Assembly: GCF_014672715.2 (NCBI RefSeq)
Contig: NZ_CP058566.2
Coordinates: forward strand, 372,001 to 436,000
Length of the DNA: 64,000 nucleotides
Reading direction: 5' to 3'
Source: Dehalogenimonas etheniformans
GTDB lineage: Bacteria > Chloroflexota > Dehalococcoidia > Dehalococcoidales > Dehalococcoidaceae
Numbering within the stretch: position 1 is the first letter of the stretch; every line of letters starts with the position of its first letter. Below, one piece after another: positions 1 to 64,000 of the stretch. A program made the translations under genes and the position numbers. Under the pieces are notes generated by a model. It saw only the letters and a program-made list of their open reading frames with translations. It had not been told where the DNA came from and searched no databases.

Positions 1-815
1 GTCCGAAGATCGTCGAGCGTGAGACCTTCGACAACGTTCAAAAATTGCTGGGTGAACGGGCTCCAAAGAAGGTTCATCCGAGGGTGGTTTCCAGTAAGTT
101 CCTCTTAAGCGGACTAGCGCGCTGCGGATACTGTGGTCGCGCTCTCACCGGGGCGGACGCAAAGAGTGGTAAGTTCTCATATTACGTGTGCGGTAGTCTG
201 ACTAAGAAGGGGGCGGGTTCTTGCCATTCCAAATACCTGAACGCTTCCAAATTCGAAGACGCAGTGATTGCCGAAATCAAGAAAGCAATTCTTACAACGG
301 AGAATCTCACCGACCTTGCTAAGATTGCCAGCGAGGAATGGAACGAAACGCTATCCCAGCTCAGGCAGGAAATCGACACTGTCCAGGATAGTCTTAAAGA
401 TACTGGATACCGGCTCTCTAATATCTATGATGCCATCGAGACGGGAAAATTCGACTTACCGGATCTGTCGCTAAGGATCAAAGAACTGAAGATGCAACAG
501 GAGAAACTGCTGGAAAGGAAACATCAGATTGAACTCGAGTACGCTGAGCATAGATATGAATTACTTGACCCCAAACAAATGGAGGCTTACGTTGAGGATC
601 TGAAATCACTGCTTGATGAAGGCCAGGTCTTCGAGAGAAAGGCGTTCATCAAGGGATTTGTAAAAGAGATACGGGTCAAGGGTGATGAGGTGATTTTGGA
701 GTACACACCCCCGTTACCTGAAGGGGTAGGGGAAACGGTTCTATCTATTGGAGGTCATGGTGGGCAGCAGAGGATTCGAACCTCTGACTTCCTGCGTGTG
801 AAGCAGGCGTTCTAA
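1..815 (+). CDS. Large serine recombinase, C-terminal part (5' end outside window)
   Basis: The frame is open from base 3 with no start codon, so this is the C-terminal part of a longer gene. Its first residues (PKIVERETFDNVQ) match the end of the 'Recombinase' domain of large serine recombinases. A zinc beta-ribbon follows (CGYCGRALTG, then a C...C pair) and then a charged coiled-coil stretch, the usual order in phage and ICE serine integrases. The catalytic N-terminal domain lies before base 1. The last ~18 codons (QQRIRTSDFLRVKQAF) are the antisense of a tRNA gene, so the reading frame ends inside the attachment target. Inference: this is the integrase of an element lying to the left and integrated at tRNA-Val. 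Confidence 0.85.
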   Translation, partial: PKIVERETFDNVQKLLGERAPKKVHPRVVSSKFLLSGLARCGYCGRALTGADAKSGKFSYYVCGSLTKKGAGSCHSKYLNASKFEDAVIAEIKKAILTTENLTDLAKIASEEWNETLSQLRQEIDTVQDSLKDTGYRLSNIYDAIETGKFDLPDLSLRIKELKMQQEKLLERKHQIELEYAEHRYELLDPKQMEAYVEDLKSLLDEGQVFERKAFIKGFVKEIRVKGDEVILEYTPPLPEGVGETVLSIGGHGGQQRIRTSDFLRVKQAF

Positions 816-833
816 CCACTGAACTAGCCGCCC
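758..833 (-). tRNA. tRNA-Val (anticodon CAC), CCA encoded
   Basis: On the minus strand the sequence folds as a full cloverleaf. The acceptor stem is GGGCGGC/GCTGCCC, the D-arm is GTTC/GAAC, the anticodon stem CCTGC/GCAGG carries loop TTCACAC with anticodon CAC, and the T-arm is CAGAG/CTCTG with TTCGAAT. Discriminator A and an encoded CCA follow (758-760). The CAC anticodon reads GUG, valine. The 3' half overlaps the last codons of the serine recombinase on the other strand, so it is probably the integration target (att site). Confidence 0.95.
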
Positions 834-994
834 ACGGGGAGAATTATTCTAGCCCAAAAAGCGAACCCTTTACAAATACAATACTTGATTTTGCCAAGAC
901 ATTTCGGATGTAACTCGGGAGAAATCAGAGAGGAGTGTACTCTTTGATTCACTGCCCGGTCTTTCCATCGGTACCAAGGCTGGTTTAAAATATT

Positions 995-1963
995 GTGCCA
1001 TACCCGACGGGGAAAGATACGAGTAACATCAAATTACTGCCAAAATCGTATAAAATAAGGATAAATTTGTTGACGGATCCCTTAGAAACATACTCGCTTC
1101 TGTTCGATAATCTTAAAAATTGCGATAAACAGTCGCTTTTGAAGACTCGAGATCAAGTGGCTGATGTTGTCCGGAAGGCACTTACGTCTTCGTTACAAGA
1201 TGTTTCTCGGATGCCTGGTGTCAACGACCAAAAAAATGTACATCTCCCCATCCTACAATACGTAGCTCATCTGCTTGACTCGCGTTCTATCATTTTCATA
1301 GGCATTATCGGTTCTCCGGGTTCGGGGAAATCCACTATAGCTTCTTATTGGGCAATCGCATTAAAACTAGGTTTTGGCTTGGATGTTTTGATGCTTTCGT
1401 CTGACGATTTCTATTTACCGAAATCGGAACGAGTCAGTCGAGGGTATACTTGGCGAGGCAGCCCCGAGACACACGATATAAGTTTATTCCGCGATACAAT
1501 ACAAAATATTTATCAGGGAAAATTTCCTCTCGTGGTCCCAAGGTTTGATCCAAAGCTCGATGATCGCGGGGCACCGGATTTAATCGAAGTAAAGCCAAGA
1601 GTGTGTATCCTTGAAGGTTGGATGATCGGTAAGCTTGCGGAAATGGCTTGTGGTTCAATTCGACCGTTTTTCGATTTTCTGGCGTATTTGAATATGTCTG
1701 ACATCGGTGCCAAACACGCCCGCTTCAAGAGAGAATCAATGATTTATAAGGAAAGCCGCGGTGAAATGGGATTCAGTCCTGACGAGATGTCCTCATTTTG
1801 GTTGAACAGTCTCAAACCTAATATCGATAATTTTGTTAAGCCATACTTGAACCTTTCGGACCTGATTCTGGAGCTGGGCCCCGGGCATCGGATTTGTAGC
1901 ATTGCAAAACCAGTTTGCAGTGGCGCCATCACCAACATTACACGAACTTACCGAGAAAAATGA
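995..1963 (+). CDS. P-loop kinase resembling D-glycerate 3-kinase
   Basis: A 322-residue protein with a central P-loop (GSPGSGKST, about residue 109) and a later SSDDFYLP motif of the phosphoribulokinase/uridine-kinase superfamily. Downstream blocks (RGSPETHD, PRFDPKLDDRG, ILEGWMIG) match the D-glycerate 3-kinase (GLYK/Tda10-type) pattern, so the likely reaction is ATP-dependent phosphorylation of D-glycerate or a similar small hydroxyacid. The first ~95 residues have no recognised domain. The only early start in frame is GTG at 995, without a clear Shine-Dalgarno; a later start is possible. The gene appears AT-richer than gatCA or pilT, which suggests transfer. It stands alone and is followed by a strong terminator. 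Confidence 0.7.
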   Translation: MPYPTGKDTSNIKLLPKSYKIRINLLTDPLETYSLLFDNLKNCDKQSLLKTRDQVADVVRKALTSSLQDVSRMPGVNDQKNVHLPILQYVAHLLDSRSIIFIGIIGSPGSGKSTIASYWAIALKLGFGLDVLMLSSDDFYLPKSERVSRGYTWRGSPETHDISLFRDTIQNIYQGKFPLVVPRFDPKLDDRGAPDLIEVKPRVCILEGWMIGKLAEMACGSIRPFFDFLAYLNMSDIGAKHARFKRESMIYKESRGEMGFSPDEMSSFWLNSLKPNIDNFVKPYLNLSDLILELGPGHRICSIAKPVCSGAITNITRTYREK

Positions 1964-1970
1964 AAATCTA

Positions 1971-1998
1971 AGAAGCCCCTTTCCGGGGCTTCTTTTTT
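1971..1998 (+). terminator. Rho-independent terminator after the kinase gene
   Basis: A 9-bp stem AGAAGCCCC/GGGGCTTCT with a 5-nt loop is followed by a run of Ts. It sits 8 bases after the kinase stop codon and also lies beyond the end of the convergent pilT gene. Confidence 0.9.
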
Positions 1999-2026
1999 CT
2001 ACGAAATTTTCCCGATGAACTACGAA

Positions 2027-3106
2027 CTATTTCCCGGAGATTGTGCGAACATTAACACCGAGATATTTTTTAACCTCGGTTGGGTCATTGCAATAAGCGA
2101 ATACAGTTTTCAAGGTGATTGTTCCGGCTTTATATAATTCAGCCAGACTCTCATCCATGGTTATCATACCGCTTTCGCGGTTGGTCGTTATCACATTGTG
2201 GAGGTTGTGGACTTTGCTTTCCCGGATCATACTCTTGGCTGCCGGGTTAGCGATGAGTACCTCCATGGCTGCGATTCTGCCTTTTCCACTAGCTCTTGGA
2301 ACCAGGGTCTGGCATAGCACCGCAACCAGAAGAGACGCTAACCTGGCTTCGGCCAGGTGCCTCTCCTGGGGCGCAAACAGGTCGATGACGCGCTCAACAG
2401 CTTGGGGTGCTGATGGAGCGTGGCTGGTTGACAGCACTAGATGACCTGTTTCAGCCACAGAAAGTGCTGCCGCAGCTGTATCGGGATCCCGAATCTCGCC
2501 AAGCATGATGACGTCGGGATTTTGTCTCAGGATATGCTTCAGTGCCGAGGGGTATGAATTGGTGTCTTCTCCGAGTTGGCGCTGGGTTATGGCGCATTTC
2601 ACCCGCTGGTGAACATACTCGATTGGGTCCTCGATTGTGATTATATGATGCCCGCCGGTCTGATTGAGGTGTTGGAGCATCGCTGCCAGAGTCGTGCTTT
2701 TCCCGCTTCCCGTAGGACCGGTCACCAATAGCAGTCCGCGCGGTTGAACCGCCAAGTCTTTAAGGATCTGGGGTAATTCGAGTTCATCAATGGTCGGCAC
2801 CGCCGGTGGCAGAAGCCGGATGGCCAGGCTGATGCCGTGCATCTGTCTCGCTACGTTGCAACGCAGGCGGCCGTAGTCATCCATGGTGCAGGCGAAATCG
2901 AGTTCTTTGGTCTGCAGAAACTTCTGCCTTTGTTCTTCATCGGTAAGCTGGGTCAGCGCCACATCTATATCGTGGGGGGTGAGGAAAACATTACCCAACT
3001 CCTGAAGTTCGCCATTTACCCTAACAAGAGGCGGGCTGTCGATGACCAGATGGAGATCGGAGGCTTTCAGGTCGCTGGCAGTTCGCAATAACTCCAAAAC
3101 GTCCAT
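2027..3106 (-). CDS. pilT: PilT-type twitching/retraction ATPase
   Basis: This 359-residue protein has the full PilT layout. The N-terminal PAS-like part carries the signature SDLHLVIDSPPLVRVNGEL. The RecA-like ATPase core has Walker A GPTGSGKSTT, an Asp box around IITIEDPIEYVH, Walker B (DVIMLGEIRD) and the His-box region (TGHLVLSTSHAPSA). PilT hexamers at the inner face of the membrane depolymerise type IV pili. Length is usual for the family. No other pilus genes are in the window, so it is an orphan locus. The transposase-bearing element is inserted about 120 bp upstream of its start, so promoter effects are possible. Confidence 0.92.
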   Translation of the reverse strand: MDVLELLRTASDLKASDLHLVIDSPPLVRVNGELQELGNVFLTPHDIDVALTQLTDEEQRQKFLQTKELDFACTMDDYGRLRCNVARQMHGISLAIRLLPPAVPTIDELELPQILKDLAVQPRGLLLVTGPTGSGKSTTLAAMLQHLNQTGGHHIITIEDPIEYVHQRVKCAITQRQLGEDTNSYPSALKHILRQNPDVIMLGEIRDPDTAAAALSVAETGHLVLSTSHAPSAPQAVERVIDLFAPQERHLAEARLASLLVAVLCQTLVPRASGKGRIAAMEVLIANPAAKSMIRESKVHNLHNVITTNRESGMITMDESLAELYKAGTITLKTVFAYCNDPTEVKKYLGVNVRTISGK

Positions 3107-3234
3107 GTTTCCAGTTTAGTCACTCAAACAGAGGATTTCAAGGGTTTTTTAAAAATTATTTTAGAATATATGTCGTTTTTAACGATTTTAACAACAAAAG
3201 GCGACGTGGGGTCGCCCCGTGTTGGTAATCAAAT

Positions 3235-3255
3235 GGTTCTCCTAATACTGTCTTG
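3235..3255 (+). repeat. Left terminal inverted repeat of the IS
   Basis: It begins GGTTCTCCTAA and ends GTCTTG, matching the reverse complement of 4677-4697 at 18 of 21 positions. The 8-bp target duplication lies immediately outside it. Confidence 0.93.
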
Positions 3256-3288
3256 CCCCTAAGAAATTTGGGGGAGTAAGATGTGGGT

Positions 3289-3462
3289 ATGAAAAAAATC
3301 ATTCCCGCCGTCGTTGCGTTCCTCGTAACATATCTCGTTTCCGATGCCATAATTGGCTCGTTCATTATCGGCAACTCCACAGGCGATGAATTGATAAAAA
3401 CCCTTTCACCGCTAGGCTTAGGTTTCCTCGCTTCTTTTATCACTCTCGCAATTGGCAAGTAA
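3289..3462 (+). CDS. Small two-helix membrane protein, IS passenger (plus strand)
   Basis: This 57-residue open frame starts MKKIIPAVVAFLVTYLV and contains two hydrophobic segments (about residues 4-22 and 38-54) separated by a short polar loop. A purine-rich Shine-Dalgarno-like stretch (GGGGGAG) lies about 12 bases before the ATG. It points opposite to the transposase, and its last 45 bases overlap the minus-strand frame at 3418-3597. I do not recognise a family. Being inside an intact insertion sequence, it could be a passenger gene. Hydrophobicity on one strand can also mirror a hydrophobic frame on the other, so it may be a chance ORF. Confidence 0.45.
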   Translation: MKKIIPAVVAFLVTYLVSDAIIGSFIIGNSTGDELIKTLSPLGLGFLASFITLAIGK

Positions 3463-3597
3463 ATCGTTCGTTTTGTCACGCTCTTTTCTCCATTGATAAG
3501 TCACTATAACCATTACTACCCCTTGTATAATAAACATCGCAATTAACCATTTCTCGGCGGTATCAAATGTTCCCCATGACTCTAATACGCTGAACAT
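3418..3597 (-). CDS. Small single-helix membrane protein coupled to the transposase
   Basis: This 59-residue frame starts MFSVLESWGTFDTAEK, has one hydrophobic span (about residues 18-34) and ends in a highly charged tail (WRKERDKTNDLL...). Its ATG shares one base with the transposase stop codon (TAATG), the usual arrangement for translational coupling, and a GGGGGCGGAG stretch lies just upstream. It therefore looks like a true second gene of the insertion sequence. No family is recognised. Possible roles are transposition control or membrane tethering; neither is shown by the sequence. Confidence 0.55.
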   Translation of the reverse strand: MFSVLESWGTFDTAEKWLIAMFIIQGVVMVIVTYQWRKERDKTNDLLANCESDKRSEET

Positions 3598-4625
3598 TAT
3601 CTCCGCCCCCTAATCGTCATTGCCCCTGTTGCGATTGGTTTTCTAGCCCTAACTTTTGCCGATTGCCTTTTACGATAGCCCATATTAACCGGCTGAATTG
3701 TGGACTGTATTAATGGCTTTCGAGAGTAAATAACCTCTTTCCAGTTTTCGTTAGGTGTCTTTAGCCCACATATAGCAGCAGGAGTTTGCCCGTCTAGGCT
3801 TTCGTGTCCTCTTAGGTAGTTATAGAAATAGACATACCCTAAGAGGTTCATTTTGGCTGTCGCTAGGCTTTTGAAGTTACGGCTTACTTTGTGCTTCTCT
3901 TTTAGCGTTGAATTAAACCTCTCGATTACGTTGTTGGATTGCCCGTTTTTACCCTCAAACGGCTTGGTAACGATGTGATGTGTCGTATCACCGAAAACCA
4001 TTTTGACCATTTCAGGATAGGCGGTATACCCATCTGAAATGACCACTTTAGGCGGCTTGGTCATTTTTAACTTGGCTTGCTCGAAAGCTAACTGTATCGC
4101 CCTTGCCGTTCTTGCCCGTGATAGATAGGCAGATAAGACATATTTGGAAATTGGGTCTACAACAACAACACACCAATATTTCTTGCCAGAAACTTTAATT
4201 ACAGTCTCATCGGCAGCAACAGTATCACCAATATTAGGCTTGTCATTTCGTGTACTGTCTAGCGCTGCTTCTGTGGCTTTTTTAATCCATTGGAGTATCG
4301 CAGGATCGCTAGGTTCTCGGCCTGTTTTTTGTTTTATTTCGCCTCGAATATCGGCAAGCGATGATCCTGTGTAGTACTGATAAACCGCCGATGCTATGTC
4401 CTCTGGAGTGTACTTATCGTGTGGCAGACAGGCATTATTTTGGAATGTTCGGCCACACTTGGCGCATAGCCATTGTTGTATTTCTCTCTTATGCCCATTC
4501 TTTTTAACATCTTGGCTACCACACCACTTACAGGCCACATATTCTATTTTGCTTATTCTCGCCTCATTCACTATCTCCATAACTCTAACACTCGCTTTCG
4601 CTATATTTACTATTACTGTTTTCAT
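3597..4625 (-). CDS. IS6/IS240-like DDE transposase with N-terminal zinc ribbon
   Basis: A 342-residue transposase. The N-terminal zinc ribbon has Cys32-x2-Cys35 and Cys54-x2-Cys57, followed by a helix-turn-helix-like region (about 70-120). The RNase-H-fold catalytic core has Asp139 (AADET), Asp198 (ISDGYTAY) and Glu235 (NVIERFNSTLK), giving a complete DDE triad. The spacing and the motif around the Glu are typical of the IS240/IS6 DDE domain. The C-terminal ~50 residues are basic (KRQSAKVRARK) and may bind DNA. The frame has no interruption, so the enzyme could be active. It cuts and joins the 21-bp inverted repeats at the element ends. Confidence 0.9.
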   Translation of the reverse strand: MKTVIVNIAKASVRVMEIVNEARISKIEYVACKWCGSQDVKKNGHKREIQQWLCAKCGRTFQNNACLPHDKYTPEDIASAVYQYYTGSSLADIRGEIKQKTGREPSDPAILQWIKKATEAALDSTRNDKPNIGDTVAADETVIKVSGKKYWCVVVVDPISKYVLSAYLSRARTARAIQLAFEQAKLKMTKPPKVVISDGYTAYPEMVKMVFGDTTHHIVTKPFEGKNGQSNNVIERFNSTLKEKHKVSRNFKSLATAKMNLLGYVYFYNYLRGHESLDGQTPAAICGLKTPNENWKEVIYSRKPLIQSTIQPVNMGYRKRQSAKVRARKPIATGAMTIRGRR

Positions 4626-4676
4626 TGCCGCCTCCGTTTAGGTTTACCCAAACGTAAAACGGCAAAGTACCTATGT

Positions 4677-4697
4677 CAAGACTATTTTAGGAGAACC
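4677..4697 (-). repeat. Right terminal inverted repeat of the IS
   Basis: It ends TTTTAGGAGAACC and is the inverted counterpart of 3235-3255. The AATCAAAT target duplication follows directly at 4698-4705. Confidence 0.93.
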
Positions 4698-4711
4698 AAT
4701 CAAATCGTTGA

Positions 4712-4740
4712 TTGCTCGTGCTGGTATGTGATGCTATAAT
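4712..4740 (+). promoter_or_regulatory. gatCA promoter, extended -10
   Basis: A -35 TTGCTC (4712-4717), a 17-bp spacer and a consensus TATAAT (4735-4740) preceded by TGC (extended -10). The expected start of transcription is near 4747, only about 3 bases before the gatC ATG at 4750, so the mRNA should be leaderless or nearly so. The IS target duplication ends 7 bases upstream of the -35. Confidence 0.7.
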
Positions 4741-4749
4741 CCCGTGAAT

Positions 4750-5037
4750 ATGGAACTTTCCAAACAAGAAGTCCTGCATATCGCCCGGCTAGCGCGCCTC
4801 GGCATCGAAGACGCCGAAATAGATCGCCTTCAGGGGCAGCTTTCTGATATTCTTGGCCACTTCTCGGTGCTTGCTCAGGTAAAGACGGATGGCGTGCCGC
4901 CCACGGCGCATACATTTGCTCAATGCAATGTCCTTGGATATGATGAACCCGCGTTGTCTCTCTCGACGGAGCAGGTCCTTGCGAACGCGCCTGAACGCGA
5001 AGGAGATCTTTTCCGCATCCGGGCTGTCCTCGAATAG
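4750..5037 (+). CDS. gatC: Aspartyl/glutamyl-tRNA amidotransferase subunit C
   Basis: A 95-residue GatC with the family pattern LSKQEVLHIARLARLGIEDAEI near the start and a conserved C-terminal block ending FRIRAVLE. GatC stabilises GatA-GatB in the amidotransferase that converts misacylated Glu-tRNAGln or Asp-tRNAAsn to the amide form. The ATG at 4750 is chosen over the in-frame GTG at 4744 because the consensus -10 ends at 4740, which puts the expected transcript start at about 4747. gatA follows after 6 bases; gatB is not in the window. Translation probably begins from a leaderless message. Confidence 0.93.
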   Translation: MELSKQEVLHIARLARLGIEDAEIDRLQGQLSDILGHFSVLAQVKTDGVPPTAHTFAQCNVLGYDEPALSLSTEQVLANAPEREGDLFRIRAVLE

Positions 5038-5043
5038 TACGCC

Positions 5044-6501
5044 ATGATCGACGTCAAATCGCTGACCATTGTTGAATCCGGCAAGCTCCTGAAGGACAAG
5101 GAAGTATCTTCGGTCGAACTTACACGCGCTTATCTCGACCGTATCGATACCGTGGACCCGAAGATTCAGGCGCTTATGACCCTGACCGACGAATTGGCTC
5201 TGGCACAGGCCGGGGAAGCCGATTCGATGATCGCTAGGGGTGATGGTGAGGCGCTCACCGGCATCCCGATAGTTTTCAAAGATGTTCTCTGTACCAAGGG
5301 CATCCGCACCACCTGTTCATCCAAAATGCTGGAGAATTTTATTCCTCCCTACGATGCGGCGGTCGTAGAGCGTCTTCGCGGCCGCTGGGCTGTTATAATT
5401 GGCAAAGCTAATATGGACGAGTTTGCCATGGGTTCTTCTACGGAGAACTCGGCCTATTTCACCACCCGCAATCCATGGGACACGTCACGAGTGCCGGGTG
5501 GCTCTTCGGGCGGATCGGCAGCCGCCGTAGCCGCTGGTCTCGCTCCGGCAGCCCTCGGTTCGGATACCGGAGGTAGCATCCGCCAACCGGCGGCATTCTG
5601 CTCGGTAGTTGGTTTGAAACCTACATACGGACTTGTATCCAGGTACGGTCTGATCGCATTTGCTTCGTCCCTCGACCAGATCGGACCATTTACCAGGGAT
5701 GTCGCCGATACGGCTCTAATGTTGAATGCCATTGCCGGCTATGACCCGCGCGATTCCACCTCAGTCCCCCAACCCGAAACCGATTATTACGGTTGCCTTG
5801 GCGACAGCGTCAAAGGCATGAGGATCGGTGTACCCAGAGAGTATCTTGCCCAGGGCGTCACCCCGCAGGTTAAAGCAGTGGTTGATGCTGCTCTTAAGGT
5901 CTACGAAGACCTGGGCTGTAAAATCGAAGAATGCTCGCTGCCGACCACAGATGCAGCACTGGCGGTCTATTACATCATCGCCCCTTCGGAAGCCTCGGCC
6001 AACCTCGCCCGGTATGACGGTGTCAAATACGGCTACTCCTTTAAGGATACCGATAGTATGTGGCAGGCGATGGAAAAGACGCGCGCTATCGGTTTCGGGC
6101 CGGAAGTCAAACGACGTATCATGCTGGGCACCTATGCCCTGTCTGCCGGATATTACGACGCCTGGTATGTCAAGGCTCAAAAGGTCCGTACCGTCATACG
6201 CCGCGAGTTCGATGCCGCCTTCGAAAGATACGACGCTCTGGTCACCCCGACAGCGCCGACGATGCCGTTCAAAATCGGCGAAAAAGCGGCCGATCCCTTC
6301 TCGATGTATCTTTCGGATATCTGCACCATACCGGTTAACATCGCCGGTCTTCCCGGAATCTCAATCCAGGGCGGATTTGCCGAAGGCCTTCCAGTCGGCC
6401 TCCAAATCATCGCTAAACCCTTCGCCGAAAAGACGATATTGAAGCTCGGCCACGCATTCCAGCAAGTAACTGAGTGGCATAAACGCCTGCCGAACATCTA
6501 A
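5044..6501 (+). CDS. gatA: Aspartyl/glutamyl-tRNA amidotransferase subunit A
   Basis: A 485-residue amidase-signature enzyme of the usual GatA length. It releases ammonia from glutamine and passes it to GatB for amidation of Glu-tRNAGln/Asp-tRNAAsn. The catalytic Ser-cisSer-Lys triad is visible: Lys in [11 protein letters not shown], the glycine/serine-rich block [14 protein letters not shown], and the nucleophile region [15 protein letters not shown]. The C-terminal motif [18 protein letters not shown] is also typical. It starts 6 bases after gatC and forms one operon with it. Confidence 0.97.
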
Positions 6502-6587
6502 TCCAGCTTCGATAATCGGTGATGGCATGAGGCTGCGAGCCATGACGACTAATCATACGATCGATCCCGTCAAAAGACGCTGCCTCA

Positions 6588-7055
6588 TTAGCTCCCGTCA
6601 TATAAGCCTTTTGTTTTATTTTGCTGGACGATCCGATAGAATTCGGCGCTAACATCGACGCCCTTTTCACGCAAAACACGTTCCGTCATTTCTACGGCAT
6701 GCGACAGGTCCAGGAACTCATGGAGCCATTTATTGTAGTCATCCGGTGATTTTTTATATGCGGCTGAAAATTCGTTGTATTCCTCGGTGATCTTGTTGAA
6801 CTGGTGCGCCGGGGTAAATTCGCCCCGAACTCGCGGGAATTTGAAGATAGCCTTTACCGCGCCGAAATGCCTCTGGAAAATATACTTGTCGACATACCAG
6901 AACACTGAAGCCAGAAGAAGCTGGTTTAGCAGGAAAGCGGGGAAAGTTGGGATGGAGAATTGATCGACCAGGATTACCTGCAGGATAGCTCCGGCAATTC
7001 CCGACAGCAGAATCCATCTTCCGAAGACGTACACGAACCATTCTTTGGAAAACAT
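6588..7055 (-). CDS. Membrane-anchored MazG-like pyrophosphohydrolase under a ZTP riboswitch
   Basis: A 155-residue protein. Residues ~10-60 contain two hydrophobic helices. The C-terminal half (about 80-150) reads like an all-alpha NTP pyrophosphatase: an ExxE-type helix (KITEEYNEF), a second acidic helix with the E-x2-D pattern (HEFLDLSHAVEM), then GVDVSAEFYRIVQQNKTKG, similar to the end of MazG-like domains. MazG enzymes hydrolyse NTPs to NMP and pyrophosphate using magnesium held by these acidic residues. The gene is preceded by GGAAG and by a complete ZTP riboswitch with terminator, so expression should rise when ZTP/ZMP accumulates. Inference: it may hydrolyse ZTP or another folate-stress nucleotide. 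The fold call is from motif reading only. Confidence 0.65.
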   Translation of the reverse strand: MFSKEWFVYVFGRWILLSGIAGAILQVILVDQFSIPTFPAFLLNQLLLASVFWYVDKYIFQRHFGAVKAIFKFPRVRGEFTPAHQFNKITEEYNEFSAAYKKSPDDYNKWLHEFLDLSHAVEMTERVLREKGVDVSAEFYRIVQQNKTKGLYDGS

Positions 7056-7077
7056 CGTTGCTTCCTTTCTCCGTCAG

Positions 7078-7111
7078 AACAAAAACCGCCTGAGCATTTA
7101 GCCCAGGCGGT
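7078..7111 (-). terminator. Riboswitch-controlled terminator
   Basis: On the minus strand, ACCGCCTG pairs with CAGGCGGT around a ~10-nt loop, followed by TTTTTGTT. The 5' arm of the hairpin is the conserved CCGCCTGGGC of the ZTP aptamer, so ligand binding would sequester it and prevent termination. It lies 23 bases before the MazG-like start codon. Confidence 0.88.
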
Positions 7112-7169
7112 CGGCAAATCCGTCGCTCGCGCTCCGTGTGGTGAACTCCACTTCCGCCAGTCGCGCGAA
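7101..7169 (-). promoter_or_regulatory. ZTP (pfl) riboswitch aptamer
   Basis: The minus-strand RNA shows all parts of the ZTP/pfl class. P1 is UUCGCGC/GCGCGAG. The conserved GACUGGCGG follows, then P2 GUGG/CCAC, the ACGGAGC linker, the CGG/CCG hairpin (P3) and the terminal CCGCCUGGGC. The GGCGG of the first domain can pair with CCGCC as the class pseudoknot. This class senses ZTP/ZMP, which build up when 10-formyl-tetrahydrofolate is short. It normally controls folate or purine genes; here the only downstream gene on the strand is the membrane MazG-like protein. Confidence 0.9.
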
Positions 7170-7186
7170 CACTCAAATTTAATTTA

Positions 7187-7216
7187 ACAATATCGTGCCG
7201 AGCGGGTTCCTGTCAA
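7187..7216 (-). promoter_or_regulatory. Promoter of the ZTP riboswitch transcript
   Basis: A consensus -35 TTGACA (7216-7211), an 18-bp spacer and TATTGT (7192-7187) on the minus strand. Transcription would start near 7180, about 10 bases before the aptamer P1 stem. Confidence 0.75.
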
Positions 7217-7273
7217 CGTTTTGCACTCCATTTTGACACAACTATTTTCATAAGCCACAATGGAAATGTGACA

Positions 7274-7591
7274 ATGAAATGGGAAAAGTGTTCCACCGAA
7301 CTTTCGGCCACTTTGGCCGCCGCCACCGCGGGTTCTCCCGCGCAAAAACGGATGATGTTCGGTTGCCCGGCTTACTTTATTAACGACAATATGGTGACCG
7401 GCGTCCACCAGTCGAATATCATCTTGCGGTTGAGTGAGGCCGATCGGCGCTCTATGTTTAAGGAGTTCGACGAGGCTGCGCCCTTTGAGCCATTTTCAGG
7501 GCGATCGATGAAGGAATATTTAGCTCTGCCAGCTGTGGTGTCTGACAACTCCACCGTTTTTCAGTCGTGGCTTTCCAAGGCTTTCGGTTAA
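7274..7591 (+). CDS. TfoX N-terminal domain protein
   Basis: A 105-residue single-domain protein resembling the TfoX/Sxy N-terminal domain: a MMFGCPAYFINDNMVTGVHQSNIILRLS-like core, then a C-terminal SGRSMKEYLALP block typical of these small proteins. TfoX in proteobacteria promotes competence gene expression; stand-alone N-domain proteins are widespread and of uncertain role. The ATG at 7274 is preferred over the in-frame GTG at 7268. It sits divergently from the ZTP-riboswitch transcript and has no clear operon partner. Confidence 0.75.
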   Translation: MKWEKCSTELSATLAAATAGSPAQKRMMFGCPAYFINDNMVTGVHQSNIILRLSEADRRSMFKEFDEAAPFEPFSGRSMKEYLALPAVVSDNSTVFQSWLSKAFG

Positions 7592-7644
7592 GTCTTGTCA
7601 CTGCCGCCAAAGAATGCAAGCAAAAGAGGAATAAGGAGAAATAG

Positions 7645-7923
7645 ATGGCTCGAGTTACAGTTCCCGGTGTCGACAAGGGCAATGTTATGTTGTTCGCTTT
7701 ATCGACCTGCGTTTGGTGCGGCAAGACTAAGAAATTACTGGAAGAAATGGGTGTAGCTTATACCTACGAATATGTCGACCTGCTCTCAGGAAAGGACAGG
7801 GATGCCGCAGTGAAGGAAATCATGGTTTGGAACCCTGCCACTTCCTTCCCCACCCTGGTGATAAATAATGAAAAGTGCATTGTCGGTTTTAAAGAAGACG
7901 AGATTCGGCGGGCTCTGGCATGA
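7645..7923 (+). CDS. Glutaredoxin-like protein
   Basis: A 92-residue thioredoxin-fold protein with the active site [12 protein letters not shown] (C-x2-C), the cis-Pro loop (SFPTLVINN) and a [12 protein letters not shown]-terminus, as in small bacterial glutaredoxins. AAGGAG lies 8 bases before the ATG. Its stop codon overlaps the start of the next gene, a ferredoxin:thioredoxin reductase-like protein (ATGA). The two are therefore translationally coupled and probably act together: the FTR-type subunit would reduce this disulfide protein with electrons from ferredoxin or its own rubredoxin domain. Confidence 0.88.
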
Positions 7924-8429
7924 TGGATTCCAGGCATGATACCGCTGCGGTTGATAACCTTTTCGCCAGGCTTAACGCCGACGCTGAAAAATTCGGTTAT
8001 CACCTCAATCCGGATATCGAGTTCACACGGTCGCTGGTGGAAGGGCTTCTTACTAACATCGGCAGGTATGGCTACATGGCTTGTCCATGCCGGCTTGCCT
8101 CCGGCATACGTGCTCAGGATCTTGATATCATCTGCCCCTGTGACTACCGGGATCCGGATTTAAGCGAATACGGTGCCTGTTTCTGTGCTTTGTACGTTAA
8201 CACTCCGATCCTTCAGGGTAAACAGGCGTTGAAGCCTGTGCCCGAAAGGCGAGGTCAAAAAATGGTTGAAAAAAAACAGGAATCCGCTTCAACCGGAAGT
8301 GTGACCATAAAACTGTCACAGCCGGTGTGGCGTTGCAAAGTTTGCGGGTACCTTTGCGCTCGCGGGGAACCGCCGGAGATCTGTCCCATCTGCAAAGCGA
8401 CGAAAGACCGGTTCGAGCGTTTTGTCTAG
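7920..8429 (+). CDS. Ferredoxin:thioredoxin reductase catalytic subunit fused to rubredoxin
   Basis: A 169-residue fusion. Residues ~10-110 match the FTR catalytic subunit, with the ordered cysteine pairs Cys55-Pro-Cys57, Cys72-Pro-Cys74 and Cys87-x-Cys89 that bind the 4Fe-4S cluster and the redox-active disulfide. A linker rich in K, E, S and T joins a C-terminal rubredoxin-like domain (about 136-169) with CKVCGYLC and CPICKA. The rubredoxin part could deliver electrons directly to the FTR cluster. The gene overlaps the glutaredoxin gene by 4 bases. No separate FTR variable subunit is seen. Cytoplasmic; no signal peptide. Confidence 0.88.
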
Positions 8430-8511
8430 GTACCAATCGCTCTTTTATTAAAGGATAACTGGATTTACAATTTCGATCTGACAAAACTGAACAGCGATCA
8501 CGCGGCTAGAA

Positions 8512-8985
8512 ATGAAATACCTTACTAGGCTGGTTTTTGCCTCGAGTCTTATTGCCGTAATGTCTTTGGTGCTCATTCCCGGCTGCGACCTTGTTAAAAG
8601 TAGTCTCCAACGCGATCTCGATGCCGCTCGTGCCAGGTGGGAACGGGCAGACATCAGATCTTACGAATTTCGCCTTCGCGTAGGCTGTTTCTGCCCGCCC
8701 AACATTATTTTCCCTGTGATCATGACAGTTCAAAATGGAGTTAATACGGACGCCGAATATGCTCAAGAACCAAAAGAAATTACCACCGATTTCTTCAAAC
8801 AGTACGACACTATCGACAAGTTGTTTGAGGTCGTCCAAAAAGCTATCGATGACAGAGTTGACAGCCTGACGGTTGTCTATGAATCCGCGAATGGTTATCC
8901 AAAATCAATTAACATCGATCGTATTAAAGATGCAGTTGACGATGAAATCGCGTTTTTCGTTGAATCGTTCGCCCCAACCTCCTGA
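8512..8985 (+). CDS. Lipoprotein, DUF6174-like
   Basis: A 157-residue predicted lipoprotein. The N-terminus has a hydrophobic signal ending in a lipobox (LVLIPGC, Cys about residue 25). The mature part contains the pattern W...YEFRLRVGCFCPP and ends with a DRVDSLTVVYESANGYPKSI block, a layout seen in DUF6174 proteins. The family has no known function; the paired cysteines (CFC) may bind metal or form a disulfide. It should be attached to the outer face of the membrane. It stands alone. Confidence 0.65.
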   Translation: MKYLTRLVFASSLIAVMSLVLIPGCDLVKSSLQRDLDAARARWERADIRSYEFRLRVGCFCPPNIIFPVIMTVQNGVNTDAEYAQEPKEITTDFFKQYDTIDKLFEVVQKAIDDRVDSLTVVYESANGYPKSINIDRIKDAVDDEIAFFVESFAPTS

Positions 8986-9012
8986 CATAGGCACTTTCGG
9001 ACGTGATAAAAT
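8982..9012 (+). promoter_or_regulatory. Possible promoter of the 9037 gene
   Basis: CTGACA (8982-8987) and TAAAAT (9007-9012) separated by 19 bp. The spacer is longer than ideal and the -35 overlaps the stop of the upstream gene, so this is tentative. Confidence 0.35.
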
Positions 9013-9036
9013 AGCTCCAAACGTCCGAGGTTTCCG

Positions 9037-9501
9037 ATGGCAAATTTGAAGGGAAAACCGTCAAGCATAGAATCCCTGGTTGATGCCTTAAAGCCTGATA
9101 TTTCGCTCAAAAACCAGAAGCGGTTGCGTTTGAATATGGTTTTAAGGGTAGCCAGGCGCCTGGATTCGTCATCCCTCGGCTGCGAGTCATGTGTTGGCCA
9201 CTTGCCCGCAATCGATCGACTTATCAACGGCATTAAAGATGTTGATCAGTGGCAACTCCCGGAATGGAAAGCCTACTACCGGCAATTGGATGGCATCATC
9301 AGGCATCTGAAGACCGCTCACCACCTGACGGAGGAGGGAGAGCACCTTGCTCTGTGGATCGCAATAGGCCTGCTTATGGGCACGGCAATCGGCAGCGCTT
9401 TTGATGTTAGTATTCTCGGTGTCATCCTGGGAGTGGCGTTCGGGGTAGCCGTCGGTGGGTTGTTGGATGCCATCGCCCACAAACAGGGACGAGTCATTTA
9501 A
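9037..9501 (+). CDS. Hypothetical protein with glycine-rich C-terminal membrane hairpin
   Basis: A 154-residue protein I do not recognise. The first ~110 residues are soluble and partly helical, with one C-x2-C pair (CESC) near residue 50. Residues ~108-148 form two short hydrophobic segments rich in Gly and Ala (LWIAIGLLMGTAIGSAF and ILGVILGVAFGVAVGGLL), likely a tight membrane hairpin. No neighbour gives a functional clue; lrp follows with its own promoter. Confidence 0.6.
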   Translation: MANLKGKPSSIESLVDALKPDISLKNQKRLRLNMVLRVARRLDSSSLGCESCVGHLPAIDRLINGIKDVDQWQLPEWKAYYRQLDGIIRHLKTAHHLTEEGEHLALWIAIGLLMGTAIGSAFDVSILGVILGVAFGVAVGGLLDAIAHKQGRVI

Positions 9502-9540
9502 CAGATTTCCGTCTCCCGCGTGACGATAAGAGATCAGTTC

Positions 9541-9570
9541 TTTACACTCGTTCTTCTAACTGCGTATAAT
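9541..9570 (+). promoter_or_regulatory. Promoter of lrp-like gene
   Basis: TTTACA (9541-9546), an 18-bp spacer and a consensus TATAAT (9565-9570). The predicted start is near 9577, giving a short leader containing AGGGG before the ATG at 9601. This also argues against the earlier in-frame GTG at 9520. Confidence 0.75.
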
Positions 9571-9600
9571 GAACGACACACTCGGCAACAGGGGTTAGCT

Positions 9601-10086
9601 ATGCTGAAGCATGAAGTTCTTAAGATCCTGGAATCAGACGCTCGAACCACCCCCGAAGTGATCTCTCGGATGACCGGTGCCTCTCTTGACGAGATCAAAC
9701 AAATCATCGGTGAAGCCGAAACCGATCGTACGATCGTCCGTTACAAGACAGTCATCAATTGGGAGAAAGTTTCCAATGAACGCGTCGAAGCTATCATCGA
9801 GGTCAAGGTGACTCCCCAACGGGACACCGGCTTCGATGCCATCGCCCGTCGAGTCTATAATTTCCCTGAAGCCAGGACTGTTTATCTCATGTCGGGTACA
9901 TATGACCTCGCAGTGTTAGTTACAGGTAAGACAATGCATCAGGTGGCCGATTTTGTTTCCCAGAAGCTGTCACAGATTGACGGCGTCCAAGGAACCACGA
10001 CTCACTTCATGCTTAAACGCTACAAGGAAGACGGCGAGGTTCTTGCCGGAACCGAGCAAATCGACCGGCAACAAGTCGTACTTTAG
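9601..10086 (+). CDS. Lrp/AsnC-family transcriptional regulator
   Basis: A 161-residue regulator with an N-terminal winged helix-turn-helix (residues ~1-60; TPEVISRMTGASLDEIKQII) and a C-terminal RAM effector domain (about 70-145; EAIIEVKVTPQ...VYLMSGTYDLAVLVTG). Lrp/AsnC proteins bind amino acids and form dimers or octamers. The ATG at 9601 is chosen from the promoter and the AGGGG upstream. The gene is followed after 11 bases by a class I/II aminotransferase, a coupling that suggests it controls that gene in response to an amino acid. Confidence 0.9.
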   Translation: MLKHEVLKILESDARTTPEVISRMTGASLDEIKQIIGEAETDRTIVRYKTVINWEKVSNERVEAIIEVKVTPQRDTGFDAIARRVYNFPEARTVYLMSGTYDLAVLVTGKTMHQVADFVSQKLSQIDGVQGTTTHFMLKRYKEDGEVLAGTEQIDRQQVVL

Positions 10087-10097
10087 GTCTGGAATCG

Positions 10098-11276
10098 ATG
10101 CCTACCGAAACAAGTGTCAAGCGTTCGATGACTTCAAAAGCCGTAAAGGCTATTAAGCCGTCGGGAATACGTAAGTTTTTCGATTTGCTGGCCGATATGG
10201 AAGGAGCGATTTCGCTCGGCGTCGGCGAGCCGGACTATGTTACCCCGTGGCACATACGCGAAGCTGCTATTTATGCCCTTGAGCATGGCCGGACGATGTA
10301 TACCTCTAACGCCGGCACACCCGAGTTGAGACAGGAGATCGCCCGCTACCTTAATACGGCACATGGTTTAGAGTACAATCCTCTTGGCGAGATCGTCGTA
10401 ACCGTGGGCGTTTCTGAAGCCCTTGACCTGGCGGCCAGGGCGATCCTTGATCCCGGCGACGAGGTGATAATCCCGGACCCATGCTACGTGTCGTATCCTT
10501 CCTGCGTAACTCTTGCGGGCGGCGTACCGGTGACGGTGCCGACCTGGGAGTCCGAATCGTTCGAACTAAACCCTAGAGAAGTCGCCAGGGCAATAACGCC
10601 GAGGACGAGGGCTATTCTTTTAGGTTATCCCGCCAACCCCACCGGGGCAGTGATGCCTTACGACAAATTGGCGGAGCTGGCTATCCTGGCTGCTCGGCAC
10701 AACCTGATTGTCCTCTCGGATGAGATTTACAATCGCTTGACCTATGGCGTGACTGTTCCGTCGTTCGCGAGCCTACCCGGTATGAGGGAACGTACCGTCG
10801 TCCTTAATGGGGTATCCAAGGCGTATTCTATGACCGGGTGGCGTATCGGGTATGCTGCCGGACCAAAAGAAATCATCGCCGGCATGACCAAGATCCACCA
10901 GTACACCATGCTCTGTGCTTCCTCAATGGGCCAGGCCGCAGCTATCGAGGCATTGAAAAACGGCGAGTCTGATATTCAGGCGATGGTCGAAGACTACAAT
11001 CATAGGCGTCAGGTGATGGTGTCCGGCTTTAATTCGTTGGGCTTGAGCTGTTTCGATCCCAGGGGTGCTTTCTATGCCTTCCCCTCGATAAAATCGACCG
11101 GACTTTCCTCGGACGAATTTGCTGAGCGCCTCCTGAAGGAAGAAAAGGTTGCCGTCGTTCCGGGCACTGCTTTCGGGGAGCAGGGAGAGGGTTACCTCCG
11201 TTGTTGTTATGCCACTTCGTTGCCACAAATCGAAGAAGCGCTAGAACGCGTCAAACGTTTCTTGACCCGCTTGTAA
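10098..11276 (+). CDS. Class I/II PLP-dependent aminotransferase
   Basis: A 392-residue fold-type I aminotransferase of the aspartate-aminotransferase family. Visible are the N-terminal SLGVGEPDYVTPWHI, the Asn/Pro block YPANPTGAV, the conserved Asp-Tyr pair in VLSDEIYNRLTY, the PLP Schiff-base lysine in NGVSKAYSMTGWRIGY, and the substrate-carboxylate arginine near the C-terminus (YLRCCYATS). Substrate cannot be fixed from sequence; aspartate, alanine or aromatic amino acids are possible. It forms a two-gene unit with the lrp-like regulator and is followed by a strong hairpin. Confidence 0.93.
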   Translation: MPTETSVKRSMTSKAVKAIKPSGIRKFFDLLADMEGAISLGVGEPDYVTPWHIREAAIYALEHGRTMYTSNAGTPELRQEIARYLNTAHGLEYNPLGEIVVTVGVSEALDLAARAILDPGDEVIIPDPCYVSYPSCVTLAGGVPVTVPTWESESFELNPREVARAITPRTRAILLGYPANPTGAVMPYDKLAELAILAARHNLIVLSDEIYNRLTYGVTVPSFASLPGMRERTVVLNGVSKAYSMTGWRIGYAAGPKEIIAGMTKIHQYTMLCASSMGQAAAIEALKNGESDIQAMVEDYNHRRQVMVSGFNSLGLSCFDPRGAFYAFPSIKSTGLSSDEFAERLLKEEKVAVVPGTAFGEQGEGYLRCCYATSLPQIEEALERVKRFLTRL

Positions 11277-11410
11277 CCATCTTTCCCGGCGGAATAAAAA
11301 CTCGTTTCCTCATCCTCCCAGCTCATTTCTTCGCTTGAGTCACCAGGGACATCAAGACAAAAACCAGTCAATCTCCAGGGTGCAATTGTGGAATTGTTTT
11401 GTTTTAGAAG

Positions 11411-11448
11411 CCAAAAGAACCGGCTGTAGCACCAGCCGGTTCTTTTGG
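11411..11448. terminator. Strong bidirectional hairpin terminator
   Basis: A perfect 16-bp stem (CCAAAAGAACCGGCTG and its complement) around a 6-nt loop, with A- and T-rich arms on both sides. It separates the aminotransferase from the convergent DUF2780-like gene. The 11277-11554 interval shows no supportable gene. Confidence 0.88.
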
Positions 11449-11554
11449 AGGGGGGAGATTGATGCCTGGAACCTTATTGGTACTATAATCCATGGGCAAT
11501 GGAAAGTCAAGACATCTTTGGACAATAAATATCTACTTATCAAAATTAATGAAA

Positions 11555-11947
11555 TTAATCTAAACTTAAGGCTTTTTCCAACGACATCCTTGCAGTATCC
11601 CCGCTTTTGCCCTTAACGAAATCAAGGATGATCCGTTCGAATTTTTCGATCATCTCGGCGTGCAGCCCCAATTTCAAGAATCCTGTCCTGACGCCGGCCG
11701 CCGAACCCAGGCTGCCCAACTTCCTGCCGAAGATCGAAAACATCTTCTCGACTTCACCCATGACGGTGTTGTCTGTCGCAGGTAGATCCCTTACAAGGGT
11801 GCTGAGATCGGAGGCCATCGAAGAAATGCCGGCAAATTCCTTGTCCCCGAGGGCGTCCTTTGCGCGCTTGAGAATTAACCCCGCGCCTCCCTTCGCCTGC
11901 GCTTCCGTGACTCCCAATTTGCAGATTAACAGGTCTACTAATTCCAT
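11555..11947 (-). CDS. DUF2780-like protein
   Basis: A 130-residue protein similar to DUF2780 (VcgC/VcgE-like): MELVDLLICKLGVTEAQAKGGAGLILKRAK at the start and a following DKEFAGISS...LPATDN block. These are small helical proteins of unknown role found in many bacteria. There is no signal peptide and no membrane segment. The C-terminal part (LHAEMIEKFERIILDFVKGKSG) is amphipathic. It stands alone, converging on the aminotransferase terminator. Confidence 0.7.
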   Translation of the reverse strand: MELVDLLICKLGVTEAQAKGGAGLILKRAKDALGDKEFAGISSMASDLSTLVRDLPATDNTVMGEVEKMFSIFGRKLGSLGSAAGVRTGFLKLGLHAEMIEKFERIILDFVKGKSGDTARMSLEKALSLD

Positions 11948-12178
11948 CCTATGGCCTCAATTTGAATCAGTTTTGATTATCGTTTAATAGGGTTACGCTG
12001 AAGAAGGAGACAGGCGATGCACCTGCCCTTGAAACTAATTCTATCGGCCGTGGGGAACGGAATCAAATGCGAAAATAGCGCGATTAAGCGCCAATTCCAT
12101 GGATGAGCAAATCATCGGAACTAGGCGGAAAGCTTGGTTTAGATGGCTCTATTCAGACCACGGTGAGCAACAAGATGT

Positions 12179-12385
12179 TCAGCAAACGTCTACAGATCTT
12201 TCAAACCCCAACAGTTCCCAGGTTAATAGGTTTTCTGCCATCCTTTTGACCCTGGCGAGCTCGGCTTTCGAAAGATGATACGTGCGCTTGATAACGTTCA
12301 AGACATCCTTAAGTCTGCGATTTTTACTCTTTTCAAACAATTCCACGGCTTCTTGGGCTGCAACTTCAAACACGGGTTCCACCAT
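12179..12385 (-). CDS. Small hypothetical protein
   Basis: A 68-residue frame rich in helix-forming and basic residues (AQEAVELFEKSKNRRLKDVLNVIKRTYHLSKAELARVKRMAENLL). It has no signal peptide or membrane segment. The KAELARVKRMAENLL part could be a small helix-turn-helix or coiled coil. No family is recognised and the flanks give no clue, so this is a coding call on composition and length only. Confidence 0.45.
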   Translation of the reverse strand: MVEPVFEVAAQEAVELFEKSKNRRLKDVLNVIKRTYHLSKAELARVKRMAENLLTWELLGFERSVDVC

Positions 12386-12555
12386 TCCTATTATCCAGCT
12401 TGTATTTTTTTATTTTTCAGCGGATAAGGTACTCCTAAATTTTAAAGAATGCAATTGTACTATAGTCCTAATTCCTCCCAAAATGGTTTATTTAGGTATT
12501 GCTTGACACCGAAAGAAAGAATAGAATCGTTTCAGTCACGCTGAAGGAGATTTAT

Positions 12556-12795
12556 ATGGATGCAAAAAAATCGCCTGCCATGATCAAAAAAATGTTCGAT
12601 ACGGGAAAAGTGACTTTGGTCGATCCGGATACCAAATACAGGTATTCTTTGACTGCTAAATGCCCTGACGACGGTGAATATGCCGACGTAGCCAGGTTTG
12701 ACAAGGCCGGAAGCTCTTTGAGCAGGGTTGTTTTCAAATGCACTCAATGCGAAGAGGAGTTTGAGGTACCTCGAGAACAGATGATGGTCATTTGA
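12556..12795 (+). CDS. Small protein with a C-terminal zinc ribbon half
   Basis: A 79-residue protein. AAGGAG lies 7 bases before the ATG at 12556, which is preferred to the TTG further upstream. The second half has Cys near residue 35 (AKCPDDGEYADVARF) and a C-x2-C pair (FKCTQCEEEFEVP), suggesting a small zinc-binding or sensor ribbon. The N-terminal part is basic. No family is recognised. A long hairpin follows the gene. Confidence 0.6.
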   Translation: MDAKKSPAMIKKMFDTGKVTLVDPDTKYRYSLTAKCPDDGEYADVARFDKAGSSLSRVVFKCTQCEEEFEVPREQMMVI

Positions 12796-13172
12796 ACTTT
12801 GATTTGCTGAAATTTCATTATTTGAAAATATTTTGCTTTGGAGGGCCTCCAAAGCAAAATGTCTTTGATCTGGATAGTCGGCGAGATATTCCGTCGCTCC
12901 GGCGCGTCAATTAAGATCAGCGTACATTCGCCAAAAATGCCTCGTTGGATCGCTTCACTCGACGGGCTCCACCTTTCCCAAATGACCCTCGCTGAACTCA
13001 ATTTTTTCTGAATCCTCGATATCTTTCAGCCCTTAATTCAAACGTAAATTGACAGTTTCTCGTTTTCTAAAAAGCCTCTGAAAATTAGGTAATCAAGCTG
13101 ATTGGAATTACGTACTTGTACGGATTACTCAGTTTGAGGGTAAGGGGTAACATCAGCTTATGGAGGACTATC
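12796..13172. other. Gene-free stretch with one terminator
   Basis: No supportable reading frame is seen in these ~375 bases. The left part contains the hairpin at 12831-12860. The right part should hold the promoter for the gluconate-dehydrogenase-like genes, but I see no clear -35/-10 pair; TATGGAGGAC before 13173 is the Shine-Dalgarno. Confidence 0.5.
12831..12860. terminator. Hairpin terminator
   Basis: A near-perfect palindrome: TTTTGCTTTGGA and its complement around a 5-6 nt centre (GGGCC), with T- and A-rich ends. It lies 35 bases after the 12556 gene. Confidence 0.8.
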
Positions 13173-13925
13173 ATGCAAGAAACAACGATTGAACCGACTA
13201 AAGAAAATCTCGGCGTTTCCCGCCGATATTTTGTTAAAGGGGCGGGTATCATTGCCGGCGGCTTTGCCATTGGATCTATGGCTCTGGTCCAGGCCTGCAC
13301 ATCGAATAATCCCACAACTACTCCGACGGGAACGACCACCGCCCCGCCCACGACCACTCCCCCGCCAACCACCGCTCCGCCGGTGGTTGAAACTTACCTC
13401 TTTTTTAGTGCTGTCGAAGCCGCCACCATCAAAGCCGCTTTTGGCAGACTTCTTCCGGGTTCCGCTTCGGATCCGGGTGCTGTCGAGGCCACGGCGCATA
13501 TTTATCTTGACCGGGCTTTGAACGGGGCTTATGCAAATCTGGGAGTGAACTATCACCGTGGCATTACTGCGATGAATGCCTACTGCCAGACCAAGTTCTC
13601 CAAAAATTTTGGTGACCTGACGGCGGCGCAGCAGGACACCGTGTTGACCGATATGCAGGGAGGAACCGCGACCGGATTTTATGCACCCGGGGCAGCAGAG
13701 TTTTTCGGCTTGCTTCTCAAGCATATGACCGAGGGTACTTTCTGTGATCCGCTCTATGGAGGCAACCAGAACCTTGTAGGATGGAAGATGATAGGTTACC
13801 CCGGTTCCCAGGCGGCTTACATCGATTCTGAAATGGCAATCGGTTTTGACCAAGCATCGAAAAAAATTCTAACACTAGCCGACGTCGAAGGCATCGTTAT
13901 GCCGCTGCCGGCCTCTGGATTTTAA
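13173..13925 (+). CDS. Tat-exported gluconate 2-dehydrogenase subunit 3-like protein
   Basis: A 250-residue protein. The N-terminus has a twin-arginine motif (SRRYFVKGAG) and a hydrophobic stretch ending at a Cys (ALVQAC), so it may be a Tat lipoprotein. A Thr/Pro-rich linker follows (about residues 40-70). The rest (LFFSAVEAATIKAAFGRLLPG...) matches gluconate 2-dehydrogenase subunit 3, the small chaperone-like subunit that escorts the flavoprotein through Tat. GGAGG precedes the ATG at 13173. The GMC flavoprotein starts 14 bases downstream and a cytochrome c gene follows. Confidence 0.85.
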   Translation: MQETTIEPTKENLGVSRRYFVKGAGIIAGGFAIGSMALVQACTSNNPTTTPTGTTTAPPTTTPPPTTAPPVVETYLFFSAVEAATIKAAFGRLLPGSASDPGAVEATAHIYLDRALNGAYANLGVNYHRGITAMNAYCQTKFSKNFGDLTAAQQDTVLTDMQGGTATGFYAPGAAEFFGLLLKHMTEGTFCDPLYGGNQNLVGWKMIGYPGSQAAYIDSEMAIGFDQASKKILTLADVEGIVMPLPASGF

Positions 13926-13939
13926 AAGGAGATTGCACT

Positions 13940-15658
13940 ATGGCTACTTTGCCTAAAGTCAATGTCGTAATTGTTGGGCTCGGCGCCGCGGGCTGCATCA
14001 TGGCCAAGGAACTCTCTACCGCCGGATTAAAAGTAGTTGGCATCGAATGGGGGCCTCTTCGCCGAACCCAGGATTTCCAGTGGGATCATGATGAACTCAA
14101 ATACGAAAGCCGGCAATATCTTTTAAAACCTATTATCGATGAACAACCGATGACTTACCGGCCCAACGCCCAGACCTCGGCCATCAATTCGGGGGTACCT
14201 TGGACGATCTCATCTGGAGTCGGCGGCGGTTCTATCCATTACGGCACCTGGAACTGGCGGGCTTTACCGCATCATTTCCGACTAAAAAGCGAAATAACCG
14301 CAAAATATGGAGCGAATGCCTTGCCTCCAGGTACAAATGTGGTTGATTGGCCTATCAGTTACAACGACCTGGCGCCGTATTACGATAAAGTGGATACGGA
14401 AATTGGTATCTCCGGCAAAGCCGGAAATATCAACGGCCAGATTCAAGCTGGCGGCAATTCGTTCGAAGGTCCGAGATCCAAAGATTTTCCATTGCCTCCG
14501 CTCATCCAGACCACCGGGTCGCGCATCTTCAGCCAGGCGGCAACGGCCCTCTCCTACAAGCCTTTCCCAACGCCTTCGGCCATCATATCTCAACCTTACG
14601 ACGGACGGCCGGGCTGTGACTACTGCGGATTTTGTTCTGGCTATGGCTGCCACATTGGAGCCAAATCTAGCACTATGGTCAGCGTCTATCCCAAGGCAGT
14701 CGCCAGCGGCAATTTTGAGGCGCGGACAGGTTGCCGGGTTATCCGAATCAACAAGAGTGATGGCCGGGCGACCAGCGTCACTTATCTCGACCAAGCCGGT
14801 GTGGAACAGGAACAACCGGCCGGACTTATCATCGTATCTAATTACACGTGGGGAGCAGTCAGGCTGTTGCTGCTTTCGGGTATGAATGCCAACGGCATGG
14901 TCGGCAAATACCTGATGAGCCACCAGTACCAGATCGTTAATGGGATCTTTGATACCCTCATTACCAATCCTAGCGAAGGTCAAACCGGGGCTAATGCCAC
15001 CATCGATGAATTTAACGGCGATAATTTCGATCATACCGGTTTGGGATTCATTGAGGGAGCTTCGATAACTTCACTTGGCGGCAATACTCATGCTATCACC
15101 GGCACTTCATCATTGGCGCCCGGTGATTTCAAGCAGGTAGCAGCCAACCAGAACTGGGGACAGGCTCGGAAGGACTTCATCAAACAGTACTTCAAACGGA
15201 CGTTGGGGCTTATCGCCCAAACTCCAACCCTTCCTTATGAAAACAACGTTATCGATCTCGATCCGACGGTTAAAGATTCCATCGGACTCCCCGTTGTTCG
15301 CGTAACATACACCGGCTCCGACAACGAAAAAGCCATTGGGAACTTTCTTCAGCCCAAAATGGCTGCTATCCTGAAACAGGCGGGCGCATCCTCCACAGTC
15401 AATGGGCCGCTATTGATCCCGCCCTGGAACAACCACGAAGTGGGGCCATGCCGCATGGGCACCGATCCAACCAAATCGGTAGTTAATCAATACTTGCAGT
15501 CGTGGGAACTTCCCAACATGTTTATTGTGAGCGGCGCAGTTTTTCCAACTTATTTTGGTTACAATCCGACCCATACTATTGAAGCGCTTAGTTATTGGGC
15601 GGCTGACAATATAAAGTTACAAGCCCAGACCGGTGGAAATTTGGTGCAGTACTTATAA
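13940..15658 (+). CDS. GMC-family flavoprotein dehydrogenase (gluconate dehydrogenase-like)
   Basis: A 572-residue FAD enzyme. The N-terminus has the dinucleotide motif GLGAAGCIMAKEL. A cysteine-rich loop (GCDYCGFCSGYGC, about residues 227-238) resembles the Fe-S-binding insertion of membrane-bound gluconate/fructose dehydrogenases. The C-terminal GMC domain has NNHEVGPCRMG and the active-site pair region GYNPTHTIEALS. It has no signal of its own, so it probably travels with the Tat subunit 3 protein. It would oxidise a sugar, sugar acid or alcohol outside the membrane and pass electrons to the cytochrome c encoded next. The natural substrate is unknown. Confidence 0.88.
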   Translation: MATLPKVNVVIVGLGAAGCIMAKELSTAGLKVVGIEWGPLRRTQDFQWDHDELKYESRQYLLKPIIDEQPMTYRPNAQTSAINSGVPWTISSGVGGGSIHYGTWNWRALPHHFRLKSEITAKYGANALPPGTNVVDWPISYNDLAPYYDKVDTEIGISGKAGNINGQIQAGGNSFEGPRSKDFPLPPLIQTTGSRIFSQAATALSYKPFPTPSAIISQPYDGRPGCDYCGFCSGYGCHIGAKSSTMVSVYPKAVASGNFEARTGCRVIRINKSDGRATSVTYLDQAGVEQEQPAGLIIVSNYTWGAVRLLLLSGMNANGMVGKYLMSHQYQIVNGIFDTLITNPSEGQTGANATIDEFNGDNFDHTGLGFIEGASITSLGGNTHAITGTSSLAPGDFKQVAANQNWGQARKDFIKQYFKRTLGLIAQTPTLPYENNVIDLDPTVKDSIGLPVVRVTYTGSDNEKAIGNFLQPKMAAILKQAGASSTVNGPLLIPPWNNHEVGPCRMGTDPTKSVVNQYLQSWELPNMFIVSGAVFPTYFGYNPTHTIEALSYWAADNIKLQAQTGGNLVQYL

Positions 15659-15691
15659 TCGAGACGATCGAGAATAATTCGGAGTGAGAGC

Positions 15692-16141
15692 ATGAAGAAA
15701 ATCGCGCCGTTTTTTCTAGTCTTAGCGTTGGTATTTTTCGGATTTGGTTGTGGTTCAACACCAACGACAGGTTCGACTCCTCCCGGAACCACCACTACGA
15801 GTTCGGGCAATACCTACCAGGCTTTAGCCAATCAAGGCCAGGGTGTGTACGCGAACAAATGCGTTGCCTGCCACGGGGCAAATGGTCAAGGCACCGGTGT
15901 CGGGCCAGCGTTGTGGGGCTCTAGCTACCAACCGGGAATTTATAATGGGGGAACCTTGTTTGCGCCCAACGGCCAGGCGATGCTCAATTTCATATCATCC
16001 TCGATGCCTTTGAACGCTCCCGGGAGCCTCTCACATTCAGAGGCAGTAAATGTCCTGTGTTACCTATTGATTCAGGACAATCAGATAACACCTTCGTCCA
16101 CATTCGATGAGGGCCAACTGAGCACCCTTTCCCTCAAATAG
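15692..16141 (+). CDS. Mono-haem c-type cytochrome lipoprotein
   Basis: A 149-residue protein with a lipoprotein signal (FGFGC, Cys about residue 20), a Thr/Ser/Pro linker, and a class I cytochrome c domain. The haem site is CVACH (about residues 55-59), followed by GANGQGTGVGPAL; SSMPLNAPG supplies the likely Met axial ligand and is followed by AVNVLCYLL. It is the probable electron acceptor of the GMC dehydrogenase in the same gene group. A covalently bound haem c needs an export-side maturation system, which is not in the window. c-type cytochromes are not expected in Dehalococcoides-type organisms. Confidence 0.88.
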   Translation: MKKIAPFFLVLALVFFGFGCGSTPTTGSTPPGTTTTSSGNTYQALANQGQGVYANKCVACHGANGQGTGVGPALWGSSYQPGIYNGGTLFAPNGQAMLNFISSSMPLNAPGSLSHSEAVNVLCYLLIQDNQITPSSTFDEGQLSTLSLK

Positions 16142-16342
16142 TCCGCATTGGTCGCTGGGGCGCTGCATAGAGAGACTCTTTCAAACCGATTAAAGATATC
16201 TATCTCGGCTTTCCCTTCCGGCTTTGTTTGACTCTTGCTTCTCACCGACACAACGAAATTTGATTACAATTTCAGTGTCGGCTAGACTTACTGCTCTGAG
16301 TCATTTTCGGTTCTCTGCGTAATCCCACGAATAAGGAAACAG

Positions 16343-16927
16343 ATGGAATACGAAGTCGTTGTTAAATTGCTCGCCATTACGCCCAATGCTGAATCCCTGA
16401 CCGAACAGGCTGGCAGGCTCTGCTATGCCAGCGGGGATAAACTGGGGACCAAAGAAGGATGGCTGCAGGCCCGGGTCAAGCAGGGTCATGACAGCTTGAT
16501 CGAACACGCCTCAGCTACCTTTTATATCAAGGCGTCTCGCGCTCTGACCCACGAATTGGTCCGCCACCGCATTGCTTCGTATTCCCAGCGCAGCCAGCGG
16601 TACGTCAAAGAGTCGGTTGCAGATTACATAACGCCGCCAGAACTGGTAGGGGACAGTGCCACCGCTAGGGTATTCAGAGAGTCCATGGAGGCGGCGTGGA
16701 GAGCTTATGGCGAGCTACTCCAGGCCGGGGTGAAACCGGAGATCGCACGCTATGTTCTGCCAAATGCCTGTTCGACCGAGATTATCTGCACCTGGAACTT
16801 CCGGGAGATCCGCCACATCATCAGGCTCCGGACTGGCCCTGCGGCCTTGCCCGAGATGCGGGCAGTCATGGCTAAAATCAGAGAGATAATGCGGGAGCAA
16901 GCCCCAGGGGTTTTTGGAGATATGTAA
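16343..16927 (+). CDS. thyX: Flavin-dependent thymidylate synthase ThyX
   Basis: A 194-residue ThyX. The family motif RHRxxSxxxxSxR is present as RHRIASYSQRSQRY, and the C-terminal block VLPNACSTEIICTWNFREIRH contributes the substrate/FAD site. ThyX methylates dUMP to dTMP with methylenetetrahydrofolate, FAD and NADPH. The length is slightly short for the family but complete. The gene stands alone between the dehydrogenase trio and the opposite-strand lipoprotein and is followed by a terminator. Confidence 0.95.
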   Translation: MEYEVVVKLLAITPNAESLTEQAGRLCYASGDKLGTKEGWLQARVKQGHDSLIEHASATFYIKASRALTHELVRHRIASYSQRSQRYVKESVADYITPPELVGDSATARVFRESMEAAWRAYGELLQAGVKPEIARYVLPNACSTEIICTWNFREIRHIIRLRTGPAALPEMRAVMAKIREIMREQAPGVFGDM

Positions 16928-16983
16928 TCCTCCAAAAACATCTTCCAATACTTAAGGACAATCCAAAATCGTTCTAATCAATC

Positions 16984-17011
16984 AAAAGCCAGGGCGTAAG
17001 CCCTGGCTTTT
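16984..17011. terminator. Terminator between thyX and the convergent lipoprotein
   Basis: A perfect 12-bp stem AAAAGCCAGGGC/GCCCTGGCTTTT with a GTAA loop. The A- and T-runs serve both directions. Confidence 0.92.
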
Positions 17012-17035
17012 CGGCACTTTCAAACTCGAAACCGA

Positions 17036-17644
17036 TCACGGTTTGACTACGAACCAGACTCCTCCCAGCGCGTTCCCCATCGTATCACCCGATGATTTGT
17101 CATAGACGCTCAAATACAGTGGATATCCTTTATATGTTATCTGCTTCAAGCCAGTGTCCCTGGTAAAAATACCGAAATCGGCTGAATTGAGTCCAGATCC
17201 GACCGTAAGTGTTGGCACAAAAAACACCGGCCAGGCGGTGATTGTCTCATCCGGTAGATTGCTGTAGTTAGGCCTGTCGCTGGTAGTGTAGTAAAGGGCG
17301 AAGCCTCGGCTATCCACCAGGTAATTCCCGACATTTGTCTTGACAGCGACATTGACCGAATACGCATAGGTAACGGGCGGTTGTATGGTCGTGACCGGGG
17401 GAGTAGTTGGCGGCAGTGTCGTTGGTGGGACAGAGGTCGTGGGCGGGGCTGCCGTCGTTGAAGCAGGGGGTGTTGTTGTTGGCGTGGTTGCCGGCACAGA
17501 ACTTGTCGGCGGATTGGAGGTCGTATTGGTATTCGGATTTCCGGAGGTGGTTGTGGCATTGGATCCGCAACCGGCGACGGTCAAAATTATGATTAACGCG
17601 ACCATAGGGATAGTGAACTTGGTATAAACAGAGTTACTCTTCAC
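17036..17644 (-). CDS. Pro/Thr-rich lipoprotein with COG4315-type repeats
   Basis: A 202-residue lipoprotein: a signal ending LTVAGC (Cys about residue 26), a long Pro/Thr/Ser linker (about 30-90), then two beta-rich units like the secreted lipoprotein repeat (PF03640): VGNYLVDSRGFALYYTT... and LKQITYKGYPLYLSVYDK. Repeats of this family occur in surface proteins of unknown role. The linker composition is the same as in the neighbouring dehydrogenase subunit, cytochrome and surface protein, which suggests a shared cell-wall layer or glycosylation. It is divergent from the multicopper oxidase. Confidence 0.75.
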   Translation of the reverse strand: MKSNSVYTKFTIPMVALIIILTVAGCGSNATTTSGNPNTNTTSNPPTSSVPATTPTTTPPASTTAAPPTTSVPPTTLPPTTPPVTTIQPPVTYAYSVNVAVKTNVGNYLVDSRGFALYYTTSDRPNYSNLPDETITAWPVFFVPTLTVGSGLNSADFGIFTRDTGLKQITYKGYPLYLSVYDKSSGDTMGNALGGVWFVVKP

Positions 17645-18035
17645 TTCAATACCTCTATCAGATTATTTCTGTCGGTTTAAACTTACCCGTTGAATTATCC
17701 CCGGAAAGACCCCCTTATGCCATCAGTATGCTTACGCATTTCTTGGGATTTATGCCCTTAATATTTGTCGTTCTTAATTATTTTACCCGGTAGTTTTTCA
17801 AGATAAAGTTGTTTTGGTGAGCAAATCCCCCCAAGGAGATCTCACAGGATCTGAAGTTCGGATCACTAGAGAAGAACTCTGATTTGTGATTAGGTACTTT
17901 CCCCGCCGAAATTACGTAGAACCCCTAATACCCATTATGAAATTGTGCGTCTATTATTAATTGTAATGGCGTAGAGCCCTGTTTCCTGCTATGTGGGATA
18001 AACAGAAGAAAAAATTCAGGGAGAAAGGACTGGAT
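17645..18035. other. Intergenic region between divergent lipoprotein and multicopper oxidase
   Basis: No gene is supported here. The stretch must hold both divergent promoters, but no consensus -35/-10 pair is convincing. An AAAGGA run lies just before the ATG at 18036. An in-frame ATG at 17991 would add 15 residues before the chosen start. Confidence 0.5.
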
Positions 18036-21000
18036 ATGACCATCGCGAACGAACCATCCGGGAAGCGGGTTAGGCACTCGCAAACTATAGGTAAAGGGTA
18101 CGTTACCCGCCGAACTTTTACCAAGATGACGGCAGCAAGCGCAGCTTTCGTAGCCGCCGCTTTGGCGGTACCTAAGGAAATCCTCGAGGCCAAAGAGGTG
18201 ACGCCGGAGCAAAAGCTGGTCTTTAAGGAAAAGATTACTCTTGCAGACCGGAAAGCCGCGGCCGAAAACCTGGCAAAGCTCCGAGCCAAAGTTGCCGGCG
18301 GCGCAAAAAAGATGGCCAAAAAGTTCCAGATGGGCGGCGGAATGATTATGCCGCCACCGGTGCTGGCCACCGATCCCAACGGTCACCTGATCCCTGATTA
18401 TTTCGGAACGCCGAACTGGGCTAACAGCCCGCAGCTTACGAAGTTCATCGATAAATTAGCTGGCCTGGGTTCGGGGGCGGCTAACGCCCTCGGCCAGTAT
18501 ATCCCTGTAGCTGTTGCTGATCAGACGACCTATCCCGGCTCCGACTACTACGAAATTGCCGTGGTCGAGTATGAGGAACAACTACATACTGAATTGCCGA
18601 AGACCAAGCACCGCGGCTATGTGCAGATATCAACCACCAATGTTCCGGGCCTCCAGATTCCGTTGGTTAATCCTGATGGCAGTCCGATAATGATGCCCGA
18701 CGGCGTGACCCAGGCTAAAGGTGTAGATCACCCGCATTTCCTGGGACCGGCGATTGTCGCCATGGGTGCCCCCAAAGCTGGCGATCTCGGCACCCCGGTC
18801 AGGATCAAATTCTACAACCTCTTGCCCACCGGAACTGCCGGCAACCTATTCATTCCTGTAGACACAGAGGTAATGGGTTCCGGCATGTACGAGGTCGATA
18901 TTCCCAACATGCCCGGCATGACCTACATGGGGACATACCCACAGAATCGGGTTGTGGTCCACAATCACGGCAATAACTCGGTTTGGACGTGTGATGGCGG
19001 TCCACACCAGTGGATCGTTCCCGCAGGAGAGAACGTTCCTTACCATCCTAACGGCCGTGGCGTTGGCGCCGCGATGATACCAGACATGCCGGACGGCGGT
19101 CCCGGAACTTACACGATCTACTATACCAACGCCCAGAGCGCCCGCCTCATGTTCTACCACGACCATGCCTGGGGCATCACCCGCCTCAATGTGTATGTCG
19201 GTATGGCGGCCGGTTATGTTATCACCGACCAGGTCGAACAGGACCTGATTAATGGTACCAATACTTCGGGCGTTAATCCCGGTTTACTGAAGGTCCTTCC
19301 TGACATTGGCATCCCGCTGGTTATCCAGGACCGGTCTTTTGTCGATCCTACGACAATAGGTATGACCGATCCCACTTGGCTTGATCCGACCCAACCTACA
19401 TTTGGTACCACTCCAGGTACCGCGAAGCTCGGCGACCTTTGGTACCCGCACACCTACATGCCGGCTGAAAATCCCTGGGATCCCAGCGGCGCTGCGGCGT
19501 ATGGCCGGTGGATGTACGGGCCGTGGTTTTTCCCACCCACAACCGGTTTGAAACAGGGGACAATTCCCAATATCTATTATGACCCTGTCAACGCCCCCTG
19601 GCAGCCGCCGGAAATGCCCGGCACGCCCTATCCTTCCATCCCGGGCGAAGCCTTCATGGACACCCAGATGGTCAATGGCACCGTCTTTCCGTACCTCGAC
19701 GTGGAGCCCAGACCTTACCGCTTCCGCATTCTCAACGCTTCGAATGACCGTTCGCTTAACCTTTCCCTATTCCAGGCGACTGGGATAGTTGGCACGATCA
19801 CACTGACCGGTGGTGGTTCAGGGTATACCGCCGATCCCATCGTGACCATCACACCCGGTGGGGGCGATACCACCGGGCATGGGGCTCAAGCCATTGCTAC
19901 CGCCGATGTCGATCCTATGAGCCCGACTTTCGGTCAAGTTATCGGAATAGCCATCACCGTCGTTGGCAGTAATTACACTGCAGATCCTGTCGTCACCATC
20001 GCACCTCCCACCGGAGTAGGTGGAACCCAGGCTACGGCAACGGCAACCTTTTTCCTTAATAATGCCTCCGGCTTCCCGTCTGAAGTGGGCATGGTCCCGG
20101 TGACGGGTACCAATTGGCTGCCCCCGTTTGATGTGAGCGGTGTCGCCGACATGGCAAATGCCGGTCCGGATTGGTGGCACATAGGCACAGAAGGCGGTTT
20201 TTCTCCGGAACCGTCGATTGTGTCTCCGATGCCACTGTCCTGGAACAATAACCCGACGATGTTCAATGCCGGAGTTGTTCTGGATATTTCGTTAGCCGTG
20301 GGAACGGCTGAACGCGCTGACGTCATCGTCGATTTCACGGCATTCGCTGGAAAGACGATAATCCTTTACAACGATGGACCGGCCGCGTGGCCTGCGTCGG
20401 ATCCCCGGTATGACTACTACACCAACTGCCAGGACCAGACCGGTACTGGCGGATACGGCGTGGTACCGCCCGGCAAAGGCCCTAACACCAGGACGATAAT
20501 GCAATTCAGGGTTGGCACGACCGTGGCTGCGCCCAATGCCGTTGCCGATGTAACACTCGCCAATTTGAAGTCGGTGTGGGCTCAGACTGTGGCCAACGGA
20601 GTCGTCACCAAAAAGGGCGTCTTCGCTACCTGCCAGGACCCGATCATCGTCCCTCAACCCTTCTACAACTCAGCTTATGGTAAAACCGGAGTTGGAACCG
20701 ATACTTACCCAACTGCGACAGACCAGATGTTCATCCAGGTTAATAAGATATCTCACACGTTCCAACCGATCGACGCAGCAGGAAACCTGCAGCCCGCGGT
20801 TACACTGCCGTTGGAACCCAAGAGCATCCACGACGAGATGGGTGGTGTCTATGATAAGTTCGGGAGAATGAATGGCATGCTGGGTCTGGAACTGCCGGCG
20901 TCAACTTCCCAGATCGCTCAATTCATTCCCTACGGGTTCTCATCCCCTCCAGTGGATATCTATCATGGTTCTTTACGCACCCAGCTTGTCGGATCACTTG

Positions 21001-22067
21001 GTGACGGTACCCAGATCTGGAACCTCAACCATAATGGCGTCGACACCCATACCATTCACTTCCATCTGTTCAACGTCCAATTGATCAACAGGGTGGCATG
21101 GGACGGCATGATGCCCATGACGCCTATTCACCCGATTGAATACGGCTGGAAGGAAACGATCAGGGTCAATCCTCTGGAACAGACATTCGTTGCGATCAGG
21201 CCTATTAAGCACGATACCACGGTGTTGCCGTTCCTCGACCAGGTACCGAACAGTGTTCGTCTTATCGACCCGTCGATGCCTGCCGGAATGCCACTTGAAT
21301 CTCCGCCGCCTGCCGGCTGGTTCGATCCTAACGGAGTCGCCATCACCAGCATCCCGAACCACGTGGTGAACTTCGGTTGGGAATACATGTACCACTGCCA
21401 TATCCTTGCCCACGAAGAAAACGACATGATGCACGCTATGGCTTATGTGGTGGCGCCCGGTACCCCCACCAACCTGACGATCACGCCAAAGGGTAGTTCG
21501 TTAGTTGCCTCTTGGACCAATGTCGGCGTCAGGACAACCGGTTATACCCTGCAAAGAGCTGACGATGCTGCTTTTACAGCCGGATTGGTCACTTGGGACG
21601 TCGTAGGCAGTACCAATACTTCGTTTGTTGACAATACAGCTAGAAGGAACAGAACCTATTTCTATCGAGTATGCGCCAATAACACGGTTGGCGACGTCGA
21701 TACTCTCGGTTTCCCGGTAATGACGGATTCCTCGCCTTTTATAACCGCCCAGTATGGTGCGGGAGGTGCCTTCGCCGCGCCGACAACCTTCACCATCATC
21801 ACTCCGGCAGTCGCTTCGGGCAGAAATTTCCGCGTTACGCTTAATTGGACGGCTAGTATTACCAACGTCACCAGCTTTACTATCCAACGAGCCACGAATG
21901 CTGGTTTCACGGCTAATGTCCAGACGACAAACAACATCCCTGCGTCGAACACATCATTCTCGCAGCTCGTTCCGGCTGGCACCTACTTCTACAGGATTCG
22001 TGCGGTCAATGGGAACCAGACCTCCGCGTGGGTCCTGTCCACCCCTGCTAGCATTACCGCACCATAG
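18036..22067 (+). CDS. Large Tat-exported multicopper oxidase with beta-repeat insert and fibronectin III tail
   Basis: A 1343-residue protein. A Tat signal (TRRTFTKMTAAS) opens it. Cupredoxin domains carry all trinuclear-cluster histidine pairs: HNHG (~309), HDHAWG (~375), HTIHFHLF (~1005) and HCHILAHEENDMMH (~1120, which also supplies the type 1 copper Cys/His/Met). An insert at ~590-680 has two Gly-rich beta repeats (GGGSGYTADP, VGSNYTADP). After ~1145 two fibronectin III-like domains follow (TPTNLTITPKG..., FRVTLNWTASI). Bacterial multicopper oxidases reduce O2 while oxidising metals, phenols or bilirubin-like compounds; the substrate here is unknown. It is more than twice the usual length. 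The surface protein gene follows after 51 bases. Confidence 0.9.
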   Translation: MTIANEPSGKRVRHSQTIGKGYVTRRTFTKMTAASAAFVAAALAVPKEILEAKEVTPEQKLVFKEKITLADRKAAAENLAKLRAKVAGGAKKMAKKFQMGGGMIMPPPVLATDPNGHLIPDYFGTPNWANSPQLTKFIDKLAGLGSGAANALGQYIPVAVADQTTYPGSDYYEIAVVEYEEQLHTELPKTKHRGYVQISTTNVPGLQIPLVNPDGSPIMMPDGVTQAKGVDHPHFLGPAIVAMGAPKAGDLGTPVRIKFYNLLPTGTAGNLFIPVDTEVMGSGMYEVDIPNMPGMTYMGTYPQNRVVVHNHGNNSVWTCDGGPHQWIVPAGENVPYHPNGRGVGAAMIPDMPDGGPGTYTIYYTNAQSARLMFYHDHAWGITRLNVYVGMAAGYVITDQVEQDLINGTNTSGVNPGLLKVLPDIGIPLVIQDRSFVDPTTIGMTDPTWLDPTQPTFGTTPGTAKLGDLWYPHTYMPAENPWDPSGAAAYGRWMYGPWFFPPTTGLKQGTIPNIYYDPVNAPWQPPEMPGTPYPSIPGEAFMDTQMVNGTVFPYLDVEPRPYRFRILNASNDRSLNLSLFQATGIVGTITLTGGGSGYTADPIVTITPGGGDTTGHGAQAIATADVDPMSPTFGQVIGIAITVVGSNYTADPVVTIAPPTGVGGTQATATATFFLNNASGFPSEVGMVPVTGTNWLPPFDVSGVADMANAGPDWWHIGTEGGFSPEPSIVSPMPLSWNNNPTMFNAGVVLDISLAVGTAERADVIVDFTAFAGKTIILYNDGPAAWPASDPRYDYYTNCQDQTGTGGYGVVPPGKGPNTRTIMQFRVGTTVAAPNAVADVTLANLKSVWAQTVANGVVTKKGVFATCQDPIIVPQPFYNSAYGKTGVGTDTYPTATDQMFIQVNKISHTFQPIDAAGNLQPAVTLPLEPKSIHDEMGGVYDKFGRMNGMLGLELPASTSQIAQFIPYGFSSPPVDIYHGSLRTQLVGSLGDGTQIWNLNHNGVDTHTIHFHLFNVQLINRVAWDGMMPMTPIHPIEYGWKETIRVNPLEQTFVAIRPIKHDTTVLPFLDQVPNSVRLIDPSMPAGMPLESPPPAGWFDPNGVAITSIPNHVVNFGWEYMYHCHILAHEENDMMHAMAYVVAPGTPTNLTITPKGSSLVASWTNVGVRTTGYTLQRADDAAFTAGLVTWDVVGSTNTSFVDNTARRNRTYFYRVCANNTVGDVDTLGFPVMTDSSPFITAQYGAGGAFAAPTTFTIITPAVASGRNFRVTLNWTASITNVTSFTIQRATNAGFTANVQTTNNIPASNTSFSQLVPAGTYFYRIRAVNGNQTSAWVLSTPASITAP

Positions 22068-22118
22068 ATGAGGTTAAAGTGAAATGAAAAATACGAAAGA
22101 TTTGGGGGAAAAAAGAAA

Positions 22119-25100
22119 ATGAATCGCACTTCCGTCATGAAGCGAACCTTCCATCTATGGGCTATACCTGCTGCGATACTTTTAGCAGCAACGGCTATAA
22201 TCTCGCTGGCCTTTCCAGCTAATGCCCAGGCGATCGGCACATACACCATTACCGGAACGGGCGTTAACGCCAACATCGATTCGGCAGTTGACGCCAATGG
22301 TGTAACCCATGTTGTTTACGATCGTGGAGGCAGCATCTACTACAATTCGGGTACCACATCGGCGACCGAAGAAGTGGTCGATACTCCTCCTGCGACTGTG
22401 ACCGATAGCCATCCCGCGATTGCCATCGGACCTGATGGACTACCCCAGGTGGTCTTTGCCGCAACCGATGGCCAGTACTATACCAAGCGCGCAGCCAACG
22501 GGACGTGGTCCCCACTCGTATTGGTTGGAGGACCGCCTATTGCTGGATATCCCGATATCGCGGTTGATGGTACGAATGCTCCGACAGTAGTTTTTGCAGA
22601 CACAGATCCGGTCACTACTTTAGCTGACGTTTCCATCGCTGCGGGACCCAATCAAACGACGCTGACCTTTGATGTTACCACATTAATATGGAGCGGCTTT
22701 TCCGACGCGACCGGTGGATCTTTGTTTTCGAACCCGCACATCGCCGTCGATTCGGCTGGAGCGTATCACGTCATCGCCAATCATGAGTCTGTTACCGCCG
22801 CCGGTGTTCATAGTTTCAGCGTCATTTATGACACTAACGCCGGGGCGGCCGGAAATAGCCTTGAATCCGTCGCAAGGGCGAGCGCGGCTAACTTGAGCCA
22901 GAATCCTATCACTGCAGCTCCGACTCTCGGAGTCATGGTTGGTTACGACCAGGGTGGTAACGCATATACTGCGACGCTCGGAGCCGCTTGGTCCGAGGTC
23001 GTTTTAGGTGCCTTTACACAGGTAAGCATGACCTCTGACGCCAATATGGTGGCAGCGGTTTATCTTAATGGTACCAGTGTTACCTACGCCTTAAGCGGGG
23101 GCGGGGGTGTGTTCAGTACCGGCACCCTGGTGGCAGCCGGTTCAAACCCATCTGCGACTTTGATGCCGACAGGGGCAACTCCAAATCTTTCCGTGTATTA
23201 CTTGGTGGCTGCCGGTGCCAATACTAGTGTCATGTTGAAGGTAGTGGCTTATCCCACGATTCCCCCGATGGTCACGACACAACCGGTCAACCAGGCTATT
23301 GTTTATGGTGCTGATGCCGTATTTACCGCCGCAGCCACCGGTTTGCCGGCTCCAACGGTCCAATGGCAGATGAGCATGGACAATGGGGTCACCTGGATGA
23401 ATATTATGGGTGCTACTACGCCCACTCTTACCTTAACCAAGCCTTCGGTGACGGGCATGATGCCGATGCAGGTGAGAGCAGCCTTCTCCAATGGTACGAC
23501 TGTGAATTCCGCCGTCGCAACGCTGACAGTCACGGCTAGACCGATCACCGTAACAGCGGCTGCTGCGACCAAGGTTTATGGCGGTGTCGATCCGGCTCTC
23601 ACCTACAGTATCACTGCAGGAACCCTCGCTCCCGGCGATACATTGACTGGAGCACTGGTTCGTGCTGTTGGCGAAAACGTCGGAACCTATCCAATCAACC
23701 GTGGAACGCTGGGTAATGCCAACTATGCGATAACCTATTTTGGTGCAAGCTTCACCATCACTCAGAGGCCCATAACTGTTACGGCTGTCACCGATACCAA
23801 GGTATATGATGGTACGACAACTTCGACGGGCACCCCGGCTGTCACCTCTGCCCAAACACCCCCCATCGTCGTTGGGGATACCGCAAATTTTGTCCAGACC
23901 TTCGATACTGCTGATGTCGGGACTAACAAGGTATTGACGCCTTCCGGCACTGTGATGAAAGGCGCCGTCGATGTGACGGCTAACTACACCATCACATTTA
24001 CTACAGTAAGCACCGGCACGATCACTCAGGCTACTCCTGTGATCACTTGGGCTAATCCTGCTGACGTGCTCGTTGGGGCAACATTGAGCGCCGCTCAACT
24101 GAATGCCACAGCTAACGTTCCCGGTGCCTTTGTTTACACCCCACCATCAGGCACGGTGATGAACACCGGTGGATCTCAATTCTTATCGGTTGTGTTCACT
24201 CCCACTGATTCGGTGAACTATTCAACAGCGACAAAGCAGGTCACGATTTACGTGAATAATGGCAAGGTTGACCCAGTCATTACTTGGGCGAATCCAATTG
24301 ACATTGTTTACGGAACTGCCCTTGGTCCAACTCAATTAAATGCCACTGCGACATCACCAAATCCCCCAAATGCGGCGATTCCCGGAAACTTTGTATACTC
24401 TCCCATTGCCGGTACTATATTGCCGGTTGGTCCAACGCAAACACTAACAGTTACGTTCACACCTACGGACACGGCGACCTTTAATGGTGCTGTCGCAACC
24501 GTAACCATCAACGTCACCAAGGCTATCCTCACCCCCACGGTGACGGTACCTAACAAGGTCTACAATGGTACTAATGCCTCGTCCTTCACCAACGGCATAC
24601 CTACGGGAATTGTCGGTACGGACGTTGTTACCGTCAGCGGCGGCACCGCAACATTCGCCGACGCCAACGTAGGAACGAATAAAACAGTCACTGTCACTGG
24701 TCTCGTCCTGGGAGGCGCCAATGCCGGCAACTACCAGCTTTCAGCAACTCCGGTGACTGCTACCGCCAACATCACATCCAAACCGTTGACTGTCACCGGC
24801 GTTACCGCAGCCAATAAAGTTTATGACCGCACTACCACCGCGACAGTCAGCGGAACTGCTGCTCTAACCGGGGTCATCACCGGAGACACCGTAACAGTGG
24901 CTGGCACCGCCGCCGGAGCCTTTGCTACTGCTACTGCCGGAAATGCCAAAGTAGTAAACATCACCGGTTTGACTCTTGGCGGCGCAAACGCCGGCAACTA
25001 TACCTTGAGCGGAGCAACGACAACCGCTAACATCACTCCGAAGACCCTGACAATTGGCGGAACGTTTACCGCCAACAACAAGACCTACGATGGTTCTATA

Positions 25101-26048
25101 TCAGCGACCATTGGCACCAATAACTTGACATTGACCGGCATCATCGCTCCCGATGTTGTCACCTTGAATGCAGTAGCCGCCTTTGCGGATGCTACCGTCG
25201 CGACTGGGAAAGTTGTGTCATTGACCTCCAGTTCGACGCTTACTGGCGCTGATGCCGCCAACTATGCTATCTCGCTCACTGGTGCTCCCACGGCGACCGC
25301 GGATATCGCCGCGGCTCCCGCTGGTGGCGGTGGTGGCGGTGGTGGTGGCGGCTTCGGCTCGCAGCTCATCGGTATCAACCTGGCCGGAACCTCGCCCTTC
25401 ATGGACGGCAATGGCAAGTCCCTGACTGCTGGCGCCATAACCACCGCCGATGGCAAACTGACCCTCAATATCCCCGTCGGCGTACTCATCTGGAATGCCG
25501 CCGGCGCCGCGCAACCCTTCCTGTCGGCGCAGGTCCCGACTACAGTCCCGGCAGGGCCCGCACAGGGTAAGGTCGTCTCTGCCTTTGAGATGGGCACCAC
25601 CGGCGTCACCTTCAATCCGGGTATCAATATGGTGTTCAAGTACACCGCAGCAGACATCACCGACCTCACCGAGAGCGGCTTGTACATCGCCTGGTGGGAT
25701 GGCACCGCCTGGGTGAAACTGACCAGCACTGTCGACACCGCCGCCAAGACTGTGACGGCGACTATCACTCACTTCACGACGTTCGCCCTAATCGGTCTGC
25801 AGGCGCCGCCTCCGACCACACCTCCGCCGACGACGCCTCCCCCGACCACGACGCCTCCGCCGACGACTAATCCGCCGACAACCAACCCACCGACGACAAC
25901 ATTGCCGACGACGTCCCAGACCACCAATCCGCCGACTACTTCGGGCGGCGGTGGAACCAACTGGCTGCTCATCGGCCTGGTCGTAGCAGCTGCCCTGATC
26001 CTCGCCATAGTTCTCTTCGTAGGCAGCAGGTCGAAGAAATCATCCTGA
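22119..26048 (+). CDS. Cell-surface protein with MBG/YDG repeats and C-terminal membrane anchor
   Basis: A 1309-residue protein: signal peptide ending near PANAQA, a beta-propeller-like N-terminal region (~35-370), one Ig-like unit (TTQPVNQAIVYGADAVFTA), then MBG and YDG-type repeats (~470-1050; ITVTAAAATKVYG, KVYDGTTT, KVYNGTNA, KTYDGSIS). A poly-Gly linker leads to a further beta domain (~1075-1225), a long Pro/Thr linker, one membrane helix (LLIGLVVAAALILAIVLFV) and a basic end (GSRSKKSS). Such proteins act as stalk-like adhesins or envelope components. It follows the multicopper oxidase in the same orientation and ends at a strong terminator, so the two are probably co-transcribed. Confidence 0.85.
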   Translation: MNRTSVMKRTFHLWAIPAAILLAATAIISLAFPANAQAIGTYTITGTGVNANIDSAVDANGVTHVVYDRGGSIYYNSGTTSATEEVVDTPPATVTDSHPAIAIGPDGLPQVVFAATDGQYYTKRAANGTWSPLVLVGGPPIAGYPDIAVDGTNAPTVVFADTDPVTTLADVSIAAGPNQTTLTFDVTTLIWSGFSDATGGSLFSNPHIAVDSAGAYHVIANHESVTAAGVHSFSVIYDTNAGAAGNSLESVARASAANLSQNPITAAPTLGVMVGYDQGGNAYTATLGAAWSEVVLGAFTQVSMTSDANMVAAVYLNGTSVTYALSGGGGVFSTGTLVAAGSNPSATLMPTGATPNLSVYYLVAAGANTSVMLKVVAYPTIPPMVTTQPVNQAIVYGADAVFTAAATGLPAPTVQWQMSMDNGVTWMNIMGATTPTLTLTKPSVTGMMPMQVRAAFSNGTTVNSAVATLTVTARPITVTAAAATKVYGGVDPALTYSITAGTLAPGDTLTGALVRAVGENVGTYPINRGTLGNANYAITYFGASFTITQRPITVTAVTDTKVYDGTTTSTGTPAVTSAQTPPIVVGDTANFVQTFDTADVGTNKVLTPSGTVMKGAVDVTANYTITFTTVSTGTITQATPVITWANPADVLVGATLSAAQLNATANVPGAFVYTPPSGTVMNTGGSQFLSVVFTPTDSVNYSTATKQVTIYVNNGKVDPVITWANPIDIVYGTALGPTQLNATATSPNPPNAAIPGNFVYSPIAGTILPVGPTQTLTVTFTPTDTATFNGAVATVTINVTKAILTPTVTVPNKVYNGTNASSFTNGIPTGIVGTDVVTVSGGTATFADANVGTNKTVTVTGLVLGGANAGNYQLSATPVTATANITSKPLTVTGVTAANKVYDRTTTATVSGTAALTGVITGDTVTVAGTAAGAFATATAGNAKVVNITGLTLGGANAGNYTLSGATTTANITPKTLTIGGTFTANNKTYDGSISATIGTNNLTLTGIIAPDVVTLNAVAAFADATVATGKVVSLTSSSTLTGADAANYAISLTGAPTATADIAAAPAGGGGGGGGGGFGSQLIGINLAGTSPFMDGNGKSLTAGAITTADGKLTLNIPVGVLIWNAAGAAQPFLSAQVPTTVPAGPAQGKVVSAFEMGTTGVTFNPGINMVFKYTAADITDLTESGLYIAWWDGTAWVKLTSTVDTAAKTVTATITHFTTFALIGLQAPPPTTPPPTTPPPTTTPPPTTNPPTTNPPTTTLPTTSQTTNPPTTSGGGGTNWLLIGLVVAAALILAIVLFVGSRSKKSS

Positions 26049-26070
26049 ATACCCCATAGAATACCGCGAA

Positions 26071-26103
26071 GGGCAGAGCGCTCCAGCGCTCTGCCCTTTT
26101 TTT
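26071..26103 (+). terminator. Rho-independent terminator after surface-protein gene
   Basis: A 12-bp stem GGGCAGAGCGCT/AGCGCTCTGCCC, very tight loop, then seven Ts. It starts 22 bases after the stop codon. Confidence 0.95.
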
Positions 26104-26193
26104 GATACCAAAAACCTGTAATGTTGTTTACAATGTGCCTGGACACATTGATCCACCTCTTTGGATCACTGGAGTTTTAAAAGGAGAACTAAT

Positions 26194-26838
26194 ATGCCCG
26201 CACCCGTAATCGCCTTCGTCGGTAGGAGTGACTCAGGGAAAACCACTCTTCTGGAGAAGATTATCCCTGAGTTGAAGAGCCGTGGTTATAGAGTCGCCAC
26301 CATCAAACATGTTCCCGGCCATCTCGTCGAACCGGCGGAAGAAAGGGACACCACCAGGCATCTTGCCGCCGGCAGCAATACCTCGGTGATCAACTCTCCC
26401 GAGAAGTTGATTTTCGTAAAAAAACAATCGTCCGAAAGCACCTTGTTGAATATCGCCTGGTCGCTGGATGAGGATTTTGACATCATCCTGGCTGAGGGAT
26501 TCAAGAATTCGCCGGTTCCAAAAATACTGGTCCATAGGCTTGAGGCGGGGTCGCCCCCAGAGTCTTTGAACCGCGTCGTGGCCGTCGTCAGCGACGAATC
26601 CGTCGCCCTTGACGTCAGGCGTTTTGGTTTGGAGGATGTATCTGCAATCGCTGATTTCCTGGTCGAGACAGTTATCAATCCCTCAAGGTCGAGAGTTGAT
26701 CTCAGGGTAAACGGTGAACGTGTGGCGTTATCGAATTACCCGGCTGAAATCATCGCCGCGGTCATGGAAACCATGGCTAAGACCTTGAAGGGAGTGGCAG
26801 GGGTCAAGGACCTTGAGTTCCGGTTGAAGAAGCCATAG
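26194..26838 (+). CDS. mobB: Molybdopterin-guanine dinucleotide biosynthesis protein MobB
   Basis: A 214-residue protein with P-loop GRSDSGKTTLLEKII near the N-terminus, then TIKHVPGHL and DIILAEGFKNSPVPKI, the MobB signatures. MobB is a GTP-binding helper of MobA in forming the guanine dinucleotide cofactor. AAGGAG precedes the ATG at 26194. The last ~60 residues (SRVDLRVNGERVALSNYPAEIIAAVM...) form an extra C-terminal domain not in short MobB proteins. The 3' end overlaps the convergent fdhD by 35 bases. Confidence 0.92.
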   Translation: MPAPVIAFVGRSDSGKTTLLEKIIPELKSRGYRVATIKHVPGHLVEPAEERDTTRHLAAGSNTSVINSPEKLIFVKKQSSESTLLNIAWSLDEDFDIILAEGFKNSPVPKILVHRLEAGSPPESLNRVVAVVSDESVALDVRRFGLEDVSAIADFLVETVINPSRSRVDLRVNGERVALSNYPAEIIAAVMETMAKTLKGVAGVKDLEFRLKKP

Positions 26839-27640
26839 CTGCCCCGCCTCCAGGCGCCTGTTGACCGCCCACGATTCTCCCGGGATTGGTGTAAACGTTC
26901 ATTCGCTCACCGCGTACGAACCCGACCAGAGTGATATTCAATCGATCAGCGAGTTCGATAGCTGAGCTGGTAGGCGCTGACCTCGATATCAACAGTCCTA
27001 CATTCCGCCGGGCGACCTTTGAAACGATCTCAGAGGAGATCCGGCCGCTGGTGAGCAACATCCTGGACGAAAAGTCGAGCCCTCCCAAGATTGCTCTTCC
27101 AAAAAGCCTATCGACGGCATTATGCCGCCCGATATCCTCAGTGAAGAACTCGATTCCGACGGGTTCAGCTATGGCGGCGGAATGGACGCCGCCGGTTTCT
27201 TTGAAAAGTTCGCTATGATGCTGGAAATCGCGTACCAATTTGTATATTTGTGCCGGCGTGACGTTCAATTTTGACGTAACGGGATTTAGCGAATTGACAT
27301 CGGCTGCCGAATACAGCGCCGCCCCCCGGCCGCACCCTGAAGATATAACCCTTTTGTAAGTCAGCTCTGTGCTAACCTTGCCCACGGTTTCGACCCGGAC
27401 CACGGCGGTGACTTCATTGACCGAAAGGTTTTTGATATCGGCTGCTGTTGAAATAATATCCTCTGAGGCGAGGTAGCCCGCAGCCAGGTAATCGAACTCC
27501 CCCGGCGAACAGAGCAAGGTCACCAGTTCCTCTCCGTTGAGGATGATAGTAAGAGCCCGTTCCCGCGCTACCTCGTCCTCGATGATCGAGGCTTCGCCGC
27601 TGGTAAACCGGGTAATGGTGATTTGTTGGGTCTTTTCCAA
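26804..27640 (-). CDS. fdhD: Formate dehydrogenase accessory sulfurtransferase FdhD
   Basis: A 278-residue FdhD. Conserved blocks include SPGEFDYLAAGYLASEDII, the cysteine loop SSGCGRGAALY, GGVHSAAIA, EDIGRHNAVDRLFG and TSGRISSEIV. FdhD moves sulfur from a cysteine desulfurase to the Mo/W-bis-MGD cofactor, which formate dehydrogenases need for activity. Only one Cys is present in the loop, where the E. coli protein has C-x2-C; single-cysteine versions occur in the family. It heads away from the fdh operon 4.7 kb to the right, and is in line with the MOSC, moaC and moaA genes. Confidence 0.93.
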   Translation of the reverse strand: MEKTQQITITRFTSGEASIIEDEVARERALTIILNGEELVTLLCSPGEFDYLAAGYLASEDIISTAADIKNLSVNEVTAVVRVETVGKVSTELTYKRVISSGCGRGAALYSAADVNSLNPVTSKLNVTPAQIYKLVRDFQHHSELFKETGGVHSAAIAEPVGIEFFTEDIGRHNAVDRLFGRAILGGLDFSSRMLLTSGRISSEIVSKVARRNVGLLISRSAPTSSAIELADRLNITLVGFVRGERMNVYTNPGRIVGGQQAPGGGAAMASSTGTQGP

Positions 27641-27651
27641 ATTGAAAGCCT

Positions 27652-28128
27652 TCAGGCGGCTGCGGACTGCGGGACGACCACTTTGATGGTGTCCCCGGCG
27701 TGAACCTCGCCGGCCTTCATTATCCTGGCAAATACGCCTTCAAGCGGCATGACGCACATCCCCACCTGGCGGTAGATCTGGCAGTGGTGATGGCATTCCT
27801 TGCCGATCTGAGTGATCTCCATTTCTACGCCGCGGCTGGTGACCAGGCGGGTGCCCACCGGCAGGGTATAAAGTGAAAGGCCCTTTGTAGTAATATTTTC
27901 GGCAAAGTCGCCGTAGGTCAGATCGAGTCCCTGGGCTCTCATTTTATTAACGCTGGAGATATCCAGCAAACTGAGCTGCCGGTGGCTATGGGCTTCAGCA
28001 TGTGCGTCGCCGATAAGTCCGAAATCTTCAGCAAGGTATCCGGAAGCGGCGTCCTTTTTCTTGGTGCCGCGTTTGACGCTGAAGCAGACCGAGAGGATTT
28101 TGCCTTCGGTGTTATTTGTTTCGTTCAT
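27652..28128 (-). CDS. MOSC-domain protein
   Basis: A 158-residue single MOSC (MoCo sulfurase C-terminal) domain: GLIGDAHAEAHSHRQLSLLD, DLTYGDFAENITTKGL and the Cys-bearing IGKECHHHCQIYRQVGMCVMPLEGVFARI. Small MOSC proteins bind or modify molybdenum cofactor. The gene overlaps the end of moaC by 17 bases and precedes fdhD, so it belongs to the moaA-moaC-MOSC-fdhD run. The position between MoaC and FdhD supports a role in cofactor sulfuration or trafficking. Confidence 0.85.
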   Translation of the reverse strand: MNETNNTEGKILSVCFSVKRGTKKKDAASGYLAEDFGLIGDAHAEAHSHRQLSLLDISSVNKMRAQGLDLTYGDFAENITTKGLSLYTLPVGTRLVTSRGVEMEITQIGKECHHHCQIYRQVGMCVMPLEGVFARIMKAGEVHAGDTIKVVVPQSAAA

Positions 28129-28585
28129 ATCTGCCGCTCTTGCCGCCTTCTTTGCTTTCCAAATAGATATTCTCGATTGTCATCCCGCGATCAATCGCCT
28201 TAACCATGTCGTAGACGGTCAGCGCAGCGACCGAAGCCGCGGTCAACGCTTCCATCTCCACCCCCGTGGCTCCTTTGCAGACGACTTCGCTCCGGATGGA
28301 GAGAGTGACATCATCGACAAAATAAAAATCGATCGCGGCGGATGAGATTGCCAGCTTGTGGCAAAGCGGGATTAAATCCGGAGTTTTTTTGGCAGCCATT
28401 ATGCCGGCCACGCGGGCCACCGCCAGCACGTCGCCTTTTTTTACCGCCGATTTCTTAATGGCGATAATTGTTTCGGATTTCATCCGGAGCGTAGCTTTAG
28501 CCACGGCTCGGCGCGTCGTGTCGCTTTTTCCGCTGACGTCGACCATCCGGGCGGCGCCTGAGCCGTCGACATGGCTTAATTCCAA
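28112..28585 (-). CDS. moaC: Cyclic pyranopterin monophosphate synthase MoaC
   Basis: A 157-residue MoaC of normal length, with MVDVSGKSDTTRRAVAKATL near the start, KKTPDLIPLCHKLAIS (the catalytic Lys and substrate His region) and GVEMEALTAASVAALTVYDMVKAID. MoaC turns the MoaA product into cyclic pyranopterin monophosphate, the first stable MoCo intermediate. It lies 3 bases downstream of moaA and overlaps the MOSC gene. Confidence 0.96.
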   Translation of the reverse strand: MELSHVDGSGAARMVDVSGKSDTTRRAVAKATLRMKSETIIAIKKSAVKKGDVLAVARVAGIMAAKKTPDLIPLCHKLAISSAAIDFYFVDDVTLSIRSEVVCKGATGVEMEALTAASVAALTVYDMVKAIDRGMTIENIYLESKEGGKSGRYERNK

Positions 28586-28588
28586 GAT

Positions 28589-29638
28589 CTAACCTCCGAT
28601 CTGGCGCATCAGTTTTTCCGGAACGATGCCGTCAGCCAGTTGATGCCGCGCCGGTTTTTTCATTATAGCCTGTTGTAACGCCAGCTTGATCTCTGCATCG
28701 GTGAGGTCGCCGCGGAGCATCGGTTTCAGGTCCAGTTCGGAATCGTCCAGAAGGCAAAGCCGCAATTTACCGTCGGCGGTGAGGCGCAGCCGGTTGCAGT
28801 TGTCGCAAAAGCAATTGCTAACCGGTTGGATAAAACCGATGGTTCCCTTCGCGGCCGGTAGTTTGAAATAACTAGCCGGTCCGCTGCCGTGCTCATACAC
28901 TGGCTCCAGTTTACCGATCGCCGTTTCGATGATGGTCTTCATATCGGCTACTGTGACCGACGCAGCGTTTTTGGTGAATGGCATCTGTTCTATAAAACGG
29001 ACGTTGGCACCGTTTTCGATGGTCCAACGGGCGAAATCTGTGATTTCATCGTCATTTACGCCGGGCATGACCACGACGTTGACCTTGACGGGTTTGAGGC
29101 CGGCAATTTTGGCGGCTTCAATTCCGTTTAGGACCCGTCCCAGATCGCCGCCTCTGGTTATCTCTTTGAAACGTTCGGGTTTCAATGAATCGACGCTGAC
29201 GTTGACCCTGTTGAGTCCGGATTTTCTCAGCAGTTCAGCCCAGCGTTCCAGCAAGGTGCCGTTGGTCGTCATCGATATCTCTTCGATGCCAGGCAGGTTC
29301 CGCAACATGCCGATCAGGACATCGACCTTGGGCCTCACCAGGGGTTCGCCGCCGGTGAGCCTGATGTGAGAGATACCCATGCCTGCCAGGATGGCGGCAA
29401 CCCTGGTGATCTCTTCGTAGGTCAGTATGGCGCCGTGCGGCAGATTATCGCACCGGCCGTCGCCACAATAGACGCAGTTCAAGTTGCATCGGTCGGTGAC
29501 CGATATCCTCAAATAATCGATGCGACGGTTATGCCCGTCATATAACTCGGTCGGGCAGCCGCTGAGCATGGTTTGGGTATTTACTGACACCGCTTCCCCT
29601 GGTAAAACATTTTGGTTGGGAAATTTGAACGTAATCAT
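28589..29638 (-). CDS. moaA: GTP 3',8-cyclase MoaA (radical SAM)
   Basis: A 349-residue radical SAM enzyme. The N-terminal cluster motif is DRCNLNCVYC; the second cluster is given by CFCDNCNRLRLTADGKLRLCL near the C-terminus; the protein ends in the conserved GG. MoaA cyclises GTP in MoCo synthesis. About 45 residues precede the radical SAM motif, longer than usual, so the ATG at 29569 is an alternative, but the promoter position favours 29638. It is the first gene of the minus-strand moaA-moaC-MOSC-fdhD unit. Confidence 0.96.
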   Translation of the reverse strand: MITFKFPNQNVLPGEAVSVNTQTMLSGCPTELYDGHNRRIDYLRISVTDRCNLNCVYCGDGRCDNLPHGAILTYEEITRVAAILAGMGISHIRLTGGEPLVRPKVDVLIGMLRNLPGIEEISMTTNGTLLERWAELLRKSGLNRVNVSVDSLKPERFKEITRGGDLGRVLNGIEAAKIAGLKPVKVNVVVMPGVNDDEITDFARWTIENGANVRFIEQMPFTKNAASVTVADMKTIIETAIGKLEPVYEHGSGPASYFKLPAAKGTIGFIQPVSNCFCDNCNRLRLTADGKLRLCLLDDSELDLKPMLRGDLTDAEIKLALQQAIMKKPARHQLADGIVPEKLMRQIGG

Positions 29639-29666
29639 CGGTTAAATCCGGGCTAGATTACTTTCC

Positions 29667-29695
29667 ATTATATGAGTATTAGTACTTAAGGTCAA
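29667..29695 (-). promoter_or_regulatory. moaA promoter
   Basis: On the minus strand, TTGACC (29695-29690), a 17-bp spacer and consensus TATAAT (29672-29667). Predicted start near 29660, giving a leader of about 22 bases. No room remains for a MoCo riboswitch. Confidence 0.85.
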
Positions 29696-29729
29696 TGGGC
29701 CCGGGACAAGTATCCACAATTGGCGTTAA

Positions 29730-29758
29730 TTGCCCCAATCGCGAGCACAGGTTATAAT
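29730..29758 (+). promoter_or_regulatory. mog-moeA promoter
   Basis: TTGCCC (29730-29735), a 17-bp spacer and TATAAT (29753-29758). The predicted start falls at about 29765, exactly on an in-frame GTG codon, so the message would be leaderless. Confidence 0.65.
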
Positions 29759-29764
29759 GCGTTT

Positions 29765-30268
29765 GTGGGACATACTGAACATGAAGCCTTGTCGCCGAAA
29801 AACCTTAGCGTAGCGGTCATTACCGTTTCGGATTCGCGCACGGTAGAGACGGATGAGTCCGGGCGGTCGATCAAAGAGAGTCTCATCGCCGCCGCTCACC
29901 GGATTCATTCCTATAACCTTTTGCCGAACGATGCCGCCAGGCTGCGCGGGCTGGTAACCGCACTGGTTTCCACCGGCGACCTTGACGCGGTCATTATAAC
30001 CGGCGGTACCGGCCTGTCGAATCGGGATATTACCATAGAAACGGTTGCACCTGTCTTTACCAAGACTATGGATGGTTTTGGCGAGTTGTTCCGATCGTTG
30101 AGTTACCAGGAGATCGGTCCCGCCTCCGTCCTTTCCCGGGCAGCAGGGGGAGCCGCCAACGGCAAGATTGTCCTGTGTCTGCCGGGGTCGGCGGCCGCGG
30201 TGAAACTCGCCCTTGAGAAGATTATCGTTCCCGAACTGCCTCACATGGTCAGGGAGGCTTCGCGTTGA
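29765..30268 (+). CDS. Molybdopterin adenylyltransferase (MogA/MoaB family)
   Basis: A 167-residue MoaB/Mog-type protein: AVITVSDSRTVETDESGRSI, DAVIITGGTGLSNRDITIETV, and the C-terminal LCLPGSAAAVKLALEKIIVPELPHM. The family adenylylates molybdopterin before MoeA inserts molybdate. The frame is open further upstream (TTG at 29720), but a consensus promoter inside that extension points to the GTG at 29765 and a leaderless start. The stop overlaps the start of moeA (TTGA). Confidence 0.9.
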   Translation: MGHTEHEALSPKNLSVAVITVSDSRTVETDESGRSIKESLIAAAHRIHSYNLLPNDAARLRGLVTALVSTGDLDAVIITGGTGLSNRDITIETVAPVFTKTMDGFGELFRSLSYQEIGPASVLSRAAGGAANGKIVLCLPGSAAAVKLALEKIIVPELPHMVREASR

Positions 30269-31470
30269 AACCCTTTGGCAGGCTGCTTGATTTCGATCAG
30301 GCGCGGCAAATGGCGCTGGACCTGGTCAAGCCCATTCAACAAACCGAAACCGTTTCACTTGATGCGTCCATTGGCAGAGTCCTGGGGCGTGATGTTATCT
30401 CCCGCGTCTCAGTGCCCCCCTTCGACCGGGCGGCGATGGATGGTTATGCTGTTATCGCTTCCGATACCTTCGGTTCTTCCCGCGGTCAACCGAGGAAGCT
30501 GGCAGTTACGGGTGCAGTTTTTGCAGGTGATTTACCCGACATGAGGGTTGGCGCCGGAAACGCCGTCCAGATAGCCACCGGCGCGCGATTGCCTGCGGGT
30601 GCCGACGCTGTTGTAATGGTCGAGGAAACCAGCCCCGACGGCGGCATTGTAAATATTTTGAAAGCCGTTTACCCCGGAGCTAATATCGCCCGTACCGGCG
30701 AGGACATTAAAAAGGGTTCGATGCTATTGACTGCCGGCACCAGGCTCAATCCGGGCAAGGTCGGCATGTTGGCATCTCAAGGAATGACCGAAATCGAGGT
30801 GTTTCGAAAACCCCGAATTTCCGTTTTGCCAACGGGAGAGGAAATAGCCGTTACCGGCAGTCCGCTCCAGCCCGGCCAGATCTGGGACATCAATTCTCAC
30901 ACCGTTTCCGCAGTGGTAAGCCTGAGTGGAGGAGAAGTTACCGACTTGCCGATCGCCCGTGACCAGCCAGAAGCCCTGCGTTCAGCCATTATTGAGGCGC
31001 TGGATTCTGACATAGTGATCATCTCTGGTGGCTCATCGGTCGGAGAGAGGGATCTGATGTCGCGGACCCTCGCCGATCTGGGAGAAGTGTTGTTCCACGG
31101 GATCCAGATAAAACCTGGAAAACCGACGCTTTTGGCAAAGGTCAATGACAAGCCCGTCCTGGGTTTACCGGGGTACCCCACTTCTTGCCTGATCAACGCC
31201 TACCTGCTGGCGGCGCCGATGGTGAAGAAAATGGCTCAGCGTGAATTTGAACACGTGACGACCGTGGACTTGCCACTGGCTGAGGCTGTCCCCGGTTCGG
31301 TCGGCAGGCGGCAATTCCTGCCGGTGCAAATCCGCAGCCAAAAGGCGAAGCCGCTCTTCAAAGAGTCGGGTGCTATTACTGCTACCGCTTTGGCAGACGG
31401 CTACATCGACATCGCCGCCAACGTGGACATCCTGCCCGAAGGCGAAGTAGTTCGGGTTACTTTGTTCTAA
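30265..31470 (+). CDS. moeA: Molybdopterin molybdenumtransferase MoeA
   Basis: A 401-residue MoeA with all domains: PPFDRAAMDGYAV, GARLPAGADAVVMVEET, SQGMTEIEVFRKPRISVLPTGEEI, the molybdate-site loop ISGGSSVGERD, and KPGKPTLLAK...LGLPGYPTSC. MoeA inserts molybdate (or tungstate) into adenylylated molybdopterin. The start is TTG, overlapping the stop codon of the upstream mog-like gene, so translation is coupled. mobA follows after 40 bases. Confidence 0.96.
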   Translation: MKPFGRLLDFDQARQMALDLVKPIQQTETVSLDASIGRVLGRDVISRVSVPPFDRAAMDGYAVIASDTFGSSRGQPRKLAVTGAVFAGDLPDMRVGAGNAVQIATGARLPAGADAVVMVEETSPDGGIVNILKAVYPGANIARTGEDIKKGSMLLTAGTRLNPGKVGMLASQGMTEIEVFRKPRISVLPTGEEIAVTGSPLQPGQIWDINSHTVSAVVSLSGGEVTDLPIARDQPEALRSAIIEALDSDIVIISGGSSVGERDLMSRTLADLGEVLFHGIQIKPGKPTLLAKVNDKPVLGLPGYPTSCLINAYLLAAPMVKKMAQREFEHVTTVDLPLAEAVPGSVGRRQFLPVQIRSQKAKPLFKESGAITATALADGYIDIAANVDILPEGEVVRVTLF

Positions 31471-31510
31471 CCTCTTCATAATCCTTCATTGCTTATTTCG
31501 GGGAGCGACA

Positions 31511-32119
31511 TTGAGTCTTAGCTGTATCATACTCGCGGGCGGGAAAGGGCTGCGCCTTGGCAGAGATAAGGCGCTCGAGAAGATCAATTCCCTGACTCTG
31601 GTCCAACATTCGGTGACCACATTGCGTGGACTTGGTGAGCAAATAATCGTCGTCACCGCACCCGGCAAAACCGATCTTGGGCTTGAGGATTTTCCTGAGG
31701 TCAGAGTGGTGGAGGACCGCGATACCGGCAAAGGGCCGTTGATGGGCATTTACGCGGGGCTCTCCGCCTCGAAATCCGAATTGAATCTGGTTGTCGCCTG
31801 CGATATGCCGTTTTTGAACCTGGAACTTATCAGGTTCATGGTCTCGCAATCCGAGGGTTGGGACGCCGTTATCCCGCGGGTTGGGGGGCTAATCGAACCT
31901 TTACATGCCGTGTACCGCCGCAATATCAAAGAAGTCGCCGCGGAGTTGATGGCCGGCGGGGCTTATTCTTTAAGACAGCTTTTAAACAAGGTGCGCGTCA
32001 GATTTATCGAAGAAACTGAAATCGGCTTGTACGATCCACAGAACCTCAGTTTTTTTAACATCAACTTCCCTGAAGACTTGGAGAAAGCTCGTGAATTGTT
32101 CAGACAGCGATCATCCTGA
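31511..32119 (+). CDS. mobA: Molybdenum cofactor guanylyltransferase MobA
   Basis: A 202-residue nucleotidyltransferase: the N-terminal LAGGKGLRLGRDKAL motif binds GTP, and GPLMGIYAGL and VACDMPFL are the other MobA signatures. It joins GMP to Mo-molybdopterin, giving the bis-MGD cofactor used by the formate dehydrogenase encoded next. The start is TTG at 31511. It closes the mog-moeA-mobA unit and lies 232 bases before the fdh operon. Confidence 0.93.
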   Translation: MSLSCIILAGGKGLRLGRDKALEKINSLTLVQHSVTTLRGLGEQIIVVTAPGKTDLGLEDFPEVRVVEDRDTGKGPLMGIYAGLSASKSELNLVVACDMPFLNLELIRFMVSQSEGWDAVIPRVGGLIEPLHAVYRRNIKEVAAELMAGGAYSLRQLLNKVRVRFIEETEIGLYDPQNLSFFNINFPEDLEKARELFRQRSS

Positions 32120-32210
32120 ATTTAGGAGCGAAAAATCGCCTTTACAAGCTGCGTTACGATATTGTTATTTATTTTTTGAACCTGGCTCGGCTGCCGGCAG
32201 CTCTGCCATG

Positions 32211-32239
32211 TTGCGATTATGAAGATATGGTGCTATCAT
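32211..32239 (+). promoter_or_regulatory. Candidate promoter of the formate dehydrogenase operon
   Basis: TTGCGA (32211-32216), a 17-bp spacer and TATCAT (32234-32239). It would give a leader of about 105 bases before the ATG at 32352. The remaining 32120-32351 bases hold no gene; AAGGAGG lies 8 bases before the ATG. Confidence 0.5.
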
Positions 32240-32351
32240 AACTGACGGGTAGGACTAGTACTTATGATATAACAAACGATTAAGGCCTAGGTCATTCATC
32301 CATCAGTCAATAGATTTACAAAAAAAGGCAAAAACAATCTAAGGAGGGTAC

Positions 32352-35300
32352 ATGACATCGGAAATCAGCAGGCGGGACTTTCTCGCGGCAACCGGCGGAG
32401 CGGCCGGATTGCTGGCTACCGCCAGTTTGGCCAAGGCGAATCCGGGCGTCGATTCATCTAAGCCTTTGGATGACCGCCCCAAGTGGACCAAGGAAACCTA
32501 TACCATTTGCCCCTACGATGCGTCGGGATGTGGTTTCTTCTGCTACACCGATGACCAGGGACGTTTGGTGAACATCGAAGGCGACCCTAACCACCCGGTC
32601 AACACCGGAGGTGCCTGCAGCAAGGGTGCCGCCATTTCCCAGATCCACAACAATACCCGTCGGTTGCAAAAGGTTTTGTACCGCAAACCTAGCGGTACGG
32701 ATTGGGAAGAAAAGGATTGGGATTTCGCCATTACCGAGATTGCCAAGCGTATCAAGAAGACGCGTGATGAAAACTGGATCGAGACCAACACGCGCGGCAA
32801 AATCGTTCGCCGGACAGAGGCAATCGCCCATATCGGCGCGGCAGCCCTCGACAATGAAGAATGCTATCTCCTGTGCAAAGCGCTGAGGGCTATGGGCTTG
32901 GTGTATATCGAACACCAGGCGCGTCTCTGACATTCCTCCACTGTCGCCAGTTTGGCGGAATCGTTCGGACGCGGCGCCATGACCAACCATTGGACCGATG
33001 TGTCCAATGCCGACTGTGTTTTGGTTATCGGTGCAAACCCGGCTGAAAATCACCCGGCTTCTTTCAACCACATCGAGCGCGCCATGGAAAAAGGCGCCAA
33101 ACTCATTGTCGTCGACCCGCGCTTCAACCGTTCGGCGGCTAAGGCCGATATCTACACCCAGATGAGGTCCGGCACGGACATCGCCTTTATCGGCGGCATC
33201 ATCAACTTCGTCATCAAGGATATCGAAGCCAATCCCGGCAACTACAACATGACCTACATTACGGAGTACACCAACGCCCCGTACCTCCTGAATCCCAACT
33301 TTAAAACCCCAACCGACCTGAACGGGCTATTCTCCGGCTACAATGAGACCACCCGCAGCTACAACAAGGCGGATTGGACCTATCAGGTCGACTCCGCCGG
33401 GATCCCTCTCAAGGATAAAACCCTGAAAGATCTCAACAGCACCTTCCAGGTGATGAAGCGCCATTTTGCTCGTTATACGCCGGCCAAAATCCAGGAGATC
33501 ACGGGCATTACACCTGACAAGTTCGATCTTATCGCCCGTACCTTCGCGGCAACGGGTAAAACCGGCAAATCAGGCACTATCATGTACGCCATGGGCGCCA
33601 CCCAGCACACCAACGGCACCCAGATAATCCGCGCCTACGGCATTCTCCAGATGCTGTTGGCTAACATCGGCGTTGCCGGCGGCGGCATCAACGCTCTCCG
33701 CGGCGAGTCGAACGTCCAGGGATCTACCGACTACGGCATCCTCTTCGGCAATCTTACCGGCTACCTGAAACAACCGGTCGAGACCGACGCCAGTCTGACG
33801 GCGTTCTCCAACGCTCCGCGCGCCTTCACGGTAGCTACCGAACCGAAATCGCTCAACTGGTGGAAGAATACTCCCAAATATACCACCAGTTTAATGAAGA
33901 GCTTTTACGGCACCAACGCCACCAAAGACAATGACTTCGGATTCCATTGGCTGCCTAAAAATGACACCGGAGCCAACTATTCCTGGATACCTCTCTTCAA
34001 GAACATGTACGAAGGCAAGATCAAGGGCTTGCTGTGTTTCGGCATGAATCCCGCTGTCTGCGGCCCGAATCAGACTCAAACCGTACAGGGCTTGGAGAAA
34101 CTGGATTGGATGGTCGTCACCGACCTCTGGGAGACAGAATCGGCTAACTTCTGGAAGCGCCCCGGCGCCAATCCCGCCAACATCAACACCGAGGTATTTG
34201 TGTTGCCAGCGGCTTGTTCTTACGAAAAAGAGGGCTCGGTCACCAACTCCTCCAGGTGGATGCAATGGCGCTACAAAGCGGTCGAACCGCCGGGAGACGC
34301 CAAGGACGACGCCTACATGATCGTCCGCATAGTCCAGGAATTGCGCAAGCTCTACAACGCCGAAACGAACGCTGATCTCAAAGTCAAAGCCGAGCCGATC
34401 ACTAAGCTAGACTGGTGGTACGATCCCGAGGATCCCGAGTTGACCCGTAAGATCGCCAAAGAGATCAACGGTTACAACCTGACCACCGGTAAACTGGTGA
34501 CCAACTTTACCGCTCTAACCGATGACGGCAACACCAGTTGCGGCAACTGGCTTTACAGCGGCAGCTATGTCGAGCCTGAAGCTCTCGATGCTTACGAAAA
34601 AGCTCACCCTGAGGTGTTCCCGGCCGGCATGGTCGGCAACCGTTCCACTAGGCGGGATATTGCCGACGCCCACCCGCTGTCCATCCTTGATTCAGCCGGT
34701 CAGCCGATCAGAATCGGCCTCAACAGTTACTTCGGTTGGGCCTGGCCGCTCAACCGCCGTATCATTTACAACCGGGCCTCGGTTGACCTTAATGGTCTTC
34801 CCTGGGACACCGAGCACCCGGTGATGAAATGGGACGGCGCCAAGTGGCTGGGAGACGTGGCTGATAACGCTGCGCCGCCATTGTCCGCGGCCACCGGCGT
34901 CCTGCCCTTCATCATGAACGTCGAGGGCGTGGGCAAATTGTGGGGCCCGGGACTTTCCGATGGTGCCTTCCCTGAGCACTATGAACCCTGGGAGAGCCCG
35001 GTGGCTAACGCCATGAATACAAATCCGTTGGCTCAATTCGATCCCACGTTCAAGGTGTGGGAGGGTGGACTCGACACCCGCGGCAGCGCCGCAGATTACC
35101 CGATCGCCTGCACCACCTTCCGCGTTGTCGAGCACTGGCAGGCGGGCGGCCTGTCCCGAAACCTGCCTTGGCTGGTCGAGCTGGTGCCTCACCCTTATGT
35201 CGAGATCAGTGAAGCACTTGCCTCGGAGAAGAGTATCAAGAGTGGGGATATCGTCAAGGTGACCTCGGCACGAGGCAGCGTTGAACTTGCCGCAATGGTT

Positions 35301-35561
35301 ACCAGGCGCATCCAGCCATACAACCTTGGCGGCAAAACCATACACCAGGTCGCCATTCCGTGGCACTGGGGATGGGCTGGCCTGTCGCAGGGTTTGTCGG
35401 CCAACGTCCTGACTCCTAACGCCGGCGACGCAAACACCATGATTCCTGAGTCAAAAGCCTTCCTGGTCAAGATCGAAACGACCGGGAAGACGGTTGAAAT
35501 GGATGAGAGGACCGGCCGGGCAAAACCGATCGAACCTCTGCTGATAAAGAGAGGGAGCTAA
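32352..35561 (+). CDS. Selenocysteine-containing formate dehydrogenase catalytic subunit (in-frame TGA)
   Basis: The full protein is 1069 residues if TGA at 32928-32930 is read as Sec193. The bases on either side give EHQARL-U-HSSTVASLAESFGRGAMTNHW, aligning with the Sec site of E. coli FdnG. A Tat signal (SRRDFLAATGG) shows export. The Fe-S region has Cys53, Cys60 and Cys89, but the second ligand position is Asp56. Molybdopterin domains follow through to EPLLIKRGS. It oxidises formate (or reduces CO2) with bis-MGD, passing electrons to the Fe-S and NrfD subunits encoded next. In Dehalococcoides the homologous subunit has Ser here. A normal gene caller splits it at the TGA. Confidence 0.92.
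32928..32961 (+). promoter_or_regulatory. SECIS-like hairpin of the formate dehydrogenase gene
   Basis: Directly after the TGA, ATTCC-T-CC (32932-32939) pairs with GG-C-GGAAT (32954-32961) with one mismatch. Inside it ACTG/CAGT forms an apical stem around a TCGC loop. Bacterial SECIS elements lie right after the Sec codon with the apical loop about 15-25 bases downstream, as here. Confidence 0.75.
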
Positions 35562-35565
35562 GAAA

Positions 35566-36402
35566 ATGGCAAAAGGACTACTTATCGATACTGTCAAATG
35601 TACTGGGTGCCGGGGTTGCCAGACCGCCTGTAAGCAATGGAACCTCAATCCGGCTGTGGAAACCAAGTTTTCCCCGACGATGACCAATCCGCTGGAAACG
35701 AATGCTTATAGCTTCGTACACGTCGAGTTCTATGAGAACTCGAAAAGCAACGGCGATCTAGATTGGACCTTCGTCTCCAAGAGGTGCATGCACTGCGAGC
35801 ACCCGGCCTGCGTTTCGGTTTGCCCAGTCGGAGCGCTGCAAAAACTCGATTTCGGACCGGTCGTCTGGGAAGAGGGTCGCTGCATCGGCTGCCGGTACTG
35901 CCAGAACGCCTGCCCGTTCGATATCCCCAAATATACCTGGTTCGATGAGAACGGCAAGACTGATCCCTGGCCCAAGATCGCCAAGTGCACCCTGTGCTGG
36001 GACCGCCAGTTGAATAAGACGCCCTCCGAGATCCCCGCATGTTCCAAGACGTGTCCGCCAAAGGCGATTCTTTTCGGTGAGCGGAGCGACTTGCTGGCGA
36101 TCGCCAAGGACCGGATCGCCAAGTCTCCTGACAAATACTTCAATCATATATACGGCGAGGAGGAAGTCGGCGGCACCCAGGTAATGTTTATTTCCAGCCA
36201 GGACCCGCATGCTATAGGCTTCCCGGATGTTGAAAAAGAAAGCTATCCCGGTTTCACCTGGGAATTCCTGAGCCGAATCCCCTACGAGATCGCAGGGCTT
36301 GGCGCCATCCTGGTCGGCACTTACGTCTGGCGCAGCAACCGTCTGAAGAAGAAAGCCCTCGAAGAATCTGCTGTTTCGAACACGAAGGGAGGAAGCCACT
36401 AA
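35566..36402 (+). CDS. Formate dehydrogenase iron-sulfur subunit with C-terminal membrane helix
   Basis: A 278-residue ferredoxin-type subunit with four 4Fe-4S motifs: CTGCRGCQTACKQW, CMHCEHPACVSVCPVGAL, CIGCRYCQNACPFDIP, and CTLCWD...CSKTCPPKAI. A hydrophobic helix near the C-terminus (YEIAGLGAILVGTYVW) and a basic end anchor it, as in FdnH. It carries electrons from the molybdenum subunit to the membrane subunit. It begins 4 bases after the catalytic gene; its stop overlaps the start of the NrfD-like gene. Confidence 0.95.
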   Translation: MAKGLLIDTVKCTGCRGCQTACKQWNLNPAVETKFSPTMTNPLETNAYSFVHVEFYENSKSNGDLDWTFVSKRCMHCEHPACVSVCPVGALQKLDFGPVVWEEGRCIGCRYCQNACPFDIPKYTWFDENGKTDPWPKIAKCTLCWDRQLNKTPSEIPACSKTCPPKAILFGERSDLLAIAKDRIAKSPDKYFNHIYGEEEVGGTQVMFISSQDPHAIGFPDVEKESYPGFTWEFLSRIPYEIAGLGAILVGTYVWRSNRLKKKALEESAVSNTKGGSH

Positions 36403-37565
36403 TGAACAACAAGAACATACCTCTCTTTAGCTTCTGGGGCATCGTCCAGATCCTGCTGGGGTTGGGGGCGGTTGGCGTGCTCACCGCCAAGATGATCTGG
36501 GGTCTGGGTGCCGTCACCAACCTGTCCGACAACTGGCCATGGGGCCTGTGGGTCGCCTTCGACGTCGGCATCTACATCGCCTCGGCAGCCGGCGGCTTCG
36601 TCCTGGCGGCGCTGGTCTACATCTTCAAGATCGAGGCTTTCCGACCCCTGGTCAAGCCGGCTATCCTGATCGCCGCCCTGGGCTACACCATCGGCGCTCT
36701 TGGTATTGCCGTCGACCTCGGCCGCAGCCCGCTCATTATCCACCCCTTGTGGATGTGGCAACCAGGCTCCATCATGTTCGAAGTGGCCTGGTGCGTCATG
36801 ATGTACTTGACCGTCCTGTATCTCGAATTTTCACCCAATATCCTCGCCCGCTTCGGACTTGAGAGATCTGAAAAGGTGCATCATGCCCTGGCGGTACCGC
36901 TGGTCACCTTCGGCATCCTCTTGTCCTTCCTGCACCAATCGTCTTTGGGCGCCCTGTTCCTGATCACCCCGGACCAGCAGCCGCTGTGGCACCTGCCGCT
37001 CATGGGATATCTCTTCGTCATCTCCGCCATGTCGCTGGGTCTTTCGGTGCTGACTATCTTCACCATCGTCACCGCCAAGTCCTGGAAGCTGACTTTGAGG
37101 ATAGACGTGCTGTCCAAGGTCATGTCCATCGCCGCCTGGATATTGGTCTTCTACCTTGGCCTCAGGTTCTATGATACCGCCCAGTCGGGCCACTTCTCGG
37201 CCTTCAAGTTCGATAGCTTCGGCTGGCTATACATCGCCGAAGTCGGCGTGGGCATGATCCTGCCGGTCATCCTCATCGCCATGAAGAAGGTCAGGGAGTC
37301 CAGAGCCGGACTGCTGTGGGCATCATCCCTCATCTTCTTCGGCATGCTTCTAAACCGCATCAATACCCTGGTGCTGTCTCATGCACCCGCCCGTACCGGC
37401 AGCTACTTCCCGACGGTGTGGGAGTTCATCTTCACCCTGGGTCTTATCGCCGGTGCCATCTACGTCTTCCGGCTGGCGGCCAAGTATCTGCCGCTCTTCT
37501 CCGACAACAAGGCCGGCTTGCCCGAGACTGTGGCCAAGAACAACCCGGTGGTCGTACCGGCTTAA
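36402..37565 (+). CDS. NrfD/PsrC-like membrane subunit
   Basis: A 387-residue integral membrane protein with about ten hydrophobic segments and NrfD-family features (WPWGLWVAFDVGIYIASAAGGFVL, LGRSPLIIHPLWMWQPGS). NrfD proteins carry no haem and exchange electrons with quinones, or serve as proton-moving subunits. In E. coli formate dehydrogenase-N the third subunit is instead a di-haem cytochrome b, so this complex belongs to the NrfD-anchored iron-sulfur molybdoenzyme type found in Dehalococcoidia. A terminator follows. Confidence 0.92.
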   Translation: MNNKNIPLFSFWGIVQILLGLGAVGVLTAKMIWGLGAVTNLSDNWPWGLWVAFDVGIYIASAAGGFVLAALVYIFKIEAFRPLVKPAILIAALGYTIGALGIAVDLGRSPLIIHPLWMWQPGSIMFEVAWCVMMYLTVLYLEFSPNILARFGLERSEKVHHALAVPLVTFGILLSFLHQSSLGALFLITPDQQPLWHLPLMGYLFVISAMSLGLSVLTIFTIVTAKSWKLTLRIDVLSKVMSIAAWILVFYLGLRFYDTAQSGHFSAFKFDSFGWLYIAEVGVGMILPVILIAMKKVRESRAGLLWASSLIFFGMLLNRINTLVLSHAPARTGSYFPTVWEFIFTLGLIAGAIYVFRLAAKYLPLFSDNKAGLPETVAKNNPVVVPA

Positions 37566-37585
37566 TAATCTCTTCGTCAATCATG

Positions 37586-37621
37586 AGTGGAGCGGTTCGC
37601 GAGAGCCGCTCCACTTTTTTG
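37586..37621 (+). terminator. Terminator of the fdh operon
   Basis: A 10-bp stem AGTGGAGCGG/CCGCTCCACT around a 10-base loop, followed by six Ts. It is about 20 bases after the last stop codon. Confidence 0.95.
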
Positions 37622-37772
37622 TGCTGGTAAGATTCGTTTTTCGTTATTCCTACCAAATATTTTTACGGTTGATTATGTTTTCATTTTTAAGAGGTTGGAA
37701 CGCCAGCGCACGAAGAGAGATTCTTCATATTATGCCGAATCACAGTCTGTTATATATCGTTCAATGGCTTAA

Positions 37773-38516
37773 CTAATAAGAATTCATTGGAGCCAGGCAA
37801 TACATTGCCCAACCCATATATTGGCGCTGGAACCTTAAGTAATCATCCTGATCGGAGCGAAAATACTTTTGTACCTGCTCATAGTCAGGGTGCATGGGAT
37901 TTTCTTCAAGCCAACGGATGAATCCATACCAACTATCTGAAATGTACCTATCCCAGTCGTCGGAGCTAGCACGGATAATATACTCGAGCTCAAAACCTTC
38001 ATCTCGGGTAAGTCGCGCTAACGCTGATTCCGTATTAGTAGTTGTTTGTTTTTGGGCATACTCCGGATCTATCCAATTGCTAAGCCAATGGGTTTCACCG
38101 ATACCAAGGCGTCCATTCTGATGAACGGCCCTCTTCAATATTTGGACTGTCTTCTGGTAGTCTCCAAAGATAAACGTAGCTCCGATACATGTTGCAGCAT
38201 CGAAAGCCCCCTCTTCGAATACATAATCAGCCCCGTTAGAGCACACGATTTCGATTTTGTCCGACAATCCTCTGAGGGCTAGCTTTTTTCTAGCTCGATC
38301 ACAAAAATCTTCGCATATATCTATCCCGACACCGCCAATCCCGAATTCTTCAGCCCAGAGGGTGAGGTGCTCGGCACAACCACATCCAAAGTCAATGACT
38401 CGGCTTCCTCTGCCCAATTGTAGTAATTTGCCAAGTTTAATGATCTTTTCAGGCGTAGAAGGATTCAATATCTCCATATAGCGATGTGAAATACTCATCA
38501 GGTCAAAAAATTCCAT
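37773..38516 (-). CDS. SAM-dependent methyltransferase (class I)
   Basis: A 247-residue methyltransferase with the SAM motif VIDFGCGCAEHLTLWAEEF, the acidic end of strand 2 (GVGIDIC) and a following IEIVCSNGADYVFEEGAFDAATC. The C-terminal part has several Trp residues and does not identify a substrate. The frame is open to 38576, but the ATG at 38516 is preferred because AGAGGA lies ~9 bases before it. Composition appears AT-richer than the fdh genes next door, and it begins an accessory stretch that reaches 41.2 kb. The 38517-38843 interval shows no gene or convincing promoter. Confidence 0.8.
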   Translation of the reverse strand: MEFFDLMSISHRYMEILNPSTPEKIIKLGKLLQLGRGSRVIDFGCGCAEHLTLWAEEFGIGGVGIDICEDFCDRARKKLALRGLSDKIEIVCSNGADYVFEEGAFDAATCIGATFIFGDYQKTVQILKRAVHQNGRLGIGETHWLSNWIDPEYAQKQTTTNTESALARLTRDEGFELEYIIRASSDDWDRYISDSWYGFIRWLEENPMHPDYEQVQKYFRSDQDDYLRFQRQYMGWAMYCLAPMNSY

Positions 38517-38843
38517 GTACCAATCCTCTTCGAAGAAATCTGCCTGTAGGCTACAACTTAATAGCAAGCATTTCAATTAGCTGAGGCGACACAATAGTCT
38601 TGGCTAACAATCTAAGTATTGAAGATCGACGTTTCGAAGAAATTTCGCGTTTCCAAAGCTTCATTACGCGAGGCCAGATGAGTAAAGACCTACACTTTGG
38701 CCAACGAATTTGAAGCCAATTTATTGTGGTTGTTTCACCGTTTCCCGCACCGCTTCACTTTTATCAAAGACATTGACAAGTAAATGGGGGTGAATTAGAT
38801 TTATATTTATTTCGATAATCTTAACTCCGGTTTGGAGTAATAC

Positions 38844-39671
38844 ATGATTGAGCTACCAGAGGCGAGTGTATTAGCGACACAACTCCGGGAATCAATTGTT
38901 GGCAAGCAAATCGTGGATGTCATTACCGCACGAAGTCCACATAAATTCGCTTGGTATTTCGGTGACCCCAAGGAATATGTCCGTTTATTGGTCGGTAAAA
39001 TCATCGATGGAGTGACAAGCTACGGTGGACAGGTCGAAGTATCTGCCGCTGATGCCAGAATTCTATTCAGCGACGGCGTAAACTTACGCTACTTCGAGAA
39101 AGGTGACATGGTTCCTGACAAACACCAACTACTACTCAACTTTGATGATCGCACGTTTTTGGTAGGTTCAGTTCAGATGTACGGAGGATTATCAGCTTTC
39201 CGTGACGGTGAAAATGTTAATCCTTACTACGTTTTGGCTAAAAGTAAACCTTCACCATTATCAAAAGAATTCGACGAGGCTTACTTTGACGCCTTATTCG
39301 ATGACAAGGCTTCCAGATTGTCTTTAAAGGCTTGCTTGGCCACAGAACAGAGGATCCCCGGACTCGGCAACGGTGTTCTGCAGGATATTTTATACAACGC
39401 GAAATTGCATCCTAAGACCAAAGCCGCTGCACTTTCGACTGAAGAAAAGAAAATTCTATTCATTTCTATAAAGTCCACATTGTCTGAGATGGCCGCTCAA
39501 GGAGGTCGAGACACTGAGAACGACCTCTTTGGCAAAGCCGGTGGGTATAAGACCAAACTTAGCAAAAACACCGTCGGGCAGCCTTGTCCTGTTTGTAAAA
39601 CCGAGATTAAGAAAGAGTCATATCTTGGAGGTAGTATTTACTATTGTCCGAGATGCCAGAATTTTCAATAG
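38844..39671 (+). CDS. Fpg/Nei-family DNA glycosylase
   Basis: A 275-residue protein with the Fpg/Nei layout: N-terminal MIELPEAS (the Pro2 nucleophile position is Ile here, with Glu3-Leu4-Pro5 following), the H2TH region (LATEQRIPGLGNGVLQDILYNAKLHPKTKA), and a C-terminal zinc finger (CPVCKTEI...YYCPRCQNF). These enzymes excise oxidised bases and cut the abasic site using an N-terminal proline. The changed N-terminus (MIELPE instead of MPELPE) could alter activity. The zinc finger lacks the usual QRSTF arginine. It may be a divergent relative or partly decayed. Confidence 0.85.
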   Translation: MIELPEASVLATQLRESIVGKQIVDVITARSPHKFAWYFGDPKEYVRLLVGKIIDGVTSYGGQVEVSAADARILFSDGVNLRYFEKGDMVPDKHQLLLNFDDRTFLVGSVQMYGGLSAFRDGENVNPYYVLAKSKPSPLSKEFDEAYFDALFDDKASRLSLKACLATEQRIPGLGNGVLQDILYNAKLHPKTKAAALSTEEKKILFISIKSTLSEMAAQGGRDTENDLFGKAGGYKTKLSKNTVGQPCPVCKTEIKKESYLGGSIYYCPRCQNFQ

Positions 39672-40191
39672 TCGACCCAGGTCATTGGTAACAATTGCTT
39701 GAATTGTGTGAGGGAAGTAACGGCTATGTCGGCGCTAATGTGGGTGGAGTCAATAATCTGCCGCTTCTCAGTCACCAGCCCGGCATCGATGCACTCCTTG
39801 GCGATCTGCTCGAAGGTGTCCAGGAACTTCTCCTGGCCCAGCCGCCATGCCCTGAAGTAACAGATGGTGGTGTCGTCCGGCACGTCCTCATCCACGGCAA
39901 GGTTAGGAAGAATTTGTAGGCCAGATTCACTTTTGCGTTTTCGATGACCGCATGGTCTGAATCCTCATAAAGGTATTGCAGCAGGCAAAGCCTCATCATG
40001 AACTCCGGGTCAATAGTAGGCTTGCCGAAGTCCGGGGTGTATCTATCCTTTACTAGCTCAGTGACAAAAGAAAAATCGACCACTTGGTCGATCCTGGGAA
40101 GCAGTTGCCGTGGGGGATTAATCGGTCGTAGAGGTAATTTCTGTAGAAGGAGGTCTGGGGTGGCTTGGGGCGGAGCATGGGGAGCCTCCAT
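39665..40191 (-). pseudogene. Broken IS1182/IS5-like transposase N-terminal remnant
   Basis: The minus strand encodes an IS1182-type transposase start (FVTELVKDRYTPDFGKPTIDPEFMMRLCLLQYLYEDSD...) up to about 39915. It then needs a frame change to continue (DEDVPDDTTICYFRAWRLGQEKFLDTFEQIAKEC...IIDSTHISADIAVTSLT) and stops at 39665 without the catalytic core. It is therefore frameshifted and truncated. It abuts the end of the glycosylase gene. No inverted repeats were found. Confidence 0.8.
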
Positions 40192-40344
40192 TAGAATAGT
40201 TTCAATACTTTACATCATAATTTTTTTCCATTCCATATTCGAAAGTATCGAAACACCCAGGTTGCCTAATTTGTCGAAGCTTGAGTAATGGGGGGCACGA
40301 CAACTGCCAAACAACCTCAAGCTTTTGTAATTTATTCCTCCTTC

Positions 40345-40726
40345 TCATCCAAATGGCATATTAAACTTTGGTTTTTCATAGGCCACATAAAACGCATACC
40401 CTTTATCTTTTTTCCTCATTAGATAGTCTTCGGATTCTTTCCAGTAACCCCCATCTACGGTTTCTGGGGGCTCGCGATATTTGATATATCGCAGTTTCCC
40501 TGGTTCAGTTTTTTACCCGCTCAGATTCATAAGCAAAATCAACACTTTCTTTGTCATTAGGTTCGGTGATTTCGTCAGTTATACGAAAGGCATAAATTCC
40601 AATCATTTTCCAACCCAACTCACGAGCTTTTTTTACAACGGAGAGTGCGTCCGAGGTGTTATAGTAATGTTGTCCTCCTCGAATGATCGCTCGATTACTA
40701 AACTCCTCTTTGATAATATCTTTCAT
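40345..40726 (-). pseudogene. Presumed immunity gene of the E5-like toxin, frameshifted
   Basis: The first 73 residues are open (MKDIIKEEFSNRAIIRGGQHYYN...) and end at a TGA just after a run of six As (40505). Reading +1 continues for ~50 more residues (EPGKLRYIKYREPPETVDGGYWKESEDY...FNMPFG) to a stop at 40345. The two parts together make a ~125-residue soluble acidic protein. Its ATG overlaps the stop of the toxin remnant (ATGA), the order expected for toxin then immunity. The family is not recognised; the role comes from position only. The frame break may be a true mutation or a homopolymer sequencing error. Confidence 0.55.
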
Positions 40727-40995
40727 CTCTTTTCCTTTGGAATATACGGATCAGGAATATGATCGACATATATTGCCCCAGTTCGGATCGTTCTTGTTAC
40801 TTATTTGAATAATATCCCCAGTCTTATCTTTTCTGACAACATAGGAGCCGTCTTTATCGAAATACGCTGTTGCCGATTGCTTCTTCCGGTCGATAGATAA
40901 TCCCATGCGTCTCGTTTGACATAAGGATTATCAAGGGTATCACCTATGGAATCCAATGTCCATCCTCGTGTTATCAACAAGTCGTCATCTATGTG
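40723..40995 (-). pseudogene. Decayed colicin-E5-like tRNase toxin domain
   Basis: Three frames must be joined. Frame one gives LLITRGWTLDSIGDTLDNPY...DYLSTG. Frame two, from about 40885, gives KQSATAYFDKDGSYVVRKD then TGDIIQISNKNDPNWGNI. Frame three gives YVDHIPDPYIPKEKR to the TGA at 40723. The composite matches the E5 pattern RGWT...P...ATxY...GxYVVV...TGxVxQISxxxDPxW seen in colicin E5 and polymorphic-toxin tips, which cleave anticodons of Tyr, His, Asn and Asp tRNAs. No open frame longer than 51 residues remains, so the gene is dead unless the shifts are assembly errors. No delivery domain is seen upstream. Confidence 0.65.
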
Positions 40996-41279
40996 TTATG
41001 TGGTTGAGAGGCCGAAGATCCTACACCTGCAATATTTCAATAATAAGGGATTTACTCCAGCCTAAAGGTACACAAGATGTCTCTCCGTCTTATTGGCAAG
41101 CCACCAACAATTTCTGCTTTGGTGTCCTTAAACTACCTCAGAATTAAACGTTGAAATCAACTAACGAAAATCTAGATACAAAAAGGAGAGTGCCCCGGTA
41201 CGGCACTCTCCTTTTAAGCCAGAAAATTTGCAATCCCTAAATGTTGACCCACCCTTGATATCGCCGGCGCGAAGATGGT
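40996..41279. other. Gene-free stretch with terminator
   Basis: No supportable frame is found between the toxin remnant and the molbindin gene. It contains the 41181-41215 hairpin. The left part may be further decayed toxin-gene sequence, but no motif is recognisable. Confidence 0.4.
41181..41215. terminator. Strong hairpin terminator downstream of molbindin
   Basis: A perfect 14-bp stem AAAAGGAGAGTGCC/GGCACTCTCCTTTT with a 7-base loop. It terminates the minus-strand molbindin transcript and marks the right edge of the accessory stretch. Confidence 0.92.
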
Positions 41280-41480
41280 TTACTTTTCGATCATAACCTC
41301 GGTGGACTTAATGATCGCGGTTACCTTGTCTCCGACCTTCAGGGTCATGTGTTCGGCGGAGCCGCGACTTATGATACTGACCACTTCCACGTTCCCGGTG
41401 TCAACCACAATCTCAGCCATCACAGTGCCCAATTTTACATTCTTGACTGTCCCTTTAAATTGATTGCGGGCGCTAAGCAT
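41280..41480 (-). CDS. Molbindin (single TOBE/Mop domain)
   Basis: A 66-residue Mop-type protein: MLSARNQFKGTVKNVKLGTVMAEIVVDTG...SIISRGSAEHMTLKVGDKVTAIIKSTEVMI, the single TOBE domain of molbindins. These form hexamers that store or buffer molybdate or tungstate in the cytoplasm. AAGGAGG lies before the start. It is 75 bases downstream of the molybdopterin-binding lipoprotein gene on the same strand. The pair extends the molybdenum theme of the 26-37 kb region. Confidence 0.92.
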   Translation of the reverse strand: MLSARNQFKGTVKNVKLGTVMAEIVVDTGNVEVVSIISRGSAEHMTLKVGDKVTAIIKSTEVMIEK

Positions 41481-41555
41481 CGATATCCTCCTTTTTCAAT
41501 TCCTTCTACCATGATACTCCAGGAATTTCTGATAAAACTAAAAGCGACACGCATC

Positions 41556-42188
41556 TCAAGAAACGTTAGCTGAATTTGGGTACCCCGCGCTCTCCCAGTA
41601 ACCCCTGAAGCTGGTGTCAGATGACACCTCGATCCTTGTAACCCACTTGGCCCACTTATATCCGAATTTCGACATCGCCACCACCTGGAACGGAAACCCG
41701 CGGTCGGGGGTAAGGGTGATGTCGTTGTCTTTCAGCGCGATGATGATGTTGTTGCTCATTACATAGTCTATATCGAGAGAAGTGTAACCGGACGGCACGT
41801 CCGAGGTGTGGAAGATCAGGATTTTGCCTTCCGATTGGATTCCAGCATCGTTCAGAATGTCGACGAGCGACGGGCCCGTCCACTTAGCAGCGAATTTCCA
41901 TCCTTCGACGCAGTTTAAATCCATCAGCCTGGAGACCTGGGGATATGATTGGAGGTCGGCATAACTCAAATTCAACACATGGTCCACGAGTCCATCGACC
42001 GTCAGGACATACGACTTCTCATCAATGTATTGAGTGCCCTTCAAGGCGTTGTTATTTTGTCCGCTTAGCGGAGTTAGTTTCTGCCCCTGGAACTCCGTCG
42101 CTTCTCCTGGCAGGTATTCTTTTGGGCCGCAGGACGAAATACAAATCGACATGACGATTAGGCAGGTGATTAAACAGAGTCTTTTCAT
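41556..42188 (-). CDS. Lipoprotein with sulfite-oxidase-type molybdopterin domain
   Basis: A 210-residue lipoprotein (signal ending CISSC, Cys about residue 20) with an oxidoreductase molybdopterin-binding domain: YVLTVDGLVDHVLNLSYADLQSYPQ, then LNCVEGWKFAAKWTGPSLVDIL. The Cys in LNCVEGW is at the molybdenum-ligand position of the sulfite oxidase/YedY fold. Later blocks LTPDRGFPFQVVAMSKFGYKWAKWVTRIEV are also typical. It would sit outside the membrane. It has no cytochrome or dimerisation domain, so its electron partner is not evident. The substrate is unknown. Confidence 0.85.
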   Translation of the reverse strand: MKRLCLITCLIVMSICISSCGPKEYLPGEATEFQGQKLTPLSGQNNNALKGTQYIDEKSYVLTVDGLVDHVLNLSYADLQSYPQVSRLMDLNCVEGWKFAAKWTGPSLVDILNDAGIQSEGKILIFHTSDVPSGYTSLDIDYVMSNNIIIALKDNDITLTPDRGFPFQVVAMSKFGYKWAKWVTRIEVSSDTSFRGYWESAGYPNSANVS

Positions 42189-42365
42189 TTCATGTTGCGT
42201 CTTTCGAAGGTGTAAATTATCTCAGATAGAATTATGAAACCGAATGAAAGGGATTGGAATTCGTATCTTTACTGATTTCTTGGAAATTCGATACTACTCA
42301 ACAAACTTTCATCGGCTCGATCTGCCCGCTATGAGTCTGAAACCACCCTTGTTATTATTAAATGG

Positions 42366-42881
42366 ATGGTACAGCCGTTAGATTCAGACACTGCCAAAGT
42401 TGCACCGGACTTTGTCCTCAAAGACACCGCTGGCCAAGAATTCCGTTTGTCAGATTTCAAGGGCAAAGATCCCGTCGTCCTGGTGTTCAACCGCGGGTTT
42501 ACCTGACCGTACTGCCGTGGGCACATGGCGCAGTTGCGCCAGCAGTACAACGAGTTCACCAGGCGTGGGATCGAGTTGGTTGCCATCGGGCCGGAGGATC
42601 CTGCCCAATTTGCCAAATGGTGGAAAGAGCACGATATGCCGTTTCGCGGACTTGCCGACGGCCCTGAACATAAGGTGGCAACGCTATATGCTCAGAAGAT
42701 CAAACTGCTTATCGGGCGGATGCCGGCTCTACTGATAGTTGATAGGGAAGGCAGAATCCGCTATTCGCACTATGGCGAGTCGATGAGTGACATTTCTTCG
42801 GCCGAAGAAGTTCTTTCAATCCTCGACCAGCTCGCTCAAGAATCTCCCGGCTCAACCGTCGAGAGCCTTTCTCACGCTTGA
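42366..42881 (+). CDS. Selenocysteine peroxiredoxin/thioredoxin-fold protein (in-frame TGA)
   Basis: The reading frame gives a 171-residue protein if TGA at 42504-42506 is Sec47. Upstream residues VAPDFVLKDTAGQEFRLSDF are the AhpC/TSA-redoxin start. The active site reads NRGFT-U-PYCRGHMAQLRQ, i.e. U-x2-C, where relatives have Cys or Sec. After it, ELVAIGPEDPAQFAKWW, ADGPEHKVATLYAQK and PALLIVDREGRIRYSHYG complete the thioredoxin fold. It likely reduces peroxides or disulfides. Ordinary calling would give only a truncated piece starting at 42525. The 3' end overlaps convergent trpA by 30 bases. Confidence 0.88.
42504..42548 (+). promoter_or_regulatory. SECIS-like hairpin of the peroxiredoxin-like gene
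   Basis: After the TGA, GTACTG (42509-42514) pairs with CAGTAC (42543-42548), and inside it GGCGC/GCGCC (42527-42531 and 42536-42540) closes an AGTT loop. The apical loop is 26-29 bases past the TGA, in the range of bacterial SECIS elements. Confidence 0.7.
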
Positions 42882-43622
42882 AATGAATTCATTTAGTTGA
42901 TCTAACAATGGGTCTCGCTCCACCAGCTGCAACAGCTTGCTCCCGATAATGACGCCGTCCGCACAATTGGCGATTGCTTTCGCTTGGTCCGGCGACGATA
43001 TACCGAAACCCACCGCGATGGGCTGTTTAGCCTGGGTTCTAACCCTGGCGATAAACTCAGGCAGGTAATCCGGCACGGTATCGCGCGCGCCGGTGATCCC
43101 GGCAACCGAGGTCAAGTAGATAAAGCCCTCGGATTTTTCCGTAACAACTGAGATGCGGTCTGCCGTGCTCGTCGGCGCCAGAAGGTAGATCAAATCCAAG
43201 CTACATGGGACGGCTGCCTCGGCGAGATCCCCGGATTCTTCAGGCGGCAGGTCGGGAATGATCAAACCGTTAACACCGGCGTCCTGGCAGTCCCGGCAGA
43301 AGCGCTGAATTCCATAGTTCAGGATGGGGTTGTAATATCCCATGAACACTAATGGGATGTTGATTTCGCGCCGCAACTGCGAAGCGATTTCGATGCAAGC
43401 TGCGGGCGTGATGCCGTTCTGCAGCGCATGGTGGCTCGCTGCCTGAATAACGGGACCATCGCCAATTGGATCAGAGAAAGGAATGCCCAGTTCGATGATG
43501 TCGCAGCCGGCTTTTTCCAGCGTTTTCGCCGCTCGGACGGTCGTTCCGATATCGGGGTAGCCCACGGTTAAATAACCGATAAGCACTTTTCGACTGGCAA
43601 ATTTCGATGATATGCGGCTCAT
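42852..43622 (-). CDS. trpA: Tryptophan synthase alpha subunit
   Basis: A 256-residue TrpA. The catalytic Glu lies in [23 protein letters not shown] and the catalytic Asp in [14 protein letters not shown]; the phosphate-site glycines are in [14 protein letters not shown]-like text. It cleaves indole-3-glycerol phosphate, channelling indole to TrpB. It is the last gene of the trpEGDCFBA operon and overlaps trpB by 4 bases. Confidence 0.96.
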
Positions 43623-44806
43623 ATTTCCACCCCTAATGCGTTCACCACTATATCCATATCTTTGTCTCCGCGGCCAGAGAGGCAGACCAAAATTGTTTGA
43701 TCCTCACTTAACGTCGGTGCCAGTTTAACTGCCTGGGCGATGGCATGAGATGACTCCATCGCCGGCAGGATACCTTCCGTCTCGGAGAGCAATCTGAAGG
43801 CGGCCAATGCTTCATCGTCATTCACCGAGACATATTCGGCGCGGTGGCTGTCTTTCAAACAACTGTGTTCAGGACCGACACCTGGGTAGTCCAGTCCGGC
43901 TGAAATACTGTGGGTTTCGGCTACCTGGCCGTATTGATCCTGCATGAGATAAGACCTTGCTCCATGGAGGACTCCCGGCCGACCGGCTGAAAGAGTAGCG
44001 GCGTGTTTGTCAGTGTTCAAGCCTGAACCACCGGCTTCGACTCCGATGAGCTTCACTGAAGTATCACCGATAAACGGGTAAAACATGCCCATGGCATTGC
44101 TGCCCCCGCCCACGCACGCAACCGCGTAGTCCGGTAATCTGCCGGTTTCCGCAATCATCTGCTCCCGCGACTCTTTTCCGATCACTGACTGAAAGTCTCT
44201 GACCATCATCGGGTAGGGGTGCGGCCCGACCACCGATCCAATGAGATAGTAGCTGTCCTGGGGATGGCTCACCCAGTCCCGCATGGCTTCGTTGATGGCG
44301 TCCTTGAGTGTCCGCGATCCGGAAGGCACTGGCCGCACCACGGTGCCCATGAGTTTCATTCGGAAAACATTCAAAGCCTGGCGTTTGATGTCGTCCTCTC
44401 CCATGTAGACCACGCCCTGCAGCCCGAGCATAGCACACACCGCCGCCGTGGCTACGCCATGCTGTCCAGCGCCCGTCTCGGCGATAATCCGTTTTTTACC
44501 CAGGCGTTTGGCCAAAAGGCCTTGACCCAAGGCGTTGTTGATTTTGTGCGATCCGGTGTGAGCCAGGTCTTCGCGCTTGAGATAGATCTTTGCGCCGCCA
44601 AGACTCGCGGACAGGTTTTTGGCGTAATAAAGTGGCGTTGCCCGGCCTGCGTAGTTGGTTAGAAGTGCATCGAGTTCCTGTTGGAACGAAGGATCGTTCT
44701 TGACTGCGTCGTAACCCAACGCCAAATCGGCCAGCGCAGGTACAAGGGTCTCCGGCACGTAGCGCCCCCCATACTCACCAAAATATCCACGTTTATCGGG
44801 TAACAT
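43619..44806 (-). CDS. trpB: Tryptophan synthase beta subunit
   Basis: A 395-residue TrpB1-type enzyme: [13 protein letters not shown] at the start, the PLP lysine in [18 protein letters not shown], and the phosphate loop [13 protein letters not shown]. It joins indole and serine to tryptophan. It overlaps both neighbours by a few bases (trpF by 14, trpA by 4), indicating tight coupling. Confidence 0.97.
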
Positions 44807-45449
44807 TTTCGGCTCCTTTTAATTTGGCATCAGTTTTCCTGACGGCACTGATGAAATCTCGTATTTTCTTCGGATCTTTGCGATGGTTGGTCTCAACTCC
44901 GCTCGAAACATCCACCCCCCAAGGATGGTAGCGCAACACCAATTCTTCAACATTTTCCGGGGTCAATCCGCCGGCCACAATTACTTGATTCGAAAGATCA
45001 AGCCCCTCGAGTGCAGCCCAGTCAAATAACTTTCCGGAGCCGCCAAACAAACCGTGAGCGCCTGAATCAAAAAGGTGGATGGTATCGGCCACAGTAAGTG
45101 TTTTGATCTCGGGGATTTTGAAGCCTTGAACAATGCGGGTGGCTTTAATGATCGGTGTTTTGATATTCCGGCAGTAATCTTCATCCTCGTCACCCGAGAG
45201 TTGAACCCGATCTAAGTGGCAACTGTCTGCGATCTGATTGACCTCAGACGCCGGGGTGTTGACGAAGACTCCGACAATTTCAGGTCGTCTTCGCTGGGAC
45301 AAGAGATACTCCGTAATCTCCTTCGCTTGGTCTTCAGTCACCCGGCGGCGGCTCTTGGCAAAGACCAGCCCGATGAAATCCGCCCCGAGCTGGGAACAGA
45401 GAGATGCCGGTTCAATATCGGTGATGCCGCAAATCTTAATTCGGGTCAT
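44793..45449 (-). CDS. trpF: Phosphoribosylanthranilate isomerase
   Basis: A 218-residue TIM-barrel protein: [11 protein letters not shown] with the catalytic Cys at the start, [27 protein letters not shown] and the end [12 protein letters not shown]...GVDVSSGVE. Catalyses the Amadori rearrangement of PRA. It lies between trpC and trpB and overlaps both. Confidence 0.96.
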
Positions 45450-46225
45450 GCCGTCAATTCCTTGAGTTTACGTGCGATATCCGGTGCGGTCATCAGTGCC
45501 TCGCCGACCAGTGCGGCATTCACTCCCAGCCGTTTCAGGTATTCGATACCTTCACCATTCGATATGCCACTTTCGCTGACCACCAGTCTGTCGCTTGGGA
45601 TCAACGGTCTCAGTCTTGCGGTTGTTTTCAAGTCTACACGGAATGTTTTCAAGTCCCGATTGTTGATACCGATTATCCTGGCGCCGGATTCGACCGCTGT
45701 TTTGATCTCGGTTTCATCATGGGTTTCAGCCAACACCGCCATCCCAAGTGAATGGCTCAATTCCAACAATGAACTGAGCTCTAAGGGGGATAAAATAGCC
45801 ACGATTAGCAAGATGGTGTCAGCGCCCAAAGCCCGGGCTTCGTAGACCTGGTAGGGATCGATAATAAAGTCCTTCCGCAGCAATGGCGGTCGGTTTTTGC
45901 CCAGGTCTGTTGCTATGGGTTTTAGATAGTCGGGGCTGCCCTGGAAATACTTCTCTTCGGTCAGAACTGAAATGGCAGCCGCGCCTCCTAACGCATATTC
46001 GCGTGCGATTTTCACTGGATCGAAATCAGCCTTAATCATGCCTTTGGACGGTGATGCCTTTTTGACCTCGGCAATGATTTTCACCGTGTCCCCGACAAGC
46101 GCTCCGGCTAAATCTAGCGGCGGTGGCTGGCTCCCGGCCTGTTGAACGATATCACTCAGCGGGATGCTGTGTTTTCGTTGTTCGGTAGCGATTTTTGTCG
46201 CCGCTACGATTTCATTAAGCAGCAC
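45446..46225 (-). CDS. trpC: Indole-3-glycerol phosphate synthase
   Basis: A 259-residue TIM-barrel enzyme with IAEVKKASPSKGMI, the active region PPLLRKDFIIDPYQVYEARALGADTILLI, GINNRDLKTFRVD and VSESGISNGEGI. It closes the indole ring. It overlaps trpD by 11 bases and trpF by 4. Confidence 0.97.
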   Translation of the reverse strand: MLLNEIVAATKIATEQRKHSIPLSDIVQQAGSQPPPLDLAGALVGDTVKIIAEVKKASPSKGMIKADFDPVKIAREYALGGAAAISVLTEEKYFQGSPDYLKPIATDLGKNRPPLLRKDFIIDPYQVYEARALGADTILLIVAILSPLELSSLLELSHSLGMAVLAETHDETEIKTAVESGARIIGINNRDLKTFRVDLKTTARLRPLIPSDRLVVSESGISNGEGIEYLKRLGVNAALVGEALMTAPDIARKLKELTA

Positions 46226-47240
46226 GGCGCATCTCCAGCATCTGCGTTACTTCGATGAATTTTTCCAGTTTAGCCAGCGCCTTGCCGCTGTCGATAGCGT
46301 CAAGCGCCAGAGTCACTCCTTCTCCGAGAGTTTGGGCCCGATTGGATGCTAACAGCGCCGCAGCGGCGTTCAACCCCGCCGCGTCGCGGAACGCCCCGGT
46401 CTCTCCCTGGAACATTCGCAACATTGCGGCGGCGTTCCACCGTGCATCGCCGCCTCTGACCTCATCCAGGGAGTAACGCGGCAATCCGAAGTCTTCTGGT
46501 GCTATGGTGTAAAGATGCAATTCGTCATTGATCAATTCGCAAACGTGTGTTTGTCCAGTAACCGTAAGCTCATCCAAGCCCTCGCCGTGGACGACGAGCG
46601 AATGAGTTCCGCCCAGGGCTCGAAGCGTTGCCGCCATTTTCAGCACCAGGTCCTTATTTGGCACGCCGATAACTTGTGAGGACGCGCCGGCAGGATTGCA
46701 CAATGGTCCCAGCAGGTTGAAGACAGTCCTGATGCCGATCTCCTTGCGAGGCGGTCCGGCATGTTTCATTGCCGGGTGGAAGACAGGAGCGAACATGAAA
46801 GCAACGCCGACTTTGTCCAAGCACTCAGCCACTTCGACGGGTGTCAGGTTGATCCTGACTCCCAGCGCTTCGAGGACATCGGCGCTGCCGCATTTTGAGG
46901 ACATGGCTCGATTGCCGTGTTTTGCCACCCTGGCCCCACATGCGGCCGCAACAATCGCCGCGGCGGTCGAGATGTTGAGTGTGCCTGCCCCATCTCCCCC
47001 AGTGCCACAGGTGTCAACGACCGGACCTCCGGAAGCAACGGGCAGGGCTTTGGCTCGCATCGTCCGGGCCAGTCCAACCATCTCACCGATGGTTTCTCCT
47101 TTGCAGCGCAGGGCAGTGACAAAGGCGCCGAATTGGGCAGGTGTCGCCTGACCGTCCATGATTTCAGCCATTACGGCGGAAGCCTCGTCGGCTGAAAGTG
47201 ACTTTCCGGTCACCAGTGTTTCGATCGCTTCTTTGATCAT
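46215..47240 (-). CDS. trpD: Anthranilate phosphoribosyltransferase
   Basis: A 341-residue TrpD of normal length. The PRPP-site motif is VDTCGTGGDGAGTLNIS, followed by KHGNRAMSSKCGSADVLEALG and NLLGPLCNPAGA. It transfers phosphoribose to anthranilate. It overlaps trpG by 4 bases. Confidence 0.97.
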   Translation of the reverse strand: MIKEAIETLVTGKSLSADEASAVMAEIMDGQATPAQFGAFVTALRCKGETIGEMVGLARTMRAKALPVASGGPVVDTCGTGGDGAGTLNISTAAAIVAAACGARVAKHGNRAMSSKCGSADVLEALGVRINLTPVEVAECLDKVGVAFMFAPVFHPAMKHAGPPRKEIGIRTVFNLLGPLCNPAGASSQVIGVPNKDLVLKMAATLRALGGTHSLVVHGEGLDELTVTGQTHVCELINDELHLYTIAPEDFGLPRYSLDEVRGGDARWNAAAMLRMFQGETGAFRDAAGLNAAAALLASNRAQTLGEGVTLALDAIDSGKALAKLEKFIEVTQMLEMRRAA

Positions 47241-47809
47241 TTTGAATCTCCTTCAAGGAAGTTGCGCAGAATGTCATGACCGTGTTCCGACATGAATGAT
47301 TCCGGGTGGAACTGGACGCCCTGCACCGGGTACTGCCGGTGTTTTAGACCCATGATTTCTCCGTCGTTTGTCCAGGCGGTCACCTCGAGGCAATCAGGCA
47401 GTGTTTCCTGGCAAACGGCGAGCGAATGATAGCGGATAGCTGAGAATTTTGGCGGCAAGCCTTTGAATACGCCTGTACCCGTGTGTTCGATGGTTGATGC
47501 TTTGCCATGCATTACCGACTTAGCCCGAACCACTTCCCCGCCGTAAACATAACCCAAGCACTGGTGACCGAGGCACACGCCTAACACTGGCATTTTGGGG
47601 CCGAAATACCTGATGACATCGTTGGAGATGCCTGCCCGGGTAGGGGATGAAGGACCAGGTGAGACTACGATTTTTTCCGGCGCCAAAGCTTCGATTCCTG
47701 CGATATCGATCTCGTCGTTGCGTTTGACCACTACCTTGGCTCCTAGTTGACATAAAACTTGAAACAGGTTGTATGTAAAGGAGTCGTAATTGTCGATAAG
47801 TAGAATCAT
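47237..47809 (-). CDS. trpG: Anthranilate synthase glutamine amidotransferase subunit
   Basis: A 190-residue class I glutamine amidotransferase: IDNYDSFTYNL at the start, the nucleophile Cys in VLGVCLGHQCLGY, and the His-x-Glu pair in VQFHPESFMSEHG. It supplies ammonia to TrpE and could also serve aminodeoxychorismate synthase. It overlaps trpE by 4 bases. Confidence 0.96.
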   Translation of the reverse strand: MILLIDNYDSFTYNLFQVLCQLGAKVVVKRNDEIDIAGIEALAPEKIVVSPGPSSPTRAGISNDVIRYFGPKMPVLGVCLGHQCLGYVYGGEVVRAKSVMHGKASTIEHTGTGVFKGLPPKFSAIRYHSLAVCQETLPDCLEVTAWTNDGEIMGLKHRQYPVQGVQFHPESFMSEHGHDILRNFLEGDSK

Positions 47810-49254
47810 TTTGCCTCCTGAATCCCCGAGGATTCTGCCTGGATGACCGCTTTGAACAATGCCTGCGCTTTGTTGAGAGTCTCGAAGTATTCAGCCTCTG
47901 GTTGGCTATCGTAGGTAATCCCAGCCCCGGCTTGAACGTAGGCTGTGCCGCCTTTAGTGATCATCGTGCGGATGGCGATGGCCATGTCCATACTGCCGGT
48001 ACAGCTGAAGTAACCCGCCGCCCCGGCGTAGGGGCCGCGTTTCTCAGGTTCGTGTTCGGCAATAAGCTGCATCGCCCGGACTTTCGGTGCGCCGGATACA
48101 GTGCCCGCCGGGAAAGTAGCCCGGAGCGCATCGAAAGAATTCAATTCGTCCCGCAGCCTGCCTTTGACGTGGCTTACCAGGTGCATCACATGCGAATAGC
48201 GTTCGACGTTCATCAGGTCGGAGACTTCGATAGTACCCGGTTTAGCAACCCGGCCGATATCGTTGCGGCCGAGGTCGACCAGCATGATGTGTTCGGCCCG
48301 TTCTTTCGGGTCAGCTTTGAGTTCGGCTTCAAGAGCCAGGTCTTCCGCTTGTGTCGCCCCGCGCCGCCGGGTTCCGGCCAAGGGGCGGGTCACTACTTCT
48401 CCGTTTTCGACACGCACCAGGATCTCTGGCGAGGCGCCGATGATCTGAAAATCGCCATAGTCGAGATAGAACATGTATGGCGACGGGTTGATGCTCCGCA
48501 GGGCGCGATAGATATCGAAAGGTTTGGCTTTAGTGGCACGAGATAGTCTTTGTGAAAGCACAACCTGTATAGCCTCGCCGCTGGTGATGGCTTCTTTGAT
48601 TTCAGTGACGCTATTTTCAAAAGCTTCTTTGCTGATCGATGAAACGAATTCGGTGCCGGATTTAATACCGGGAGTGGGTGATGTCGGTAGTTCCAACGGG
48701 GAGTTCAAGCGCCGGCATAGTTCATCGATACGGCTGGTGGCTTCGGAGTAGGCGGTTTCGATGTCCCCCTCCAGCGCAGCCAGCGATACGACGCTGATTC
48801 GATGGGCGATGTGATCGAAGACGAGGAAGGTGTCTACCAGCATGAACATCGCTTCGGGAAGGCTTAGGGTGTCTTTTTCCGGCGAGGGTAGTTTTTCGAA
48901 TTTGCCGGCAGTCTCGTAAGAGCAATAGCCGACAGCCCCTCCACAAAACCGGGGCAGATCGGGGTCGGGTACCAGGCGTCGCCCGGCCAGTTCCTTTTCA
49001 AGAAGTGTTAGAGGATCATCAGAAGAACCGCTCGTTGTGATGAGGAGTTGGCGCGGTTCGGTGCCGATAAATGAATAGCGGGCAATTTTCTGACCGCCTT
49101 CGACACTTTCGAGCAGGAAGGAAGGACCGCCGCGGGATATCTTGAGGAAGGCGGTTACCGGCGTCTCCAGGTCGGCCATGATTTCACTCGTAATGGCCAC
49201 CAAGTCGCCGGAACCGGCCATTTTCTTAATTTCTTCCAGGGTTGGCCTATACAT
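47806..49254 (-). CDS. trpE: Anthranilate synthase component I
   Basis: A 482-residue chorismate-utilising enzyme. The N-terminal region carries the tryptophan-inhibition motif FLLESVEGG; the catalytic part has GEAIQVVLSQRLSR, RPLAGTRRRG, LVDLGRNDIGRV and TFPAGTVSGAPKVRAM. It makes anthranilate from chorismate with TrpG. The ATG at 49254 follows GGAGGT; the frame is open further upstream, but that part lies in the T-box terminator. First gene of the trpEGDCFBA operon. Confidence 0.96.
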   Translation of the reverse strand: MYRPTLEEIKKMAGSGDLVAITSEIMADLETPVTAFLKISRGGPSFLLESVEGGQKIARYSFIGTEPRQLLITTSGSSDDPLTLLEKELAGRRLVPDPDLPRFCGGAVGYCSYETAGKFEKLPSPEKDTLSLPEAMFMLVDTFLVFDHIAHRISVVSLAALEGDIETAYSEATSRIDELCRRLNSPLELPTSPTPGIKSGTEFVSSISKEAFENSVTEIKEAITSGEAIQVVLSQRLSRATKAKPFDIYRALRSINPSPYMFYLDYGDFQIIGASPEILVRVENGEVVTRPLAGTRRRGATQAEDLALEAELKADPKERAEHIMLVDLGRNDIGRVAKPGTIEVSDLMNVERYSHVMHLVSHVKGRLRDELNSFDALRATFPAGTVSGAPKVRAMQLIAEHEPEKRGPYAGAAGYFSCTGSMDMAIAIRTMITKGGTAYVQAGAGITYDSQPEAEYFETLNKAQALFKAVIQAESSGIQEAK

Positions 49255-49270
49255 CTCTACCTCCGCGACC

Positions 49271-49304
49271 AATAAAAAAGCCCTCGCCACTAGGGGCGAA
49301 GGCT
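49271..49304 (-). terminator. T-box-controlled terminator of the trp operon
   Basis: Minus-strand AGCCTTCGCC pairs with GGCGAGGGCT (one T-G pair), followed by six Ts. It ends about 10 bases before the trpE Shine-Dalgarno. Confidence 0.93.
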
Positions 49305-49564
49305 CAAATACCTCGCGGTGCCACCCTGGTTCGATCCCAAGCCTTGCGGCTAAAGAATCAATCTCTTGTCGGGTACGGTCCTGAGACGATACCCTGGGCC
49401 GGTTAACGGCGCCCTTTCCGGCGAAGCCTACTCGAAAAACTTTCGGTTCGCAGCTCCCCAGTCCATTCAGCGTCCGCGCAACTGCCGGCTCACACCTAAC
49501 CCGGCTCTCTGAAGTCCGCCTGACGTTTACTCGTCTGGATCAACGCTTTTAAGTTGTTAAGTTA
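49271..49564 (-). promoter_or_regulatory. Tryptophan T-box leader
   Basis: The minus-strand leader has the T-box consensus: AGAGAGCCGGG in stem I, a specifier region GAATGGAC giving codon TGG for tryptophan (49463-49465), and the T-box sequence GGGTGGCACCGCG (about 49309-49321). A terminator follows at 49279-49304. Uncharged tRNA-Trp would pair with the T-box and let the trp operon be transcribed. Confidence 0.93.
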
Positions 49565-49570
49565 TTTTCT

Positions 49571-49600
49571 AAGTTACCTCATCTGGGGCGGCCTTGTCAA
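49571..49600 (-). promoter_or_regulatory. trp operon promoter
   Basis: Minus strand: consensus -35 TTGACA (49600-49595), an 18-bp spacer and TAACTT (49576-49571). Start expected near 49564, just upstream of T-box stem I. Confidence 0.65.
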
Positions 49601-49752
49601 ATCCGAACTGGAGGACCCCAGTTTATTGCCATATCATCCGTTCGTGGTGAGCTTAGCCTACCCAGAATTTATCGAAAGGAACCATGAATGGATCAGGCCT
49701 TTTTAAATGTATGACTTGGCAAGTTCGAACTACCGACTCACAAGCGGGAATT

Positions 49753-49781
49753 TTGTCCGAATCGCGCATGTAGATTACAAT
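49753..49781 (+). promoter_or_regulatory. Promoter of the methyltransferase gene
   Basis: TTGTCC (49753-49758), a 17-bp spacer and TACAAT (49776-49781). Start near 49788 gives a 20-base leader to the ATG at 49808 and argues against the TTG at 49787. Confidence 0.6.
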
Positions 49782-49807
49782 TTTAGTTGGCGTTCAGAGA
49801 CATTCTG

Positions 49808-50440
49808 ATGACAGAAAAAATCAAAACTTCCAAAGAAACTGCTGCACGTTGGGAAAGAACCTATAAGACAAACCCAGTCACCAGTTTGCCCTGGGAAGAA
49901 GGATCGCCTTCTTCCTATCTGATCGAGTTGATCGAATCTGGGGTGGAAAAACCCGGTCCGGTGCTCGATATATGCACGGGGTCGGGCAACAATGCCATTT
50001 ATCTTGCCCAGCGCGGATACTCCTGTCATGCCGTAGATATCTCGCCAACCGCGATCTCCATCGCCAGGGAAAAGGCTGCCAAAGCCGGAACGGTTTGCGA
50101 TTTCAAGGTTGGGGATGTTTTGAACCTTGATTTCCCGAACGATATGTTCGGCTTGGTTTTTGACCGCGGTTGTTTCCATAACTTTTCTCCGGAGCAGCGA
50201 TCGGCCTTTATCAGTGAGATATACCGGGTCCTGAAGCTTGGCGGATTGTATCAACTTAATAGCTTCAGCAAAAAGGGACACGACTGGGGAGGCCCGCCGT
50301 ACGGTTTTTCTCCGGCCGATATACGAAAGCTCTTTCGATCCTCGTTTGAGATTCTTTGGATAAAAGAGATATCGATTGGAGGCGGAGCGTCAGGCCAGTT
50401 TTTCCTGTCGGCTTTGATGAAAAAAGCCACCAGGGATTAG
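49808..50440 (+). CDS. SAM-dependent methyltransferase (TehB/thiopurine-like)
   Basis: A 210-residue class I methyltransferase: ARWERTYKTNPVTSLPWEEG precedes the SAM motif VLDICTGSGNNAIYLAQRGY, then AVDISPTAISIAREKA, DVLNLDFPNDMFGLVFDRGCFHNF. The W-x-DRG-x-H pattern recalls TehB/thiopurine S-methyltransferases, which act on small thiols, metalloids or drugs. The exact substrate is open. It has its own promoter and is divergent from the trp leader. Confidence 0.85.
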   Translation: MTEKIKTSKETAARWERTYKTNPVTSLPWEEGSPSSYLIELIESGVEKPGPVLDICTGSGNNAIYLAQRGYSCHAVDISPTAISIAREKAAKAGTVCDFKVGDVLNLDFPNDMFGLVFDRGCFHNFSPEQRSAFISEIYRVLKLGGLYQLNSFSKKGHDWGGPPYGFSPADIRKLFRSSFEILWIKEISIGGGASGQFFLSALMKKATRD

Positions 50441-50510
50441 ATTATAGTCATCTCCATAGGTCGCAGATTGGCGTAGCGCCGGATTGGCGGGCTTATGCTA
50501 AAACCGGTCT

Positions 50511-50987
50511 TCAAAGCCCAATCGTGACCGTTCCAAATCCGATGGGCTGATACGGGTCGTCAGTTTCAATATCCCAAACCCAGACCTGTCCACCGATCAC
50601 CGTCGTGCAAAAGACAAAATACAATTGGTCATTTATGACTTCTTGGTCGACTGAGATGACGTATCCGTCTTTCAACGCCGCCGCTTGCTGTCCCAGTGCT
50701 TTGGAGTAGAGAGCTTCCATGCTGTCGGCCGGAGAGAGATCGCTGGTCTTATCCAGGAGCAGCCAATCGCCCAGTGCTTTCAGGCTCGCAAATTCGTGGG
50801 GTGGATATACCTTCGTAATCTGATCGTATTTGCCCTGGAGAGTGTTCAATTGGGTTGTAAGATCGCCGACCTGTTGCTCGAGAGTTGTGTTTTTGGTCAG
50901 GACCGCCTGGTAGTTTGAATTGGACGTGCACCCAACTGTAAGTATCATTACACAGGGCACCACTAATAGCCATTTTAATGGTTTCAT
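50511..50987 (-). CDS. Lipoprotein with short coiled coil
   Basis: A 158-residue lipoprotein (signal ending ILTVGC, Cys about residue 20). A short coiled coil follows (TKNTTLEQQVGDLTTQLNTLQGKYDQI), then a globular part (EFASLKALGDWLLLDKTSDL...YVISVDQEVINDQLYFVFCTTVIGGQVWVWDIETD). No family is recognised. It should face outward on the membrane. It stands alone. Confidence 0.7.
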   Translation of the reverse strand: MKPLKWLLVVPCVMILTVGCTSNSNYQAVLTKNTTLEQQVGDLTTQLNTLQGKYDQITKVYPPHEFASLKALGDWLLLDKTSDLSPADSMEALYSKALGQQAAALKDGYVISVDQEVINDQLYFVFCTTVIGGQVWVWDIETDDPYQPIGFGTVTIGL

Positions 50988-51075
50988 GTTGTACTCCTCG
51001 ACGCTTCAAAAGCAGATTACTTCGGACACCTTAAGTCTAGGGTAAAACGCGCATTTGTCCAAAAGCAATGAGGCG

Positions 51076-51933
51076 TCACGAGATGCCTTGGAACAAATCA
51101 GTTTCCCGTTTCCCATCTGCAGACGGAAAGGCAAGGGTAAAAGTGTCTCGCCTCCCGAAGAGTTTTTGAAAAAATGAGAAGATTCCACGTCGGGGAGGGC
51201 CCCCGGTCAACTGGCTCTGGTGACAGGCCGAAGCCGTATTTTTGGCGCGAATCGCTGGCTGGTCGAGTTTTATGACCGCATTTATCGGCATCACTTCGGA
51301 AACCAGAGCCGTTAAGTCGATGTCTTTGTTGCGCCCGAACTTTTTGGGGTTTTGTCCGATTAATGGAAGAAACCTGACGGCAAACTTGAGGAACCGGCGG
51401 GGAAAGACGTTGTAATACAGTTTTGAAGGTCGGAAGGGCGTACCAGCTTCAGGATAGGCTTTCATTTCACCTGCAGCATAAAAAGCCGCGACAGTTGCCT
51501 TATGAGTGGCGATATGGTCGGGGTGGCCGTAATCGCCGTGAGGGTCGTGGGTCAGGATCACCTGCGGTTTGATTTGCCGGATGATTTGGACAATTCGCCC
51601 GGCGACTTCTTCGACGGGAGCGTTATATAGAGCGTCGGGATGCTTGTTGTCCGCCGTGCCGGCCATGCCGGAGTCCCGGTAACCCAGGTGGAATATACCG
51701 GAGAGCCCGAGGGCTTTGGCGGCGCACTTCATTTCTCCCCACCGGACATCTCCGGTGGTTACGAGGCCAGACATGAAGAACTGAGGATCGATGGTGCCGG
51801 CTTCACCTTTGGTGGCGCACGCTACATACACCCGAACACCTTGCCGGGCGTAATGCGCCAGGGTGGCGCCGGGGCCGAAACTCTCATCGTCCGGGTGCGC
51901 TCCAACGAAAAGGAGCGTTCGTTCGTCAGTCAT
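51076..51933 (-). CDS. LmbE/PIG-L family deacetylase
   Basis: A 285-residue zinc deacetylase: VGAHPDDESFGPGATLAHYA (metal and catalytic residues) at the start, THDPHGDYGHPDHIATHKATVAAF later. The family removes acetyl groups from N-acetylglucosamine-type substrates, as in mycothiol or bacillithiol synthesis (MshB/BshB); which one cannot be told. The C-terminal ~60 residues are basic and less conserved. It lies 90 bases downstream of the biotin carboxylase gene on the same strand. Confidence 0.9.
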   Translation of the reverse strand: MTDERTLLFVGAHPDDESFGPGATLAHYARQGVRVYVACATKGEAGTIDPQFFMSGLVTTGDVRWGEMKCAAKALGLSGIFHLGYRDSGMAGTADNKHPDALYNAPVEEVAGRIVQIIRQIKPQVILTHDPHGDYGHPDHIATHKATVAAFYAAGEMKAYPEAGTPFRPSKLYYNVFPRRFLKFAVRFLPLIGQNPKKFGRNKDIDLTALVSEVMPINAVIKLDQPAIRAKNTASACHQSQLTGGPPRRGIFSFFQKLFGRRDTFTLAFPSADGKRETDLFQGIS

Positions 51934-51984
51934 AATGAATTAATCTTACCGCATACCCGGCACTCGAGCTAACATCTATTTGTT

Positions 51985-52000
51985 GTCCTGAGCCTGTCGA
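51985..52000. repeat. Copy of a dispersed intergenic repeat
   Basis: The short sequence GTCCTGAGCCTGTCGA between the LmbE and biotin carboxylase genes is of a type I know as a widely dispersed intergenic repeat in many bacterial genomes. Only one copy is in the window, so repetition is not shown here. Confidence 0.4.
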
Positions 52001-52023
52001 AAAACGGTAAGAGAGATGGTTTT

Positions 52024-53445
52024 TTACGGTTTCGGCCTGTAGAAAATCGTCGAAAGCCGTTCTGCCAGTGACTTGTCGCGTTCTTTGATACGCTGCATGT
52101 CGGCCAGGAGTCCGACTTCCCGGGCGATGAAATCGGTGTCGAGCGCCCCTGAAACGAAGCGCGGGTTCTCCATTATCGCCTTGTGTAAAACGATGTTGGT
52201 GTCGACGCCCAGAATGATATACTCGTAGAGCGCTCGGCGCATGCGCAGGATACACTCGTTGCGATCCCGTCCCCAGACCACCAGCTTGGAGATCATCGGG
52301 TGATAGCAGTCGGGGATAGTGTAGCCGTTGTAAACTCCGGAATCGACGCGGATGCCGACGCCGCCGGGTGAGCGATATCCGGTGAGAGTGCCCGGCGAGG
52401 GCATGAAGTTCTTGATCGGGTTCTCCGCGTTGATGCGGCATTCGATGGCCCAGCCATTGGGCTTGATGTCTTCTTGTTTAACGGAGAGGCTCAAACCCGC
52501 CGCAATGTTAATCTGTTCCTTGACCAGGTCGATGCCGGTTACCATCTCGGTCACCGGGTGCTCTACCTGGATCCGAGCATTGACTTCAAGGAAATAGTAT
52601 CTGCCTTCGGAGTAGATGAATTCCACGGTGCCGGCGCCGACGTACTTGATAGCCCTGGCCAGCCGGACCGCCTGGTTGCCCATCTCGGCGCGTAGTTCCG
52701 GGGTGAGAGCTGTTGATGGTGACTCCTCGATGACTTTTGAGTGGAATCGCTGGATGGAGCACTCGCGCTCGCCGAGGTGTACAACGTTGCCTTGCGTATC
52801 GGCGAGGATTTGGAACTCTATGTGTCGAGGCCGTTCGATATACTTCTCGATGTACACGCTGGCAACGCCGAAGCTTTTTTTGGCCATCTGCGGTGATAGG
52901 GTGAGCGCCCTCTGTAGGTCGGAGTCGCTCCGGGCGATAACCATGCCTATACCCCCACCTCCCCCCGCGGGTTTGACGATAAGAGGATAACCGATCTCGC
53001 CCAGGTCGTCTTGGAGTTGGCAAAAATCGGCCGGACATTCTCCAGTGCCTGGAACCACCGGAACCCCGGCTTTGACGGCTTCCTCCCGGGCGGCGATCTT
53101 ATTGCCGGTAACTTCGAGCACCCTGGCAGGCGGGCCGATAAAGGTTATCTTGGCGTGATCGCAAGCCCGGGCAAATGCGGCATTCTCGGATAAAAAGCCG
53201 TAGCCTGGATGGATCGCCTCGGCGCCGCACTGCTTGGCGATTTCGATGATCTTCTCCATGTTGAGATATGAGAGGGAAGCTGGCGCCGGTCCAAGGAGAT
53301 AGGCTTCGTCGGCGTACTTGGTGAAGAAGGCTTCCTTGTCCGCATCGGAATAAACGGCAACGGTGTTGATGCCCAATTCCCGGCAGGCGCGCATTACTCT
53401 AATCGCGATCTCGCCGCGGTTGGCTACGAGAATCTTGCTGATCAT
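52024..53445 (-). CDS. accC: Biotin carboxylase subunit (acetyl-CoA or pyruvate carboxylase)
   Basis: A 473-residue ATP-grasp enzyme: ILVANRGEIAIRVMRACRELGI at the start, the Gly-rich loop KPAGGGGGIGMV, the catalytic FHSKVIEESPS, EFIYSEGRYYFLEVNARIQVEHPVTEM and RMRRALYEYIILGVDTNI. It carboxylates biotin on a carrier protein using ATP and bicarbonate. The carrier and carboxyltransferase genes are not adjacent, so assignment to acetyl-CoA carboxylase or to a two-subunit pyruvate carboxylase (PycA) is open. Confidence 0.93.
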   Translation of the reverse strand: MISKILVANRGEIAIRVMRACRELGINTVAVYSDADKEAFFTKYADEAYLLGPAPASLSYLNMEKIIEIAKQCGAEAIHPGYGFLSENAAFARACDHAKITFIGPPARVLEVTGNKIAAREEAVKAGVPVVPGTGECPADFCQLQDDLGEIGYPLIVKPAGGGGGIGMVIARSDSDLQRALTLSPQMAKKSFGVASVYIEKYIERPRHIEFQILADTQGNVVHLGERECSIQRFHSKVIEESPSTALTPELRAEMGNQAVRLARAIKYVGAGTVEFIYSEGRYYFLEVNARIQVEHPVTEMVTGIDLVKEQINIAAGLSLSVKQEDIKPNGWAIECRINAENPIKNFMPSPGTLTGYRSPGGVGIRVDSGVYNGYTIPDCYHPMISKLVVWGRDRNECILRMRRALYEYIILGVDTNIVLHKAIMENPRFVSGALDTDFIAREVGLLADMQRIKERDKSLAERLSTIFYRPKP

Positions 53446-53589
53446 TGGGCTATCTCCTTGAATGGTCGTTCAGGGAAGAATAATAACATAAATCGCAGTC
53501 GAACGTCTTTGCGAATTGAATTTGGCTGCACAAACCCATTCTCATTGACCTGAAATAGGTAGCTGGATAAAATCACATTGGATACCGGA

Positions 53590-53934
53590 ATGAAAACCTG
53601 GAAACCCGTGGCGGCGGGCATCTTGAATATCCTTTCTGCAGTCCTGTGGATAGGCAGCGTCCTTTTCATTGCGCTACTCACCCTCGGCCTGTCAGTTGGC
53701 TTTGGCTCGCCGATCCGGGGCTGGGGATTGGTTCGAGTATGGACCACCTTTGGAGTGTTGATGATCCCACCGGCAATCTCTGTCATAGGTGGCATATTTT
53801 CCCTGCGGCGGAGAAGATGGCGCTTGGCTCTGGCTGGGGCAATCTGTGCCATGCCGGTATTTCTCGGTTTCGCCTCAGCTATCCTGTTAATCCTGTCGAA
53901 AGACGAGTTCCAGACAACCGGGAAATCGACCTGA
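53590..53934 (+). CDS. Small integral membrane protein
   Basis: A 114-residue protein with three hydrophobic segments (about 5-28, 46-68, 78-100) separated by short loops, one of them basic (LRRRRWRLA). No family is recognised. The ATG at 53590 is preferred; a TTG 12 bases upstream is in frame. It starts a run of three small unrelated plus-strand genes. Confidence 0.6.
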   Translation: MKTWKPVAAGILNILSAVLWIGSVLFIALLTLGLSVGFGSPIRGWGLVRVWTTFGVLMIPPAISVIGGIFSLRRRRWRLALAGAICAMPVFLGFASAILLILSKDEFQTTGKST

Positions 53935-54014
53935 TCCAATGTGGCCTGAACGGGTTTAGTTTTCGGCAAGAACTGAGTTAATATTGTATTGATAAACTCA
54001 AAATGGAGCTCAAA

Positions 54015-54476
54015 ATGTCGTATGTAGTTGATTTCAATAATGTTTCCACCGTCGGATTGGAGTCATCGCCTGTGGCCGAAGGTCTCGCCGGTTTGCGTGC
54101 CAACGAAGCCCGTTATTATATGAATAAGTACAACCACCAATTCACGACCTTGCCCGCATCGGAAAGCCGCGAAACCCTTGATTGGGTGAACCAGATTCTG
54201 AAGGCGGAGCGGGGCATCGAGTTTGCGGCCAAGCCTCTGGAAACCTCCAGTTTTCAGGTTGAGAATCTCAAGATGGCTTACGTCTTCTATGAAGACGGTC
54301 TTGTGGTCAACGTGATGTTTGCTGTCGACGACCCCAAAAAGCGAGCTGTCGGATTCAAACTGTCCGAGGGTATGGAAATACCGAAAGAGTTAGGTAAATT
54401 CAAGTTCGCCCGCCAAAAATCAAAACTGGCTGGGACTATCCGCGGATCTTTTTTTGTCATTAAAGGGGAATATTAA
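54015..54476 (+). CDS. Hypothetical soluble protein
   Basis: A 153-residue protein, no signal and no membrane segment. It begins MSYVVDFNNVSTVGLESSPVAEGLAGLRANEARYY and has a central beta-rich part (NLKMAYVFYEDGLVVNVMFAVDDPKK). GGAG lies ~9 bases before the ATG at 54015; an ATG 12 bases earlier is also in frame. I do not recognise the family. Confidence 0.65.
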   Translation: MSYVVDFNNVSTVGLESSPVAEGLAGLRANEARYYMNKYNHQFTTLPASESRETLDWVNQILKAERGIEFAAKPLETSSFQVENLKMAYVFYEDGLVVNVMFAVDDPKKRAVGFKLSEGMEIPKELGKFKFARQKSKLAGTIRGSFFVIKGEY

Positions 54477-54524
54477 GAGGGAAATAGGAACTCCCGCATC
54501 TCCTCGGAGGGACTTGATTACATA

Positions 54525-54899
54525 TTGCTCGCCATTCCTTTGCTTCTCATCGCCGCTTATTCCGCATGGATGCTCAAACTTGGCCGGGGCTTGAAAAAAC
54601 CCCGTTATTATTCGATTCTGGCGATTGGGGTCCCAGCGATCATCTTCATAATCGGAGCCTTAGTTGCCGAACTGATCGAGGAGTCTGCCGGGGATCAGTC
54701 CATTTCGGATGTGTCAGATTTGTTTTTCACCGCCGGGCTGGTTTTGGTCGCCATAGCCCTCGTGGCATTAATAGCGTTTGCGCTGGCACGGAGATGGGAA
54801 GTAGTCAAAGGAGTCGGGTTCAGCCTCAGCGTGACGTTTATCGCCCTTTTCATCGAACTCTTTGTACTTAAGTGGGGGCCGGCAGCTGATTTTCGCTAG
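54525..54899 (+). CDS. Small integral membrane protein
   Basis: A 124-residue protein with four hydrophobic segments (about 2-17, 29-48, 65-88 and 97-117). The acidic loop ELIEESAGDQSISDVSD lies between the second and third. The start is TTG at 54525, with CGGAGG some 14 bases upstream, so the exact start is uncertain. No family is recognised. It follows the 54015 gene after 48 bases. Confidence 0.55.
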   Translation: MLAIPLLLIAAYSAWMLKLGRGLKKPRYYSILAIGVPAIIFIIGALVAELIEESAGDQSISDVSDLFFTAGLVLVAIALVALIAFALARRWEVVKGVGFSLSVTFIALFIELFVLKWGPAADFR

Positions 54900-54937
54900 T
54901 TTCCCTCATGACGCCTGTTTCGGCATTCCATAAAGCC

Positions 54938-54977
54938 TCTTCATAATCCTTTCTCGCTATCTTCACGGTTTCTTCAC
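54938..54977 (+). repeat. Direct TCTTCA(C/T) half-sites in 11-bp register (possible regulator binding site)
   Basis: TCTTCAC occurs at 54960-54966 and 54971-54977, exactly 11 bp apart, with TCTTCAT at 54938-54944, 22 bp before the first. OmpR/PhoB-type regulators bind direct repeats 11 bp apart, and such a regulator is encoded 750 bp downstream. Confidence 0.4.
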
Positions 54978-55020
54978 ATGGGTTTGATATCCTTGAACTA
55001 TCAAACAAAAGGAGGAAACT

Positions 55021-55623
55021 ATGAAAGGCATCTCAAAGAAATGGTTGGTCGTCCTGGCTGTCGCGGTTGTCGCCATTTTTGCGGTGGGTGTACCTGCCTT
55101 GGCAGCGACGGGCAACCCCGGTCCCACCCTCCCCGCGGTTAACAACGGCTACGGCCCTGGCTGTGTCGATTCCGGTACCTTGGCTAGGGTAGCCACGGTG
55201 CTTGGGCTGACCCCCGCCGACCTTGCCACCCAACTACAGTCAGGCAAGACTCTCGGTTCCATCGCCACGGAAAAGAACATCTCCTCCTCGGCGGTTGTCG
55301 ATGCGATCATCGCTAACTTCCAGGCAAGGATCAACCTGCAGGTTCAGAACGGGTATCTGACCCAGACCCAGGCGCAGACTTACCTGGACGCTGCCCGGCA
55401 AGCAGCCCAGAACCTTCTGACGTTGAATCTCGCTTCAGTCAGCGGCTCCAACACCTGGGCTGGTTTCTGTGGTGAATACCTTAACGCTAGCGTCGGTCCC
55501 GGTCCGTTCGGTCCCGGCATGATGGGCGGTTGGAGTTACACCAGCGACACGGTGACTCCCGGTAACCCGGCAGCTCCCGGCTTCGGCTGGGGCATGATGG
55601 GCGGAGGTTGGGGTTGCCGCTAG
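55021..55623 (+). CDS. Secreted protein with Met/Gly-rich tail
   Basis: A 200-residue protein with a clear signal peptide (VVLAVAVVAIFAVGVPALA). The middle (~45-140) is helical: LARVATVLGLTPADLATQLQSGKTLGSIATEKNIS, reminiscent of clostridial-type repeat proteins (DUF2680-like), then NGYLTQTQAQTYLDAA. The tail repeats GPGMMGGW and GWGMMGGGWGCR, with Met and Cys that could bind a soft metal such as copper. AGGAGG lies before the ATG. A response regulator and histidine kinase follow, and the kinase has the same MMGGG motif in its outer loop. Confidence 0.7.
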   Translation: MKGISKKWLVVLAVAVVAIFAVGVPALAATGNPGPTLPAVNNGYGPGCVDSGTLARVATVLGLTPADLATQLQSGKTLGSIATEKNISSSAVVDAIIANFQARINLQVQNGYLTQTQAQTYLDAARQAAQNLLTLNLASVSGSNTWAGFCGEYLNASVGPGPFGPGMMGGWSYTSDTVTPGNPAAPGFGWGMMGGGWGCR

Positions 55624-55650
55624 GCAGCAGCTAAATCCAACCAGAGGAAA

Positions 55651-55680
55651 AACGGGGCGATGGCAACATCGCCCGTTTTG
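55651..55680 (+). terminator. Terminator after the secreted-protein gene
   Basis: AACGGGGCGATG pairs with CATCGCCCGTT around GCAA with one bulge, followed by TTTT. It separates the secreted-protein gene from the regulator genes. Confidence 0.75.
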
Positions 55681-55725
55681 CATCCAAAGCTAAGTTAGTC
55701 ATATAGTGGTAGTCGAGGTGACGCA

Positions 55726-56419
<694 letters not shown>

Positions 56420-56430
<11 letters not shown>

Positions 56431-57553
56431 CAAGATTTTCAATCGTCTATCGGTCAGGCTGATCCTGGGATTCCTCATATCCTCGGTGTTCGGCATGGCC
56501 CTGGTCGCCGTGCTGGCCTATAACGCCACCTCCGGTAATTTCCATGACTTTGTCATCACCATGCAGGGCTTGATGAACGGCCAGGGCGGGCAGGGACCCG
56601 GCGGTATGATGGGTGGCGGCAACCTGTGGGGTCAGCAGATCACTGTAAATTTCCTGGCGGCCTTCGGACGTACGCTTTGGATAGCAGGCTTGCTGGGCGT
56701 CCTTCTGGCCATCGTCATCGGGGGGCTGCTAACCCGCAACATCGTTGCCCCAGTTGGCGAGGTGGCGGTGGCCGCCAAAAAGGTCGCCGGCGGCGACCTG
56801 TCGCAGAAAGTGCGCCTGCGAGGTTCAAGTGAACTGGTCGAGTTGGGCGATTCGTTCAACTCGATGACTCATACCCTCCGCCGGGATCGAGAGCTGCGCC
56901 AGAACATGGTCGCCGACGTAGCCCACGAACTGCGGACGCCCCTGTCCGTCCTCCGCGCCAACATCGAGGCGATGCAGGACGGGGTGCTGGAGACCAGCCC
57001 CGCCAACCTCGAATCCCTCCACCAGGAGACGCTTAACCTCGGGCGGCTGGTTGAAGACCTACGGACGATCACCCTGGCTGAAAGCGGCCAGCTCAAGATC
57101 AACCGCCAGGTGACCGACGTTTCGGCGCTGGCTGCGAGGGTGGTCGAGGCGATGAAGACGCAGTTTGATGCCAAGGGCATCGAGCTGGCTCTTGACGTCC
57201 CAAAATCTGTCCGTGCTGACATTGATCCGGATCGGATCGAGCAGGTCCTGCGCAACCTTTTTGCCAACGCTCTCCACTATTCTTCGTCCGGGAGCAAAGT
57301 CACCGTCCGGCTCGAGCAAAAGGATGATGGCGTCTTAGTATCGGTCATCGATACCGGCATCGGCATCTCCGCTGAAGATCTGCCTCATATCTTTGATCGT
57401 TTTTATCGGGTCGACCGTTCCCGCGCCCGGGCTACCGGCGGTTCCGGCTTAGGTCTGGCCATTGTCAAGCAATTGGTCGAGGCCCACGGCGGCAGGGTAA
57501 GGGTCGAGAGCGAACCTGGCAAAGGCAGCAAGTTCTCCTTCTCTTTGCCGTGA
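56420..57553 (+). CDS. Membrane sensor histidine kinase
   Basis: A 377-residue kinase with two membrane helices (about 13-35 and 85-110) around a short outer loop containing [23 protein letters not shown] domain ([24 protein letters not shown]) follows, then the phospho-acceptor His in [20 protein letters not shown], and ATPase boxes [51 protein letters not shown]. The loop lacks a known sensor fold. Its MMGGG motif is shared with the secreted protein encoded upstream, so both may bind the same ligand. ATG at 56420 is chosen from the overlap with the regulator. Confidence 0.93.
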
Positions 57554-57585
57554 GCTCTCCCTACCATCGGACCAAACGAGAGGTT

Positions 57586-57612
57586 GTCTTTCTGAGCGTA
57601 GCGAAGAATCTC
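57586..57612. repeat. Copy of a dispersed intergenic repeat
   Basis: The bases TTTCTGAGCGTAGCGAAGAA with their flanks are of a type recurring between genes in Dehalococcoidia and many other genomes. Only one copy is present here. Confidence 0.4.
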
Positions 57613-57677
57613 GGTCTCCCGCCTTATACCTAGTCGCTCCCATTGCTAGAACCGGTGGTTATCTTTAAAATGGGTCG

Positions 57678-59072
57678 GTGAAAAAGTCCAATTTCTTTCT
57701 CGCGCCGCTGGCTGGTGCCATCGCCGTGATCGCTTTTCTGGCCTGGGCCTTCAACCAGCACGGCACCATTGGGCTGTTCCGGGTGAACGGCGTTTTTCAA
57801 CAATATTTCATCGGGGCCGGCGCGCTCGGACTGGTCATGCTGGGTTTTTCCGGCTTGTACTTTTGGAAAAGATCGAGGCAAAACCCCCGCCTCCCCGCCC
57901 CCCTGACAGTCTTCGTCTCGCTGCTCACGCTCTTCTCCATCGCCGTGCCTTCCGCGGCTTTCGTCTACACCGGCGATGTTTTCGCCGCCGGAATTGGCGA
58001 CACCCCACCCCAGCTACTTATCGCCGACGGCTCCGGTGCGCACGGTATCCCCGACCTGGCGCTGTGCTTCAACACAGCCTCCCCCGCCAAAAACACCCTC
58101 GAATGGGGACTTGCCGGTAGTGATCTCACGAGAGTTCAGGAATCCGAGTCCGCAAAGAAACACGTCTTCATGCTGCGGGACCTCGTCCCGGACAGCCGCT
58201 ACGAATACCGGGTAAACGGTGGCGCCCCGGTATATTTCACCAGCCCGCCTGCCGGCGGTAAAATCCGCTTCGCGGTGGGCAGCGACGCCCATTTCGGGGC
58301 CTCTGATGCGTCCAGGCAGGCCAGCGACGGCATGCTGCGCCAGATCGCCGATCCGGCCAACGGCTACGGCATGTTCTTTTTCCTGGGCGACCTTGTCGAA
58401 TACGGCTTCGCCCATAGCCAGTGGCAGGAAGCCTTCGATTCGATGTCGACGGCGAGCGCGACGGTACCCACTCGCTACCTCCCCGGCAACCACGACACCC
58501 TGTTCGCCGGCTTTCAGAATTTCCAAGACTTCTGCTATCCGCCGGGGATGGACCTGCAGTCCGGGTCGCCGCTGTGGTACCGCATCGATGCGGGCAACGT
58601 CCACTTCCTGTGCCTCGATCTTGAGTGGAGCGCCGAGAGCTTTACCGCCGCTCAGGAGACCTGGCTCCGGGCGCAGCTCGAGAGCATCCCGTCGAACGAT
58701 TGGAAGATCGTGATGTGCCACGGTTTCTTCTACGCCTCCGGCTCGGTCGTCGAAGGCTGGCAGTGGTATGACAACCAGGAGACCATCTCCAGGCTGGGGC
58801 CATTGTTTGAAGAGTTCAACGTCGACATGGTGTTTTCCGGGCACGACCACCAGCTTGAACTGCTGCAGCACGGCGGAGTGACTTACACCGTCTGCGGCGC
58901 CTTCGGGGGAGTGCCTGATGAGCCGCGCACCTACACCTCGCCGGCAAATGTGTGGTATGAAAACGGATCGTACGGGTTTGCCGATGTATCCATCGACGGC
59001 AGCGCCTGCACCCTGACCATCAGGGACCCGAATGGGGCGTCGCTCAAGACAATCTCGATCGCCAAACACTAA
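57678..59072 (+). CDS. Membrane-anchored metallophosphoesterase (purple acid phosphatase-like)
   Basis: A 464-residue protein. Three membrane segments occupy the first ~110 residues (LAGAIAVIAFLAWAF, FIGAGALGLVMLGFSGLYFW, VFVSLLTLFSIAVPSAAFVY). A fibronectin-like domain (~120-195) and a calcineurin-like phosphoesterase domain follow with all metal motifs: GSDAHFG, LGDLVEYG, PGNHDTL, MCHGFFY and SGHDHQLE. It would act outside the membrane on phosphate esters. Start GTG at 57678. Upstream 57554-57677 has no gene. It is separate from the two-component genes. Confidence 0.88.
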   Translation: MKKSNFFLAPLAGAIAVIAFLAWAFNQHGTIGLFRVNGVFQQYFIGAGALGLVMLGFSGLYFWKRSRQNPRLPAPLTVFVSLLTLFSIAVPSAAFVYTGDVFAAGIGDTPPQLLIADGSGAHGIPDLALCFNTASPAKNTLEWGLAGSDLTRVQESESAKKHVFMLRDLVPDSRYEYRVNGGAPVYFTSPPAGGKIRFAVGSDAHFGASDASRQASDGMLRQIADPANGYGMFFFLGDLVEYGFAHSQWQEAFDSMSTASATVPTRYLPGNHDTLFAGFQNFQDFCYPPGMDLQSGSPLWYRIDAGNVHFLCLDLEWSAESFTAAQETWLRAQLESIPSNDWKIVMCHGFFYASGSVVEGWQWYDNQETISRLGPLFEEFNVDMVFSGHDHQLELLQHGGVTYTVCGAFGGVPDEPRTYTSPANVWYENGSYGFADVSIDGSACTLTIRDPNGASLKTISIAKH

Positions 59073-59203
59073 GACAGGCGGTCGAATCGTTCCAGGTCGG
59101 AGGGATATTCCCGCTCCTCCCTGACCCGGATGAGGTGCTCGGCCTTCATAGACGCTGTCCAGGCGATGGCGCTGGCCACACTCGCTAACAACACAATCAA
59201 CAT
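59069..59203 (-). CDS. 44-residue single-helix membrane protein
   Basis: A short frame with a good Shine-Dalgarno (GGAGG, seven bases before the ATG). It begins MLIVLLASVASAIAW and then becomes charged (KAEHLIRVREEREYPSDLERF). The stop codon overlaps that of the convergent phosphoesterase gene. No family is recognised. The remaining 59204-59339 bases show nothing else. Confidence 0.5.
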   Translation of the reverse strand: MLIVLLASVASAIAWTASMKAEHLIRVREEREYPSDLERFDRLS

Positions 59204-59339
59204 ATTCAACCTCCATCGCCCGGATGATATTATTGTAAACGCAGGCCATGGTTTGGCATATCCGTAAGGCTACGGATTGTCGGGGGAATAGTTCCTTAAA
59301 ATCCCTGATCATAGCCCTGAATTTTGATTTGTTCATTGT

Positions 59340-60713
59340 TTATGCCACCCTGCCCACCGCCGCCCTGGGTTCGTATTTGGAAGCGGCTTTGACCACGAGG
59401 GCCAATGAAATCAAATAGTCGTCGTGGGAGCGGGAGGGGGCGCAGTAGAAGTTGAGGCTCTGGTTAGGCCGGTAATCTGCCGAGGCGTTCTCCAGTTCCT
59501 GCCAGCACTCCTGGCATTCTGTCGAGGCGTCGCGGGAGTAGAGTTGCAGGCGCCCCGCCCCCGCCGCCGCCAGCAGTTCGTAACCCATCTCGCTTTTGGA
59601 GTGTGTCGTAAAAACGACTGGAACGACTCGGTGGCCCAAAGATGTTTTCAGCGTGGCGCACAGGGGCGCGCCCAGACCGGTTGCATCGGCGGCGATACGG
59701 CGTAATCCCCACGCCCTGGCGATTTCGATGATTTTGGGCAGGAGAATGGTGAAGGGGAGGCCGGTCCACGCATAATGCTGGACGATACGTAGCATTTTCC
59801 TCGCCCCTTGTGGGAGAGGAATTAAAGGAGAGGGGGAAGACGCTTCGACTTCGGCGATTGTGAGCACTGTCGAATCGGATGCAGAATTTCCCTCCCCGCC
59901 GAAATCCAGCCCCGCCACATAAACCGCTCGCGGCTGGGCGGTCAGTTCCCGCGGGTAGTCGCCGGTCATTTTCATCAGGTAGTCGTCGGAGAAGAAGCCG
60001 CCGCCTTTGCCAACCTCGAGCAGTTGATACTGGGTCCTGAAGGTGGGGTGGTTTTCGCCCAATCTGTCGCGTTCGCCCTCGACATAAACCCGGTAGTTGT
60101 CGTTGTAGCGTCCCACCTCCTCCCAATCGAATCGAAAATGACGTTTAATGCCATCCGCTCGTTCTAATTCAAGGTTGCGTGATTTGATCGTGTCGAGCAG
60201 GTTGCCTTCGCGCCACGGTGTGCCGAAAAGAATGGTGGTTGCGTTCCTCGTTGCCGCCATCGGGCGGAAATCGCGGTCGAACTTATCGATAGAGACGTCC
60301 TGGGCTTCATCAATCTCGAGGAGAAGGTGGGCGGTGTTTCCCACGACGTTGGCGTTCTCGTTGGCCGAAAGGAAGATAACCCGCGCCTGGCCGAGCCGGA
60401 CGATGTGACCGGCCTCGATGACGTAATCACCGCCGAAGCCTATCGAATCCAAACAGGAGCATAGCCTCCGAAGCGAGATCATCGCCTGCGGCTCGAAGGT
60501 GGGGGCGCACTTCACGATATTGAGCGGCTGTTCGACGTTATGCACCAGCGCCCAGGTCTCGATCCAGGCCGAAAGTTCGTTCTTGCCGCCCTGGCGGGCG
60601 ATCTCGACGGAAAAGGTCAGGCCGAGGCCGTCGCGGACCGATGTTGTTACCGCCTTGAGGATTTCGCTCTGGTAAGGACGCAGCGCCTCGATGGTTTCCG
60701 GAGGCGCTGTCAT
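59340..60713 (-). CDS. Phage terminase large subunit-like protein
   Basis: A 457-residue terminase-type ATPase-nuclease. Walker A-like VEIARQGGKNE (37-46), Walker B LLEIDEAQD (131-139), motif III-type TTILFGTPWREGN (~160-172), and the RNase-H-like nuclease start AGLDFGG with Asp270. Residues ~292-305 (SSPSPLIPLPQGAR) are an in-frame insertion encoded by a dispersed repeat. In phages the large subunit cuts and packages DNA. No portal or capsid genes are near, so it is an orphan pair with the small gene before it, perhaps a prophage relic or domesticated element. Confidence 0.85.
   Translation of the reverse strand: MTAPPETIEALRPYQSEILKAVTTSVRDGLGLTFSVEIARQGGKNELSAWIETWALVHNVEQPLNIVKCAPTFEPQAMISLRRLCSCLDSIGFGGDYVIEAGHIVRLGQARVIFLSANENANVVGNTAHLLLEIDEAQDVSIDKFDRDFRPMAATRNATTILFGTPWREGNLLDTIKSRNLELERADGIKRHFRFDWEEVGRYNDNYRVYVEGERDRLGENHPTFRTQYQLLEVGKGGGFFSDDYLMKMTGDYPRELTAQPRAVYVAGLDFGGEGNSASDSTVLTIAEVEASSPSPLIPLPQGARKMLRIVQHYAWTGLPFTILLPKIIEIARAWGLRRIAADATGLGAPLCATLKTSLGHRVVPVVFTTHSKSEMGYELLAAAGAGRLQLYSRDASTECQECWQELENASADYRPNQSLNFYCAPSRSHDDYLISLALVVKAASKYEPRAAVGRVA
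59798..59840 (-). repeat. Dispersed repeat embedded in the terminase gene
   Basis: The segment reads on the minus strand as CTCTCCTTTAATTCCTCTCC and flanking bases, a family usually seen between genes. Here it is translated in frame as about 14 residues between the ATPase and nuclease parts without breaking the ORF. Confidence 0.5.
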
Positions 60714-61189
60714 TCCTTGATGATCTCCGCCACCCCACCGGCAACCCCGGCCGCCCCGCCGAGAATGCTGATGATCTTTTTGGCTTTTTCAAAGACCGCG
60801 TTTTGTCCGGTGTACTTGCGGCGAACCATTATTAGGGACAATTTACCGATAACTTCCGAGAATAACTTGATGTTTTCGGGATCGAGTTCCTCCAACAGCT
60901 CGATCTTGGAACGCAAAAGAACGATCTCGGCATCAAGCCCTTCGAGCTGTGCCGCCTCTTCCATCACCTCCTGCCGGGGAGTAGCGGCATACTTGGAATA
61001 GAATCCATGGATGCGGGCGTTCTGGTTGCCCGCACGGTTGCCCTCGCGGCGCACGGCGGCGGGAGTTTCGGGGTCCTTGTTTCGGATTTCGGAATTCGAA
61101 TTTCGGATTTCGGAATTCGAATTCCGGATTTCGGGTTGGGCTGTATTCTGTTGTAGGGAGGCATCTGTAGTACCAGTGTTCTCATTCAT
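60710..61189 (-). CDS. Terminase small subunit-like protein with 7-residue repeat
   Basis: A 159-residue protein just upstream of and overlapping the terminase large subunit by 4 bases. Residues ~20-38 repeat EIRNSNS, encoded by a 21-bp tandem repeat. Then REGNRAGNQNARIHGFYSKYAA resembles the start of bacterial terminase-like or HNH-associated small proteins ('GNxNAxKHGfYS'). The rest is a coiled coil (LEGLDAEIVLLRSKIELLEEL) with a Gly/Ala-rich end. The ATG at 61189 is preferred. Role in DNA recognition is inferred from its position. Confidence 0.65.
   Translation of the reverse strand: MNENTGTTDASLQQNTAQPEIRNSNSEIRNSNSEIRNKDPETPAAVRREGNRAGNQNARIHGFYSKYAATPRQEVMEEAAQLEGLDAEIVLLRSKIELLEELDPENIKLFSEVIGKLSLIMVRRKYTGQNAVFEKAKKIISILGGAAGVAGGVAEIIKE
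61080..61135. repeat. 21-bp tandem repeat inside the terminase small subunit gene
   Basis: Two perfect copies of a 21-bp unit (61080-61100 and 61101-61121) and a 14-bp partial third copy. Each unit begins TTTCGGATTTCGGAATTCG. It encodes the residue repeat EIRNSNS. Similar TTTCGGATTTCGG repeats are dispersed in many genomes. Confidence 0.85.
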
Positions 61190-61374
61190 GCCGAGAAGTA
61201 TAGCACAGATGTACTCTGATACTGTCAAGCGTTTCGTGTCGTTTTTGGTGTCATTTTCAAAAAATATATTTACGACAGAAGTTTACATAATGCGCAGACT
61301 ATCTTCTCCATTTATCTTGAGGGAATAACCTTAAGGTGTTATCATACGCAAAAATCAAGCAAAGAAGGTATCAT

Positions 61375-61641
61375 ATGCCTAAGTGTATTGTTCCCGGCTG
61401 CAATCAAGAAGGAGTCAATAAATTAGGCGTTCGATGTCGGGTTTGGCATCATGGTCATCCCACAAAGCGGAAGACCACCGCCTTGTGGGCTCCAGATACA
61501 GATGCATTCTTGTGCGATTGTCATGCCACTAGTGGTGCCACCATTACGCTCATCTACGAGACTGATGAATCACGTGGCATTAGGACTCAAGTCTTCTCAG
61601 CACAAAAAGTTTGTACCCGAAACACACCTATCAACGGTTAA
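61375..61641 (+). CDS. Small Cys/His-rich protein
   Basis: An 88-residue protein beginning MPKCIVPGCNQEGVNKLGVRC, with further His/Cys pairs (WHHGH, FLCDCHATSG). The two Cys pairs and histidines suggest a small zinc-binding fold. AAGAAGG lies before the ATG. It stands just before the DNA methyltransferase and may belong with the defence cassette or be a stray mobile gene. No family is recognised. Confidence 0.6.
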   Translation: MPKCIVPGCNQEGVNKLGVRCRVWHHGHPTKRKTTALWAPDTDAFLCDCHATSGATITLIYETDESRGIRTQVFSAQKVCTRNTPING

Positions 61642-61688
61642 TTAATTACCTATCATAATTTTCTTTTGAAACTTGAGAGGTTTCTACC

Positions 61689-62546
61689 TTGTTGCCGGAA
61701 TTTTTAAAGAATCAGATTTTATTGGGTGATGTAAAAGATTGGCTTCCTGAATTTCCTGATTCAAGCGTTGATTTGATAATCACGTCGCCACCCTATGCGG
61801 ACAGCAGGGCTGCAGCTTATGGCGGAGTTTGCCCGGAAAAATACGTTGAGTGGTTTTTACCCATCTCGGCCGAGCTTAAACGTATAATTAAACCAACAGG
61901 TTCCTTCGTTCTAAATATAAAAGAACGCATTGAAAATGGGCAACGCCACACGTATGTCATTGAACTCATCTTGGAGATGAAAAAACAGGGATGGCTTTGG
62001 ACTGAAGAATATATCTGGCATAAGAAAAACTGTTTCCCTGGAAAATGGCCTAATCGATTTAGGGACGCTTGGGAACGCTGTCTTCATTTTACAGTGTCAA
62101 AAAAGTTTGAAATGAATCAAGATTCGGTGATGGTGCCCATGGGAAATTGGCGGCACTCAAGACTTAAAGCATTGAGCGCAACAGATCAAGCCAGGGATAA
62201 TTCCCGGCTTCAAAGTGGTTTTGGCAAAAGAGTTGCCAATTGGGTTGGCAGGGAAAAAGCCTATCCGACGAATGTCCTAAATATGCCCACTGAATGCGGA
62301 AATAAGGGCCACAGTGCAACATTTCCCGTCGAACTACCGACTTGGTTTATTAAGCTATTTACTAGTGAAGATGAAGTGGTTTTGGATCCTTTTGTTGGTT
62401 CGGGGACTACTGCTATTGCCGCAAAAAACCTTAGTAGGCAATTCGTTGGGATTGATCTTAATGAAGAATATGTTAGGCTAGCTAAGAATAGGCTAGAGTT
62501 GCCCGAAGAGCTCACGGTCCCAGTCCCAAAAGGCCCGTTGGTTTAA
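61689..62546 (+). CDS. DNA methyltransferase, beta class (N4-cytosine or N6-adenine)
   Basis: A 285-residue DNA methyltransferase with the catalytic motif TSPPYADSRA near residue 36, typical of N4-cytosine enzymes, and the SAM motif VLDPFVGSGTTAIAAKNLSRQFVGIDLNEEYV at the C-terminal end. The order catalytic motif then SAM motif is the beta class. The middle (IWHKKNCFPGKWPNRFRDAWERCLHFTVSK) is the target-recognition area. It starts at TTG. It is convergent with the DUF3883 and helicase genes, which could be the restriction partners. Confidence 0.9.
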   Translation: MLPEFLKNQILLGDVKDWLPEFPDSSVDLIITSPPYADSRAAAYGGVCPEKYVEWFLPISAELKRIIKPTGSFVLNIKERIENGQRHTYVIELILEMKKQGWLWTEEYIWHKKNCFPGKWPNRFRDAWERCLHFTVSKKFEMNQDSVMVPMGNWRHSRLKALSATDQARDNSRLQSGFGKRVANWVGREKAYPTNVLNMPTECGNKGHSATFPVELPTWFIKLFTSEDEVVLDPFVGSGTTAIAAKNLSRQFVGIDLNEEYVRLAKNRLELPEELTVPVPKGPLV

Positions 62547-62560
62547 TTCAAGTAATTGAG

Positions 62561-63592
62561 TTACTCGATGGTTATCACTTTGAAACCAGCTACACCTCCG
62601 GGTGAAGTCTGATAGTTTCCAATTGCTCTGACTCGATATGATTCACACTCTTCGGTTAGCCGGGTACCGAGTAAACGGATTGGATCTTGAATTAATATTA
62701 GACTAGGACTCAATTCTGGCAATTCCTGGCTTCTAGGAATGTAATATAGCCAATATGATTGGCATTTAACTGATGCAAAACGCCGTTCACTTGCTGTCCA
62801 GTAGAAGATCAAAGTCGAATTCACCGAAGATTTCACTTCAATAAACCGCGGTGAAGCATCGGCGTTATACGATCTTATGTCATACGGTGATCTCGCGTTT
62901 GTTGCGCTTGCTCTCGTAACAAGCTCAGCCAAGTCGGCATGACCTTCGCCGCCAAGTCTTAATTTTTCAAAACTAATAACATATTCCTCAGCTGCTTTGC
63001 TTCGTTTACTCGCCAGAGCCAAAGCGTCATGAAGCTCCTCCTCCGTAACAGCCCAAAACGGTCCCACTATTTCTCTAATAAATTCAATATCGGTTGAAGT
63101 TGAAATCACTTCTAAATTTCGGTAACAAGTCAGGTCGAATGCCTGTAAGACCTGTAAGCCAAGAGCTTCAACAGTGTTTATCTGGTTTTTCTTAAGAAGA
63201 TAGTTGTTATCGTGAATTGATTTCTCAAAACAATCAAGAGCTCCAACAACATGTTCCCGGAGGTCCGGGTGTCCTAGTATTTCAGGAGATAAGAGCTTTA
63301 ACTGAAGGTTTGTAAATCGGTCAATATTGTTCGTAGAAATGTTTTTCAATCTTCGACCTAATTGAGTCAGTTCGAGGTCGTGATTATTTTGTTCTAACAA
63401 ACCAATCTCTAGCGAAACATCAATATAGAGATTAGGTTTTGGGATTTGATCGGTCGCGCCAGAATATTGGTAGATTGCACTTGCGATTGTTTGACGATCT
63501 CGCGGTGTGTCAGTCATAACATGCAATACGAGATTAAGTTCTCCAAAATGAGACATGCCCAATTCCGCAAGGAGTTCGGCTAGATTGCTCAT
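62561..63592 (-). CDS. DUF3883-like putative nuclease or restriction component
   Basis: A 343-residue protein. The last third (DIRSYNADASPRFIEVKSSVNSTLIFYWTASERRFASVKCQSYWLYYI) matches the DUF3883 pattern, whose D...E-V-K core is nuclease-like (PD-(D/E)XK). The N-terminal part is helical and unrecognised. DUF3883 occurs in restriction and phage-defence operons with SNF2 helicases. The gene overlaps the helicase gene by 4 bases. The DNA methyltransferase lies convergently just beyond it. It may cut unmodified DNA. Confidence 0.75.
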   Translation of the reverse strand: MSNLAELLAELGMSHFGELNLVLHVMTDTPRDRQTIASAIYQYSGATDQIPKPNLYIDVSLEIGLLEQNNHDLELTQLGRRLKNISTNNIDRFTNLQLKLLSPEILGHPDLREHVVGALDCFEKSIHDNNYLLKKNQINTVEALGLQVLQAFDLTCYRNLEVISTSTDIEFIREIVGPFWAVTEEELHDALALASKRSKAAEEYVISFEKLRLGGEGHADLAELVTRASATNARSPYDIRSYNADASPRFIEVKSSVNSTLIFYWTASERRFASVKCQSYWLYYIPRSQELPELSPSLILIQDPIRLLGTRLTEECESYRVRAIGNYQTSPGGVAGFKVITIE

Positions 63593-64000
63593 GTCGGTGG
63601 ACTATTCTGTAGTTCGGTGGTAAGACTGAGGAAGGCTGAACCTATTTCATCGTTAGTATCCGCAATCTCTGCTTGGTCGTCTTCGTCAAAACCTAATATC
63701 GCTGTGCTGTCGTTTAGGAATTGATATAGGGTCTCCTGTCGTTTGGTTAATCGTTGATTAACCGATCTTTCAATCGCGCAATCCAAGTAAGGGATCCAGT
63801 ATCTAGTGATTGCATTTGGTGGAAGGCCAACGCGATGAATACGATTCATGGATTGCAGGAATTGCCCACAATTGTATGTTCTATCCAGATATATCGCATC
63901 GTGGCATTCTCGATGGAGTGAGATCGATTCGGCACAAGCAGCGGGGTTGGCAAGTAAAAGCATTCTATTCGGATCGTTCAAGAATTCAGATATATTCTTT
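63589..64000 (-). CDS. SNF2/DEAD-like helicase, C-terminal part (cut by window end)
   Basis: The frame is open to base 64000 with no start inside, so only the C-terminal ~137 residues are seen. The helicase C-terminal motifs V-VI are present (MLLLANPAACAESISLHRECHDAIYLDRTYNCGQFLQSMNRIHRVGL), as in SNF2-type helicases of restriction systems. The end (ELQNSPPT) overlaps the DUF3883 gene by 4 bases. The TTG at 63981 is not a start. It probably provides DNA translocation for the DUF3883/methyltransferase cassette. Confidence 0.85.
   Translation of the reverse strand, partial: KNISEFLNDPNRMLLLANPAACAESISLHRECHDAIYLDRTYNCGQFLQSMNRIHRVGLPPNAITRYWIPYLDCAIERSVNQRLTKRQETLYQFLNDSTAILGFDEDDQAEIADTNDEIGSAFLSLTTELQNSPPT

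Follow-up and report, generated by a model that had tools for sequence, protein, structure and literature searches.

What does a ZTP riboswitch control when the gene behind it encodes none of the folate or purine enzymes that this class of switch usually serves? Few clues to the role of an uncharacterised protein are as good as its control by a riboswitch, and a locus of this kind lies on the minus strand of a 64,000-nucleotide stretch of the Dehalogenimonas etheniformans genome (hereafter the window, meaning the whole stretch of DNA that was analysed). Dehalococcoidia, the class to which this bacterium belongs, are used for the clean-up of chlorinated solvents. A preliminary description of the locus, made from the sequence alone, reported a complete ZTP aptamer with its promoter and an overlapping terminator, followed by one gene for a two-helix membrane protein with a MazG-like pair of acidic helices. 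It proposed that the product is a nucleotide pyrophosphohydrolase that clears ZTP, or a different nucleotide that forms under folate stress, at the membrane. We followed up both the observation and its interpretation.

The riboswitch and its single target gene

The elements of the leader and of the gene behind it are as follows (positions are those of the window).

7187..7216 (-), promoter-like site read from the sequence: TTGACA at 7216-7211, an 18-nt spacer and TATTGT at 7192-7187
7094..7174 (-), ZMP/ZTP riboswitch aptamer (RF01750), found by cmscan
7168-7163 with 7132-7127 (-), aptamer P1, TCGCGC paired with GCGCGA
7158-7154 with 7110-7106 (-), aptamer pseudoknot, GGCGG paired with CCGCC
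7081..7111 (-), intrinsic terminator overlapping the aptamer: 11-bp hairpin at 7111-7085, U-run at 7085-7081
7061..7068 (-), ribosome-binding-site-like AAAGGAAG, read from the sequence
6588..7055 (-), open reading frame of the 155-aa protein, with its ATG at 7055; 33 distinct homologues, one match per genome

The cmscan search of the whole window placed RF01750 at 7174-7094 (-) with 58.9 bits (E 5.3e-7; full-length match to model positions 1-86), against a curated cut-off of 39 bits, which confirms that the aptamer is complete. Six further members of the genus score 56-65 bits. P1, P2, P3 and the inter-domain pseudoknot are intact, with 18 of 18 aptamer pairs present in all eight genus sequences, and both the sequence and the placement of the aptamer are strongly conserved among these eight. 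One pair of P1 shows a compensatory change from U-A to C-G, which with n=8 amounts to weak covariation.

The promoter and the terminator that had been described are likewise seen. TTGACA lies 5' of the aptamer in 8/8 Dehalogenimonas members, in this genome paired with TATTGT, and the terminator is present in 8/8 as well. The terminator hairpin (ACCGCCUGGGC-UAAAU-GCUCAGGCGGU, 11 bp, followed by the U-run) folds at -21.8 kcal/mol, compared with a mean of -7.9 for shuffled sequences (z -6.4), and none of 200 shuffles was equally stable. Within its 5' arm lies CCGCC (7110-7106), which also forms the 3' strand of the pseudoknot in the aptamer; aptamer and terminator are therefore mutually exclusive, and binding of the ligand should block termination, switching the gene on. 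The stretch 7216-7081 (-) is thus a real ZTP/ZMP riboswitch with the anatomy of a transcriptional ON switch, from which we infer ZTP-dependent read-through into the 155-aa gene. Since gatA, the next gene downstream, is on the opposite strand, the switch serves one gene.

In aptamer sequence, P1-P3, pseudoknot, 3'-overlapping terminator and ON logic, the element is the same as the ZTP/ZMP riboswitches known as the pfl motif (RF01750). In pfl RNAs, terminators overlap the 3' part, and the ligand raises expression (PMC2864571). The difference lies in the target: the known ones are purH, glyA, fhs, folD and pfl-type genes (PMC2864571), whereas here the gene encodes an undescribed membrane protein. 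The switch thus belongs to a known class, but its kind of target is undescribed; the preliminary description likewise treated the target as unusual. Our literature search found no paper linking ZTP riboswitches with a pyrophosphohydrolase, although the gene may already be listed in Kim et al. 2015.

The match is the only one to RF01750 in this 2.07 Mb genome (2,068,322 bp). RF01750 was found in 26 of 251 sampled Chloroflexota genomes, including 7/7 sampled Dehalogenimonas members, and an eighth member (L077/G420) also carries it; in all eight, it lies 45-65 nt before the gene for the 155-aa protein. Outside the genus, the readable genes after Chloroflexota RF01750 are PurH-like or GlyA-like by sequence recognition, which agrees with the claim that the usual targets are folate or purine genes; at two loci (L035 and L046) the following gene gave no clear call. 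The pairing of the ZTP switch with the 155-aa-protein gene has therefore arisen as a derived state within a single genus. It is kept genus-wide despite low synteny, gene order across Dehalogenimonas being otherwise poorly conserved (PMC13390414). The family gene also occurs without the riboswitch, in Dehalococcoides-like genomes and in genomes of three further families (f4, f7 and f9).

Two observations on other leader-like RNAs may be added. In viral contigs, 43 pattern matches to ZTP-like motifs were obtained; a simple P1 test left 20 of them, in none of which could P2 be recognised or a plausible target gene be seen, and these were judged to be chance. In the window, a T-box leader (RF00230, 103 bits) lies at 49552-49289 (-), directly before a trp-operon-like cluster.

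The target protein family and its predicted fold

Judged by its 33 distinct homologues, each the only match in its genome, the 155-aa open reading frame is a real gene. A scan of 84,980 species genomes returned 18 full-length relatives, of which 17 are labelled Chloroflexi/Dehalococcoidia and one is in an Omnitrophica metagenome-assembled genome (MAG), and whole-genome searches found the family gene in 28 of 393 genomes of the class Dehalococcoidia. The carriers include three riboswitch-free genomes of a second genus of the same bacterial family, with chromosomes of 1.4-1.5 Mb (the Dehalococcoides-like ones). Viral contigs and plasmids yielded no relatives. Scans of the 155-aa protein against Pfam, NCBIfam and PHROGs, and of the family members against Pfam and NCBIfam, gave nothing over cut-off, and PDB sequence searches with protein and profile queries found no relative; the protein belongs to an undescribed family. 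The best profile names (Trigger_C, ZapD, birA and prenyltransferase repeats), all below cut-off, were set aside as generic helical noise.

Hydrophobic helices are predicted at residues 4-31 and 37-71, in line with the two-helix membrane protein described earlier. The two helices of residues 1-66 are very strongly conserved, with the stretches MFSKEWFVYVFGRWILLSGIAGA...PAFLLNQ...FWYVDKYIFQ, and this membrane half is better conserved than the rest of the protein (mean column entropy 0.54 bits versus 1.10). Judging from the positive residues that surround the helices, the protein may form a membrane hairpin with both ends cytoplasmic. A Desulfurellaceae MAG holds a 57-aa open reading frame (L020:5001-5174) that matches family residues 1-28 and about 48-66, apparently a single-helix version without the MazG-like domain; it is divergent from thiM/thiE, and a search of 24 other genomes of that phylum found no relative.

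Residues 70-155 are modelled as a three-helix domain, with an AlphaFold pLDDT of 92.6 for the domain alone and 74.5 for the whole protein. With the domain model, the first eight Foldseek matches are MazG, iMazG or DCTPP1 structures (in order, the MazG proteins 5ie9, 2q5z, 2q73 and 2q9l, then DCTPP1 7mu5) at a probability of 0.96-1.00, though with E-values of only 0.14-0.44; the whole-protein model gives 2yxh first, at a probability of 1.00. Structural re-alignment (VIA) with 2yxh covers 84 residues at an rmsd of 2.3 A (Z 8.2). Altogether 22 entries align over at least 68 residues at an rmsd of 5.1 A or less, and all are all-alpha NTP pyrophosphatases, namely MazG, iMazG, YpjD-type, DCTPP1/RS21-C6 or HisE structures, whereas for unrelated helical bundles the alignment is limited to 49-64 residues or the rmsd exceeds 10 A. 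The Z-scores are at most 8.4, a value of about 8 being modest for a helical bundle. The models thus give good grounds to predict an all-alpha NTP-pyrophosphatase fold (MazG/HisE/dCTPase) for residues 70-155.

The expected match to a MazG or NTP-pyrophosphatase profile, on the other hand, did not materialise: no MazG, HisE or dUTPase profile reaches its cut-off for the family proteins. PF03819 (MazG) does not match the 155-aa protein even at E 10, its best family member reaching E 0.1; PF01503 (PRA-PH) matches 4 of 33 members below cut-off, at best with E 0.035. When the domain was compared by hhalign with small sets of MazG and HisE proteins from these genomes, for which the profiles are shallow, no significant match appeared. 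Because the fold match comes without any profile over cut-off, we call the protein MazG-fold and not a MazG family member. Compared with all-alpha NTP pyrophosphohydrolases (2yxh, 5ie9, 2q5z, 7mu5 and 1yvw; the set covers MazG, iMazG, dimeric dUTPase, DCTPP1/RS21-C6 and HisE), the predicted fold of residues 70-155 is the same, as is the EExxE...ExxD layout in Dehalogenimonas members. The 155-aa protein differs in its N-terminal two-helix membrane anchor and its sub-cut-off scores in all profiles, and most of its family has lost the third acidic residue.

The putative metal site

MazG of M. tuberculosis binds Mg via E119, E122, E138 and D141, and alanine at any of the four reduces activity to 40% or less (PMC10014863). 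The EExxE...ExxD of the 155-aa protein has the same layout, with E92, E95, E113 and D116 as candidate metal residues. Among the 33 distinct members, E92, D116, H119, R126, E138, N146 and Y152 are invariant. Position 95 is E in 18, Q in 14 and D in 1, and position 113 is E in 9, R in 17, Q in 5 and H in 2. The nine holders of E113 are the eight ZTP-controlled proteins and the Omnitrophica member; the tetrad is complete in 7/8 ZTP-controlled members (the exception, L021, has Q95) and reads E-D-E-D in Omnitrophica. Positions 99 and 113 covary perfectly in 33/33 members, as D-R in 17 and as A or S with E, Q or H in 16, and the D99-R113 pairing probably replaces the canonical metal ligand by an inter-helix salt bridge.

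Taken together, the sequences make a canonical metal site plausible for the genus with the riboswitch, while in the rest of the family the site is broken or remodelled. As E113 is lost in 24/33 members, pyrophosphohydrolase activity is unlikely to be a family-wide property. Of the MazG-like acidic helix pair that had been described, the fold and the acidic residues of this particular protein stand, but the residues are not conserved family-wide; the proposed pyrophosphohydrolase is in the same position, with the fold and the nearly unbroken tetrad of the ZTP-controlled members in its favour and Q, R or H at position 113 of most others against it. Overall, the earlier observation is confirmed and its interpretation is partly supported.

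The same residues bear on a different possibility, that the protein binds nucleotides at the membrane without hydrolysing them, serving as a sensor or scaffold that, for example, tethers thymidylate synthase or gates the membrane hairpin. Loss of E113 in so many members and of E95 in 15/33, next to the strict invariance of the other residues listed above, is what such a protein might show; the perfect covariation of positions 99 and 113 is as for a structural salt bridge, and conservation is highest in the membrane half. The complete tetrad in all but one of the riboswitch-bearing members, and its E-D-E-D form in Omnitrophica, are harder to reconcile with it, and on balance we regard a non-catalytic role as somewhat unlikely.

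Gene neighbours and the candidate substrate

One gene of the window, a candidate functional partner of the 155-aa protein in view of the neighbourhoods compared below, is the following.

16343..16924 (+), thyX, flavin-dependent thymidylate synthase (PF02511, E 3e-59; TIGR02170, E 4e-45)

In the window, thyX is 9.3 kb from the family gene, and the linkage is not universal, most members of the genus having no adjacent thyX. In two other Dehalogenimonas genomes (L127/G106 and L128/G074), thyX is the next gene, convergent and about 220 nt away, and in L007/G154 the family gene is followed by thyX on the same strand after 29 nt. In family f9 (L011, L058 and L012), a ThyA-type thymidylate synthase precedes the family gene by 64-206 nt on the same strand (PF00303 over cut-off; the best NCBIfam match, TIGR03283, is below cut-off). 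Since the synthases are of two unrelated kinds and the linkage recurs in three lineages, coincidence is unlikely. metF is near the family gene in L012 and is adjacent and divergent in L081. In family f7, the family gene is followed on the same strand by a gene for a 231-aa membrane protein and then by hisH and hisF, with a divergent histone-deacetylase-like gene.

Thymidylate synthesis and MetF use methylene-THF, HisH-HisF (imidazole-glycerol-phosphate synthase) releases ZMP, and the ZTP switch senses a shortage of 10-formyl-THF. The thyX/thyA, metF and hisHF neighbours and the switch therefore all point to folate/one-carbon metabolism, and the genus-wide ZTP switch before one gene marks this undescribed membrane protein family as part of a folate/one-carbon stress response.

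Which nucleotide the protein might act on is a separate matter. In the preliminary description it was ZTP, and hydrolysis of ZTP, or of another folate-stress nucleotide, would shut off the protein's own riboswitch in a negative feedback. Control by a ZTP riboswitch together with an NTP-pyrophosphatase fold would fit, as would a tetrad that is nearly always whole under ZTP control and broken in nearly all other members, and the position of the f7 gene upstream of hisH-hisF, whose product releases ZMP. The family is older than the riboswitch, however, given its switch-free carriers among the Dehalococcoides-like, f4, f7 and f9 genomes; its neighbours are more often thymidylate or folate genes than anything that indicates ZTP clearance specifically; and hydrolysis would leave ZMP, which this riboswitch class also senses (PMC7266159). 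We consider ZTP clearance unlikely.

We favour instead a folate-stress-induced, membrane-tethered NTP pyrophosphatase of the thymidylate/folate branch, acting on dUTP or dCTP, and give this reading a probability of roughly 0.36; it is preferred because it accounts for thyX, thyA and ZTP together. In such a scheme, when 10-formyl-tetrahydrofolate is short, ZMP/ZTP would accumulate and bind the leader RNA; the bound leader would hold CCGCC (7110-7106) in the pseudoknot, the terminator would be blocked and the polymerase would read through to the single gene. The product would be a membrane hairpin carrying the NTP-pyrophosphatase-fold domain, most likely on the cytoplasmic side. The Dehalogenimonas protein would most likely use E92/E95/E113/D116 to convert an NTP to the monophosphate and pyrophosphate, with dUTP or dCTP as the favoured substrate in view of the thyX, ThyA-type synthase and metF neighbourhoods. 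During folate shortage, methylation of dUMP would stall and dUTP would rise; its removal would provide thymidylate synthase with dUMP and prevent uracil from entering DNA. Cleavage of dUTP by MazG-like enzymes has precedent, DR2231 being an example given by way of PMC5122711, and ordinary dUTPases are absent from many bacteria (PMC5122711).

Several observations count against the dUTP/dCTP reading. The tightest linkage to a synthase coincides with an altered position 113 (Q in G154, R in f9), so that catalysis there is doubtful; the f7 neighbours are a membrane protein and hisH-hisF; and the membrane half is better conserved than the putative catalytic one. The sub-cut-off profile scores, the modest Foldseek E-values and VIA Z-scores, and the scarcity of adjacent thyX within the genus weigh on the same side. 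The wider proposal, of a ZTP-induced membrane-tethered NTP pyrophosphohydrolase that founds a new family and links the folate alarm to sanitation of dUTP/dCTP (or ZTP), is accordingly put forward as a tentative one. If the favoured reading is true, a folate-stress response beside thymidylate synthase would be new for the ZTP riboswitch class, and a pyrophosphatase for dUTP/dCTP or ZTP would illustrate how bacterial DNA is protected, or the alarm reset, under folate shortage.

The f7 gene order and the fold also raise the possibility that the protein supplies a missing HisE, the phosphoribosyl-ATP pyrophosphohydrolase of histidine synthesis. No match to HisE (TIGR03188) exceeds the cut-off in the sampled genomes of the order Dehalococcoidales and of families f7 and f9, among them all sampled carriers, while HisI (PF01502) is present in nearly all of these genomes and in the carriers. 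The place upstream of hisH-hisF in f7, the weak PRA-PH matches and a HisE-like KIxEExxE...DLxxH layout are consistent with such a role. Close relatives without the family gene also lack HisE, however, and Q95/R113 is found in most members of f7, where hisHF is the neighbour. This genome moreover encodes a full-length MazG with PRA-PH similarity, and in Desulfovibrio a MazG protein fills the HisE role (PMC5764234). That protein, DVU1186, resembles the 155-aa protein as a MazG-fold protein in a HisE-less genome, with an anabolic and not a house-cleaning job (PMC5764234); it differs in being a MazG family protein required for histidine synthesis, whereas the 155-aa family is membrane-anchored and does not track the absence of HisE. 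For this last reason HisE replacement was rejected as a general explanation, and we hold it to be quite improbable. The full-length MazG (G000:C1, about 38.9-39.5 kb) is itself a candidate HisE substitute, as in Desulfovibrio.

An enzyme of folate biosynthesis, dihydroneopterin-triphosphate pyrophosphohydrolase, is often unassigned in bacteria, and ZTP control of such a step would fit; all sampled carriers have HPPK, and so de novo folate synthesis. HPPK is equally common in relatives without the family gene, though, and the family gene was nowhere seen linked to folE, folB, folK or folP, which makes this assignment highly improbable. This genome has both HPPK and purH, and the distribution of neither follows that of the family; the carrier G154 has no purH match.

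Some features of the neighbourhoods deserve mention in their own right. The 231-aa membrane protein of f7 is conserved in about 12 genomes (at L008:5512-6204 and equivalent places), about 45-62 nt after the family gene; it shows weak similarity to ECF S-components (E 0.002-0.07), and its substrate could further hint at the function of the family. Four f7 loci (L002, L008, L010 and L014) have molybdenum-cofactor riboswitches (RF01055) 1.5-2.7 kb upstream of the family gene. In the window, a TfoX_N-domain gene, a glutaredoxin-like gene and a ferredoxin-thioredoxin-reductase-like/rubredoxin fusion lie divergently at 7268-8426 (+), and the latter two adjoin the family gene genus-wide. Further along, a formate-dehydrogenase (fdn)/molybdenum-cofactor (Moco) gene cluster at 26161-37562 matches the 11-gene cluster of D. 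etheniformans GP and D. formicexedens (PMC13390414).
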